Source: Streptomyces rochei
GTDB lineage: Bacteria > Actinomycetota > Actinomycetes > Streptomycetales > Streptomycetaceae
Direction of reading: 5' to 3'
Assembly: GCA_002155895.1 (NCBI GenBank)
Contig: MUMD01000010.1
Location: 1 to 43,500 of the forward strand
Length of the DNA stretch: 43,500 bases
This document shows, piece after piece, positions 1-43,500 of this stretch; the stretch's first letter is position 1, and every line of letters begins with the position of its first letter. Both the position numbers and the translations under genes were made by a program. The notes beneath the pieces were generated by a model. It made no database searches, was not told the DNA's origin, and worked only from the letters and a program-made list of their open reading frames with translations.

Positions 1-3000
1 GCCGCTCCCGCAGCCCCGGCCGCTCCGGCCGCGAAGCCCGCCGCCGCCCCGGCCAAGCCCGCCGCCAAGCCGCAGGCCAAGGCCGCCGCGCCCGCCAAGG
101 ACGCCGACTCCGCGCCCGAGGGCCCCGAGCTGGTGACCCTGCGCGGTCCCGCCGCCGCGGTCGCCAAGAACATGAACGCCTCGCTGGAGCTGCCCACGGC
201 CACGTCCGTGCGCGCGGTCCCGGTGAAGCTGCTGTTCGACAACCGCATCGTCATCAACAACCACCTCAAGCGCGCCCGGGGCGGGAAGATCTCCTTCACG
301 CACCTGATCGGCTACGCGATGGTGCAGGCCATCAAGGCCATGCCGGCGATGAACTACGCGTTCGGCGAGAAGGACGGCAAGCCGACGCTGATCAAGCCGC
401 CGCACGTCAACCTCGGTCTCGCCATCGACCTGGTCAAGCCCAACGGCGACCGCCAGCTGGTCGTCGCGGCGATCAAGAAGGCCGAGACCATGAACTTCTT
501 CGAGTTCTGGCAGGCCTACGAGGACATCGTCCGCCGCGCCCGCGACGGCAAGCTGACGATGGACGACTTCACCGGCGTCACGGTCTCCCTGACCAACCCC
601 GGCGGCCTCGGCACCGTCCACTCCGTGCCGCGCCTGATGCCCGGCCAGTCGGTGATCATGGGCGTCGGCTCCATGGACTACCCGGCGGAGTTCCAGGGCA
701 CCTCCCAGGACACCCTGAACAAGCTCGGCATCTCGAAGGTCATGACGCTCACGTCGACCTATGACCACCGGGTCATCCAGGGCGCCGCCTCCGGCGAGTT
801 CCTGCGCCAGGTCGCCAACCTGCTGCTCGGCGAGAACGGCTTCTACGACGACATCTTCAAGGCGCTGCGCATCCCCTACGAGCCGGTCCGCTGGCTCAAG
901 GACATCGACGCCTCGCACGACGACGACGTCACCAAGGCCGCCCGCGTCTTCGAGCTGATCCACTCCTACCGGGTCCGCGGCCACGTCATGGCCGACACCG
1001 ACCCGCTGGAGTACCAGCAGCGCAAGCACCCCGACCTGGACATCACCGAGCACGGGCTCACCCTGTGGGACCTGGAGCGGGAGTTCGCGGTCGGCGGCTT
1101 CGCCGGCAAGTCCCTGATGAAGCTGCGCGACATCCTCGGCGTGCTGCGCGACTCGTACTGCCGCACCACCGGCGTCGAGTTCATGCACATCCAGGACCCC
1201 AAGCAGCGCAAGTGGATCCAGGACCGCATCGAGCGCTCGCACACCAAGCCGGAGCGCGAGGAGCAGCTGCGCATCCTGCGCCGGCTCAACGCCGCCGAGG
1301 CGTTCGAGACGTTCCTGCAGACCAAGTACGTCGGCCAGAAGCGCTTCTCCCTGGAGGGCGGCGAGTCCGTCATCCCGCTGCTGGACGCGGTCATCGACTC
1401 GGCGGCCGAGTCCCGCCTGGACGAGGTCGTCATCGGCATGGCCCACCGCGGCCGGCTGAACGTCCTGGCCAACGTGGTCGGCAAGTCGTACGCGCAGATT
1501 TTCCGCGAGTTCGAGGGCAACCTCGACCCGAAGTCGATGCACGGCTCCGGCGACGTGAAGTACCACCTGGGCGCCGAGGGCACCTTCACGGGCCTGGACG
1601 GCGAGCAGATCAAGGTCTCGCTGGTCGCCAACCCCTCGCACCTGGAGGCGGTCGACCCGGTCCTGGAGGGCGTCGCCCGCGCCAAGCAGGACATCATCAA
1701 CAAGGGCGGCACGGACTTCACCGTCCTGCCGGTGGCGATCCACGGCGACGCGGCCTTCGCGGGCCAGGGCGTGGTGGCCGAGACCCTGAACATGTCGCAG
1801 CTGCGCGGCTACCGCACCGGCGGCACGGTCCACGTCGTCATCAACAACCAGGTCGGCTTCACCGCCGCCCCGGAGTCCTCGCGCTCCTCGATGTACGCCA
1901 CCGACGTGGCCCGCATGATCGAGGCCCCGATCTTCCACGTGAACGGCGACGACCCGGAGGCCGTGGTCCGCGTCGCGCGGCTCGCCTTCGAGTTCCGCCA
2001 GGCGTTCAACAAGGACGTGGTGATCGACCTCATCTGCTACCGCCGCCGCGGTCACAACGAGTCGGACAACCCGGCCTTCACCCAGCCGCTGATGTACGAC
2101 CTGATCGACAAGAAGCGCTCGGTGCGCAAGCTCTACACCGAGTCCCTCATCGGTCGCGGCGACATCACCCTGGAAGAGGCCGAGCAGGCGCTGCAGGACT
2201 ACCAGGGCCAGCTGGAGAAGGTCTTCACCGAGGTCCGCGAGGCCACCTCGCAGCCGTCCGCCGGTGAGTCCTCCGACCCGCAGGCCGAGTTCCCGGTCGC
2301 CGTGAACACCGCGGTGTCCAACGAGGTCGTCAAGCGCATCGCCGAGTCCCAGGTCAACATCCCCGACCACGTCACCATCCACCCGCGCCTGCTGCCGCAG
2401 CTGCAGCGCCGCGCGGCGATGGTCGAGGACGGCACGATCGACTGGGGCATGGGCGAGACCCTCGCCGTCGGCTCCCTCCTGCTGGAGGGCGTCCCGGTCC
2501 GCCTCGCGGGCCAGGACTCGCAGCGCGGCACCTTCGGCCAGCGCCACGCGGTGGTCATCGACCGCGAGACGGGCGACGAGTTCACCCCGCTGCTGTACCT
2601 GTCCGAGGACCAGGCCCGGTACAACGTCTACAACTCCCTGCTCTCCGAGTACGCGGCGATGGGCTTCGAGTACGGCTACTCGCTGGCCCGCCCCGACGCG
2701 CTGGTGATGTGGGAGGCGCAGTTCGGCGACTTCGTCAACGGCGCGCAGACGGTCGTGGACGAGTTCATCTCGTCGGCGGAGCAGAAGTGGAACCAGACGA
2801 GCGGCGTGGTGCTCCTGCTGCCGCACGGCTACGAGGGCCAGGGCCCGGACCACTCCTCGGCCCGCCCGGAGCGCTTCCTCCAGCTCTGCGCCCAGAACAA
2901 CATGACGGTCGCGATGCCGACCCTGCCGTCGAACTACTTCCACCTCCTGCGGTGGCAGGTGCACAACCCGCACCACAAGCCGCTGGTCGTCTTCACCCCG

Positions 3001-3486
3001 AAGTCGATGCTGCGCCTGAAGGCCGCGGCCTCGAAGGCGGAGGAGTTCACGACGGGCCAGTTCCGCCCGGTCATCGGCGACGACTCGGTCGACCCGGCCG
3101 CCGTCAAGAAGGTCGTCTTCACCGCCGGCAAGGTCTACTACGACCTCGACGCCGAGCGGAAGAAGCGCGGCGTCACGGACACGGCCATCATCCGCATCGA
3201 GCGCCTGTACCCGCTGCCGGGCGCCGAGCTCCAGGCGGAGATCGCCAAGTACCCGAACGCCGAGAAGTACCTGTGGGCGCAGGAGGAGCCGGCGAACCAG
3301 GGTGCCTGGCCGTTCATCGCGCTCAACCTGATCGACCACCTCGATCTGGCGGTCGGCGCAGACGTCCCGCACGGCGAGCGCCTGCGCCGCATCTCGCGCC
3401 CGCACAGCTCGTCCCCGGCCGTCGGTTCCGCCAAGCGGCACCAGGCCGAGCAGGAGCAGCTGGTGCGTGAGGTGTTCGAGGCGTAG
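1..3486 (+). CDS. kgd: Multifunctional 2-oxoglutarate metabolism enzyme (KGD/SucA type), 5'-truncated
   Basis: The reading frame is open from base 1, so the true start lies upstream; 1161 residues are present and roughly the first hundred are missing compared with the ~1230-1270 residue actinobacterial KGD family. The visible N-terminus is an Ala/Pro/Lys-rich flexible linker (codons 1-45). An E2-like acyltransferase domain follows, ending near codon 265 with the motif DHRVIQGA. The E1 thiamine-diphosphate dehydrogenase part covers the rest, with [14 protein letters not shown] near codon 322 and the ThDP/Mg signature [10 protein letters not shown]...NNQVGF near codons 582-618. In this family the protein decarboxylates 2-oxoglutarate and serves as the E1 (and succinyltransferase) part of the TCA-cycle 2-oxoglutarate dehydrogenase in the cytoplasm. 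A near-perfect terminator follows, so it is the last gene of its transcript. Identification is very secure; only the start is unseen. Confidence 0.97.
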
Positions 3487-3520
3487 CCCCCACGGGCCGC
3501 CACCGCGCCGCAGCGCGTCC

Positions 3521-3566
3521 GGGCCGGGCCGCACCCCCTCTCAGGGGGTGCGGCCCGGCCCCTTTT
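3521..3566 (+). terminator. Intrinsic terminator of kgd
   Basis: Perfect 18-bp inverted repeat (arms 3521-3538 and 3544-3561) with a 5-nt loop, followed by a C and four T residues. It sits 35 bp after the kgd stop codon and just before the next gene. Confidence 0.9.
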
Positions 3567-3587
3567 CCTGCACTTATCCTTGACCGC

Positions 3588-3770
3588 ATGTACTTCACCG
3601 ACCGAGGCATCGAGGAGCTGGAGAAGCGGCGCGGCGAGGAGGAGATCACCTTCGAGTGGCTCGCCGAGCAGCTGCGGACCTTCGTCGACCTGAACCCGGA
3701 CTTCGAGGTGCCGGTGGAGCGGCTGGCGACCTGGCTGGCGCGGCTGGACGACGAGGACGAGGACGAGTAG
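3588..3770 (+). CDS. Small acidic DUF6104-like protein
   Basis: A 60-residue acidic protein beginning MYFTDRGIEELEKRRGEEE and ending in an Asp/Glu run (DDEDEDE). No signal peptide or membrane segment is visible; the first two thirds look helical. It resembles the short conserved actinobacterial family DUF6104 that commonly sits directly behind kgd in Streptomyces, a position this copy shares (101 bp after kgd, with a strong terminator in between). That terminator means it should have its own promoter. Function is unknown and none is proposed. The start codon is the only reasonable ATG in the frame. Confidence 0.8.
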   Translation: MYFTDRGIEELEKRRGEEEITFEWLAEQLRTFVDLNPDFEVPVERLATWLARLDDEDEDE

Positions 3771-3824
3771 GCACGCAGAGTCCCGTCACGTGTCGCACGG
3801 GTCGCGGAGCGCCCCGCATGCCCG

Positions 3825-4652
3825 TCAGGGGCGCTTGGAGAGGCCGTAGGCCGTACCGAGCGCCCCGTGCGCGATCAGCAGGGCGCCGGCGGTGGTCCAG
3901 CCGCCGCTGTGGCGCCGCAGGCCCCAGGCGGTGAGCGGCAGACCGGCCGCCATCTGGGCGAGGGCCAGCGCGCGGGCTCCGGGCCCGCCCACCCAGGGCA
4001 TCCAGGCGGCGAGACGGCTCTCGTCGACGGTCGGGCGCCGTCCGGCCGCCTCGGTACACCGGGAGCCGGGCAGGGCGCGGGCGGCCTCGCCGAGGCGGTC
4101 GGCACCGTCACCGGGGGCCAGTCCGGCGGGGAGGGTGATTCCCGCGCGGGTGAGCACCGCCAGCAGTCCCCGCAGCCGGGCGCGCGCGTCGGCCTCGCGG
4201 TCCGGCCGGGTCAGCGCGTCCAGCGCCTGGAGGTCCAGTACGGGGTCCAGGCCGAGCCGGGCGGCGAAGGTGCGCATCGCCTCGTCCTCGCCGGCCGGGG
4301 TGCCGTCCGCGAGCCACACATAGCCGACGGGGCGGCGGAAGCCGGACGCGAGGGTGTAGCCGGCCCGGTCCGCGTCCCACCACAGGGCCAGTACGGGCCA
4401 GGGGGCGCCGACGGCGAGTGCAGCGGCCCAGCCGGTGACCACACGGTCGACCGGCTCGTCGCCGCGCCGCCAGGGGCCGCCCACCGGGACCAGCGCGCTC
4501 CACCCCTCACCGGCCGGGACCGACGGCATGCGCTCGCCCAGCAGCGGGGCCACGGCAGCGACGGAGTCCGGATCGGCGCGGCACAGGAGCAGGGCACCGG
4601 TGGCGTCCCCGGAGCCGGGGCGGAAGCCGGGGGCGGACTCATGCGTCGACAT
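3825..4652 (-). CDS. Hypothetical protein with two C-terminal hydrophobic segments
   Basis: A 275-residue protein of unknown function. The N-terminal ~200 residues are soluble-looking, rich in Ala/Pro/Trp, with a segment PWPVLALWWDADRAGYTLAS that may be a buried strand pair. The last ~60 residues contain two hydrophobic stretches (around ARALALAQMAAGLPLTAWGL and TTAGALLIAHGALGTAYGL) compatible with a C-terminal helical hairpin in the membrane. I chose ATG 4652; a GTG at 4658 is the alternative. A TAGTTT -10-like hexamer (4664 to 4659) would place the transcription start on the A of that ATG, and no Shine-Dalgarno is seen, so translation may be leaderless. It is convergent with the DUF6104 gene and divergent from the DUF4097 operon. 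Confidence 0.7.
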   Translation of the reverse strand: MSTHESAPGFRPGSGDATGALLLCRADPDSVAAVAPLLGERMPSVPAGEGWSALVPVGGPWRRGDEPVDRVVTGWAAALAVGAPWPVLALWWDADRAGYTLASGFRRPVGYVWLADGTPAGEDEAMRTFAARLGLDPVLDLQALDALTRPDREADARARLRGLLAVLTRAGITLPAGLAPGDGADRLGEAARALPGSRCTEAAGRRPTVDESRLAAWMPWVGGPGARALALAQMAAGLPLTAWGLRRHSGGWTTAGALLIAHGALGTAYGLSKRP

Positions 4653-4727
4653 GTTCACAAACTAGGGCAATCGCGCCCCTTCGGCCGGTCGCTGATCACC
4701 AGAACGGGTCCCTTGACTTTCGATGGC

Positions 4728-4760
4728 CGCGATATATCGTGAATGAGGAGGACGCGATAT
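4728..4760. promoter_or_regulatory. Candidate PadR operator upstream of the DUF4097-padR operon
   Basis: CGATATATCG is a perfect 10-bp palindrome at 4730-4739. The octamer CGCGATAT occurs at 4728-4735 and again at 4753-4760, a direct repeat with 25-bp period. The site lies between a TTGACT (4713-4718) and the first RBS of the operon. Many PadR proteins bind A/T-rich palindromes in front of their own operon, so autoregulation is inferred. Confidence 0.45.
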
Positions 4761-4788
4761 GCCGCGTTCAGTCGAGGAGGTCTGCACC

Positions 4789-5778
4789 ATGTCCGAGTGG
4801 TCCGTCGCGGAGCCCGGGAAGCTCACCTTCGACGAGTCCGTCACCGCACTCCAGGTCCGCATCGTCCACGGCACGGTGAACGTCGTGGGCACCGACGAGG
4901 GTTCCGCCCGCCTGGAGGTGTCCGAGATCGAGGGGCCGCCCCTGATCGTGACCCACCGGGACGGCGTGCTCACGGTGGCCTATGAGGACCTTCCCTGGAA
5001 GGGCTTCCTCAAGTGGCTGGACCGCAAGGGATGGCGCCGCAGCGCGGTGGTCTCCCTGGCCGTGCCGACCGGCACCCGCGTGGAGGTGGGGGCGGTGAGC
5101 GCGGCCGCCGTCGTCTCCGGGCTCGAGGAGCACGTCGAGGTGAAGGGCGTCTCCGGCGACACCACGCTGGTGGGCCTCACCGGCCCGGTCCGCGCCGACA
5201 CCGTCTCCGGGAGCGTGGAGGCGCAGGCCCTCACCGGGGACCTGCGGTTCCACTCCGTCTCGGGGGACCTGACGGTGGTGGAGGCGGGCTCCTCCGTCCG
5301 GGCGGACTCGGTGAGCGGTTCGATGATCGTCGACCTGGACACGGCGGGCGGGCCGACCGACATCAGCCTGACCAGCGTCTCGGGCGAGATCGCCATCCGG
5401 CTTCCCCAGCCGGCCGACGCGGAGGTGGAGGCGAGCACGGCCAGCGGCAGCGTCTCCAGCGCCTTCGAGGACCTGCGGGTGGCCGGCCAGTGGGGCGCCA
5501 AGCGGATCACGGGCCGGCTCGGCGCGGGCAGCGGCCGGCTGAAGGCCACCACCGTCTCCGGCTCGATCGCCCTGCTGCGCCGCCCGGCTGCGGAGGAGGC
5601 TCCGTGGGAGGAGGACGCGCCCCAGACACCCGACCCCGGTCACGGCCCCGGTCCCGGGCCCGATCACGGCCCGGTGGACGGCGTGCGGGGCACCTCGGGG
5701 GACAATTCCGCTTCCGGCCGGGAGCACGGCGCCACCGGTGACCCGGCCGACGGCACGACCGACAAGAAGGTGCTCTGA
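4789..5778 (+). CDS. DUF4097 beta-helix protein (putative adhesin-like), PadR-operon partner
   Basis: A 329-residue protein with a repeated strand pattern in which short VSG(D/S/E) turns recur about every 20 residues (VSGDTTLVG, VSGSVEAQ, VSGDLTVV, VSGSMIVD, VSGEIAIR), typical of the right-handed beta-helix DUF4097 family. There is no signal peptide, and the last ~60 residues are a Pro/Gly/His/Asp-rich disordered tail. Two in-frame starts each have a near-consensus RBS (GAGGAGG at 4745-4751 before ATG 4759, and GAGGAGG at 4774-4780 before ATG 4789). I prefer ATG 4789 because the upstream ATG lies within the candidate operator repeat. It is followed after one base by padR, so the two are surely co-transcribed. 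The family is often found with PadR regulators; its molecular role is not established. Confidence 0.85.
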   Translation: MSEWSVAEPGKLTFDESVTALQVRIVHGTVNVVGTDEGSARLEVSEIEGPPLIVTHRDGVLTVAYEDLPWKGFLKWLDRKGWRRSAVVSLAVPTGTRVEVGAVSAAAVVSGLEEHVEVKGVSGDTTLVGLTGPVRADTVSGSVEAQALTGDLRFHSVSGDLTVVEAGSSVRADSVSGSMIVDLDTAGGPTDISLTSVSGEIAIRLPQPADAEVEASTASGSVSSAFEDLRVAGQWGAKRITGRLGAGSGRLKATTVSGSIALLRRPAAEEAPWEEDAPQTPDPGHGPGPGPDHGPVDGVRGTSGDNSASGREHGATGDPADGTTDKKVL

Positions 5779-5779
5779 C

Positions 5780-6847
5780 ATGCCCCCCGTCTTCGCCCAC
5801 GGCCGCCTGCGCCTCTATCTGCTCAAGCTCCTGGACGAGGCCCCGCGCCACGGCTACGAGGTGATCCGGCTCCTCGAAGAGCGCTTCCAGGGCCTGTACG
5901 CGCCCTCGGCCGGCACGGTGTACCCGCGCCTGGCCAAGCTGGAGGCCGAGGGCCTGGTCACCCACACCACCGAGGGCGGGCGCAAGGTGTACGCCATCAC
6001 CGACGCCGGCCGCGCCGAGCTGGCCGACCGCAGCGGTGAGCTGGCCGACCTGGAGCTGGAGATCCGGGAGTCGGTCGCCGAGCTCGCCGCCGAGATCCGG
6101 GCCGACGTCCGCGGTGCCGCGGGCGACCTGCGCCGGGAGATGCGGGCCGCGGCCGGCGCGGCACGCCGGGGTGCCGGCTCCGGTGCGCAGGCCGAGGGCG
6201 ACGATTTCGCCACCGGCACCGCGAGCGCCGACGAGAAGGAGGCCTGGCGCGCGGCCAAGGAGGAGATGCGGCGCGTCAAGCAGGAGTGGAAGGAGCAGGC
6301 CCGCCGCGCCAAGGACGAGAGCCGTCGCGCCCGCGAGGAGGCCCAGCGTGCCCGGCGGCAGGCCAAGGAGGCCCAGGAGCGGGCCCGGGCACAGGCCCAG
6401 GAGGAGGTGCAGCGCATCGCCCAGCGGGTCCAGGAACAGGTGCAGGACCACTTCGCGCGCGGCGACTGGCCGACGGGTCTGCGTGAGGGGCTGAGCGAAC
6501 TGGCCAAGGAGGTCGGCGACTTCGGCAAGGACTTCGGGAAGGAGTTCGGCAGGGAGTGGGGCTTCGGCCGCTCGGAGGCCGGGCCGGCCGCCCACCGGGC
6601 CGAGTACGCGTCCACACCCGAGGATTTCCCCGCCGGTTACGCCCCCTCCTGGGCCCACGAGGACGCCGCGGAGTCCACCGGCGATCCCGCCCGCGATCTG
6701 GACCGGCTGCTCGACCGCTTCCGGGACGACATCCGCGACGCGGCCCGGGACCACGGGGTCACAGCCGACCAGCTCCGCGAGACGCGCCGGCACCTGTCGA
6801 CGGCCGCGGCCCACATCGGGGCGATACTGCGGACCCCCAAGCCCTGA
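5780..6847 (+). CDS. PadR-family transcriptional regulator with long coiled-coil tail
   Basis: A 355-residue protein. Residues 1-80 form the PadR winged helix (LRLYLLKLLDEAPRHGYEVI, then SAGTVYPRLAKLEAEGLV and the wing GGRKVYAITDAG). Residues ~85-235 are an extended, highly charged Ala/Arg/Glu helix with heptad character (for example KEEMRRVKQEWKEQARRA). The C-terminal ~110 residues carry Gly/Phe-rich turns and end in a helix. Typical PadR proteins are 110-190 residues, so this one is about twice the usual length, with an unusually long stalk. ATG 5780 starts one base after the upstream TGA. It probably represses its own operon through the palindrome at 4730-4739. The effector is unknown. Confidence 0.9.
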   Translation: MPPVFAHGRLRLYLLKLLDEAPRHGYEVIRLLEERFQGLYAPSAGTVYPRLAKLEAEGLVTHTTEGGRKVYAITDAGRAELADRSGELADLELEIRESVAELAAEIRADVRGAAGDLRREMRAAAGAARRGAGSGAQAEGDDFATGTASADEKEAWRAAKEEMRRVKQEWKEQARRAKDESRRAREEAQRARRQAKEAQERARAQAQEEVQRIAQRVQEQVQDHFARGDWPTGLREGLSELAKEVGDFGKDFGKEFGREWGFGRSEAGPAAHRAEYASTPEDFPAGYAPSWAHEDAAESTGDPARDLDRLLDRFRDDIRDAARDHGVTADQLRETRRHLSTAAAHIGAILRTPKP

Positions 6848-6947
6848 TCCCGCCGCGGTCTGGCACCCCCCGGCCCGACTCCCCGTCGCGACTCCCCCGG
6901 CTCGGCCCCTCGGGTGCCCGCCCGGGGGAGCGGCCGGGCCGCGCCCC

Positions 6948-7511
6948 TCAGGCGCAGGCTTCCCCGGTGTCACCGCCCAGCACCCGGGTCAACGACTCGT
7001 ACGTCACCCCGTGGTCGGCCAGCACCTCGGCGGGCACCCCGGGACGGACGGTCAGGGCGAGGAGGACGTGCTCGTCCCCGATCCACCGCTCGTGCCGGTC
7101 GACGGCGACCCGGAGCGCCTGCTCCAGCACCTTCTTGGCGTCCTTGCTGAAGCTGCGGTGCCCGGACCACCGGCGCCGGTCCTTCCGGTCGCCGGACAGG
7201 GCGCCGACACCGTGGGCCTCCTCCACCCGGGCGACGATCTCGGAGACGTCGATCCCGAGCCCGGCGAGCGCGTCGGCCTCGGCCCGCGACAGCCCGGCCC
7301 GGCGCCGCGCCTCCGTCAGCGCCTGCCGGACCGCCTCCCTGCGCCCGCCGACCCCCAGCGCGCCCAGCGCGAACGAGGCGCGGCTGCCCTCGCGGTCGAG
7401 CAGGGCGAGCAACAGGTGCTCCGGATCGACGGTCTGCGCCCGCGCCCCTTCGGCGTGCCCGACCGCCCCCTGCACCACGTCCCGGGCGTTCTTGGTGAAC
7501 CGCTCGAACAT
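6948..7511 (-). CDS. Stand-alone Clp N-terminal (R) domain protein
   Basis: A 187-residue protein beginning MFERFTKNARDVVQGAV, like the N-domain of ClpC/ClpB. Two Clp_N-type repeats are visible: DPEHLLLALLDREGS near residue 30 and GDEHVLLALTVRPGV near residue 147. There is no AAA+ module, no Walker motifs and no ClpP-binding loop, so it cannot be an unfoldase. By family analogy it could bind substrates or adaptor proteins. The start ATG (7511-7509) overlaps the TGA of the upstream HTH gene by one base (TGATG) and has a GGGAGG RBS inside that gene, indicating tight translational coupling. Confidence 0.9.
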   Translation of the reverse strand: MFERFTKNARDVVQGAVGHAEGARAQTVDPEHLLLALLDREGSRASFALGALGVGGRREAVRQALTEARRRAGLSRAEADALAGLGIDVSEIVARVEEAHGVGALSGDRKDRRRWSGHRSFSKDAKKVLEQALRVAVDRHERWIGDEHVLLALTVRPGVPAEVLADHGVTYESLTRVLGGDTGEACA

Positions 7512-7720
7512 CAATGCCTCCCGTACTTCTTGTGCACGGCCTGCCTGCTGACCCCGAGTTCGTTGGCGATCTCCTGCCACGACCAGCCGTGCCCGCGCGC
7601 GCTGCGCACCTGCACGGCCTCCAGCTGCTCCAGCAGCCGGCGCAGTGCCGCGACGGCCCGCAGCCCGACCCGGGGATCACGATCACCCGCGCGTGCGGCG
7701 AGATCGGTTGCTTCGCTCAT
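7511..7720 (-). CDS. Small helix-turn-helix regulator, first gene of the ClpN operon
   Basis: A 69-residue protein: an N-terminal helical part (LRAVAALRRLLEQLEAVQVR) followed by an HTH (WQEIANELGVSRQAVHKKYG) that ends the protein. It looks like the small MerR/LuxR-like HTH proteins that pair with Clp-N proteins in Streptomyces. An upstream GTG (7741) would add seven residues but lies inside the promoter. The promoter TTGACA-N17-TATGTT places +1 exactly on the A of ATG 7720, so a leaderless mRNA starting here is the best reading. Two copies of an inverted repeat overlap the -35 and -10, suggesting autorepression by this protein. Confidence 0.85.
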   Translation of the reverse strand: MSEATDLAARAGDRDPRVGLRAVAALRRLLEQLEAVQVRSARGHGWSWQEIANELGVSRQAVHKKYGRH

Positions 7721-7722
7721 GT

Positions 7723-7740
7723 TGTCAACATAGGTTGACA
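7723..7740. promoter_or_regulatory. Operator copy 1, TGTCAAC-N4-GTTGACA
   Basis: An 18-bp inverted repeat with 7-bp arms and spacer ATAG, covering the -10 region of the HTH-clpN promoter. The same motif recurs 27 bp away at 7750-7767 with one change in the left arm. The likely ligand is the small HTH protein. Confidence 0.6.
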
Positions 7741-7755
7741 CCCCGCATCTGTCAA
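7727..7755 (-). promoter_or_regulatory. Strong promoter of the HTH-clpN operon, apparently leaderless
   Basis: On the minus strand, TTGACA (7755 to 7750), a 17-bp spacer and TATGTT (7732 to 7727) match the vegetative sigma consensus almost perfectly. The predicted start site, 7 nt after the last -10 base, is 7720, the first base of the ATG. Confidence 0.7.
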
Positions 7756-7776
7756 TGATGGTTGACAGATGCGGGG
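7741..7776. promoter_or_regulatory. 36-bp palindrome holding operator copy 2 and a possible terminator
   Basis: Perfect 15-bp arms (CCCCGCATCTGTCAA at 7741-7755 and its complement at 7762-7776) with a 6-nt loop. The inner part (7750-7767) is operator copy 2 and contains the -35 of the HTH-clpN promoter. The whole hairpin lies 25 bp downstream of the oxidoreductase stop on the same strand, so as RNA it could also end that transcript, although no T-tract follows. Confidence 0.6.
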
Positions 7777-7800
7777 TTCGGGAGGCGTGCGAAGAAGACG

Positions 7801-8766
7801 TCAGGAGCCGCTGAGCACGATCTTGCCGAACTGCTCCCCGGACGCCATCCGCTCGAAGCCCTCACGGGCCCGGTCCATCGGAAGCACCTCGTCGACGACG
7901 GGGCGGACCCCGGTGGCGGCGCAGAAGGAGAGCAGGTCCTCCAACTCGTCCTTGGTGCCCATCGTGGAACCGACGACCTTGAGTTCCAGGAAGAAGATGC
8001 GGGTCAGTTCGGCGTGCGAGGGCCGGTCACCGCTGGTGGCGCCGGAGATGACCAGGGTGCCGCCCGGCTTGAGCGACTTCACCGAGTGGGACCAGGTGGC
8101 GGCGCCCACGGTCTCGATGACCGCGTCGACCCGCTGCGGGAGCCGCGCGCCCGTCTCCACGGCCTCCACGGCGCCCAGTTCCAGCGCGCGCTTGCGCTTG
8201 GCCTCGTCCCGGCTGGTGGCGAAGACCCGCAGCCCGGCCGCCTTGCCGAGCACGATCGCCGCCGTGGCGACCCCGCCGCCGGCGCCCTGCACCAGGACCG
8301 AGTCACCGGGACGCACCCCGGCGTTGGTGAACAGCATCCGGTACGCGGTCAGCCAGGCGGTCGGCAGACAGGCGGCCTCGGCAAAGGAGAGCTCCTTCGG
8401 CTTGGGCAGGATGTTCCAGGTCGGCACGGCGACCTGCTCGGCGAACGTCCCCTGGTAGCGCTCCGTGAGGATGGAGCGGGGTTCCTTCGGACCGACGCCG
8501 TGGCCGGTCTGGCCGATCACGGAGTGCAGGACGACCTCGTTCCCGTCCTCGTCGACACCGGCGGCGTCGCAGCCGAGGATCATCGGCAGGCGGTCCTCGG
8601 GGAGGCCGACCCCGCGCAGGGACCACAGGTCGTGATGGTTGAGGGAGGCGGCCCTGACGTCGACGACGCTCCAGCCGGGGCGGGCCTCGGGAGCCGGGCG
8701 CTCTCCCAACTCCAGGCCGGTCAGCGGCTGGTCGCGGTCGATTCGGGCGGCGTAGACAGCGAACAT
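7801..8766 (-). CDS. Zinc-type alcohol dehydrogenase-like / quinone oxidoreductase (MDR family)
   Basis: A 321-residue medium-chain dehydrogenase/reductase. The GroES-like N-terminal half runs MFAVYAARIDRDQPLTG to about residue 120, including SLNHHDLWSLRGV and LGCDAAGV. The Rossmann half contains VLVQGAGGGVATAAIVLGKA near residue 155, a glycine-rich NADPH-binding loop. The cluster of zinc-binding cysteines of true alcohol dehydrogenases is not visible, which favours an NADPH-dependent quinone or enoyl reductase. ATG 8766 begins the conserved family N-terminus; the frame stays open further upstream only through a noncoding tandem repeat. It lies 227 bp after malic enzyme on the same strand, and the substrate cannot be read from the sequence. 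Confidence 0.9.
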   Translation of the reverse strand: MFAVYAARIDRDQPLTGLELGERPAPEARPGWSVVDVRAASLNHHDLWSLRGVGLPEDRLPMILGCDAAGVDEDGNEVVLHSVIGQTGHGVGPKEPRSILTERYQGTFAEQVAVPTWNILPKPKELSFAEAACLPTAWLTAYRMLFTNAGVRPGDSVLVQGAGGGVATAAIVLGKAAGLRVFATSRDEAKRKRALELGAVEAVETGARLPQRVDAVIETVGAATWSHSVKSLKPGGTLVISGATSGDRPSHAELTRIFFLELKVVGSTMGTKDELEDLLSFCAATGVRPVVDEVLPMDRAREGFERMASGEQFGKIVLSGS

Positions 8767-8864
8767 GACCTTGACGATAGGTAACACACCGGCCCACCGG
8801 AACCACGACACCGTGTGACACACGCCCTCTTGCCGCCGGGCCACCCCGGCTGCGGGCAGCCGCG

Positions 8865-8966
8865 CCACCGAGGACGACGCCGACCCACCCGAAAGCGAGC
8901 GGCCCTGCCCACCGAGGACGACGCCGACCCAACCGAAAGCGAACGGCCCCGCCCACCGGGGACGAG
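8865..8966. repeat. Intergenic 44-bp tandem repeat, about 2.3 copies
   Basis: Copies start at 8865, 8909 and 8953 (the last partial), with a period of 44 bp and only a few substitutions. Because 44 is not divisible by three, the repeat cannot encode a repeated peptide in one frame. It occupies most of the spacer between malic enzyme and the oxidoreductase. Confidence 0.8.
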
Positions 8967-8993
8967 GCCGCTCACCGCACACGCATCACACCG

Positions 8994-10220
8994 TCACCGG
9001 CGCGCGACGCCCTCCGCACGGGCCGCCGCCGCCACCGCCGCCGTCACGGCGGGCGCGACCCGCTCGTCGAACGGGGACGGGATGACGTAGTCCGCGGCGA
9101 GGTCGTCGCCCACCACGGAGGCCAGCGCCTCGGCCGCCGCGAGCTTCATGCCCTCGGTGATCCGCGACGCCCGCACCTGCAGCGCCCCCGCGAAGATGCC
9201 CGGGAAGGCCAGCACGTTGTTGATCTGGTTCGGGAAGTCGGACCGCCCCGTCGCGACGACCGCCGCGTACTTGTGGGCGACCTCCGGGTGCACCTCGGGG
9301 TTCGGGTTGGCCATCGCGAAGACGAAGGCGCCCTTGGCCATCGAGGCGACCGCCGGCTCCGGGACCGTACCGCCGGAGACGCCGATGAAGACGTCGGCGC
9401 CCGCGAGTGCCGACTCCAGCGAGCCGGACAGCCCGGCCTTGTTGGTGAAGGAGGCCAGCTCCCGCTTGACCGGCGTCAGGTCGTCCCGGTCCGCCGAGAC
9501 GACGCCCTTGCGGTCCGCGACCGCGACGTCCCCGATGCCGGCCTCGACCAGCATCTTGGCGATGGCGACACCGGCCGCGCCCGCGCCCGAGATCACCGCC
9601 CGCAGCTCACCCAGCGTGCGCCCGCTCAGCCGCGCCGCGTTCCGCAGCGCAGCCAGCGTCACGACCGCCGTGCCGTGCTGGTCGTCGTGGAAGATCGGGA
9701 TGTCGAGCCGCTCCTGGAGCTTGCGCTCGATCTCGAAGCACCGGGGCGCCGAGATGTCCTCCAGGTTCACGCCGCCGAAGGAGGGCGCGAGCCGCACCAC
9801 CGTCTCGACGATCTCGTCGGCGTCCGTGCAGTCCAGCGCGATCGGAACCGCGTCGACGCCGCCGAACTGCTTGAAAAGGATCGCCTTCCCCTCCATCACC
9901 GGAAGGGAGGCCTCGGGGCCGATGTCCCCGAGCCCCAGCACCGCCGTACCGTCCGTCACGACCGCCACGACCGACGACTTCCACGTGTAGTCGTGCACCA
10001 GGTCGGGCTGCTCGGCGATCGCGCTGCACACTTTCGCGACGCCGGGCGTGTACGCCAGGGACAGGTCGTCCTTGTCGCGGACCGGCACGGTGGCCTGCAC
10101 GGCCATCTTGCCGCCGCGGTGCAGCGCGAACGCCGGGTCGAAGGAGTCGAGGGGCTCCCCCGTCTCCTGCTCCGTACCGGCGTCGCTGTCGCTGCGAGGA
10201 TTGACGATCTCCGCTGCCAC
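8994..10220 (-). CDS. NAD(P)-dependent malic enzyme
   Basis: A 408-residue short-form bacterial malic enzyme that oxidatively decarboxylates malate to pyruvate. Visible features include LSLAYTPGVAKVC near residue 53, the catalytic and metal-binding segment VNLEDISAPRCFEIERKL with IPIFHDDQHGTAVV (~150-185), and the nucleotide-binding fold ISGAGAAGVAIAKMLVEAGI near residue 210. The end of the protein has SPFDERVAP. S. coelicolor has two malic enzymes and this position corresponds to the one reported as NADP-dependent; cofactor preference cannot be proved from the sequence. The start is GTG 10220 with an AAGGGG RBS. A five-codon mini-ORF (ATG 10244 to TAA 10227) lies in the leader. Confidence 0.96.
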   Translation of the reverse strand: MAAEIVNPRSDSDAGTEQETGEPLDSFDPAFALHRGGKMAVQATVPVRDKDDLSLAYTPGVAKVCSAIAEQPDLVHDYTWKSSVVAVVTDGTAVLGLGDIGPEASLPVMEGKAILFKQFGGVDAVPIALDCTDADEIVETVVRLAPSFGGVNLEDISAPRCFEIERKLQERLDIPIFHDDQHGTAVVTLAALRNAARLSGRTLGELRAVISGAGAAGVAIAKMLVEAGIGDVAVADRKGVVSADRDDLTPVKRELASFTNKAGLSGSLESALAGADVFIGVSGGTVPEPAVASMAKGAFVFAMANPNPEVHPEVAHKYAAVVATGRSDFPNQINNVLAFPGIFAGALQVRASRITEGMKLAAAEALASVVGDDLAADYVIPSPFDERVAPAVTAAVAAAARAEGVARR

Positions 10221-10861
10221 TTTGTCTTACCCCTTAAGAGTCATGGTTTGAGGGTTTGTCCACTCCTGGTGAGGAGCGGGCGGGCACCGCGCAGGAGGAC
10301 GGCCGCCTGGGCCACAAGGGAGACCTGCGCGACGGGCGCGCCGCACACGCGCCCTGAGCCCCTGATGAGGGGTGCAAAGAACCTTCTTACCCGACGGACG
10401 CCCCCTGCGACGAGTCGGATAAGGGCAAGCTCACATGCCGGACCTCGAACGCCGCATGTCGGTGACATGGCTCATAGCCGAGTATCAGGACAACTTGCCT
10501 GGACCCCTTGACAGACGCCCCCGACGGAGTCTTGACAGACGTGCGCGCCGACAGACCGTCTCGGCATTTCGAGGAATGCCGAAGATCTTTCGGCTGGAAG
10601 ATGGGATTCCCGTAAAGGTTCGGTCGTGTTGTACCGGCCTGGTGCGGTTCGGGAGGTCACCCGTTATCCGATTTTGACATGGCGTCCCCCCTGAATGGCC
10701 GAGTCCGAATGGCAAGATGCCGTAATCACACGAGGTCGCGACACTCGAAGGCGTGTGCTCTCGTCGACCCACGGCGCCTGCCGGCCCCCGGCCGACGCCC
10801 CGTCCCACCGGAACTCCACCGTCCCCATCGGCATCTCCCTTCATCCGCCGGAGGAACCACC
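10221..10861. other. Long divergent intergenic region, malic enzyme / ABC importer
   Basis: About 640 bp without a convincing gene. Seen here: a direct repeat of CTTGACAGACG at 10507-10517 and 10531-10541 (24-bp period), the paired hairpins at 10561-10594, and a GGAGG RBS just before the importer start. The small open frames in it lack coding bias and family resemblance. Confidence 0.6.
10561..10594 (+). promoter_or_regulatory. Two mutually exclusive hairpins upstream of the ABC importer
   Basis: Hairpin 1 pairs TCGGCATT (10561-10568) with AATGCCGA (10575-10582). Hairpin 2 pairs GCCGAA (10578-10583) with TTCGGC (10589-10594). They share 10578-10582, so only one can form. Whether the region is transcribed into the importer leader is unknown. 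Confidence 0.35.
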
Positions 10862-11821
10862 ATGACCGCACGCAACACCCGTCGTACGACCGCCGCGCAC
10901 TCCCGGACAGCAGCGGTCGGTGCGATCGCGGTCGCAGGCGCCCTGCTGCTCACCGGATGCGGCGACCAGACCGAGAAGAGCGACTCCGGCAGCGACAACC
11001 AGTCCGCGGTGGGGGCCCCGCTGGCCGACCGGCTCCCCCAGTCCATCCGCGACAAGGGCGTCATCAAGGTCGGTTCCGACATCGCCTACGCGCCGGTCGA
11101 ATTCAAGGACAAGTCCGGCAAGACGGTGGGCATCGACCCCGACCTGGCGGACGCCATGGGCAAGCAGCTCGGCGTGAAGTTCGAATTCGAGAACGGCACC
11201 TTCGACACCCTGATCACCGGTCTGCGCTCCAAGCGCTACGACATCGCGATGTCCGCGATGACCGACACCAAGGACCGTCAGGAGGGCATCGACTCCGAGA
11301 CCGGCAAGAAGGTCGGCCAGGGCGTCGACTTCGTGGACTACTTCACGGCCGGTGTCTCGATCTACACCAAGAAGGGCGACGACCAGGGCATCAAGACCTG
11401 GTCGGACCTGTGCGGCAAGAAGCTGGTCCTCCAGCGCGGCACGGTCTCCGAGGACCTGGCCAAGGCCGAGAACGAGAAGTGCCCGGCCGGCAAGAAGATC
11501 ACCATCGAGCCCTACGACAACGACCAGCAGGCCCAGACCCGGCTGCGCGCGGGCGGCGCCGACGCCGGCTCCTCCGACTTCCCGGTCGCCGCGTACGCGG
11601 TGAAGACCTCCGGCGGCGGCAAGGACTTCCAGCTCGTCGGCGAGCAGGTCGAGGCCGCCCCGTACGGCATCGCGGTCGCCAAGGACAACACCCAGCTGCG
11701 GGACGCCCTGAAGGCGGCTCTGGACGCGGTCATCGCCAACGGTGAGTACAAGAAGGTCCTCGACAAGTGGGGCGTGGCGGAAGGTGCCGTCACCGAGGCC
11801 ACCGTCAACGGCGGCAAGTGA
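10862..11821 (+). CDS. Polar amino-acid ABC importer, substrate-binding lipoprotein
   Basis: A 319-residue extracytoplasmic solute-binding protein of SBP family 3. The N-terminus has Arg residues, a hydrophobic core and the lipobox LLTGC with Cys33 as the lipid-modified residue. The mature protein shows VIKVGSDIAYAPVEFKD, FDTLITGLRSKRYDIAMSAM and SSDFPVAAYAVK, typical of glutamate/glutamine/polar amino-acid binders. It starts at ATG 10862 with GGAGG about 10 bp upstream. It is the first gene of a binding protein-permease-ATPase operon. It is not the characterised gluABCD of Streptomyces, so the exact amino acid is not assigned. Confidence 0.95.
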   Translation: MTARNTRRTTAAHSRTAAVGAIAVAGALLLTGCGDQTEKSDSGSDNQSAVGAPLADRLPQSIRDKGVIKVGSDIAYAPVEFKDKSGKTVGIDPDLADAMGKQLGVKFEFENGTFDTLITGLRSKRYDIAMSAMTDTKDRQEGIDSETGKKVGQGVDFVDYFTAGVSIYTKKGDDQGIKTWSDLCGKKLVLQRGTVSEDLAKAENEKCPAGKKITIEPYDNDQQAQTRLRAGGADAGSSDFPVAAYAVKTSGGGKDFQLVGEQVEAAPYGIAVAKDNTQLRDALKAALDAVIANGEYKKVLDKWGVAEGAVTEATVNGGK

Positions 11822-11850
11822 CGTCCGGCGGACGCTGAAAGGCAACATCC

Positions 11851-12801
11851 GTGACTGTTGACATCGACAAGACGGCGGGCGGCCCGGCCGGCACCCCGCC
11901 GGCCGGCCCGGAGGCCATCAAGGCCATTCCGGTCCGGCACTACGGGCGGTACGTCTCCGCGGTCGTCGCGATCGCGCTGCTGGCCGCGGTCGTCTACGCG
12001 TTCTCCCAGGGCAAGATCAACTGGGGAGCGATCCCGGACTACTTCTTCGACGACCGGATCGTCTCCGGTGTGGGCAAGACGCTGCTGATCACCGTCCTGT
12101 CCATGGCGATCGGCATCTTCGGCGGCATCCTGCTCGCCGTCATGCGGCTGTCGAAGAACCCGGTGACCTCGACCATCGCGTGGTTCTACATCTGGTTCTT
12201 CCGCGGCACCCCGGTCCTGGTGCAGCTGGTGGTCTGGTTCAACCTGGGCCTGGTCTTCGAGTACATCAACCTCGGCCCGGTCTACCGGGACGAGTGGTCG
12301 GACTTCATGACACCGTTCCTGACGGTGCTGCTCGGCCTCGGCCTCAACGAGGCCGCGTACATGGCGGAGATCTGCCGGGCCGGCCTGCTCGCGGTCGACG
12401 AGGGCCAGACCGAGGCGGCGCACGCGCTGGGCATGAGCCACGCCAAGACGCTGCGCCGGATCGTCATCCCGCAGGCGATGCGCGTGATCGTGCCGCCCAC
12501 GGGCAACGAGGTCATCAACATGCTGAAGACGACCTCGCTGGTCTCGGTCGTCCAGTACCCGGAACTCTTCCGCGCGGCCCAGGACATCGGCCAGACCTCC
12601 GGCGCACCGGCCGAGATGCTGTTCCTCGCGGCGGCCTGGTACCTGCTGCTGACCTCGGTCTTCAGCGTGGGCCAGTACTACCTCGAGCGGTACTACGCGC
12701 GCGGCTCGAGCCGGTCGCTGCCGGCCACTCCGTTCCAGAAGATCAAGGCGAACGTGCTGTCCCTGTCCAGCCGCTCCAAGCCGACGGGAGGCACCGCATG
12801 A
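11851..12801 (+). CDS. Polar amino-acid ABC importer, permease
   Basis: A 316-residue inner-membrane permease of the His/Glu/Gln type. About 30 cytoplasmic Gly/Pro-rich residues precede the first membrane segment ([17 protein letters not shown]). A '[20 protein letters not shown]' segment, [17 protein letters not shown] and the ATPase-coupling EAA loop [20 protein letters not shown] (~residue 190) follow. A single permease gene implies a homodimeric channel. The start is GTG 11851, 29 bp after the lipoprotein stop, and the TGA overlaps the ATG of the ATPase gene (ATGA), so the two are translationally coupled. Confidence 0.95.
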
Positions 12802-13559
12802 CCGCCATGGTGAAGGCCGAGGGCGTCCACAAGTCCTTCGGCGCCGTCGAGGTCCTCAAGGGCATCGACCTGGAGGTGAAGCAGGGCGAGGTGTTCTGCC
12901 TCATCGGCCCCTCCGGCTCCGGCAAGTCCACCTTCCTCAGGTGTATCAACCACCTCGAGAAGATCAACGCCGGGCGTCTGTACGTCGACGGGGAGCTGGT
13001 CGGCTACCGCCAGAAGGGCGACAAGCTCTACGAGCTGAAGGACAGCGAGGTCGCCGTCAAGCGCCGGGACATCGGCATGGTCTTCCAGCGCTTCAACCTG
13101 TTCCCGCACATGACGGCCGTCGAGAACGTCATGGAGGCTCCGGTCCAGGTCAAGGGCGTCAGCAAGGCCCAGGCCAGGGAGCGCGCCACCACCCTCCTGG
13201 AGCGCGTGGGGCTGGGCGACAAGGCCGGCAACTACCCCTCGCAGCTCTCCGGTGGCCAGCAGCAGCGCGTCGCCATCGCACGGGCCCTGGCGATGGACCC
13301 GAAGCTGATGCTGTTCGACGAGCCGACCTCGGCCCTCGACCCGGAGCTGGTCGGTGACGTCCTCGACGTCATGCGCGACCTCGCCGAGTCCGGCATGACG
13401 ATGGTCGTCGTCACCCACGAGATGGGCTTCGCCCGGGAGGTCGGCGACAGCCTGGTCTTCATGGACGGCGGTGTGGTCGTGGAGTCGGGCAACCCGCGCG
13501 ACGTCCTCACGGACCCCCAGCACGAGCGGACCAAGGCGTTCCTGTCCAAGGTCCTCTGA
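12798..13559 (+). CDS. Polar amino-acid ABC importer, ATPase
   Basis: A 253-residue ABC ATPase with every canonical motif: Walker [10 protein letters not shown] (~residue 38), Q-loop [12 protein letters not shown], signature LSGGQQQR, Walker [15 protein letters not shown] and the switch histidine in [13 protein letters not shown]. The closest resemblance is to GlnQ/GluA-type ATPases that power polar amino-acid uptake. The ATG overlaps the permease stop by four bases. A 17-bp terminator hairpin 19 bp after the stop closes the operon. A frame extension upstream to 12180 is simply the out-of-frame shadow of the permease gene. Confidence 0.97.
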
Positions 13560-13578
13560 GCGCACGCGCCGACGCACG

Positions 13579-13615
13579 CCACAGGGGCGGTACGGAGTCC
13601 GTACCGCCCCTGTGG
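13579..13615. terminator. Bidirectional terminator between the ABC operon and the methyltransferase
   Basis: Perfect 17-bp stem (13579-13595 with 13599-13615) and a 3-nt loop, between two convergent genes. There is no long T-run, as is common in Streptomyces. Confidence 0.85.
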
Positions 13616-13627
13616 CCTTGCCCCCGC

Positions 13628-14407
13628 CTACTTCAGCGCCAGCAGCAGCGTGTCCGACGGCGAGCACCACACCGGCCGCGCCTCGCCGAAGCCCTTCTCG
13701 CGCAGCACCCGCGCGTGCCACTGGGCCGAGGGCATGTCGCCGTCGGCGTGCTCGCCGTAGATCTCGAAACGGCGGGCGGTGGGCCCGGCGAGCACCGGGT
13801 CCTTGGCGGCGAGCTGCCACCACTCGGACCAGTCGAGCGCGCCCTCGGCCTTGGCGGCGTCCATCCGCGCGTGCCGCTGCGCGCGTTCCGCCGCGTTGAT
13901 CCGGGGCGTCGTCTCGTCGATCATGTGGTCCGCGTTCATGAAGACACCACCGTCGCGGACGACCTCCGCGATCCGACCGTAGAGGGCCGCGAGGGGTTCG
14001 GCGTGGAGCCAGTGCAGGGCCGTGGCGGTCAGGACCGCGTCGTAGGAGTCGTACGGCAGCTTCGCGGTCCAGTCGGGGTCCTTGAGGTCCGCGGTGACGA
14101 GGGAGACCCGCGCGTCGCCGGCGAAGGTGCCCTCGGCGATGGCCAGGAGCGCCGGGTCGAGGTCCACGCCGGTGCTGGTGGCCCCGGGGAAGCGGGCGAG
14201 CAGGCGGGCCGTGATGGTGCCGGTGCCGCAGGCGAGGTCGAGCACGCGCGGCGCCGGACCGACCAGCGCCTCGACCATGTCCAGCATGATCCGGAAGCGT
14301 TCCTCCCGGTCGGGCATGTACCACTCCTGCTGCCGGTCCCAGCTCTCCTGCCAGGCCTGCCAGTCGGCTGCGGGCGTGGTGGCCGTGGTGATCTCCGCGT
14401 CCGTCAT
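13628..14407 (-). CDS. Class I SAM-dependent methyltransferase
   Basis: A 259-residue protein. The SAM-binding motif I is VLDLACGTGTITARLL (~residues 55-70); acidic motif II (TGVDLDPALLAIA) and the post-motif segment YDAVLTATALHWLHAEPL follow, a layout of small-molecule methyltransferases related to UbiE/trans-aconitate enzymes. The C-terminal part (SEWWQLAAKDPVLAGPTARR) probably forms the substrate lid. There is no signal or membrane segment. ATG 14407 is preceded by GGAGGGG. The neighbours do not suggest a pathway, so the substrate is unknown. Confidence 0.9.
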   Translation of the reverse strand: MTDAEITTATTPAADWQAWQESWDRQQEWYMPDREERFRIMLDMVEALVGPAPRVLDLACGTGTITARLLARFPGATSTGVDLDPALLAIAEGTFAGDARVSLVTADLKDPDWTAKLPYDSYDAVLTATALHWLHAEPLAALYGRIAEVVRDGGVFMNADHMIDETTPRINAAERAQRHARMDAAKAEGALDWSEWWQLAAKDPVLAGPTARRFEIYGEHADGDMPSAQWHARVLREKGFGEARPVWCSPSDTLLLALK

Positions 14408-14507
14408 CGAGCCCCTCCGTCACGCGCGATACGTAATACCCTGTAAGCACGATCAGCCATTACCTGACCGCAGGCACGACCTTAGAGCCCCTTCGTAAGG
14501 ACTACAA

Positions 14508-15137
14508 GTGGAACTGGCCTATTACTCGGATTACGCCGTGCGTCTCGTCAACACCGAGGAGCCGGCCCGGGGACAGGACTCCCTCACCTCGGTCGAGGCC
14601 GTCCGCGAGCTGTTCGGCACCAATCAGTCGGCGGCCCGGCGTGCCACGGACGCGGACGTGACCCGCTTCCGGTCGGTCCGGGGGCGGCTGCGCGCGGTCT
14701 TCGAGGCGGCCGACGGCGGCGACGAGACCCTCGCGGTCGACCTGCTGAACTCGCTGCTGCTGGAGTTCCCGGTGAGCCCCCAGATCTCCGGCCACGACCA
14801 CCGCGACGACGACGGCAGCCCGCTGTGGCACATGCACCTGGCGGACCACCCGTCCAACGCCACCGCCGGTTTCGCCGCCATCGCGGCGATGGGCCTGGCC
14901 TTCCACCTCACCGAGTACGGCGTGGACCGGCTCGGCCTGTGCGAGGCGGCCCCCTGCCGCAACGCCTATCTGGACACCTCGACCAACCGCTCCCGGCGCT
15001 ACTGCTCGGACCGCTGCGCCACCCGGGCCAACGTGGCGGCCTACCGGGCCCGCAAACGCCTGGAGGCGGACCGGTCCGCCGACACCGGCCGGAGCGCGGA
15101 CAGCGCCCAGCGGGCCACGGCGAACGGCGAGCGCTGA
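14508..15137 (+). CDS. CGNR zinc-finger / ABATE-domain protein
   Basis: A 209-residue regulator-like protein. Residues 1-135 match the 'ABATE' stress-response domain style (MELAYYSDYAVRLVNTEEPA), and residues 141-185 carry a zinc ribbon with Cys145, Cys150, Cys166 and Cys170, followed by a basic helix (RANVAAYRARKR). The name-giving CGNR tetrapeptide is CATR here, a variant. The tail after the basic helix is low-complexity Ser/Ala/Asp/Arg. The start is GTG 14508 with TAAGGA upstream. Its 3' end overlaps the convergent sodX gene by 97 bp. It probably binds DNA; targets are unknown. Confidence 0.88.
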   Translation: MELAYYSDYAVRLVNTEEPARGQDSLTSVEAVRELFGTNQSAARRATDADVTRFRSVRGRLRAVFEAADGGDETLAVDLLNSLLLEFPVSPQISGHDHRDDDGSPLWHMHLADHPSNATAGFAAIAAMGLAFHLTEYGVDRLGLCEAAPCRNAYLDTSTNRSRRYCSDRCATRANVAAYRARKRLEADRSADTGRSADSAQRATANGER

Positions 15138-15478
15138 CCCGGCTTCAGCGGCCGGTACCGCAGCCGCGCCTTCCCGAGGACGAGTTCCTCGGGGACGACC
15201 CCGTAGTCGGTGCTGTCCCCGCCCGCGAAGGCGTTGTCGCCCAGCACCCACCAGCCGGCCCCGCGCCGCTCGACGGCCCGCTTGACCACGAGCAGGTCCT
15301 GCTGGAACGGGTGCCGCAGCACCACGACGTCACCCGGCCGGACCCGCGCACCCCAGTGCACGACCAGCACGTCGCCGTGGTGCAGCGTGGGCACCATGGA
15401 CGGCCCGGTCACCTCGGCCGGCCCCAGGGGCAACGCCCCTCTGGCACGTACGGTCTCCTGCGACGACTGCTCCGGCAT
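15041..15478 (-). CDS. sodX: Nickel-SOD maturation protease (S26 family)
   Basis: A 145-residue signal-peptidase-like protein. The nucleophile motif TGPSMVPTL (Ser27) and general-base Lys66 (LLVVKRAVE) form the S26 Ser/Lys dyad, and box E-like GDNAFAGGDSTDYG is present. SodX removes the N-terminal propeptide of NiSOD so that the nickel hook can form. It is divergent from sodN with 145 bp between the start codons, the standard genomic arrangement. Unlike ordinary signal peptidases no transmembrane anchor is visible. ATG 15478 is chosen because it begins the conserved part; the frame is open further upstream without coding character. Confidence 0.93.
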   Translation of the reverse strand: MPEQSSQETVRARGALPLGPAEVTGPSMVPTLHHGDVLVVHWGARVRPGDVVVLRHPFQQDLLVVKRAVERRGAGWWVLGDNAFAGGDSTDYGVVPEELVLGKARLRYRPLKPGQRSPFAVARWALSALRPVSADRSASRRLRAR

Positions 15479-15623
15479 GACCCGGCACCTCCCCGGTCTT
15501 TCCTCCACCAGTCTCAGTCTCACCCCGGACTTTTGTCCTAAGCCCACGGGGGCACTCGCGAAAACGGGCCTCCCAGGGAGTAATGTCCACCCTGAGAAGA
15601 CGATCACGAGGAAGGAACGCTTC

Positions 15624-16019
15624 ATGCTTTCCCGCCTGTTTGCCCCCAAGGTCACGGTCAGCGCCCACTGCGACCTGCCCTGCGGTGTGTACGACCCGGC
15701 CCAGGCCCGCATCGAGGCGGAGTCGGTGAAGGCCGTCCAGGAGAAGATGGCCGGCAACGACGACCCGCACTTCCAGACGCGTGCCACGGTCATCAAGGAG
15801 CAGCGCGCCGAGCTGGCGAAGCACCACGTCTCCGTGCTGTGGAGCGACTACTTCAAGCCCCCGCACTTCGAGAAGTACCCGGAGCTGCACCAGCTGGTCA
15901 ACGACACCCTGAAGGCCCTGTCGGCCGCCAAGGCCTCGAAGGACCCGGCGACCGGCCAGAAGGCGCTGGACTACATCGCCCAGATCGACAAGATCTTCTG
16001 GGAGACCAAGAAGGCCTGA
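15624..16019 (+). CDS. sodN: Nickel-containing superoxide dismutase
   Basis: A 131-residue precursor. The 14-residue propeptide MLSRLFAPKVTVSA ends just before His15, which becomes the mature N-terminus of the nickel hook HCDLPCGVYD; His1, Cys2 and Cys6 of the mature enzyme are all present. The rest is the expected four-helix bundle. It dismutates superoxide in the cytoplasm as a hexamer. The RBS is GAGGAAGGA, and a terminator with four T residues overlaps the stop codon. In S. coelicolor this mRNA is repressed by a small RNA derived from the sodF 3' UTR pairing near the RBS; the same control is plausible here but the sodF locus is not in the window. Confidence 0.98.
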   Translation: MLSRLFAPKVTVSAHCDLPCGVYDPAQARIEAESVKAVQEKMAGNDDPHFQTRATVIKEQRAELAKHHVSVLWSDYFKPPHFEKYPELHQLVNDTLKALSAAKASKDPATGQKALDYIAQIDKIFWETKKA

Positions 16020-16037
16020 TCCTCGATCAGGGCCTTT
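16010..16037 (+). terminator. sodN terminator overlapping the stop codon
   Basis: AAGGCCTGAT pairs with ATCAGGGCCTT (one bulged G) around a short loop, then TTTT. The TGA stop is within the left arm. Confidence 0.75.
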
Positions 16038-16069
16038 TGCGTGCGTTTTCCCCAGTCGCACGGTTTCCG

Positions 16070-16129
16070 GGCCGCACCCGGTCCGCGGCGCGCCGAGCAC
16101 GGCGTTCCCCGCGGTCCGGGTGCGGCCCG
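16070..16129. terminator. Long inverted repeat between sodN and the GNAT gene
   Basis: 20-bp arms (16070-16089 and 16110-16129) with one mismatch and a 20-nt loop, directly behind the stop of the minus-strand acetyltransferase gene; it probably ends that transcript. Confidence 0.7.
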
Positions 16130-16131
16130 CG

Positions 16132-16758
16132 TCATGAGCGTCGCGGCTCACGCCACATCGGCCACATCCGGGGGCCGTCCGGCAGGTGCAGGACGCGTCC
16201 GGTGCACGCGAAGCCGAGACGTTCGTAGAGCCCTTTGCTGCGTTCGCTGCTCGCCTCCAGATAGGCGGGCAGGCCGTCGCGGTCGCACCGGTCCAGGACC
16301 GACGCGATGAGCGCGGTCCCCAGGCCCTCCCCCTGCCGCTCCGGGGCCACGCCGATCATCCACAGATACGCATGGGCCGGGCCCGAGGGGTGGATGTCCT
16401 CCGTGAGCCGGGCTATCGACTCCACCCGCTCGTTGTCGGGGTCCACGGCCTCGCGCACCTGCGCCGGGACGTCCTCCGCGTCCTCGGCCGGCTCCTCGTC
16501 CGGCTCCTGCGGGGTGTCCTCCTCCCCGGGCACCGACAGCCACAGCGCGCAGGCCGCGCCGTCCTCGGTGAGGTCGATCCACCCGTCGGCGAGCACGATG
16601 TCGGTGAAGGCGCCCATGAGCCGGTGATGGGTCCGGCGGCGGTACTCCTCGCCGGGGAAGACCCAGCCGCTCACCGGGTCGTCCTGGAACGCCTCGTCCA
16701 GCAACCGCACGACCGTGTCCCGGTCGTCCTCCCCCGCCGTCCGGATCGCCACACCCAT
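16132..16758 (-). CDS. GNAT-family N-acetyltransferase
   Basis: A 208-residue GNAT protein starting MGVAIRTAGEDDRDTVVRLL. Motif A for acetyl-CoA binding reads WMIGVAPERQGEGLGTALI (~residue 140), followed by the conserved C-terminal strand LYERLGFACTGR. An acidic insertion rich in Glu/Asp/Pro lies near residues 85-105 (EEDTPQEPDEEPAEDAEDV). The acceptor substrate is unknown. ATG 16758 has GGAAGGG upstream; a TTG at 16785 would add nine residues. The gene stands alone between terminators. Confidence 0.9.
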   Translation of the reverse strand: MGVAIRTAGEDDRDTVVRLLDEAFQDDPVSGWVFPGEEYRRRTHHRLMGAFTDIVLADGWIDLTEDGAACALWLSVPGEEDTPQEPDEEPAEDAEDVPAQVREAVDPDNERVESIARLTEDIHPSGPAHAYLWMIGVAPERQGEGLGTALIASVLDRCDRDGLPAYLEASSERSKGLYERLGFACTGRVLHLPDGPRMWPMWREPRRS

Positions 16759-16863
16759 GCCCTGACCGCCCTTCCGCGTCAACACCGTTCACCTGTACGG
16801 CGGTTGAGCCTAGCCGTCGGCACCGGCGGGCACGGGACGCGCTCTCGGACGTACGCCGAGAGG

Positions 16864-16900
16864 GCGGGCCCCGCACACCGTGGGGAAGTGCGGGACCCGC
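16864..16900. terminator. Hairpin behind the polyprenyl transferase operon
   Basis: 13-bp arms (16864-16876 and 16888-16900) with one mismatch. A smaller hairpin (CTCTCGG-N7-CCGAGAG) lies at 16842-16862. Both are downstream of the minus-strand transferase and upstream of the GNAT gene. Confidence 0.55.
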
Positions 16901-16978
16901 CGGACCGGAGCCCTGGGCGGTGCGACCGTACGTCGGTCAGGTCCGTACGGTTCTGCACGGGCTCCGGGGTCCTGCCCC

Positions 16979-17011
16979 GGCCTCCCGGCGCGCGGGCGGC
17001 GCCGGGAGGCC
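16979..17011 (-). terminator. Terminator of the encapsulin-transferase operon
   Basis: Perfect 13-bp stem (GGCCTCCCGGCGC at 16979-16991 with 16999-17011) and a 7-nt loop, 8 bp past the transferase stop. Confidence 0.75.
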
Positions 17012-17018
17012 GTGAGGA

Positions 17019-18152
17019 TCAGGTGCTGCGCCGGGTCACGAACTCGGCCAGCGCGAGCAGGCCGCCCGCCGCCTCCGGATCGGGCACGGCACGGGCCAGC
17101 TCCTGCATGGCACGCGCCATGTGGTCGGCCGCCTGGGCCTGCGCCCAGTCCCGGCCGCCCGCCCGCTCCACGGCCAGGGCGCTGCGCTCCAGGTCCTCCT
17201 TGCCCTCCTCGTAGGGGGCCGCGTACAGCTCGGCGAGCTCGGCGGCGGCCGGGGTGCCGGAGGTCAGGGCGGCGACCACCGGCAGGGACTTCTTGCGGGC
17301 GGCCAGGTCCGCACCGGCCGGCTTGCCGGTGCGGCGCGGGTCGCCCCATATGCCGATCACGTCGTCGATGAGCTGGAACGCCAGCCCGGCCGCCCGGCCG
17401 AAGGCGTCCAGGGCGGCCACCTCCTCGTCGGCCGCCCCCGCGTACAGCGCACCGAGGGCGCAGGCGCATCCCAGCAGCGCGCCGGTCTTGGCCTCGGCCA
17501 TGACGAGCGTCTCGTCGAGGGTGACCTCGTCCGGGGCGCGCCGCTCCATGGCCGTGTCCGCGTGCTGGCCCTCGCAGAGTTCCATGACGCAGTCGGCGAG
17601 CCGGGCGGCGGCCGCCGCCGACGCCGGGTGCGGGTCCACGGCCAGCGACCGCAGGGCCAGCGCGTGCAGCGCGTCCCCGGCGAGGATGGCGTCGGCGTCC
17701 CCGAACACGGTCCACGCGGTCGGCCGGTGGCGCCGGGTGGCGTCACGGTCCATCACGTCGTCGTGCAGCAACGTGAAGTTGTGGACCAGCTCCACCGCCG
17801 CCGCGGCCGGCACCGCCGCCGCCCGGGCCGTGGGCCCGCCGAGGGCGGCGGCCGAGGCGAGGACGAGCGCCGGGCGGATCGCCTTGCCCGCGTTGCCGGT
17901 CGCCGGTGTGCCGTCCGCGTGCTGCCAGCCGAAGTGGTAGAGCGCGATCCGCCGCATGGAGGCGGGCAACGACGCGATCGCGGACCGCAGCGCGGGGTCG
18001 ACCGACGCCCGGGACTCCCGCAGGAGCACGGCCGCCTCCTGCCCGTCGGGCGTGCCCTCCGGCTCCTCCTCCCGCTGCGTGCCGATGCGCCCGTGCCTTT
18101 CCAGCGTGCCCGTGGGCCTCGCCCCGGCGGTGCCGTGCGGAGCCTCCGTCAT
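17019..18152 (-). CDS. Polyprenyl transferase, probable family 2 encapsulin cargo
   Basis: A 377-residue trans-isoprenyl diphosphate synthase. The first ~50 residues are Gly/Pro/Thr/Glu-rich and disordered, unlike ordinary prenyl synthases. The catalytic part has GKAIRP (Lys90, Arg93), the first Asp-rich motif HDDVMDRD (Asp131, 132, 135) with RRHRP, and the second motif LIDDVIGIWGD (Asp263, 264). Such enzymes condense isopentenyl diphosphate with allylic diphosphates. The gene follows the encapsulin-like shell gene by 88 bp on the same strand, the arrangement of the known 'family 2 encapsulin cargo polyprenyl transferase' group. The disordered tail is the likely cargo-loading segment. ATG 18152 has GGGGGAG upstream. 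Product chain length cannot be read reliably. Confidence 0.92.
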   Translation of the reverse strand: MTEAPHGTAGARPTGTLERHGRIGTQREEEPEGTPDGQEAAVLLRESRASVDPALRSAIASLPASMRRIALYHFGWQHADGTPATGNAGKAIRPALVLASAAALGGPTARAAAVPAAAAVELVHNFTLLHDDVMDRDATRRHRPTAWTVFGDADAILAGDALHALALRSLAVDPHPASAAAAARLADCVMELCEGQHADTAMERRAPDEVTLDETLVMAEAKTGALLGCACALGALYAGAADEEVAALDAFGRAAGLAFQLIDDVIGIWGDPRRTGKPAGADLAARKKSLPVVAALTSGTPAAAELAELYAAPYEEGKEDLERSALAVERAGGRDWAQAQAADHMARAMQELARAVPDPEAAGGLLALAEFVTRRST

Positions 18153-18240
18153 GGACTCGTCTCCCCCCGTGCGCCCTCGACCGTACCCCCGGGGTGTACC
18201 CGCCCGGGCGGGCGGGAACACGGCGTTCGGGAGGCTGGCG

Positions 18241-19647
18241 TCACTGCCAGCGGCCGATCTCGACGTTCTCCAGGATGCCGAGCGCGTCCGGCACCAGGAC
18301 GGCGGCCGAGTAGTAGGCCGTGACCAGGTACTTGATGATGGCCTGCTCGTTGATCCCCATGAAGCGCACCGACAGACTCGGCTCGATCTCGTCGGGGATG
18401 CCGGTGGCGCGCAGCCCGATCACACCCTGGTCCTGCTCGCCGGTACGCATCGCGATGATCGACGTCGTACGGGCCTCGGTGACCGGGATCTTGTTGCACG
18501 GGTAGATCGGCACACCGCGCCAGGTGGGGATGCGGTTGCCGGCGATGTCGATCGTCTCCGGGACGAGTCCGCGCTTGTTGAGCTCGCGGCCGATCGCGGC
18601 GATGGCCCGCGGGTGGGCGAGGAGCAGCTTGGTGCCGCGCCGACGGCTCAGCAGTTCGTCGAGGTCGTCCGGCCCGGGGACGCCGTCGTGCGGCTGGATC
18701 CGCTGGTCGTACTCGCAGTTGTGCAGCAGACCGAACTCACGGTTGTTGACCAGCTCGTGCTCCTGGCGTTCCTTCAACGCCTCGACGGTCAGCCGGATCT
18801 GCTGCTCCGTCTGGTTCATCGGCTGGTTGTAGAGGTCGGCCACGCGCGAGTGGATGCGCAGCACGGTCTGGGCGACACTCAGCTCGTACTCGCGAGGCCG
18901 CGCCTCGTAGTCGACGAAGGTGTGCGGGATGTCCGGCTCGCCGCTGTGGCCGGCGGAGAGGTCGATCGCCTTCTCGCCGTGCCTGTTGGTGGGCTGCTGG
19001 GGCAGGGAGCGGCGCTCCTCGAGGTGGGCGCGGAGCGAGTCCGAGCGCTCCGCGATCTGCTCCACCTCCTGGCGCGGCAGGACCAGCACGGTGCAGGCGG
19101 TGACCGTGCGGGCGGTGTACTCCCAGATGGCGTCCCCGTCCAGCAGCGCCTCGTCGCCGAAGTACGCGCCGTCGGCGAGGACGCCGAGCACCGCGTCGTC
19201 GCCGTAGGGGCCGGTGCCGATCTTCTCCACCTTGCCGTGGGCCAGCAGGTACACCTCGTCGGCCTGGGCGCCGAACGAGGCGATCACCTCGCCCGGGCCG
19301 AACTCCCGCTGCGTGCAGCGCTGCGCGAGTTCCGAGAGGACCTCCTCGTCCTCGTACGACCGCAGCGCCGGCAGTTCGCCCAGTTCGGCGGGGATGACCT
19401 CGACGCGGTCGCCGGTCTTCACGAAGGTCACGCGGCCGTCGCCGACCGCGAAGGTCATGCGTCGGTTCACCCGGTACGTGCCGCCCTGGATGTCCACCCA
19501 GGGAAGTGTGCGCAGCAGCCAGCGAGAGCTGATCTCCTGCATCTGGGGAACGGACTTGGTCGTGGTGGCCAGGTTCCGCGCGGCCGCCGTGCCGAGGCTC
19601 TGCTGCGGCCTGGCCTGCTCTGTGCGGACCTCTTCGCCTACCGACAT
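18241..19647 (-). CDS. Family 2B encapsulin shell protein with cyclic-nucleotide-binding domain (EshA/EshB family)
   Basis: A 468-residue protein of the EshA family, now classed as HK97-fold family 2B encapsulin. The N-arm and first shell segment span residues 1-90 ([23 protein letters not shown] split by a short loop). A Crp-like cyclic-nucleotide-binding domain occupies ~95-212 ([31 protein letters not shown]), inserted in the shell fold. The remaining shell domain follows ([42 protein letters not shown]). By family knowledge it assembles into an icosahedral compartment around a cargo enzyme, here probably the downstream polyprenyl transferase. It is divergent from an amidase gene across a 315-bp promoter region. 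The nucleotide ligand and its effect are not known. Confidence 0.93.
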
Positions 19648-19962
19648 AAGGAATTGCCCTCCCGGTCATGCCGGACGACTGCGCCCGGCATCGATGTGCG
19701 GGAACCAGCCTTCCTCACGGAGCGTGCCGGTGCTATTACCCGAAAGAGCGGGAATGGATCACCGGGCGGCGGGGCAGTGATGCGGGCTTGATCGACGTAT
19801 CACCGACTTGTCCGGTGCAGGTCAGGGCCGTCGGCCGGGGTGGTTCTGGCCGAAACGACTCGCACAGGGACCGAACAAGTCGTAGGCAGCACTCCGTTTC
19901 GGTAGAAGCTCCGTACGAGGCGGTCGCGCCGGGCGGCCGTCGCGCAGCGTAAGGAGTCGGCC
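19648..19962. other. Divergent promoter region, encapsulin operon / amidase
   Basis: 315 bp without a gene. On the plus side AAGGAG (19951-19956) is the amidase RBS. Several short A/T-containing stretches could be -10 elements, but I found no convincing -35/-10 pair or operator. The minus-strand gene has GGGAGG upstream of its ATG. Confidence 0.5.
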
Positions 19963-20553
19963 GTGGCCTCACCCATGTCCGCGAGCAGTTTCCTCAAGGC
20001 ACTGAAGGCCGAGGGCCTCACGGTCGTCCAGGTCGGAGACTGGCGGGATCACAACCGCGACCACAAGGGGCCCTGGGGGCCCGTGCACGGTGTGATGATC
20101 CATCACACGGCCACCAGGGGCAGCGCGCGCACCGTGGAGATCTGCCGAGAGGGGTACGAGGGGCTGCCGGGCCCGCTGTGCCACGGGGTCATCACCAAGG
20201 ACGGCCGGGTGCATCTCGTCGGCTACGGGCGGGCCAACCACGCCGGCCCCGGCGACGACGACGTGCTGCGCGCGGTGATCGCGGAGAAGGGCCTGCCCCG
20301 GGACAACGAGTCGAACACCGACGGCAACCGGCACTTCTACGGCTTCGAGTGCGAGAACCTGGGCGACGGCGACGACCCCTGGCCGGCCGCGCAGCTGGAG
20401 GCGATCGAGCGCGCCGCCGCCGCGATCTGCCGCCACCACGGCTGGAACGAGCGGTCCGTCATCGGCCATCTCGAATGGCAGCCGGGCAAGGTGGACCCGC
20501 GCGGATTCACGATGGCGTCGATGCGGGAGCGGATCCGCGACCGGCTGAAGTGA
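19963..20553 (+). CDS. N-acetylmuramoyl-L-alanine amidase (Amidase_2/PGRP fold)
   Basis: A 196-residue zinc amidase of the type that cleaves the lactyl amide bond in peptidoglycan. Zinc ligands are visible in GVMIHHTATRG (first His pair, ~residue 42) and GHLEWQPGKVDP (~residue 165, with the catalytic Lys), with the middle segment CHGVITKDGRVHLVGYGRAN. No signal peptide, lipobox, membrane segment or cell-wall-binding repeat is seen, so export would need another route, or the enzyme acts on imported or recycled muropeptides. It resembles phage-type endolysins. GTG 19963 has AAGGAG at good spacing; ATG 19975 is an alternative. Confidence 0.9.
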   Translation: MASPMSASSFLKALKAEGLTVVQVGDWRDHNRDHKGPWGPVHGVMIHHTATRGSARTVEICREGYEGLPGPLCHGVITKDGRVHLVGYGRANHAGPGDDDVLRAVIAEKGLPRDNESNTDGNRHFYGFECENLGDGDDPWPAAQLEAIERAAAAICRHHGWNERSVIGHLEWQPGKVDPRGFTMASMRERIRDRLK

Positions 20554-20590
20554 GGCGCGCGCCGGGCGGGGGCGGCGCGACAATGGCGGG

Positions 20591-21589
20591 GTGACCGGCA
20601 CCGACTCCCACGACCTCGCCGCCCTGCGTCCCCGGCTGCCCTCTCCCCTCCAGGAGGTCGCCGACGCGCGGTTCGAACGGCGCGGGGTCCGGTTGCTGCT
20701 CAAGCGCGACGACCTGATCCACCCGGACCTGGTCGGCAACAAATGGCGCAAACTCGCGCCGAACCTCGCCACCGCGGCCGGCCGCACCGTGGTCACGTTC
20801 GGCGGTGCCTACTCGAACCACCTGCGGGCCACGGCGGGCGCCGGCCGGCTGCTCGGGCTGCCCACGGTGGGCGTGGTGCGCGGTGAGGAACTGGCCGGGC
20901 GGCCGCTCAACCCCTCGCTGGCCCGGTGCGCGGCCGACGGCATGCGCCTGCGGTTCGTGGACCGCGCCACGTACCGCCGCAAGGCCGAGCCGGAGGTCCT
21001 GGCGTCCCTGCTGCGCGCGGCGGACGCCGAGGACGCGGTCGTGGTGCCGGAGGGCGGCAGCAATCCCGCGGCCGTCCGCGGCTGCCGGGCGCTCGGCGAG
21101 GAGCTGGGCGGGCACGCTGACGTGGTCGCCCTCGCCTGTGGTACCGGCGGCACGCTCGCGGGGCTGGCCGCCGGTCTCCCCGAGGGGCGGCGGGCGCTGG
21201 GCATACCCGTGCTCAAGGGCGGATTCCTGGGCGACGACATACGGCGGCTCCAGGAGCGCGCGTTCGGCGGGCCGCGCGGGGACTGGAGCCTCGACGACCG
21301 CTTCCACTGCGGCGGCTACGCCCGCACCACTCCCGGGCTCGAGTCCTTCGCGGACGACTTCGAGCACCGCCACGGCCTGCCCGTGGAGCGCGTCTACGTC
21401 GCCAAGGCGCTCCACGCCCTGGTCACCCTCGTCCAGGAGGGCGCCTTCCCGCGCGGGACGACGGTGGCCGCCGTCGTCACCGGCCGCCCGTTCCCCGACC
21501 GGGCCGCCCCGGAGGCCCCGCCAGAGGGTCTGTCCGACCAGTCCCGCCGTCGCCCGTGCGGCGGGCGGGAGCGGCCGGACCGTTCCTAG
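20591..21589 (+). CDS. PLP-dependent ACC deaminase / D-cysteine desulfhydrase family protein
   Basis: A 332-residue fold-type II PLP enzyme. The PLP lysine lies in VGNKWRKLAPNL (~residue 55), the next strand has VTFGGAYSNHLRATA, and the phosphate-binding loop is ACGTGGTLAG (~residue 180). The family includes 1-aminocyclopropane-1-carboxylate deaminase and D-cysteine desulfhydrase; sequence alone does not separate these activities, and the shorter N-terminus favours the desulfhydrase-like branch. The last ~30 residues are Pro/Arg-rich and probably disordered. GTG 20591 starts 37 bp after the amidase stop, so the two may be co-transcribed. Its stop shares the palindrome CTAG with the stop of the convergent antiporter. 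Confidence 0.88.
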   Translation: MTGTDSHDLAALRPRLPSPLQEVADARFERRGVRLLLKRDDLIHPDLVGNKWRKLAPNLATAAGRTVVTFGGAYSNHLRATAGAGRLLGLPTVGVVRGEELAGRPLNPSLARCAADGMRLRFVDRATYRRKAEPEVLASLLRAADAEDAVVVPEGGSNPAAVRGCRALGEELGGHADVVALACGTGGTLAGLAAGLPEGRRALGIPVLKGGFLGDDIRRLQERAFGGPRGDWSLDDRFHCGGYARTTPGLESFADDFEHRHGLPVERVYVAKALHALVTLVQEGAFPRGTTVAAVVTGRPFPDRAAPEAPPEGLSDQSRRRPCGGRERPDRS

Positions 21590-23178
21590 GTGGTCTCCCG
21601 GTACGCCGCCGCCTCCTCCAGGTCCAGGCGCCGCAGCAGGGTCCGCAGCATCTCGTCGTCGATGTAGCGGCCGTCCCGCAGCCGGACGAAGACCTCCCGC
21701 TCGGCGCCGATCATCTCCCGCGACAGCCTCCGGTAGGTGTCGTCGACGGTTTCCCCGGTGACCGGGTTGACCTGCCCGAGCCGTTCCCAGACGGCGTTGC
21801 GGCGGCGCTCCAGGACCGTGCGGAGGCGGTCGGCGAGGGGGGCCGGCAGGGCGTTGCGCTCGTCGGCGAGGAGCTCGTCGAGGCGCTGCTCGGCGGCGCG
21901 GGACGCCTGGGCCTGGGCGTTGGCCTCCGCCAGCGTCTCGGCCTGGACGTCGTGCGCGGGGAACTTCAGCAGGCGGATCAGCGGGGGCAGGGTGACGCCC
22001 TGGACGACCAGGGTGCCGATGACCGTGGTGAAGGTGAGGAACAGGATGAGGTTGCGCTCGGGGAAGGGATCGCCGCCGTGGACGGTGAGCGGGATGGAGA
22101 AGGCGATGGCCAGGGACACCACGCCCCGCATCCCCGCCCAGCCGATCACGAACGGCCCCTTCCAGGAGAGCTCCCCCTCACGCGCCCGGACGCGTGCCGA
22201 CAGGCGCGGCAGGTAGGTCGCGGGGTACACCCAGACGAAGCGGGCCGCGGCGACCACCAGGAAGACCGCCACCGCGTACCAGGCGGCGTCGGTGCCCTCG
22301 TAGTCCCCGAGGCCGTCGAGGACGACGGGCAGCTGGAGCCCGATGAGGGCGAACACCGACGACTCCAGCACGAACGCGACCATCTTCCAGACCGCCTCCT
22401 CCTGGAGGCGGGTGGCGAAGTCGACCTCCCAGGCGCGGTGGCCGAGGAAGAGCGCGACGACCACCACCGCGAGCACCCCGGACGCGTGCACCTGCTCGGC
22501 GGCCGCGTAGGCGACGAACGGGATGAGCAGCGAGAGCGTGTTCTGGAGGAGGGCCTCCTTCACATGCGTGCGCAGCCAGTGCAGCGGCACCATCAGCACC
22601 AGGCCGACGACGACACCGCCGACCGCGGCGATCAGGAACTCGGCGATCCCGCCGGCCCAGGTGGCGCCCTCCCCGACCGCCGCGGCGAGCGCCACCCGGA
22701 AGGCGGTGATGGCGGTGGCGTCGTTCACCAGGGACTCGCCCTGGAGGATCGTGGTGATCCGGTTCGGCAGGCCGACCCGGCGGGCCACCGCCGTGGCGGC
22801 GACGGCGTCGGGCGGGGCCACCACGGCGCCGAGCACCAGGGCCGCGGTCAGCGGCAGGCCCGGCACGATCAGGTACGCGGCGGCGCCGACGACGAAGGTC
22901 GCGAAGAGCACGTAGCCGACGGACAGCAGTGCCACGGGCCGCATCTGCGCCCGCAGGTCGAGGTAGGAGCTGTCGGTGGCCGCGGTGTGCAGCAGCGGGG
23001 GCAGCAGCAGCGGCAGGACGATGTGCGGGTCGAGGGTGTAGTCGGGCACGCCGGGCACATAACTCACCGCCAGGCCCACGGCCACCAGCAGCAGCGGCGC
23101 CGGCACCGGCAGGCGCCGTCCCGCCGCCGCGATCGCGGCGCTGCCCGCCACCAGCAACAGCAGCGGCATCACGTCCAT
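21586..23178 (-). CDS. CPA1-family Na+/H+ antiporter
   Basis: A 530-residue integral membrane protein. It begins MDVMPLLLLVAGSAAIAAAG and shows about twelve hydrophobic segments to residue ~410, including LGAVVAPPDAVAATAV with the conserved Pro-Pro-Asp and GESLVNDATAITAF with the Asn-Asp pair typical of NhaP/YjcE transporters. The C-terminal ~120 residues form a charged cytoplasmic tail (ANAQAQASRAAEQRLDELLA). It probably exchanges Na+ (or K+) for protons to hold pH and salt balance. ATG 23178 is 61 bp from the divergent UBP zinc-finger gene, implying shared control. Confidence 0.93.
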   Translation of the reverse strand: MDVMPLLLLVAGSAAIAAAGRRLPVPAPLLLVAVGLAVSYVPGVPDYTLDPHIVLPLLLPPLLHTAATDSSYLDLRAQMRPVALLSVGYVLFATFVVGAAAYLIVPGLPLTAALVLGAVVAPPDAVAATAVARRVGLPNRITTILQGESLVNDATAITAFRVALAAAVGEGATWAGGIAEFLIAAVGGVVVGLVLMVPLHWLRTHVKEALLQNTLSLLIPFVAYAAAEQVHASGVLAVVVVALFLGHRAWEVDFATRLQEEAVWKMVAFVLESSVFALIGLQLPVVLDGLGDYEGTDAAWYAVAVFLVVAAARFVWVYPATYLPRLSARVRAREGELSWKGPFVIGWAGMRGVVSLAIAFSIPLTVHGGDPFPERNLILFLTFTTVIGTLVVQGVTLPPLIRLLKFPAHDVQAETLAEANAQAQASRAAEQRLDELLADERNALPAPLADRLRTVLERRRNAVWERLGQVNPVTGETVDDTYRRLSREMIGAEREVFVRLRDGRYIDDEMLRTLLRRLDLEEAAAYRETT

Positions 23179-23239
23179 CGTCCTCGCCCGCCCTCGTTTT
23201 CCGCGCGGTGATCCGCACACCCGTCGTAACCTGGCAATC

Positions 23240-23500
23240 ATGAAACAGTGCACGCACGCCGACGCGCTGCCGCACCCGGAACCGGAGCCGCGCGGCACGA
23301 CCTGCCCGGAGTGTCTGGCCGAGGGCACGGACCCGGTGCAGCTGCGGCTGTGCCTCGACTGCGGTCACGTCGGCTGCTGCGACTCCTCGCCGAGGCAGCA
23401 CGCCAGGGCGCACCACAAGGAGACCGGCCACCCGGTGATGCGCACCTTCGAACCGGGCGAGAGCTGGCGCTGGTGTTTCGTGGATCACGTACTCGTGTGA
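23240..23500 (+). CDS. UBP-type zinc finger protein
   Basis: An 86-residue ZnF-UBP domain and nothing else. The Cys/His ligand set runs CTHAD...CPECL...LRLCLDCGHVGCCDSS...HARAHHKETGHPV...WRWCFVDH, matching the three-zinc fold that in eukaryotic deubiquitinases holds the C-terminal Gly-Gly of free ubiquitin. Streptomyces has no ubiquitin; the bacterial copies are often linked with CPA1 antiporters, as here (divergent, 61 bp apart). Possible roles are binding a C-terminal tail or regulating the antiporter, but this is inference only. There is no signal peptide. Confidence 0.9.
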   Translation: MKQCTHADALPHPEPEPRGTTCPECLAEGTDPVQLRLCLDCGHVGCCDSSPRQHARAHHKETGHPVMRTFEPGESWRWCFVDHVLV

Positions 23501-23608
23501 CCTCGCTCCGGGACGGTTCGACCGTCTGAGGCCTGGGTACGTCAACCCGGCGCGCGCTCTTCCGATTTGAGCCCGCCGAACCCCTAGCCACTGTGCGTGT
23601 TCATGTGT

Positions 23609-23621
23609 TTACCATGAGTGA
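23609..23621. promoter_or_regulatory. BldD-type box upstream of the sigH operon
   Basis: TTAC-CATGA-GTGA fits the BldD consensus TNAC-N5-GTNA exactly. BldD is a known direct regulator of sigH in S. coelicolor, and this site lies 130 bp before the first gene of the operon. Confidence 0.6.
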
Positions 23622-23750
23622 CAGCAAGGGGTTGGGGTCTCGGGGACAGGAAAGTTCGGAGCGCGATAACGTCACCGCTGAACCACGTGTCGCGTTACCC
23701 CCGAGGGCGAGCCTCGGCCCTGTAACGCTTGTACCACCTTGGAGGTGAGG

Positions 23751-24164
23751 GTGTCCCAGATCGCAGGCGAGCCCGCGACCCAGGACTTCGTCGAAGTCCG
23801 GCTGCCGGCCGCGGGTGCCTACCTGTCGGTGCTGCGTACGGCCACGGCCGGCCTCGCGGCCCGTTTGGACTTCACCCTCGACGAGATCGAGGACCTGCGC
23901 ATCGCAGTCGACGAGGCCTGCGCGATCCTGCTGCAGCAGGCCGTGCCCGGCTCGGTGCTCAGTTGTGTCTTCCGCCTCGTCGACGACTCGCTCGAGGTCA
24001 CCGTCTCGGCGCCGACCACGGACGGCCACGCCCCCTCGCGGGACACCTTCGCCTGGACCGTGCTGTCCGCCCTGGCGGGCAAGGTCTCCTCCGCGGTGGA
24101 CGAGGACAACACCGTTTCGATCAGCCTCTACAAACAGCGCGGCGCGGGACCCGGGCCGGCGTGA
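23751..24164 (+). CDS. ushX: Anti-sigma-H factor (RsbW-like kinase fold; UshX/PrsH)
   Basis: A 137-residue GHKL-type protein of the SpoIIAB/RsbW group. The N-box helix DEIEDLRIAVDEACAILL (~residues 42-60) and the loop near SLEVTVSAPTTDG are visible; the glycine boxes are weak. It would bind and hold sigma-H, and such proteins are released by anti-anti-sigma partners (none is encoded here). GTG 23751 follows an almost perfect Shine-Dalgarno, GGAGGTGA; a TTG at 23739 is an alternative start. The last codons overlap the sigH GTG by four bases (GTGA), so the anti-sigma factor and sigma factor are made together. Confidence 0.92.
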   Translation: MSQIAGEPATQDFVEVRLPAAGAYLSVLRTATAGLAARLDFTLDEIEDLRIAVDEACAILLQQAVPGSVLSCVFRLVDDSLEVTVSAPTTDGHAPSRDTFAWTVLSALAGKVSSAVDEDNTVSISLYKQRGAGPGPA

Positions 24165-25249
24165 GGAACGGGGACGGGCCGGTGCGGGACGACGAGCGCG
24201 GCACACGGGAGCGGCCGGCCGAGGGCACACGTGCCGACAACGAGGCCCGCCGCATGGCGGACGGCATCGACGGCATCCCCGAGCAGGCCCGGCCGCATCC
24301 GGAGGACGAGGCCCCGCCCGGGGCCGCCGTCCCGGGCGACGGGCAGCGGACCGGGGACGACACCCCCGTCCGGCCCGTCCGAGCGGAGGCGAAGGCTCGG
24401 GAAAGGGCAACGGGCGGGACGATGAGCGAGCACGAGCGACACTCCGAGGACGAGGTGCCGGGCGCGCGGGCCACGCAGAGCACGCGGCACGACCCGCAGG
24501 ACCGCAGCGGGGCACGCCTCCTCTTCGCCGAGCTGCGCACCCTGGAGAAGGACAGCCCGGAGTACGCGGAGCTGCGCAACCGGCTGGTCCGCATGCACCT
24601 CCCCCTCGTCGAGCACCTCGCGCGCCGCTTCCGCAACCGCGGCGAGCCCCTGGACGACCTCACGCAGGTCGCCACCATCGGGCTGATCAAGTCGGTCGAC
24701 CGCTTCGACCCGGACCGCGGGGTGGAGTTCTCCACGTACGCGACCCCGACGGTCGTCGGCGAGATCAAGCGGCACTTCCGGGACAAGGGCTGGGCGGTGC
24801 GCGTGCCGCGCCGGCTGCAGGAGCTGCGGCTGGCGCTGACGACGGCCACCGCGGAGCTGTCGCAGCTGCACGGCCGCTCCCCCACCGTCCACGAGCTCGC
24901 CGAGAAGCTGGCGATCTCGGAGGAGGAGGTCCTGGAGGGCCTGGAGTCGGCCAACGCCTACTCCACGCTGTCCCTGGACGTCCCGGACACCGACGACGAG
25001 TCCCCGGCGGTCGCGGACACCCTCGGGGCCGAGGACGAGGCACTGGAGGGCGTCGAGTACCGGGAGTCGCTCAAGCCGCTGCTGGAGGATCTGCCGCCGC
25101 GGGAGAAGCGGATCCTGCTGCTGCGCTTCTTCGGCAACATGACGCAGTCGCAGATCGCGCAGGAGGTCGGCATCTCGCAGATGCACGTCTCCCGGCTGCT
25201 GGCGCGCACCCTGGCGCAGCTGCGGGAGAAGCTGCTGGTCGAGGAGTAG
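24161..25249 (+). CDS. sigH: RNA polymerase sigma factor SigH (SigB/SigF group)
   Basis: A 362-residue alternative sigma factor. Residues 1-115 are a Pro/Glu/Arg-rich disordered extension; the conserved core begins near ARLLFAELRTLEKDSPEY. Region 2 (LVEHLARRFRNRGEPLDDL, FDPDRGVEFSTYATPTVVGE), region 3 (LHGRSPTVHELAEKLAI) and region 4 with its HTH (MTQSQIAQEVGISQMHVSRL) are intact. SigH of S. coelicolor answers osmotic stress and takes part in differentiation; several size forms are known there. Here GTG 24161 (coupled to ushX) and ATG 24422 (275 residues) are both usable starts, consistent with this. Confidence 0.94.
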   Translation: MRNGDGPVRDDERGTRERPAEGTRADNEARRMADGIDGIPEQARPHPEDEAPPGAAVPGDGQRTGDDTPVRPVRAEAKARERATGGTMSEHERHSEDEVPGARATQSTRHDPQDRSGARLLFAELRTLEKDSPEYAELRNRLVRMHLPLVEHLARRFRNRGEPLDDLTQVATIGLIKSVDRFDPDRGVEFSTYATPTVVGEIKRHFRDKGWAVRVPRRLQELRLALTTATAELSQLHGRSPTVHELAEKLAISEEEVLEGLESANAYSTLSLDVPDTDDESPAVADTLGAEDEALEGVEYRESLKPLLEDLPPREKRILLLRFFGNMTQSQIAQEVGISQMHVSRLLARTLAQLREKLLVEE

Positions 25250-25322
25250 CCGGCCCCGCGCGAGGCAGCGCGCAGAAGCGGTCGCCCCGCGATCGGGCCG
25301 CCGCACCTTCGTCCGGCGGCTG

Positions 25323-25769
25323 CTACTTCCGCGCGCCGCCCGGTCCCCGGATGCCGAGGGCCTGGGTGGTCTCGGGGTTGACCAGGAGCACCAGGGACGT
25401 GACGGCCACCACGGCCAGCGCGATGCCCATCGGGATGGCGACGCTGTCGGAGTGGAGCATGTTGTAGGCCACGGGCAGCGCCATCAGCTGGGTGATGACA
25501 GCGGGTCCCCGGCTCCAGCCCCGCCGCGCGAGCAGCCCGCGGGCGGCGAGCAGCGGCAGCAGGGCGAGGACGATCAGGGTGACGCCGCCGGTGAGGGCGG
25601 AGGTCCGGTCGTCGGGGTGGCCCGTGAGGCCGCCCACGAGCATCCAGGCGCCGCCCACGACGAGCGCCAGCCCCTCCAGTGCGGCCAGGGCGGCCGCGGC
25701 GGTCAGCCGCCCTGGGCGGGGGCCCGTCGCTTCGGCGGCTTCTGCGGTGGGGTTCTGCTCACTGCTCAC
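25323..25769 (-). CDS. Small integral membrane protein
   Basis: A 148-residue protein with a ~20-residue polar N-terminus and four hydrophobic segments (AALAALEGLALVVGGAWML, ALTGGVTLIVLALLPLLAA, AVITQLMALPVAYNML, IPMGIALAVVAVTSLVLLV), ending in a short Gly/Arg tail. No catalytic motif is visible and I assign no function. The start is GTG 25769. It is convergent with sigH and divergent (153 bp) from the lipid-kinase gene. The ORF is open far upstream but that part is the antisense of the next gene. Confidence 0.8.
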   Translation of the reverse strand: MSSEQNPTAEAAEATGPRPGRLTAAAALAALEGLALVVGGAWMLVGGLTGHPDDRTSALTGGVTLIVLALLPLLAARGLLARRGWSRGPAVITQLMALPVAYNMLHSDSVAIPMGIALAVVAVTSLVLLVNPETTQALGIRGPGGARK

Positions 25770-25922
25770 CCCTGCAGGGTAGCCCTCGCCGCACCGGTGC
25801 CCGCGGGCGCGTCCGCCGCGGCGCCGCCGACGGGGCGCGGCCCGCGCACCGCGCGCCCGGGGCCCGCACCGATCTCCCCCTCGGTCTGGGCCGGGTACCG
25901 CCCAGTAGGTACCCTGCACAGC

Positions 25923-26891
25923 ATGCGTGCACTTCTCGTGGTCAATCCGGCGGCAACCACCACGAGCGCGCGCACGCGCGACGTGCTGATCCACGCGCTC
26001 GCCAGCGAGATGAAGCTGGAGGCCGTCACCACCGAGTACCGCGGCCACGCGCGCGATCTCGGCCGGCAGGCGGCGCAGAGCGACGACATCGAGCTGGTAG
26101 TGGCCCTCGGCGGCGACGGCACGGTGAACGAGGTCGTCAACGGCCTGCTGCACGCCGGCCCCGACCCCGACCACCTGCCCGGCCTCGCCGTGGTCCCCGG
26201 CGGCTCCACCAACGTCTTCGCCCGCGCCCTCGGCCTGCCCAACCACGCGGTGGAGGCAACCGGCGCCCTGCTGGACGCGCTGCGCGACGGCAGCGAGCGC
26301 ACGGTCGGGCTGGGCCTGGCCTCCGGGACACCCGGCACGGAGGACGAGGCGGTGCCGTCCCGCTGGTTCACCTTCAACGCCGGGCTGGGCTTCGACGCCG
26401 GCGTCGTCGGCCGGGTCGAGCAGCATCGCGAGCGCGGCAAGAAGTCGACGCACGCGCTCTACGTCCGCCAGGTGATGCGCGCGCTCGTCGGCGAGCCGCA
26501 CCGCCGCAGCGGGACGATCACCCTGGAGCGAGCGGGCGAGGACCCGGTCACCGATCTGGTGCTCTCCATAGTCTCGAACACCTGCCCCTGGACGTTCCTC
26601 GGGAACCGGCCGATCTACGCGTCGCCCCGGGCCTCGTTCGACACCGCGCTCGACGTCTTCGGCCTCAGCCGGCTGTCGACGGCCGCGGTCGCCCGGTATG
26701 GCACCCAGTTGCTCACTTCGTCCCCCGAGCGCGGGCCCCGTGGCCGGCATGCCGTCTCCCTGCACGACCTGACCGACTTCACCTTGCATTCGAAGGTGCC
26801 GTTGCCCCTTCAGATGGACGGTGACCACCTGGGGCTGCGGACCAGCGTGACGTTCACAGGCGTACGCCGTGCACTGCGTGTGATTGTGTGA
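25923..26891 (+). CDS. Diacylglycerol/sphingosine kinase-like protein
   Basis: A 322-residue protein of the DAGK catalytic superfamily. It opens with MRALLVVNPAA (phosphate-loop Asn-Pro), and the signature nucleotide site VVALGGDGTVNEVVNGLL lies at ~residues 60-77, followed by VVPGGSTNVFARALG. The C-terminal beta domain contains FNAGLGFDAGVV and LPLQMDGDHLG. These enzymes transfer phosphate from ATP to a lipid hydroxyl; the lipid here is unknown. A TACCCT -10-like element (25910-25915) ends 7 nt before ATG 25923, so the mRNA may be leaderless or nearly so; no RBS is seen. Confidence 0.9.
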   Translation: MRALLVVNPAATTTSARTRDVLIHALASEMKLEAVTTEYRGHARDLGRQAAQSDDIELVVALGGDGTVNEVVNGLLHAGPDPDHLPGLAVVPGGSTNVFARALGLPNHAVEATGALLDALRDGSERTVGLGLASGTPGTEDEAVPSRWFTFNAGLGFDAGVVGRVEQHRERGKKSTHALYVRQVMRALVGEPHRRSGTITLERAGEDPVTDLVLSIVSNTCPWTFLGNRPIYASPRASFDTALDVFGLSRLSTAAVARYGTQLLTSSPERGPRGRHAVSLHDLTDFTLHSKVPLPLQMDGDHLGLRTSVTFTGVRRALRVIV

Positions 26892-27210
26892 GCAGAAGGG
26901 GCTAAAGTCCTTTCACTCGAACGTTTAGACCAGGATCCACCCCATGGAAGTACGGCTGTGACCTAGTCGACACCGACGAATCAAAAAAAACTTTCCGGAA
27001 GGGGTTGTATCCGCCGCCGAGGTTTGCGAGTCTCTTCTTGGCGATCGGGACGGCCCGCAAGACCGGCCTCCACAGATCACCGGAACCCCTCTTCAAATCA
27101 CAGGACCACGCCGGGCAACCTGGCGGTAGGCCCTTCCCTTGTTGAGGGATTCGTGAAAGCGTTCACATTCACAAGCACCCTGCATGTAATACCAAGGAGA
27201 GGTAGCAGCC
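26892..27210 (+). other. Long regulatory region upstream of wblE
   Basis: About 320 bp, markedly less G/C-rich than its surroundings, with an A8 tract at about 26983-26990. It contains a CRP-like site (27152-27167), a TTCACA-N17-TGTAAT promoter-like pair (27162-27190) and the RBS AAGGAGAGG. A 64-residue minus-strand frame here has no coding character. Confidence 0.6.
27152..27167. promoter_or_regulatory. CRP-like site upstream of wblE
   Basis: GTGA-AAGCGT-TCAC (27153-27166) fits the CRP core GTGA-N6-TCAC exactly and forms GTGAA-N4-TTCAC. The mycobacterial orthologue whiB1 is controlled by the CRP-family protein Rv3676. Confidence 0.5.
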
Positions 27211-27468
27211 ATGGACTGGCGTCACCGCGCCGTTTGCCGCGAGGAAGACCCCGAGCTCTTCTTCCCCATCGGCAACACCGGTCCCGCGCTGCTGCAGATC
27301 GAGGAAGCCAAGGCCGTCTGCCGTCGCTGCCCCGTCATGGAGCAGTGCCTGCAGTGGGCGCTCGAGTCCGGCCAGGACTCCGGCGTCTGGGGTGGTCTCA
27401 GCGAGGACGAGCGCCGCGCGATGAAGCGCCGCGCCGCCCGCAACCGGGCCCGTCAGGCCTCCGCCTGA
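27211..27468 (+). CDS. wblE: WhiB-like iron-sulfur regulator WblE (WhiB1 orthologue)
   Basis: An 85-residue WhiB-like protein with the four cluster cysteines Cys9, Cys37, Cys40 and Cys46 (spacing C-x27-C-x2-C-x5-C), the GVWGGLSEDERR turn and the basic C-terminal tail MKRRAARNRARQ. WhiB1-type proteins hold a [4Fe-4S] cluster that reacts with nitric oxide and bind region 4 of the principal sigma factor. The upstream region is long and contains a CRP-like site. It is convergent with the pdtaS-type kinase gene, as whiB1 and pdtaS are neighbours in Mycobacterium tuberculosis. ATG 27211 has AAGGAGAGG upstream. Confidence 0.96.
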   Translation: MDWRHRAVCREEDPELFFPIGNTGPALLQIEEAKAVCRRCPVMEQCLQWALESGQDSGVWGGLSEDERRAMKRRAARNRARQASA

Positions 27469-27502
27469 CCAGCCACCCCTGCTGACAGCCTGAGCTTGGC
27501 GG

Positions 27503-27568
27503 CGTGTACAGCGCGTACACAACTCCCGCTCCCGAGCCGCAGCGCGCAGTACCCCCGATGCGCATCGG
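27503..27568. other. Two palindromes in the wblE 3' region
   Basis: GTGTAC-agcgc-GTACAC lies at about 27503-27519, and the perfect 14-bp palindrome CCGATGCGCATCGG at 27555-27568. Both are between the wblE stop and its terminator, so they would be part of the wblE 3' UTR or a small RNA. Confidence 0.4.
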
Positions 27569-27590
27569 ACGATGAATCGCACGAGCACTG

Positions 27591-27621
27591 GCCTCGGACC
27601 TTCACAGGTCCGGGGCTTTTT
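27591..27621 (+). terminator. wblE terminator
   Basis: An 11-bp stem (27591-27601 with 27606-27616, one G-U pair) with loop TCAC, followed by five T residues. One of the clearest intrinsic terminators in the window. Confidence 0.9.
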
Positions 27622-27670
27622 GCTGTCCGGACGGCCGAGGGTCCGGTCCACCCGGTCCGCACCCCGCCGT

Positions 27671-27701
27671 GCGGGGAGGGCGGGCGGGGCCCCTCCCCCG
27701 C
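27671..27701 (-). terminator. Terminator of the pdtaS-type kinase gene
   Basis: GCGGGGAGGG (27671-27680) pairs with the C-rich stretch up to 27701 with one bulge, immediately after the kinase stop codon on the minus strand. Confidence 0.55.
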
Positions 27702-29176
27702 TACTTCTGCGTGGGCACCGGGATGTCCAGGATCACCCGGGTGCCGCGCTCGGGGGCGGGGACCATGTCGAAGCTGCCGCCCAGCTCACCCTCCACCAGC
27801 GTGCGCACAATCTGCAGACCGAGATTGCCCGAGCGGTGCGGGTCGAAGTCCGCCGGGAGGCCGACGCCGTCGTCCTGGACGGTGACCAGGAGCCGGGCCT
27901 CCTTCGTGGTGCCGCCGCGGACGGCGGAGACCTCGACCGTGCCGGTGTCGCTCTCCCGGAAGCCGTGCTCCAACGCGTTCTGCAGGACCTCGGTCAGGAC
28001 CATCGACAGGGGGGTCGCCACCTCGGCGTCGAGGATGCCGAAGCGCCCGGTGCGCCGGCCGGTGACGCGGCCCGGCGAGATCTCCGCCACCATCGCCAGC
28101 ACCCGGTCGGCGATCTCGTCGAACTCCACGCGCTCGTCCAGGTTCTGGGAGAGCGTCTCGTGCACGATCGCGATGGAGCCGACCCGGCGCACGGCCTCCT
28201 CCAGCGCCTCGCGGCCCCGGTCGGACTCGATGCGCCGCGCCTGGAGGCGCAGCAGGGCCGCCACCGTCTGGAGGTTGTTCTTCACCCGGTGGTGGATCTC
28301 CCGGATGGTGGCGTCCTTGGTGATCAACTCGCGCTCGCGGCGGCGCAGTTCCGTCACATCGCGCAGCAGGACCAGGGAACCGATGCGCGTGCCCTTGGGT
28401 TTGAGCGGAATGGCACGGAACTGGATGACCCCGTCATGGGCCTCGATCTCGAACTCCCGGGGGGCCCAGCCGCTGGCCACCTTGGCGAGCGCCTCGTCCA
28501 CCGGCCCGCGGGAGGGCGCCAGTTCCGCGGTGGTCCGGCCGAGGTGGTGGCCGACCAGGTCGGCGGCGAGGCCCATGCGGTGGTAGGCAGACAGCGCGTT
28601 CGGGGAGGCGTACTGGACGATGCCGTCCCCGTCGACCCGGATCAGGCCGTCACCGACCCGGGGTGAGGCGTCCATGTCGACCTGCTGGTTCTCGAACGGG
28701 AAGGCGCCGGCCGCGATCATCTGGGCGAGGTCCGAGGCGCTCTGCAGATAGGTGAGCTCCAGGCGGCTCGGCGTCCGCACGGTCAGCAGGTTGGTGTTGC
28801 GTGCGATGACACCGAGGACGCGGCCCTGGCGGCGCACCGGGATGGACTCGACGCGGACCGGGACCTCCTCGCGCCACTCCGGGTCGCCCTCGCGCACGAT
28901 GCGGCCCTCGTCCAGGGCGGCGTCCAGCATGGGGCGCCGGCCGCGCGGGACGAGGTGACCGACCATGTCGTCCTGGTACGAGGTCGGGCCGGTGTTGGGG
29001 CGCATCTGGGCCACGGAGACATAGCGCGTGCCGTCGCGGGTGGGGACCCAGAGGACCAGGTCGGCGAAGGAGAGGTCGGAGAGGAGCTGCCACTCCGAGA
29101 CCAGCAGGTGGAGCCACTCGAGGTCGGAGTCGTCGAGTGCGGTGTGCTGGCGTACGAGTTCGTTCATGGAGGGCAC
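27701..29176 (-). CDS. pdtaS: PdtaS-type sensor histidine kinase
   Basis: A 491-residue soluble histidine kinase. A GAF-like sensor spans ~1-155, a PAS domain ~165-280 (VGDGLIRVDGDGIVQYAS), and HisKA_2 follows with the phospho-acceptor motif IHHRVKNNLQTVAALL (His295/296). The HATPase domain has the N-box LTEVLQNALEHGF, G1 VQDDGVGLP and G2 SGNLGLQIV. In mycobacteria PdtaS phosphorylates PdtaR, an ANTAR RNA-binding antiterminator, and detects copper/NO or c-di-GMP; the regulator is not encoded here. No membrane segment is seen. GTG 29176 is used; ATG 29167 is equally possible since neither has a good RBS. The ~310-bp upstream region carries a predicted small RNA. Confidence 0.92.
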   Translation of the reverse strand: MPSMNELVRQHTALDDSDLEWLHLLVSEWQLLSDLSFADLVLWVPTRDGTRYVSVAQMRPNTGPTSYQDDMVGHLVPRGRRPMLDAALDEGRIVREGDPEWREEVPVRVESIPVRRQGRVLGVIARNTNLLTVRTPSRLELTYLQSASDLAQMIAAGAFPFENQQVDMDASPRVGDGLIRVDGDGIVQYASPNALSAYHRMGLAADLVGHHLGRTTAELAPSRGPVDEALAKVASGWAPREFEIEAHDGVIQFRAIPLKPKGTRIGSLVLLRDVTELRRRERELITKDATIREIHHRVKNNLQTVAALLRLQARRIESDRGREALEEAVRRVGSIAIVHETLSQNLDERVEFDEIADRVLAMVAEISPGRVTGRRTGRFGILDAEVATPLSMVLTEVLQNALEHGFRESDTGTVEVSAVRGGTTKEARLLVTVQDDGVGLPADFDPHRSGNLGLQIVRTLVEGELGGSFDMVPAPERGTRVILDIPVPTQK

Positions 29177-29326
29177 GTGGCTGAGCGTACCTGGCGCTTC
29201 GGACAGCGTTCGCGATCAGCCGGCCGCCGCCGGTCACGGTCCCTTCCCGCCGCGCTCCGGGCCCCGGAAACACCCGCGGGCCGCGGCGCCTGAGAGGGAC
29301 CCTCAACCCTCCCGGCACCGCAGCCC

Positions 29327-29485
29327 GGAGCAACAACGGCCGTGGGGTGTGCGGTCCCGGTCGGCCGAAGGGTGAGGAGCCGGAGCAGTCAGGGCAGAGA
29401 GCACCGGTTCCTCGGTCCGCCCTCCTGTGCGGGGAAGGCGGAAGCCTGACGATCACCTTGCGTGAGACTCGCGGCACGTGCCTCA
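29327..29485 (-). ncRNA. Predicted small RNA, scr5239-like
   Basis: In S. coelicolor a conserved 159-nt small RNA, scr5239, lies between the genes matching the TetR and pdtaS-type genes here; it represses dagA and metE, and I recall it as DasR-controlled. On the minus strand a promoter-like pair predicts a start at 29485. Downstream, a three-way fold is possible: outer stem GTCAGG/CCTGAC (29445-29450 with 29388-29393) enclosing a 10-bp hairpin (29433-29442 with 29416-29425, 7-nt loop). A CGGCCG stem (29362-29367 with 29337-29342) followed by TTGTTG could end the RNA near 29331-29327, giving about 159 nt. Strand and ends are my prediction. Confidence 0.5.
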
Positions 29486-29491
29486 CTCGCC

Positions 29492-29520
29492 ATTGTGGAC
29501 TAGACCACTCGTCGTGTCCA
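29492..29520 (-). promoter_or_regulatory. Promoter with embedded DasR (dre-like) site, driving the predicted sRNA
   Basis: Minus strand: TGGACA (29520 to 29515), 17-bp spacer, CACAAT (29497 to 29492). The spacer contains TGGTCTAGTCCA (29496-29507), one mismatch from the palindromic DasR core TGGTCTAGACCA. Bound DasR would block RNA polymerase. It could also contribute to pdtaS transcription. Confidence 0.5.
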
Positions 29521-29558
29521 TGCGGCGGACGACGCTTGTTCCCTCGCGCTCCACCGAC

Positions 29559-29576
29559 TGCTCGGACGTCCGAGCA
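29559..29576. promoter_or_regulatory. Perfect 18-bp palindrome behind tetR
   Basis: TGCTCGGACGTCCGAGCA reads the same on both strands. It lies 27 bp past the TetR stop and 39 bp before the sRNA promoter; as RNA it gives a 7-bp hairpin that could terminate tetR, as DNA it could be an operator. Confidence 0.45.
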
Positions 29577-29602
29577 TCCGGCAGAAGCCTAACCCCGTCG
29601 GC

Positions 29603-30241
29603 TCACGCGCGGGGCCAGACGGCCAGGGCTATTTCCGCGAGCGCCTCCAGCTCCGCCCGGCTCGCGCCGTCGCGCGCCTGCTGGGACATGCCCTGGATCA
29701 TGGCGCCCGTGTGCCGGGCGAGGGCGGTGGCGTCCGTGTCCGGCGGCAGCACGCCCGCGGCGACGTCGGCCTCGATCCGGGACTTGATCTCGGCGATGTT
29801 GGCGTTGCGCCGGCGACGCAGCGACTCCTCGACCTCGGGGGTCGAGCAGTTGGCGGCCGCGTGGACGACCAGGCAGCCATGCGGGCGTCCGGGGGCGGTG
29901 TACTCGGCCGCGGCCTCGCGCAGCATCCGGGCGGCGCCCGCCCGGGCGGTCGGCTCCTCGGCGAGGGCGCGGGCACCGAAGGAGCCGTAGCGCGCGCCGT
30001 ACTCCTGGACGACCTCCTCGAAGAGGGACCGCTTGTCGCCGAAGGCCGCGTAGAGACTCGGGGCGCCGATGTCCATGACCCGGGTGAGGTCGGAGACCGA
30101 CGTCGCCTCGTACCCGTGCTCCCAGAAGGCCATGAGCGCCTTCTCCAGAGCCGTCGCGCGGTCGAAGGAACGGGGGCGTCCACGCGTCCCGGCCCTTCGC
30201 CCCGGCGCTCCGGCCCGCGCGCTCTTCTCGCTGCTCACCAT
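29603..30241 (-). CDS. TetR-family transcriptional regulator
   Basis: A 212-residue TetR regulator. The N-terminal ~20 residues are Arg/Gly/Ala-rich; the DNA-binding domain (FDRATALEKALMAFWEHGYE, SVSDLTRVMDIGAPSLYAAF) covers ~22-70, and the ligand domain has a YcdC-like C-terminal half with HGCLVVHAAANCSTPEV. ATG 30241 is used: the -10 TAAAAT (30253 to 30248) and CTGACA -35 with an 18-bp spacer predict +1 on that A, so the mRNA appears leaderless. A GTG at 30247 is an alternative. It is divergent from an SDR gene, and two matching palindromes in the 95-bp gap suggest that it represses both genes. Confidence 0.92.
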   Translation of the reverse strand: MVSSEKSARAGAPGRRAGTRGRPRSFDRATALEKALMAFWEHGYEATSVSDLTRVMDIGAPSLYAAFGDKRSLFEEVVQEYGARYGSFGARALAEEPTARAGAARMLREAAAEYTAPGRPHGCLVVHAAANCSTPEVEESLRRRRNANIAEIKSRIEADVAAGVLPPDTDATALARHTGAMIQGMSQQARDGASRAELEALAEIALAVWPRA

Positions 30242-30253
30242 GAGCACATTTTA

Positions 30254-30265
30254 TAGCGAGCACTA
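30254..30265. promoter_or_regulatory. TetR operator A
   Basis: TAGCGAGCACTA, an imperfect palindrome directly upstream of the tetR -10. It shares the TAGCG/CTA frame with operator B. Confidence 0.5.
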
Positions 30266-30301
30266 GAGAAATGTCAGCGGGCTGCTGTACGGTCATTTCT
30301 G

Positions 30302-30313
30302 TAGCGACCGCTA
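30302..30313. promoter_or_regulatory. TetR operator B
   Basis: TAGCG-AC-CGCTA, a perfect inverted repeat, 24 bp before the SDR start codon and 48 bp from operator A. Confidence 0.55.
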
Positions 30314-30336
30314 GCAAATTCGAAGGGGGCGCCGGC

Positions 30337-31089
30337 ATGGGCGTGTTCACGGGCAGGACGGCTCTCGTCACGGGGGCGAGCAGGGGCATCGGGCGAGGGA
30401 TCGCGGAGCGGCTGGGACGCGACGGCGCGCGGGTCGCGGTGCACTACGGCAGCGACGGGGCGGCGGCGAGGGAGACGGTCGCCGCGATCGAGGCGGCGGG
30501 CGGCTCGGCGTTCGCGATCCGGGCGGATCTGCGCGCCCCCGGGGCGGCCCGGACGCTGTGGGAGGAGTTCGACCGGCACGCCGACGGGCTGGACGTCCTG
30601 GTGAACAACGCCGGGATCGGCAGCACGCGCCCCATCGAGGAGATAAGCGAGGAGGAGTACGACGCGGTCTTCGCGGTCAATGTGAGGGCGCCGTTCTTCA
30701 TCCTCAAGCACGGCATGCGGCGGCTGCGCGACGGCGGCCGGGTCGTCAACATCTCCTCGGGGCTGGCCCGCACCGCGGCGATGCCGGACAACATGGCGTA
30801 CGCGATGACCAAGGGCGCGCTGGACGTCTTCTCGCGTGATCTCTCCAAGATCCTCGGCGCCCGCTCCATCACGGTGAACTCGGTGGCGCCCGGGATCATC
30901 GACACGGACAACACGGCCGAGCTGCTGTACGGCAGCACGGACGGCTGGAAGCGGGCCGCGGCGTTCTCCGCCCTGGGCGGGGTGGGGGCACCGGCCGAGG
31001 TGGCCGACGTGGTCGCCTTCCTCGCCTCGCACGACGGCAGATGGGTTACGGGGAGCTGGGTGGACGTGACCGGGGGTTCGCTGACGTGA
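30337..31089 (+). CDS. Short-chain dehydrogenase/reductase (classical SDR)
   Basis: A 250-residue SDR of the FabG-like classical type. Cofactor loop TGASRGIGRG (~residue 13), structural motif NNAGIGS (~90), catalytic Ser in NISSGLA and the YAMTKG (Tyr-x3-Lys) pair are intact. The basic residue in HYGSDG after the second strand is compatible with NADP(H). It is probably regulated by the divergent TetR protein through the operators in the shared promoter. The substrate is unknown; linkage to a TetR repressor suggests an inducible reaction on a small molecule. ATG 30337; the RBS is a weak AAGGGGG. Confidence 0.93.
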   Translation: MGVFTGRTALVTGASRGIGRGIAERLGRDGARVAVHYGSDGAAARETVAAIEAAGGSAFAIRADLRAPGAARTLWEEFDRHADGLDVLVNNAGIGSTRPIEEISEEEYDAVFAVNVRAPFFILKHGMRRLRDGGRVVNISSGLARTAAMPDNMAYAMTKGALDVFSRDLSKILGARSITVNSVAPGIIDTDNTAELLYGSTDGWKRAAAFSALGGVGAPAEVADVVAFLASHDGRWVTGSWVDVTGGSLT

Positions 31090-31163
31090 CACCGGAGCGG
31101 GGCCGCTGCCGACGGGCCGCCGCCTGACCGTTTCGACGCGCCCGCGGGGTCCGGCTCTGTTAG

Positions 31164-31179
31164 ATTGGTCTAAACCACA
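31164..31179. promoter_or_regulatory. DasR responsive element (dre) of nagB
   Basis: ATTGGTCTAAACCACA carries the DasR core TGGTCTAAACCA with one mismatch from the palindromic consensus, 52 bp upstream of the nagB start. nagB is a known DasR target in S. coelicolor. Confidence 0.85.
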
Positions 31180-31230
31180 TAGCCAGTCCCGGACCCCGGG
31201 TGAGTCCTCTCTTCGAAACGGCAGGCCAGC

Positions 31231-32016
31231 GTGGAAGTTGTCATCGTTCCCGATGCCAAGGCGGGCGGCGAGCTGATCGCCGAGGCCATGGCGCAGCTGC
31301 TCCGGCGCAAGCCCGACGCCCTGCTCGGCGTGGCCACCGGCTCGACGCCGCTGCCGGTGTACGAGGCACTGGCGGGGAAGGTGCGCTCGGGCGCCGTGGA
31401 CACCGCGCGGGCCCGGATCGCCCAGCTCGACGAGTACGTGGGGCTCCCGGCGGAGCACCCGGAGTCCTACCGCTCGGTGCTGCGGCGCGAGGTGCTGGAG
31501 CCGCTCGGCATCAGCATGGACGCGTTCATGGGCCCCGACGGCACGGCGACGGACGTGCAGGACGCGTGCGAGGCGTACGACAGGGCGCTGGGCGAGGCCG
31601 GCGGGGTCGACCTCCAGCTGCTGGGGATCGGCACGGACGGGCACATCGGCTTCAACGAGCCGTGCTCCTCGCTCGCCTCGCGCACCCGGATCAAGACGCT
31701 GACCGAGCAGACCCGCCTCGACAACGCCCGCTTCTTCGACGGCGACATCGACCAGGTGCCGCACCACGTGATCACCCAGGGCATCGGCACCATCCTGGAG
31801 GCGCGGCACGTGGTGCTCCTCGCCACCGGCGAGGGCAAGGCGGACGCGGTGGCCGCCAGTGTCGAGGGGCCGGTCGCGGCGGTGTGTCCGGCCTCCGCGC
31901 TCCAGCTCCACCCGCACGCCACGGTCGTCGTGGACGAGGCCGCGGCCGCCAAGCTGAAGCTCGCCGACTACTTCCGGCACACCTACGCCCACAAGCCCGA
32001 CTGGCAGGGCATCTGA
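31231..32016 (+). CDS. nagB: Glucosamine-6-phosphate deaminase
   Basis: A 261-residue NagB. The phosphate-binding loop GVATGSTPLPVYEAL (~residues 36-50), LDEYVGLP (~70) and the catalytic region GIGTDGHIGFNEP (~133-145) are conserved; the end has YRHTYAHKP-like residues. It converts glucosamine-6-P to fructose-6-P and ammonia, the last step of GlcNAc catabolism, and raises the supply of fructose-6-P while lowering the DasR effector GlcN-6-P. GTG 31231 is the only start before the conserved MEVVIVPDA. The dre upstream places it in the DasR regulon. The next terminator closes it as a single gene. Confidence 0.97.
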   Translation: MEVVIVPDAKAGGELIAEAMAQLLRRKPDALLGVATGSTPLPVYEALAGKVRSGAVDTARARIAQLDEYVGLPAEHPESYRSVLRREVLEPLGISMDAFMGPDGTATDVQDACEAYDRALGEAGGVDLQLLGIGTDGHIGFNEPCSSLASRTRIKTLTEQTRLDNARFFDGDIDQVPHHVITQGIGTILEARHVVLLATGEGKADAVAASVEGPVAAVCPASALQLHPHATVVVDEAAAAKLKLADYFRHTYAHKPDWQGI

Positions 32017-32052
32017 CCGCTCCCGGCCCGTCGGGCCGGACAGCGGCGTGTG

Positions 32053-32089
32053 CGAAGGGCGCCGTCCCCGGCTGGGGCGGCGCCCTTCG
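32053..32089. terminator. Bidirectional terminator, nagB / dasD
   Basis: CGAAGGGCGCCG pairs with the matching 3' arm; the stem spans 32053-32068 and 32074-32089 with one mismatch, between convergent genes. Confidence 0.8.
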
Positions 32090-32177
32090 CCGCGTTCGCG
32101 ACTCCCCGGCTGCGGGACCTCCCGGGCCGCGGGACTCCGGCGGGCACGCGCAAGGCGCCGTACCCCGGATCAGGGCA

Positions 32178-32254
32178 CAGCGCCTCGTCGTACGCAGAGC
32201 ACCTCGCGCCGTACGGCGCCTTGCCGTACATACAGCACCTCGCCGTACGTACGG
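32178..32254. repeat. Four diverged ~19-bp repeats between nagB and dasD
   Basis: Four copies of a unit like CAGCACCTCGCCGTACG (32178, 32195, 32216, 32233 as approximate starts). They fill the spacer after the nagB terminator, in front of the dasD stop. Copies 2 and 4 are the most alike. Confidence 0.55.
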
Positions 32255-32267
32255 CTGGGACCGGTCG

Positions 32268-33758
32268 CTACACGCCCGCGACGGCCTCCGCCGCCGCGCG
32301 GCCGCAGACGCGGGCCGCTCCATGGGTGGCCAGGTGGAGGGAGCCGCGGGGCTCGGCAAGGGGGACGCCCATCTCGACCACGATCGTGTCGGGGCGCGCC
32401 GCCAGCACGGTGTCCAGGGCCGCCCCCATCCACGGATGCCGGTGCTCGTCGCGGACCACGGCCACGATCCGGCGCTTCCCGGCGGCGGCCAGCACCTCGT
32501 TCCCCGCGTCCGGACCGGTGAAGCTGCCGGTCTCCGTCCCGGGGAGCAGCCGCGTCAGCTCGGCGGCGATGCCCCAGGGCGTCTCGTCGCCGACCGCGAT
32601 GTTCGCGACCGGAGCGAACGCGGCGACGTAGGGCGCCTCCGTGACCGGGGTGTACTCCCCCGCGGCGGTGACGCGCAGGGCGCGGCGGGCCGCCCGCAGG
32701 CCGACGTCGCCGTCCGCGGTGTCCCGGGCCCCGGCGTCCGGGCGGTTGGCCGCGGTCCAGCGGGCCAGCGCCCGCACGCGGTCCGCCGCGTCGGCGAGGC
32801 GCTCCTCGGACAGCTCGCCCGCGCGGACCGCTTCGACCAGGGCGTCGCTCAGCCGCCGCACGGTGCCCTCGTCGGACAGGCCCCCGCCGACGCAGATGGC
32901 GTCGGCTCCGGCCGCGATCGCCAGCACCGTGCCGCGTTCGATGCCGTACGTGCCGGCGATGGCCTTCATCTCGATGCCGTCGGTGACGATGAGCCCGTCG
33001 TACCCCAGTTCACCGCGGAGCAGATCGGTGAGGACGCGGCGGGACAACGTTGCCGGACGGTCCGGGTCCAGTGCCGGGACCAGGATGTGGGCGCTCATCA
33101 CCGCGCGGCTGCCGGCCGCGATGGCCGCGCGGAAGGGCACCAGGTCGCGTTCGACCAGCACCGCGGCGTCCACGTCGATGCGGGGCACGGCGTGGTGGGA
33201 GTCGACGGCCGTGTCGCCGTGCCCGGGGAAGTGCTTGGTGCAGGCGGCCACGCCGGACGACTGCAGGCCGGTGACGTAGGCGGCGGTGTGCCGGGCGACC
33301 AGATCCGTACCGGAGCCGAAGGAGCGGACGCCGATGACCGGGTTGTCCGGGTTGGAGTTCACGTCGGCGGACGGGGCCCAGTTGAAGTTCACCCCGCACT
33401 CGGCGAGCCGGCGGCCCAGTTCCGCGGCCACCGCGCGGGTGAGCCCGACGTCGTCCACCGCGCCGAGGGCGAGGTTGCCGGGGAAGGAGGAGCCGGTGCG
33501 CACCTCCAGGCGGGTGACGTCGCCGCCCTCCTCGTCGATGGCCACCAGCACGTCCTCGCGCTCGGCGCGCAGTCGCGCGGTCAGCGCGGCCACCTGCTCG
33601 GGCGTGCGGACGTTGCGCCCGAACAGGGCGACGGACGCCAGCCCCTCGCCGAGGCGGCGCAGCAGCCAGTCGGGGGCGGTGGTGCCCGTGAAACCGGGCT
33701 GGAGGACGGCGAGCGCGTCGCGCGTGAGGGTGTCGGTGGCCCTGGCGATGGTCGTCAT
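32268..33758 (-). CDS. dasD: Intracellular beta-N-acetylglucosaminidase, GH3
   Basis: A 496-residue glycoside hydrolase family 3 enzyme. The active-site KHFPGHGDT (~residues 165-175) with the nearby His of the Asp-His dyad (DSHHAVPRI) and the nucleophile region LIVTDGIEMKAI (~250) are intact. There is no signal peptide, so it works in the cytoplasm on imported (GlcNAc)2. It starts at ATG 33758, 8 bp after the dasC stop on the same strand, making it the last gene of a dasABCD operon; the S. coelicolor counterpart is reported as DasD. The C-terminal ~180 residues contain the small GH3 domain. Confidence 0.9.
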   Translation of the reverse strand: MTTIARATDTLTRDALAVLQPGFTGTTAPDWLLRRLGEGLASVALFGRNVRTPEQVAALTARLRAEREDVLVAIDEEGGDVTRLEVRTGSSFPGNLALGAVDDVGLTRAVAAELGRRLAECGVNFNWAPSADVNSNPDNPVIGVRSFGSGTDLVARHTAAYVTGLQSSGVAACTKHFPGHGDTAVDSHHAVPRIDVDAAVLVERDLVPFRAAIAAGSRAVMSAHILVPALDPDRPATLSRRVLTDLLRGELGYDGLIVTDGIEMKAIAGTYGIERGTVLAIAAGADAICVGGGLSDEGTVRRLSDALVEAVRAGELSEERLADAADRVRALARWTAANRPDAGARDTADGDVGLRAARRALRVTAAGEYTPVTEAPYVAAFAPVANIAVGDETPWGIAAELTRLLPGTETGSFTGPDAGNEVLAAAGKRRIVAVVRDEHRHPWMGAALDTVLAARPDTIVVEMGVPLAEPRGSLHLATHGAARVCGRAAAEAVAGV

Positions 33759-33766
33759 CGGTGGCG

Positions 33767-34597
33767 TTATCCCTTCACTGCGCCGGCGGTCAGGCCGCTG
33801 ACGGCCTTGCGCTGCAGGAAGACGAAGAGGATCAGGATCGGGATGGCGAAGAGGGACGAGGCGGCCATGGTCGCACCCCAGTCGTCGCCGAACTGGGTCT
33901 GGAAGCTGGACAGCCACAGGGGCAGCGTCTTGGCCTCGGCGTCCTTGTTGAGCACCAGGACGAGGGCGAACTCGTTCCAGGCCGTGATGAAGCCGAACAG
34001 CGAGGTGGACATCAGGCCCGGCGCGAGCAGCGGCAGGATGACCCGGCGGAACGCCTGGACGCGGGTGCAGCCGTCGACCATCGCCGATTCCTCCAGCTCC
34101 TTGGGCACGGCGGCGACGAAGCCGCGCAGCGTCAGGATGGTGAAGGGCAGGATCATCATCATGTAGAAGAGCGTGAGCGGCACCAGGCTGTTCAGCATCG
34201 AGGCGTCGCGCACGATCATGTACATCGCGATGACCATGACCTCCCAGGGCGCCATCTGGGCCAGCATGAAGCCGATGATGAAGCCGCGCCGCCCCTTGAA
34301 CCGCATGCGCGCCAGGGCGAAGGAGCCGGCCAGCGCGATGATCAGCGAGAAGACCACGGCCAGGACGGTGACGGTCAGCGAGTTGGTGACGTAGGTCCAG
34401 AAGTGGTCGGCCCCGGTCGCCGTCCGGAAGTGCTCGAAGGTGATGTCCGTCGGGAACCAGACCGGGTTCTCCGCGAGGATGTCGCCCCTCGGCTTGAGCG
34501 AGGTGGAGAACATCCAGTACACCGGGAAGACGAGGCCGATGAACAGGACGACGGCCGTGGCGTTGGGCCAGACGCGGCCGAAGAGCGAGCGCTTCAC
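33767..34597 (-). CDS. dasC: GlcNAc/chitobiose ABC importer permease DasC
   Basis: A 276-residue MalG-type permease with six membrane segments (NATAVVLFIGLVFPVYWMF first) and the coupling EAA-like loop VDGCTRVQAFRRVILPLLAP (~residue 190). It pairs with DasB to form the channel for N,N'-diacetylchitobiose and related oligomers. The ATPase is not encoded here; in Streptomyces the general ATPase MsiK supplies energy. GTG 34597 overlaps the dasB TGA by four bases (GTGA), with GAGGAGGA inside dasB as RBS, so the two are translated together. Confidence 0.95.
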   Translation of the reverse strand: MKRSLFGRVWPNATAVVLFIGLVFPVYWMFSTSLKPRGDILAENPVWFPTDITFEHFRTATGADHFWTYVTNSLTVTVLAVVFSLIIALAGSFALARMRFKGRRGFIIGFMLAQMAPWEVMVIAMYMIVRDASMLNSLVPLTLFYMMMILPFTILTLRGFVAAVPKELEESAMVDGCTRVQAFRRVILPLLAPGLMSTSLFGFITAWNEFALVLVLNKDAEAKTLPLWLSSFQTQFGDDWGATMAASSLFAIPILILFVFLQRKAVSGLTAGAVKG

Positions 34598-35580
34598 AGC
34601 TCGTCCTCCTCTTGCTTGAGCACGATCCTGAGGTAGTAGGAGGTCAGGCCGAGCAGGATCAGGATGGTCAGGACGGCGATCGCCGCGCCCATGCCGTAGT
34701 GCTGGTTGCCGACACCCTCGACGTAGGCGTAGACGGGCAGGATCTCGGTGAGCCGGTCGGGGCCGCCCTCGTTGAAGGTGTAGACCTGCACGAACGCCTT
34801 GAAGACCCAGATGATCTCCAGGAAGGTCGTGGCGTACAGGAAGGGGCGCAGGAACGGCATGGTGACCGTGGTGAAGCTGCGCCAGACGCCGGCGCCGTCG
34901 AGGGACGCGGCCTCGTACAGCTCGTTCGGGATCGTGGTGGTCGCCGCGTAGAGGTTGATCGCGACGAACGGGATGGACATCCAGACGATCAGCACGGTGA
35001 CGACGAAGAACGTCGACATCTGGCTGCTGGTCCAGCTGTAGTCGGCCATCGAGTGCCAGCCGAGCTTGTCGAGCACCCAGTTCACGACGCCGAAGCGCTG
35101 GGCGAACAGCCACTGGTAGACGGTGGTCGCGGCCACGACCGGCATCGCCCAGGCCAGCACCAGGCCGATCAGCAGGGTGAACCGCATCCGCCTGCCGAGG
35201 CGGGCGAGCAGCAGCCCGATCAGCGTGCCGCCGATCATGATCAGCACGACATTGGCCGCGGTGAAGAGGATCGAGCGGAGGGTGACCCGCCAGAACTGCT
35301 CGCTGGTGAGGGTCTCCTCGTAGTTCTCGATGCCGTTCCACTCGGTGACGTGCTGGATCAGCTGCGCCATGTTGAGGTTCTGGAAGGACAGCAGGAGGTC
35401 CTTCAGCAGCGGCCAGCCGAGCAGCAGCACGGTGGCCGCGCAGGCGGGCAGCAGCAACAGGTACGGGGCGAACGCGCCGGCGCGCGACGCGGCTGTGGGT
35501 TTCGGCCTGCCGGCTCCCCCGTCGTCCGCCTTGCGGACGTCCGCCGGGCCGGAGGGCGGCCGTTCGGTCTGCACGGTCAT
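34594..35580 (-). CDS. dasB: GlcNAc/chitobiose ABC importer permease DasB
   Basis: A 328-residue MalF-type permease. A ~33-residue cytoplasmic Pro/Gly/Asp-rich leader precedes AFAPYLLLLPACAATVLLLG; six membrane segments and the EAA loop ASLDGAGVWRSFTTVTMPFL (~residue 215) follow. It lies 97 bp after the dasA stop on the same strand and overlaps dasC. The intervening 97 bp has no strong terminator, so dasABC is one transcript, probably with reduced downstream expression. It works in the cell membrane with DasC and MsiK. Confidence 0.95.
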   Translation of the reverse strand: MTVQTERPPSGPADVRKADDGGAGRPKPTAASRAGAFAPYLLLLPACAATVLLLGWPLLKDLLLSFQNLNMAQLIQHVTEWNGIENYEETLTSEQFWRVTLRSILFTAANVVLIMIGGTLIGLLLARLGRRMRFTLLIGLVLAWAMPVVAATTVYQWLFAQRFGVVNWVLDKLGWHSMADYSWTSSQMSTFFVVTVLIVWMSIPFVAINLYAATTTIPNELYEAASLDGAGVWRSFTTVTMPFLRPFLYATTFLEIIWVFKAFVQVYTFNEGGPDRLTEILPVYAYVEGVGNQHYGMGAAIAVLTILILLGLTSYYLRIVLKQEEDEL

Positions 35581-35677
35581 GCTCGCGTTCTCTCTTCTCG
35601 ACCTGTGTACGTCGACCCGCGTACGGTCGCCGGGGCGGGGGCCTTCGTCCGGCCTCCCCGCCCCGGCGCACCCGGTG

Positions 35678-36955
35678 TTACTGCTCCTGCGACAGGCGCT
35701 TGTTGAACTCTTCCTCGACCTGCTCGGCCGCCTCGGCCGGCGACTTACCGTTCAGCACGGCGGTCATGTAGGTCTTGACCGGGTTGGGCGGGTTCTCGAC
35801 CGCGGCCCACTCCGGGATCAGCGGCGTGGTGCCACCGCCCGCGGCGGCCGGCGCGGCGGCCTCGGCGGCGGCGTTGCCCTTGAGGTTGCTCTGCAGCGCG
35901 TCCTTGTTCGGAATGACGCCGTTGGCCTTGGCCAGCGCGCCCTCGTTCTTGTCGGACAGGGCGATCTTCAGGAACTCCTTGGCGAGGTCCTGCTTCTTGC
36001 TGCCCGCGGCGACGGCGAGGTTGGAGCCGCCGAGGAAGACGCCCTCGGGCTTGTCGGCGGTCTCACCCGGGATGGTGAAGTAGCCGAGGTCCTTCTCGAT
36101 CGCCGGGTTGGCCTCGATGGCGATGCCGGCTTCCCAGCCCATGCCGATGAAGGCGGCGACGTTGCCCTTGGCGAAGACCTCGCCCTGCTGCGGGGTGGCC
36201 TCGTCCTTGTCCTTGGGGGCCTTGGAGAGGGACTGGAACTTCTGGTAGGTCTCCATGGCGGCGGCGACCTTCGGGTCGGCCAGGTTGGAGACGTACTTGT
36301 CGCCGTCCTTCTTGACCAGCTCGGCGCCCTCGCCGATGGCCAGGCCGACGAAGTGGTACCAGTTCTGGCCGGGCAGGTAGATCGGCTCGGCGTCGGTCTT
36401 CTCACCGATCGTCTTGAGGTCGTCGTAGAACTCGTCGCGGGTCTTGGGGGTGTCCTTGATGCCCGCGTCCGCCCAGACCTTCTTGTTGTAGACGACGACG
36501 CGGTTGACCACGAACCACGGAGCCGCGTACTGCTTGCCGTCGAAGACCGCGGACTCGTTGAGGGACTCGGACCAGTCCTGGCCGAGCGTGCTCTTCAGGT
36601 CGGCGAGGTCGGCGAGGCCGCCGGTCTTGGCGTAGGCCGGCGTCTGGGTGTTGCCGATCTCGAAGACGTCGGGCGGGTTCTCCTCGGACAGGGCCGTGGT
36701 CAGCTTCTGCTGGATGCCGTTCCACGTCTGGACCTCGAACTTGACCTTGGCCTTGGTCTTCGACTCGAACTCCGCGGCCACGTCCTTCTGCCACTGGTCG
36801 GGCGAGGAGCCGTCCATCACCCACACGGTGAGCGTCTCACCCGCGTAGCCGTCCGCCCCGGCCTTCTTGCCTCCGTCGTCGCTGTCGCCCCCGCACGCCG
36901 CGACCGAGACCATCATGCCCGCGATACCGATCGCGGCTATCAGCTTGCGCTTCAC
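35678..36955 (-). CDS. dasA: GlcNAc/chitobiose-binding lipoprotein DasA
   Basis: A 425-residue family 1 solute-binding protein. A lipobox VAAC with Cys21 follows a KRK...GIAGMMVS signal; the mature part begins GGDSDDGGKKAG and contains LTVWVMDGSSPDQW and PPDVFEIGNTQTPAY, typical sugar-binding features with many aromatic residues around IYLPGQNWYHF. DasA binds chitobiose and influences morphological development in Streptomyces. GTG 36955 has an almost ideal RBS (GAGGAGGG on the minus strand). Two dre sites 92 and 116 bp upstream give direct DasR control. It is divergent from dasR. Confidence 0.96.
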   Translation of the reverse strand: MKRKLIAAIGIAGMMVSVAACGGDSDDGGKKAGADGYAGETLTVWVMDGSSPDQWQKDVAAEFESKTKAKVKFEVQTWNGIQQKLTTALSEENPPDVFEIGNTQTPAYAKTGGLADLADLKSTLGQDWSESLNESAVFDGKQYAAPWFVVNRVVVYNKKVWADAGIKDTPKTRDEFYDDLKTIGEKTDAEPIYLPGQNWYHFVGLAIGEGAELVKKDGDKYVSNLADPKVAAAMETYQKFQSLSKAPKDKDEATPQQGEVFAKGNVAAFIGMGWEAGIAIEANPAIEKDLGYFTIPGETADKPEGVFLGGSNLAVAAGSKKQDLAKEFLKIALSDKNEGALAKANGVIPNKDALQSNLKGNAAAEAAAPAAAGGGTTPLIPEWAAVENPPNPVKTYMTAVLNGKSPAEAAEQVEEEFNKRLSQEQ

Positions 36956-37044
36956 GCCACCCTCCTCAGGGATGCCACAAAACCCCCCTGCCTCCCCGCG
37001 GTTGCTCGTCGACGCGGACCGCCCATGGGGCCGGGACCTGGACC

Positions 37045-37060
37045 AATGGTGTAGACCAGT
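37045..37060. promoter_or_regulatory. dre 1 upstream of dasA
   Basis: AATGGTGTAGACCAGT, core TGGTGTAGACCA, one mismatch from the DasR palindrome. It lies at the predicted dasA transcription start. Confidence 0.8.
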
Positions 37061-37068
37061 ACGGGGAG

Positions 37069-37084
37069 CTTGGCCCAGACCAAT
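37069..37084. promoter_or_regulatory. dre 2 upstream of dasA
   Basis: CTTGGCCCAGACCAAT, core TGGCCCAGACCA. It lies between a perfect minus-strand TTGACA (37095 to 37090) and a weak -10 (CAAGCT, 37072 to 37067), where DasR would block polymerase. Confidence 0.75.
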
Positions 37085-37262
37085 AGGGCTGTCAAGGGTG
37101 TTCAACCACGCTCCTCGCGTCCGTGATGCGACCGAGATATGCAGGGACCTTTCATTGCGCAAGCGGCAGATCGGACGGACCGGGGCCGGGTGTACCACTG
37201 CCCCCGGAACGACATGTGGGTACGGTTCCGAACGCGCGTACCAGGGGCGTCGGCGGGCGCTA

Positions 37263-38177
<915 letters not shown>

Positions 38178-38253
38178 AGTCCCGCCCCGCACGCCCCTGA
38201 CGTTGCGGTTGGGGACCGATATGCGGACGAGGGCTTCCGCTGTCCTGAACCCG

Positions 38254-38286
38254 TCACCTACATTTCGTGCGCACTGCACGAGGTGA
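38254..38286. promoter_or_regulatory. Nested inverted repeat upstream of the DUF3311-mctP operon
   Basis: TCACCT (38254-38259) and AGGTGA (38281-38286) enclose CGTGC (38266-38270) and GCACG (38276-38280). It lies 25 bp before the first start codon and could be an operator or mRNA fold. Confidence 0.4.
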
Positions 38287-38310
38287 TCAGCGAGGGGACG
38301 GAGCCACCGC

Positions 38311-38568
38311 ATGTCACAAGCCCCACCACAGAGCGGAGAACCGGTGGTGACGCCGGTGCGCGTCGTCATCGGCCTCTGCCTGCTCGCACCGTTCGTCGCC
38401 ATGCTCTGGGTCGGCTCGTACGCGAAGTCCGACCCCGCTTTCATCGGCATCCCGTTCTTCTACTGGTACCAGATGGCGTGGGTCCTCATCTCGACCGCGC
38501 TGACGATGATCGCCTACAAGCTGTGGCAGCGTGACCAGCGCGCCCGCCGGGGAGGCGGTTCCCGGTGA
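38311..38568 (+). CDS. DUF3311 small membrane protein, transporter partner
   Basis: An 85-residue protein with two membrane segments (VRVVIGLCLLAPFVAMLWV and FFYWYQMAWVLISTALTMI) and a basic cytoplasmic end RDQRARRGGGSR. DUF3311 proteins are usually encoded immediately before a sodium:solute symporter, as here: its TGA overlaps the GTG of mctP by four bases. It is likely a small subunit or assembly partner. ATG 38311 has GGAG upstream. No catalytic residues are seen. Confidence 0.9.
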   Translation: MSQAPPQSGEPVVTPVRVVIGLCLLAPFVAMLWVGSYAKSDPAFIGIPFFYWYQMAWVLISTALTMIAYKLWQRDQRARRGGGSR

Positions 38569-40175
38569 ACGACGGTGTGAACGGCGTCGCGCTCGGCGTC
38601 TTCATCTTCTTCTTCGTCCTCGTCACCGCCATGGGCTTCCTGGCCGCCCGCTGGCGCAAGGCCGAGAACGAGCACAGCCTCGACGAGTGGGGCCTGGGCG
38701 GCCGCTCCTTCGGCACCTGGGTCACCTGGTTCCTGCTGGGCGGCGACCTGTACACGGCGTACACCTTCGTGGCCGTCCCGGCGGCGATCTACGCGGCGGG
38801 CGCGGCCGGCTTCTTCGCGGTGCCGTACACGATCCTGGTCTACCCGCTGATCTTCACCTTCCTGCCCCGCCTGTGGTCGGTCTCGCACAAGCACGGGTAC
38901 GTGACGACCTCGGACTTCGTGCGCGGCCGGTTCGGTTCCAAGGGGCTCTCGCTGGCGGTCGCCGTCACCGGCATCCTCGCCACGATGCCGTACATCGCGC
39001 TCCAACTGGTCGGCATCCAGGCCGTGCTGGACGTGATGGGCGTCGGCGGCGGCGAGGACACCAACTGGTTCATCAAGGACCTGCCGCTGCTGATCGCCTT
39101 CGGTGTGCTGGCGGCGTACACCTACTCGTCGGGGCTGCGCGCGCCCGCGCTGATCGCGTTCGTCAAGGACACGCTGATCTACATAGTGATCGCGGTGGCC
39201 ATCATCTACATCCCGATCAAGCTCGGCGGCTTCGACGACATCTTCGCCGCGGCGAACGACAAGTTCACCGAGTCGGGCAACGGCGGGCTGGTGCCGAACC
39301 ACGGCGGCCAGTGGACCTACGCGACCCTGGCGCTCGGCTCGGCGCTCGCGCTGTTCATGTACCCGCACTCGATCACCGCGACGCTCTCCTCGCGCAGCCG
39401 TGAGGTGATCCGCCGCAACACCACCATCCTGCCGCTGTACTCGCTGATGCTCGGCCTGCTGGCGCTGCTGGGCTTCATGGCGATCGCGGCCGGGGTGAAG
39501 GTGGAGAACGGACAGCTGGCGATCCCGCAGCTGTTCGAGAACATGTTCCCGGACTGGTTCGCGGGCGTGGCCTTCGCGGCGATCGGCATCGGCGCGCTGG
39601 TGCCGGCGGCGATCATGTCGATCGCGGCCGCGAACCTCTTCACCCGCAACATCTACAAGGACTTCATCAAGCCGGACGCCACCCCCGCCCAGGAGACCAA
39701 GGTCTCCAAGCTGGTGTCGCTGCTGGTGAAGGTGGGCGCGCTGGTCTTCGTCCTGGGCATGGACAAGACGGTCGCGATCAACTTCCAGCTGCTGGGCGGC
39801 ATCTGGATCCTGCAGACCTTCCCGGCCCTGGTGGGCGGCCTGTTCACCCGCTGGTTCCACCGCTGGGCGCTGCTCGGCGGCTGGGCGGTCGGCATGGTCT
39901 ACGGCACGGTCGCCGCGTACGGTGTCGCCTCGCCGACGCAGAAGCACTTCGGCGGCTCCTCCGACGAGATCCCCGGCATCGGCGAGATCGGCTACATCGG
40001 ACTCACCGCCTTCGTGCTGAACGTCCTGGTCACGGTGGTCCTCACCTTCGTCCTCAGGGCGGTCAAGGCGCCCGACGGCGTCGACGAGACCAAGCCGAGC
40101 GACTACACGGCGGACGCGGGCGACCCCGGCGTCCAGGTCGAGCTGCCGCCGGCCACGGCGGGCTCCTCGCACTGA
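38565..40175 (+). CDS. mctP: Monocarboxylate uptake permease, sodium:solute symporter family (MctP type)
   Basis: A 536-residue SSSF transporter with about 13 membrane segments. The conserved N-terminal part includes LDEWGLGGRSFGTWVTWFLL and FVAVPAAIYAAGAAGFFAVPY; the cytoplasmic loop SSRSREVIRRNTTILPLYSL and the hydrophilic C-terminal tail (DGVDETKPSDYTADAGDPGV) follow. MctP of Rhizobium takes up lactate, pyruvate, acetate and related acids, and the DUF3311-MctP pair is typical of actinobacteria. GTG 38565 overlaps the DUF3311 stop. The substrate is inferred by family, and dre proximity suggests a link to GlcNAc catabolism, which releases acetate. Confidence 0.9.
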   Translation: MNDGVNGVALGVFIFFFVLVTAMGFLAARWRKAENEHSLDEWGLGGRSFGTWVTWFLLGGDLYTAYTFVAVPAAIYAAGAAGFFAVPYTILVYPLIFTFLPRLWSVSHKHGYVTTSDFVRGRFGSKGLSLAVAVTGILATMPYIALQLVGIQAVLDVMGVGGGEDTNWFIKDLPLLIAFGVLAAYTYSSGLRAPALIAFVKDTLIYIVIAVAIIYIPIKLGGFDDIFAAANDKFTESGNGGLVPNHGGQWTYATLALGSALALFMYPHSITATLSSRSREVIRRNTTILPLYSLMLGLLALLGFMAIAAGVKVENGQLAIPQLFENMFPDWFAGVAFAAIGIGALVPAAIMSIAAANLFTRNIYKDFIKPDATPAQETKVSKLVSLLVKVGALVFVLGMDKTVAINFQLLGGIWILQTFPALVGGLFTRWFHRWALLGGWAVGMVYGTVAAYGVASPTQKHFGGSSDEIPGIGEIGYIGLTAFVLNVLVTVVLTFVLRAVKAPDGVDETKPSDYTADAGDPGVQVELPPATAGSSH

Positions 40176-40194
40176 GCGCCGTCCCCGGTACGCG

Positions 40195-40222
40195 CGGGCC
40201 GTCGGAGACATCCGGCGGCCCG
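40195..40222 (+). terminator. Terminator of the DUF3311-mctP operon
   Basis: A 12-bp stem (one G-U pair) with a 4-nt GACA loop, 40195-40222, 20 bp after the mctP stop. Confidence 0.75.
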
Positions 40223-40251
40223 TCGTCGTACCGTCGGGCACACTCGGCGTC

Positions 40252-40758
40252 ATGGACTTCGTGATCCGGCAAGCGACGGCGGACGAGTACGGCACCCTCG
40301 GTGAGATCACCGCGCACGCCTATCTGCGGGACGGCCTCCTCGACTTCGGGGAGAGCGACGCGTACCTCGGCGAGCTGAGGAACGTGGCCAAGCGGGCCGC
40401 GGCCGCCGAGGTGCTGGTCGCCGCGGCGGACGGCCGGGTGCTCGGCGGCGTCACCTTCGTCCCGTCCGGCGGGCCCATGGCCGACATCGCCCGGCCCGGC
40501 GAGGCCGAGATACGGATGCTCGCCGTCGCCCCTGAGGCACGCGGACGCGGGGTGGGCGAGGCCCTCGTGCGGGCCTGCGTCGACCGCGCCCGGTCCGTCG
40601 AGGGCTGCGCGCGCGTCGTGCTGTCGACCCAGCGGACCATGCGCACCGCCCACCGCCTCTACGAACGGACGGGCTTCGCCCGCACGCCCGAGCGGGACTG
40701 GAACCCGCTGCCGGAACTCGACGACATCACGCTCCTCACCTACGAACTGACGCTCTGA
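40252..40758 (+). CDS. GNAT-family N-acetyltransferase
   Basis: A 168-residue acetyltransferase: MDFVIRQATADEYGTLGEIT start, EAEIRMLAVAPEARGRGVGE acetyl-CoA loop (~residue 85-100), and the C-terminal strand LYERTGFARTPERDWNPLPE. It is a single GNAT domain of normal length with no partner domain. The acceptor is unknown. ATG 40252; no clear RBS. It lies 29 bp after the mctP terminator and before the nrd regulatory region. Confidence 0.9.
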   Translation: MDFVIRQATADEYGTLGEITAHAYLRDGLLDFGESDAYLGELRNVAKRAAAAEVLVAAADGRVLGGVTFVPSGGPMADIARPGEAEIRMLAVAPEARGRGVGEALVRACVDRARSVEGCARVVLSTQRTMRTAHRLYERTGFARTPERDWNPLPELDDITLLTYELTL

Positions 40759-40805
40759 CACCGGCGCGACACGGTACGAGGCCGAGCCCGGGACACCCCA
40801 CTGAG

Positions 40806-40821
40806 ACACAACATCTGGGGG
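40806..40821. promoter_or_regulatory. NrdR box 1
   Basis: ACACAACATCTGGGGG agrees with the NrdR consensus at about 11 of 16 positions. Centre-to-centre distance to box 2 is 31 bp, three helical turns, the spacing usual for tandem NrdR boxes. Confidence 0.6.
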
Positions 40822-40836
40822 TGCTCGCGACACCCG

Positions 40837-40852
40837 GCACAAGATGTATGCT
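40837..40852. promoter_or_regulatory. NrdR box 2 overlapping the nrdA -10
   Basis: GCACAAGATGTATGCT; about 10 of 16 positions match. It contains TATGCT (40847-40852), a good -10, which puts the transcription start near 40859 at the beginning of the riboswitch. Confidence 0.6.
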
Positions 40853-40857
40853 CATGC

Positions 40858-40985
40858 TCGCTGTCGCCGCAGGGGAATCCGGTGCGAATCCGGAACTGTC
40901 CCGCAACGGTGTACTCGCGTGTGTCCGTGCGCTTTCGCGCATGCGTCCACGCCTGTCCAGTCCGAGGACCTGCCGACGGTGCGCC
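40858..40985 (+). promoter_or_regulatory. Adenosylcobalamin (B12) riboswitch in the nrdA leader
   Basis: The characteristic core GGGAATCCGGTGCGAATCC, then ACTGTCCCGCAACGGT at about 40897-40912, and the B12 box AGTCCGAGGACCTGCC (40959-40974) are all present. The closing helix pairs the GTCGCCGCAGG region (from 40863) with CCTGCCGAC near 40969-40977. The same element represses nrdABS in S. coelicolor when cobalamin is available, since a B12-dependent class II reductase can then take over. Confidence 0.95.
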
Positions 40986-41075
40986 CGGCCGCCCTGGCCC
41001 GGGTGCCATGACGTCCGGGCCTCGTGGAGTGGGCCGGTGGACGCGACGCCGTGTGCGCTCGTGAGCTGCCCCCTG

Positions 41076-41107
41076 CCCTCCGCCAGGCCCCGTGCCGAGC
41101 GAGGGAG
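41076..41107 (+). promoter_or_regulatory. Possible SD-sequestering hairpin before nrdA
   Basis: CCCTC (41076-41080) can pair with GAGGG (41101-41105), part of the nrdA RBS GAGGGAG. It could couple the riboswitch to translation. Confidence 0.4.
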
Positions 41108-41115
41108 TGCTCCAC

Positions 41116-43494
41116 GTGACCATCGCGCCAGCCGATCCGGCTTCAGCGACCCCGGTGACGGCGACCGGGGAACCCGACGGACCCGGTGCCGCGCTGCTGC
41201 GGACCCTGACGGACCTGACCGCCGACCTCCCCGACGCCGACCCCGGCCGGGTGGCCGCCGCCGCGCTGCGCGGCCGGTCCGCCCGCGCGGACGAGGCCGA
41301 GCTGCGCGAGCTGGCCGTCGAGGCGGCGGCCGGGCTCATCTCCGAGGACCCCGCCTACTCCAGGCTCGCCGCCCGCCTGCTGGCCCTCGGCATCCGCGCC
41401 GAGGCCGCCTCGCAGGGCGTCACCTCCTTCAGCGGTTCGGTCGCCACCGGTCACCGCGAGGGCCTGATCGCCGACCGCACCGCCGCGTTCGTACGGCTGC
41501 ACGCGGACCGCCTGGACGCACTGGTCGACCCGGGCGCCGACGACCGCTTCGGCTACTTCGGCCTGCGCACCGTGTACAGCCGCTACCTGCTCCGGCACCC
41601 GATCACCCGCAAGGTCGTCGAGACCCCCCAGCACTTCATGCTGCGCGTCGCCGCCGGACTCGCCGAGGACGACACCGCCCGCTCGGTGGACGAGGTGGCC
41701 GCGCTCTACGGCCTGATGAGCCGCCTCGACTACCTGCCCTCCTCCCCCACCCTCTTCAACTCCGGCACCCGGCACGCCCAGATGTCCTCCTGCTACCTCC
41801 TGGACTCCCCCAAGGACGAGCTGGACTCCATCTACGACCGCTACCACCAGGTCGCCAACCTCTCCAAGCACGCCGGCGGCATCGGCATCGCCTACTCCCG
41901 CATCCGTTCCCGCGGTTCCCTGATCCGCGGCACCAACGGCCACTCCAACGGCATCGTCCCGTTCCTGAAGACGCTGGACGCCTCGGTCGCCGCCGTGAAC
42001 CAGGGCGGGCGGCGCAAGGGCGCGGCGGCGGTCTACCTGGAGACCTGGCACGCGGACATCGAGGAGTTCCTGGAGCTGCGGGACAACACCGGCGAGGACG
42101 CCCGCCGCACGCACAACCTGAACCTGGCGCACTGGGTGCCGGACGAGTTCATGCGCCGGGTGGACGCCGACGGACCGTGGTCGCTGTTCTCGCCCGCCGA
42201 CGTGCCCGAGCTGGTCGACCTGTGGGGCGAGGAGTTCGACGCCGCCTACCGCAGGGCCGAGGCGGCGGGGCTGGCCCGCAGGACGCTGCCCGCCCGCGAG
42301 CTGTACGGCCGCATGATGCGCACCCTCGCGCAGACCGGCAACGGCTGGATGACCTTCAAGGACGCCGCCAACCGCACCGCCAACCAGACCGCCGAGCCGG
42401 GGCACGTCATCCACTCCTCCAACCTCTGCACGGAGATCCTGGAGGTCACGGACGACGGCGAGACGGCGGTCTGCAACCTCGGCTCGGTCAACCTCGGCGC
42501 GTTCGTCGACATGGCCGAGGGCGACATCGACTGGGAGCGGCTGGACGCCACCGTCCGCACCGCCGTCACCTTCCTGGACCGCGTCGTCGACATCAACTTC
42601 TACCCGACCGAGCAGGCGGGCCGCTCCAACGCCCGCTGGCGCCCGGTCGGCCTCGGCGCGATGGGCCTCCAGGACGTCTTCTTCCGGCTCCGTCTGCCCT
42701 TCGACTCCCCCGAGGCCAAGGCCCTCTCCACCCGCATCGCCGAGCGGATCATGCTCGCCGCCTACGAGACCTCCGCCGACCTCGCCGAGCGCAACGGCCC
42801 GCTGCCGGCCTGGGAGAAGACCCGCACCGCGCGGGGCGTGCTGCACCCCGACCACTACGGCGTCGAGCACACCTGGCCGGAGCGCTGGGCGGCCCTGCGC
42901 GAGCGCATCGCCTCGACCGGCCTGCGCAACTCCCTGCTCCTGGCGATCGCCCCGACGGCGACCATCGCCTCGATCGTGGGCGCCTACGAGTGCATCGAGC
43001 CGCAGGTGTCCAACCTGTTCAAGCGCGAGACCCTGTCCGGCGAGTTCCTCCAGGTCAACTCCTATCTGGTGGACGACCTCAAGCGGCTCGGCGTGTGGGA
43101 CGCCCGCACCCGCGAGGCGCTGCGCGAGGCGAACGGGTCGGTGCAGGGCTTCACCTGGATCCCCGAGGACGTGCGCGCGCTGTACCGCACCGCCTGGGAG
43201 ATCCCGCAGCGGGGCCTGGTCGACATGGCCGCCGCCCGCACCCCGTACCTCGACCAGGCCCAGTCGCTGAACCTGTTCCTGGAGACGCCGACCATCGGGA
43301 AGCTCTCCTCGATGTACGCGTACGCCTGGAAGCAGGGCCTGAAGACCACGTACTACCTGCGCTCCCGCCCGGCGACCCGCATCGCCCGCGCCGCGGCCCG
43401 AGCCACCGCCCCCGTCCCCGTGCAGGCCGGCCCGGACCCCGAAGCGGTCGCCTGCTCCCTGGAGAACCCCGAGTCCTGCGAGGCATGCCAGTAA
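41116..43494 (+). CDS. nrdA: Class Ia ribonucleotide reductase, large (alpha) subunit
   Basis: A 792-residue NrdA. The catalytic barrel shows SSPTLFNSGTRHAQMSSCYL (active-site Cys), YLETWHADIEEFLELRDNTG, the loop HSSNLCTEILEV (radical-site region with Asn-Leu-Cys-x-Glu) and PTATIASIVGAYECIEPQ. The C-terminal tail ends SCEACQ, a CxxC that regenerates the active-site disulfide. The first ~90 residues correspond to an ATP-cone but lack the expected VxKRDG strand. It reduces ribonucleoside diphosphates with NrdB. GTG 41116 with GAGGGAG; a GTG at 41092 would start inside the leader. The stop TAA overlaps the next ATG. Confidence 0.96.
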   Translation: MTIAPADPASATPVTATGEPDGPGAALLRTLTDLTADLPDADPGRVAAAALRGRSARADEAELRELAVEAAAGLISEDPAYSRLAARLLALGIRAEAASQGVTSFSGSVATGHREGLIADRTAAFVRLHADRLDALVDPGADDRFGYFGLRTVYSRYLLRHPITRKVVETPQHFMLRVAAGLAEDDTARSVDEVAALYGLMSRLDYLPSSPTLFNSGTRHAQMSSCYLLDSPKDELDSIYDRYHQVANLSKHAGGIGIAYSRIRSRGSLIRGTNGHSNGIVPFLKTLDASVAAVNQGGRRKGAAAVYLETWHADIEEFLELRDNTGEDARRTHNLNLAHWVPDEFMRRVDADGPWSLFSPADVPELVDLWGEEFDAAYRRAEAAGLARRTLPARELYGRMMRTLAQTGNGWMTFKDAANRTANQTAEPGHVIHSSNLCTEILEVTDDGETAVCNLGSVNLGAFVDMAEGDIDWERLDATVRTAVTFLDRVVDINFYPTEQAGRSNARWRPVGLGAMGLQDVFFRLRLPFDSPEAKALSTRIAERIMLAAYETSADLAERNGPLPAWEKTRTARGVLHPDHYGVEHTWPERWAALRERIASTGLRNSLLLAIAPTATIASIVGAYECIEPQVSNLFKRETLSGEFLQVNSYLVDDLKRLGVWDARTREALREANGSVQGFTWIPEDVRALYRTAWEIPQRGLVDMAAARTPYLDQAQSLNLFLETPTIGKLSSMYAYAWKQGLKTTYYLRSRPATRIARAAARATAPVPVQAGPDPEAVACSLENPESCEACQ

Positions 43495-43500
43495 TGACCC
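43494..43500 (+). CDS. nrdB: Start of the next gene, presumably nrdB (beta subunit), truncated
   Basis: ATGACC begins on the last base of the nrdA stop (TAATG). In Streptomyces nrdB follows nrdA immediately and the overlap indicates translational coupling. Only two codons are in the window, so the identity rests on context alone. Confidence 0.6.

Follow-up and report, generated by a model that had tools for sequence, protein, structure and literature searches.

Organization of the shell and synthase genes

The stretch of DNA analyzed here (the window) comprises the first 43,500 nucleotides of contig MUMD01000010.1 of Streptomyces rochei. Two genes lie next to each other on its reverse strand, a shell gene and, downstream of it, a prenyl diphosphate synthase gene, with a gap of 88 bp when the synthase is read from the ATG at position 18152 (Table 1). 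Both reading frames were found as described in the original prediction, which had proposed a compact two-gene unit of a family 2B encapsulin and a polyprenyl-synthase cargo gene. An alternative GTG start at position 18221 would extend the synthase to 400 amino acids.

Table 1 Features of the shell-synthase operon and its flanks
Feature	Position in window	Strand	Basis or remark
Family 2B encapsulin shell gene, 468 aa, most likely EshB type	18241..19647	-	Matches to NF041163, PF19307, PF00027 and PDB 9bhu, 9bix, 9bje
Cyclic-nucleotide-binding-type domain, PF00027, residues 114-201	19045..19308	-	
Codon of Trp175, at the place of the cyclic-phosphate Arg	19123..19125	-	Ungapped CRP alignment
C-terminal HK97-type shell domain, PF19307, residues 216-466	18250..19002	-	
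Polyprenyl (short-chain prenyl) diphosphate synthase, family 2 encapsulin cargo type, 377 aa	17019..18152	-	NF041169, PF00348, AlphaFold
Disordered N-terminal extension of synthase, residues 1-33	18054..18152	-	pLDDT below 50; hypervariable among 172 relatives
Clade-limited motif [EDR]-R-[RHQG]-x-x-I-[GA] in the extension, here ERHGRIG	18081..18101	-	31 of 167 unique relatives
Start of helix 1, DGQEAAVLLRESR, residues 36-48	18009..18047	-	Helix 36-60 in AlphaFold model
First aspartate-rich motif DDVMD, residues 131-135, Phe at -5, Thr at -4	17748..17762	-	
Second aspartate-rich motif DDVIG, residues 263-267	17352..17366	-	Pattern in 165 of 167 relatives
Conserved upstream element GATCCATTCCCGCTCTTTCGGGTAATAGCAC, about 31 bp	19730..19760	-	
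Terminator-like hairpin after synthase, no U-run	16978..17012	-	91-nt fold, -51.7 kcal/mol, z -3.06

In NCBIfam profile searches, the shell reached 772.4 bits with NF041163, the curated model of family 2B, for which the cut-off is 400, in agreement with the predicted family. The PF00027 (cNMP_binding) match, at 65 bits, lies ahead of the PF19307 (SrpI-like) match, at 455 bits, and fold matches also pointed to a cyclic-nucleotide-binding-type domain inserted in the shell, as had been proposed. The closest solved shell was PDB 9bhu, which bears the title Streptomyces griseus family 2B encapsulin shell, matched shell residues 6 to 467 (2e-197), and presumably comes from a 2-MIB operon; we take 9bix and 9bje to be the two-component encapsulin of Streptomyces lydicus. 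Structure prediction of the shell, which had been suggested as a check, succeeded in part: the AlphaFold model returned fold matches for the nucleotide-binding-like domain and was unreliable elsewhere (mean pLDDT, 49), and its structure matches were used for that domain and for the 9bhu title only. Because the model is poor over the shell domain, the HK97-type fold is predicted there by homology to solved relatives, from the full-length 9bhu match together with PF19307.

The synthase scored 488.1 bits against NF041169 (cut-off, 450), whose name reads "family 2 encapsulin nanocompartment cargo protein polyprenyl transferase," and 197.6 bits against PF00348. Since NF041163 and NF041169 were both matched above cut-off, annotation models already name the two proteins. 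The score against the IdsB geranylgeranyl diphosphate (GGPP) synthase equivalog NF045549 was 364.9 bits, under the cut-off of 475. The AlphaFold model of the synthase has a confident fold (pLDDT, 87; pTM, 0.86). The first catalytic motif, which stands in the context ELVHNFTLLHDDVMD, was present in all 167 unique relatives; 166 of these carry Phe at -5 and 165 carry Thr at -4, and Asp263 and Asp264 were invariant among the 40 synthases of alignment A2. The closest solved relative was the putative polyprenyl synthetase PDB 3nf2 (4.4e-94), the N-terminal stretch of which resembles that of a shell-unlinked paralog in the same genome (contig C223) and not that of the cargo synthase.

Pairing of the shell and the synthase across genomes

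The commonest neighbor of family 2b shells is a polyprenyl diphosphate synthase gene, according to PMC8049743, and 900 synthase-linked operons, 888 of them in Actinobacteria, are counted in PMC8346489 (Andreas and Giessen, 2021). The 2B operons described in the latter paper share with the window a domain-inserted shell, an adjoining polyprenyl synthase, and an actinobacterial host. The unit in the window is a member of this catalogued, widespread operon type.

The pairing was followed through 121 genomes of the genus. Shell orthologs, taken as listed matches of at least 70% identity, occupied 98 places in 95 genomes, and synthase orthologs, taken as listed matches of at least 66% identity, occupied 93 places in 93 genomes, with the synthase matches in G045, G082, and G102 covering part of the query only. 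These cut-offs were our own and were set at breaks in the lists (from about 70 to 69-68% for the shell and from 66 to 55% for the synthase). In total, 90 adjacent same-strand pairs were obtained. Among the best 80 of 477 named loci, a shell lay just upstream of the synthase in 79, and the 80th starts at a contig edge. No shell was found within about 3 kb of any of 20 more distant synthase paralogs. In other actinomycete families, a diverged shell and a diverged synthase were paired at 9 of 20 loci; the synthases of two loci (L342 and L343, 32 to 34% identical) were left out.

Eight of the 98 shell places had no adjacent synthase ortholog. In G101, the shell is intact but its neighboring synthase has lost an internal segment, and in G006 the shell is kept, with the gene order upstream of it preserved, and the genome has no synthase ortholog. 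A geosmin-type cyclase adjoins the shell in G051 and G010, the pair is split by a contig break in G112, and second shells adjoin a 2-MIB-type cyclase in G053 and G052. In G114, the second shell (locus L129) is close to the end of its contig, and its upstream variant is the one also present in G053 and G052. Three synthases had no adjacent shell. Those of G112 and G102 are located at the ends of contigs, and G076 has lost the shell but retains its upstream element and an intact synthase, with 490 bits on NF041169.

On these grounds, the window probably holds an EshB-type family 2B encapsulin operon that encloses the prenyl synthase of the adjacent gene, a reading that draws on sequence comparison. 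Its support comprises the curated families matched above cut-off, the full-length similarity to 9bhu, the conserved pairing, the published operon counts, the lack of a shell near the more distant paralogs, the catalytic motifs, the confident synthase fold, and the degenerate pocket of the shell domain; against it stand the shells without an intact synthase (G101 and G006), the synthase without a shell (G076), the poor shell model, and the relatives in which a long N-terminus is impossible (16/167; see below). The adjacency could instead reflect co-regulation, with one promoter serving both the shell gene and the gene of a prenyl synthase that is free in the cytoplasm. The same three genomes, in which the two genes come apart, would fit this explanation, as would the lack of a loading motif common to all synthases read. 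However, it is an unlikely explanation of a pairing that is so highly conserved within the genus, that recurs with diverged partners in other families, and that involves a synthase falling in a curated cargo family. Enclosure of the synthase in the shell is thus put forward as the best reading of the locus.

In this reading, 60 copies of the shell protein would self-assemble into a T=1 particle of about 28 nm, the architecture shown for S. lydicus Enc2 in PMC12407261. The synthase made from the next gene would be packaged inside, as the gene pairing and the family assignment suggest. The nucleotide-binding-like domains would face outward and cover part of the shell pores, through which C5 substrates would reach the enzyme, and the product formed within the particle would be a C15-C20 diphosphate. 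The S. lydicus two-component encapsulin shares with the window the shell family and a divergent nucleotide-binding-like domain and, unlike the window, has two shell proteins and a xylulose kinase.

N-terminus of the synthase and its proposed role in loading

In PMC8346489, the polyprenyl synthase cargo is credited with a disordered N-terminal domain of 50 to 100 residues without a conserved motif, and this domain is proposed to serve in loading. In comparison, the disordered N-terminus of the window synthase measures about 33 residues from the ATG and would measure about 56 from the GTG start, as judged from the AlphaFold model. The extension was hypervariable across the 172 synthases compared (167 unique). 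By the chosen start, and counted to a point within helix 1, it was at most 30 residues long in 54 of the 167, and in 16 of the 167 no start codon allowed more than 20 residues before helix 1. The nine shell-linked synthases from other actinomycete families (49 to 57% identical) also appear to have short N-termini, start choice permitting. Because 16 relatives cannot have one, a long disordered N-terminus does not appear to be a general loading requirement, and the loading signal proposed for the polyprenyl cargo class would likewise not be general.

Two short motifs were considered and rejected. The motif ERxxxI[GA], as a loading peptide, occurred in 31 of 167 relatives, far above the shuffled sequences (mean, 0.31; maximum, 3), but was absent in that form from the other 136. 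The motif GxEAA at helix 1, as a universal loading motif, was present in a loose form in 138 of the 167 EshB-type synthases but was missing from all nine shell-linked synthases of other families. Across the EshB-type relatives and these nine, no peptide was common to all shell-linked synthases. As a separate observation, the GxEAA segment resembles the cyclase tag GTSAA.

Relationship of the shell to EshA and EshB

The neighbors of the operon in the window include sodN, a sigma factor of the SigB/F/G family, and an RsbW-like protein. The surroundings of eshB (SCO5249) in Streptomyces coelicolor, from SCO5243 to SCO5254, include the prenyl synthase SCO5250, sodN, and the sigH region. Since the window shell is linked to a synthase and its neighbors match this region, it is most likely EshB rather than EshA, as judged from the neighborhood. 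The description "EshA-like" in the original prediction was therefore imprecise.

In S. coelicolor, eshA corresponds to SCO7699 and eshB to SCO5249, as given in PMC3878966, and in Streptomyces venezuelae eshA heads a 2-MIB operon under direct activation by BldC, as stated in PMC6428758. The eshA or 2-MIB encapsulin (SCO7699; S. griseus 9bhu) shares its shell family with the window, whereas its cargo is a terpene cyclase and that of the window is a prenyl synthase. Published EshA phenotypes should not be transferred to the EshB-type shell of the window without a test.

Nucleotide-binding-like domain of the shell

The original prediction also held that the shell senses a nucleotide. Such a shell would be a container gated by a cyclic nucleotide, with the inserted domain sensing cAMP or a related nucleotide, and the PF00027 match, the fold of the domain, and a review that calls EshA cAMP-binding (PMC6627660) all speak for it. 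However, the arginine that contacts the cyclic phosphate was absent from the window shell in both alignments used. An ungapped alignment to CRP placed it at Trp175, and the gapped HMMER alignment to a PKG domain set Ala173 opposite it. Tryptophan occupies the Trp175 site in 198 of 199 shells, some of them duplicated, and in 184 of the 185 unique shells. In addition, PMC12407261 reports the family 2B domain to be without cyclic-nucleotide binding. With the canonical arginine missing and that report against binding, cyclic-nucleotide sensing by the window shell is unlikely, and gating of the container by such a ligand is very improbable. The near-invariant tryptophan and the missing arginine argue instead for another ligand or a purely structural role; within the enclosing particle, the domain, lacking the canonical pocket, would more likely cover a pore or bind something else.

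Geosmin synthase as a possible second cargo

Although the locus is ordinary in kind, there are hints from the comparison of genomes that its shell may enclose a further enzyme, the one that forms geosmin, the smell of soil, and this possible second cargo is the most interesting lead from the analysis. The genome contains one family 2B shell above cut-off; the matches on contigs C803 and C176 cover the inserted domain only and scored far below. Five PF19086 matches were found in the genome, on contigs C12 (two), C203, C33, and C270, and none on the window contig, which confirms the predicted lack of a terpene cyclase nearby. The geosmin-type synthase on C12 carries LTGPGTSAADVGALLARA between its two domains, and this linker holds the tag-like stretch TGPGTSAAD. 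The first search for a tag was empty because its patterns were too narrow: they gave no match in the terpene cyclases of the genome, and the degenerate tag became visible on reading the linker. The targeting consensus GPTGLGTSAAR has been proposed in PMC8346489. As the geosmin synthase has a tag-like stretch and only one 2B shell was found in the genome, two isoprenoid enzymes may share this shell. The original prediction had concluded from the missing cyclase that the prenyl product must be used elsewhere, which need not follow.

The tag was then counted in other genomes. Forty-eight geosmin-type loci (28 + 20) were collected, 38 of which were counted with a fixed pattern applied to the linker or C-terminus; 34 of the 38 carried the tag, against 0.78 expected from shuffles, and the other 4 held near variants. 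Eight of the 10 uncounted loci show tag-like stretches on reading, and L325 and L326 were left out. A single strong shell match was present in 13 of the 121 genomes of the genus, and the geosmin synthase was tagged in all 11 that were read of these 13. Among 30 chosen genomes, 28 had a geosmin synthase, and the two without it, G008 and G050 (82% complete), had weak shell matches only.

A survey of the class covered 296 genomes, with a geosmin synthase defined as a match at E 1e-150 or better (67 genomes) and a full 2B shell as a match not confined to the C-terminal part (70 genomes). The latter number includes G285, whose match covers the C-terminal part only and yet scored above cut-off, and 11 other genomes were set aside as 2A-like. 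A full 2B shell was found in 64 of the 67 genomes with a geosmin synthase and in 6 of the 229 without, an association that is inflated by the relatedness of the genomes. Of the three exceptions, the shell of G214 is truncated by the end of a contig, G138 has a 2A-like shell, without the inserted domain, beside its geosmin synthase, and in G404 no shell was found although the geosmin synthase is tagged. The geosmin synthase lay within 5 kb of the full shell in 30 of the 67 genomes of the class and in 1 of 28 in the genus of the window. At L329, the genes for two shells, a prenyl synthase, and a geosmin synthase are consecutive and share a strand. The order is repeated at L328, where a 1.4-kb gap precedes the geosmin gene, and likewise at L341, with the shell cut.

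These observations would be explained if the EshB shell packaged both the adjacent synthase and a geosmin synthase encoded at a distance, so that farnesyl diphosphate was supplied to the cyclase within one particle. The single shell in the genome, the likeness of the linker to the published consensus, the frequency of the tag (including its presence in all 11 single-shell genomes read), the co-occurrence of geosmin synthase and full shell with two of its three exceptions accounted for by a cut or a 2A-like shell, and the serial arrangement at L329 and L328 all favor such joint packaging. On the other side, nearly half of the geosmin synthases surveyed (30/67) lie near a shell anyway, G404 has the tag without a detected shell, G285 was counted as full on a C-terminal match, and the geosmin synthase of the genome itself, at 1130.9 bits, falls under the cargo cut-off of 1200. 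The tag, moreover, is a published suggestion in the portion of PMC8346489 available. The chain-length residues give no decision. In view of how chain length is controlled in such enzymes, the Phe at -5 and Thr at -4 suggest a C15-C20 product for the window synthase; the shell-operon synthases alongside a geosmin synthase (L328, L329, and L341) have nearly the same first-motif context, so these residues do not separate C15 from C20.

Overall, joint packaging of the two enzymes is a tentative possibility. Slightly more tentative still is the wider view that EshB is a shared isoprenoid reactor, which would take in the operon synthase and, in trans, the tagged geosmin synthase, the geosmin gene of Streptomyces having moved off with its tag kept. 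A tagged geosmin synthase encoded far from the shell, in genomes whose sole 2B shell is linked to the prenyl synthase, offers a simple pull-down test of cargo from a distant gene, and this test would also bear on why an isoprenoid enzyme is enclosed.

Putative regulatory elements of the operon

A conserved element precedes the shell gene, with its core starting 83 to 136 bp ahead of the shell start. Of the 171 unique upstream regions, 154 contained a fixed core pattern, which never appeared in any of 10 shuffle rounds. Of the remaining 17 regions, 12 were off by a few bases as judged by eye, L126 to L129 had looser variants, and L130 had none. In the genome of the window, the 19-base core had one exact match, before the shell, and one match with two mismatches elsewhere. 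A related pattern, which misses the window's own copy by its last base, occurred in 9 of 26 genomes, once each and always ahead of the shell ortholog. In other shell lineages, including multi-shell operons, the fixed pattern was found in 0 of 60 shell upstream regions, 41 of which belong to single or first shells, and a loose one in 3. The element therefore appears to be nearly operon-specific, and expression is probably set at it. The looser variants at L127 and L128 precede shells of 2-MIB-type operons, which adjoin 2-MIB-type cyclases; because of these variants and the 0 of 60 in other lineages, the element seems to track the single-shell lineage and not one cargo.

Two interpretations of the upstream region were rejected. 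The element was not taken as a perfect palindrome, since perfect arms were present in 55 of the 125 elements fitting the pattern used. A SigB-type promoter upstream of the shell was matched in 3 of 167, whereas shuffling gave a mean of 9.77.

A terminator after the synthase had been predicted, and a strong hairpin is indeed located there (Table 1); the U-run is absent, and a scan for U-run patterns listed no site on the minus strand. In the leader, a hairpin near the ribosome site with a stem of at least 7 was patchy in its distribution, occurring in 35 of 102 long leaders and in 0 of 63 short ones.

Conservation and decay of the shell operon

The conserved element before the shell gene is almost completely specific for the shell operon. 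Single shells beside a prenyl synthase keep this element, and single shells beside a 2-MIB-type terpene cyclase keep a looser variant. In one compared genome (G076), the upstream element and the synthase were retained while the shell gene was gone; despite this loss, the synthase scored above the cargo cut-off in a profile search with NF041169. In another (G101), an internal deletion left the synthase with an open frame of 112 aa, and the adjoining shell gene was intact.

Coordinates of features in the window and in compared genomes
Feature	Source	Position	Strand	Score or remark
sodN, nickel superoxide dismutase	window	15624-16019	+	198 bits
Rfam RF02735 (Sernc350) match	window	19109-19613	+	160.6 bits (gathering 50)
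Conserved element	window	19730-19760	-	upstream of shell gene
Synthase gene with internal deletion	G101, L124	7520-7858
Element and synthase	G076, L131	4995-6500
Shell-geosmin run	G302, L329	1226-7373

Neighboring genes and antisense RNA match

In G138 (L310), a geosmin-type synthase adjoined a 2A-like shell of family 2, which lacks the inserted domain; this pairing was seen at no other locus among those read. In G302, two shells, a prenyl synthase and a geosmin synthase formed one tight run on the same strand. In the window, sodN lies approximately 1 kb downstream of the operon.

The match to Sernc350, a Saccharopolyspora antisense sRNA, covers the antisense strand of the 5' part of the shell gene and contains numerous nonstandard pairs. 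It probably reflects coding-sequence homology, and it hints at antisense transcription of such shell genes elsewhere.
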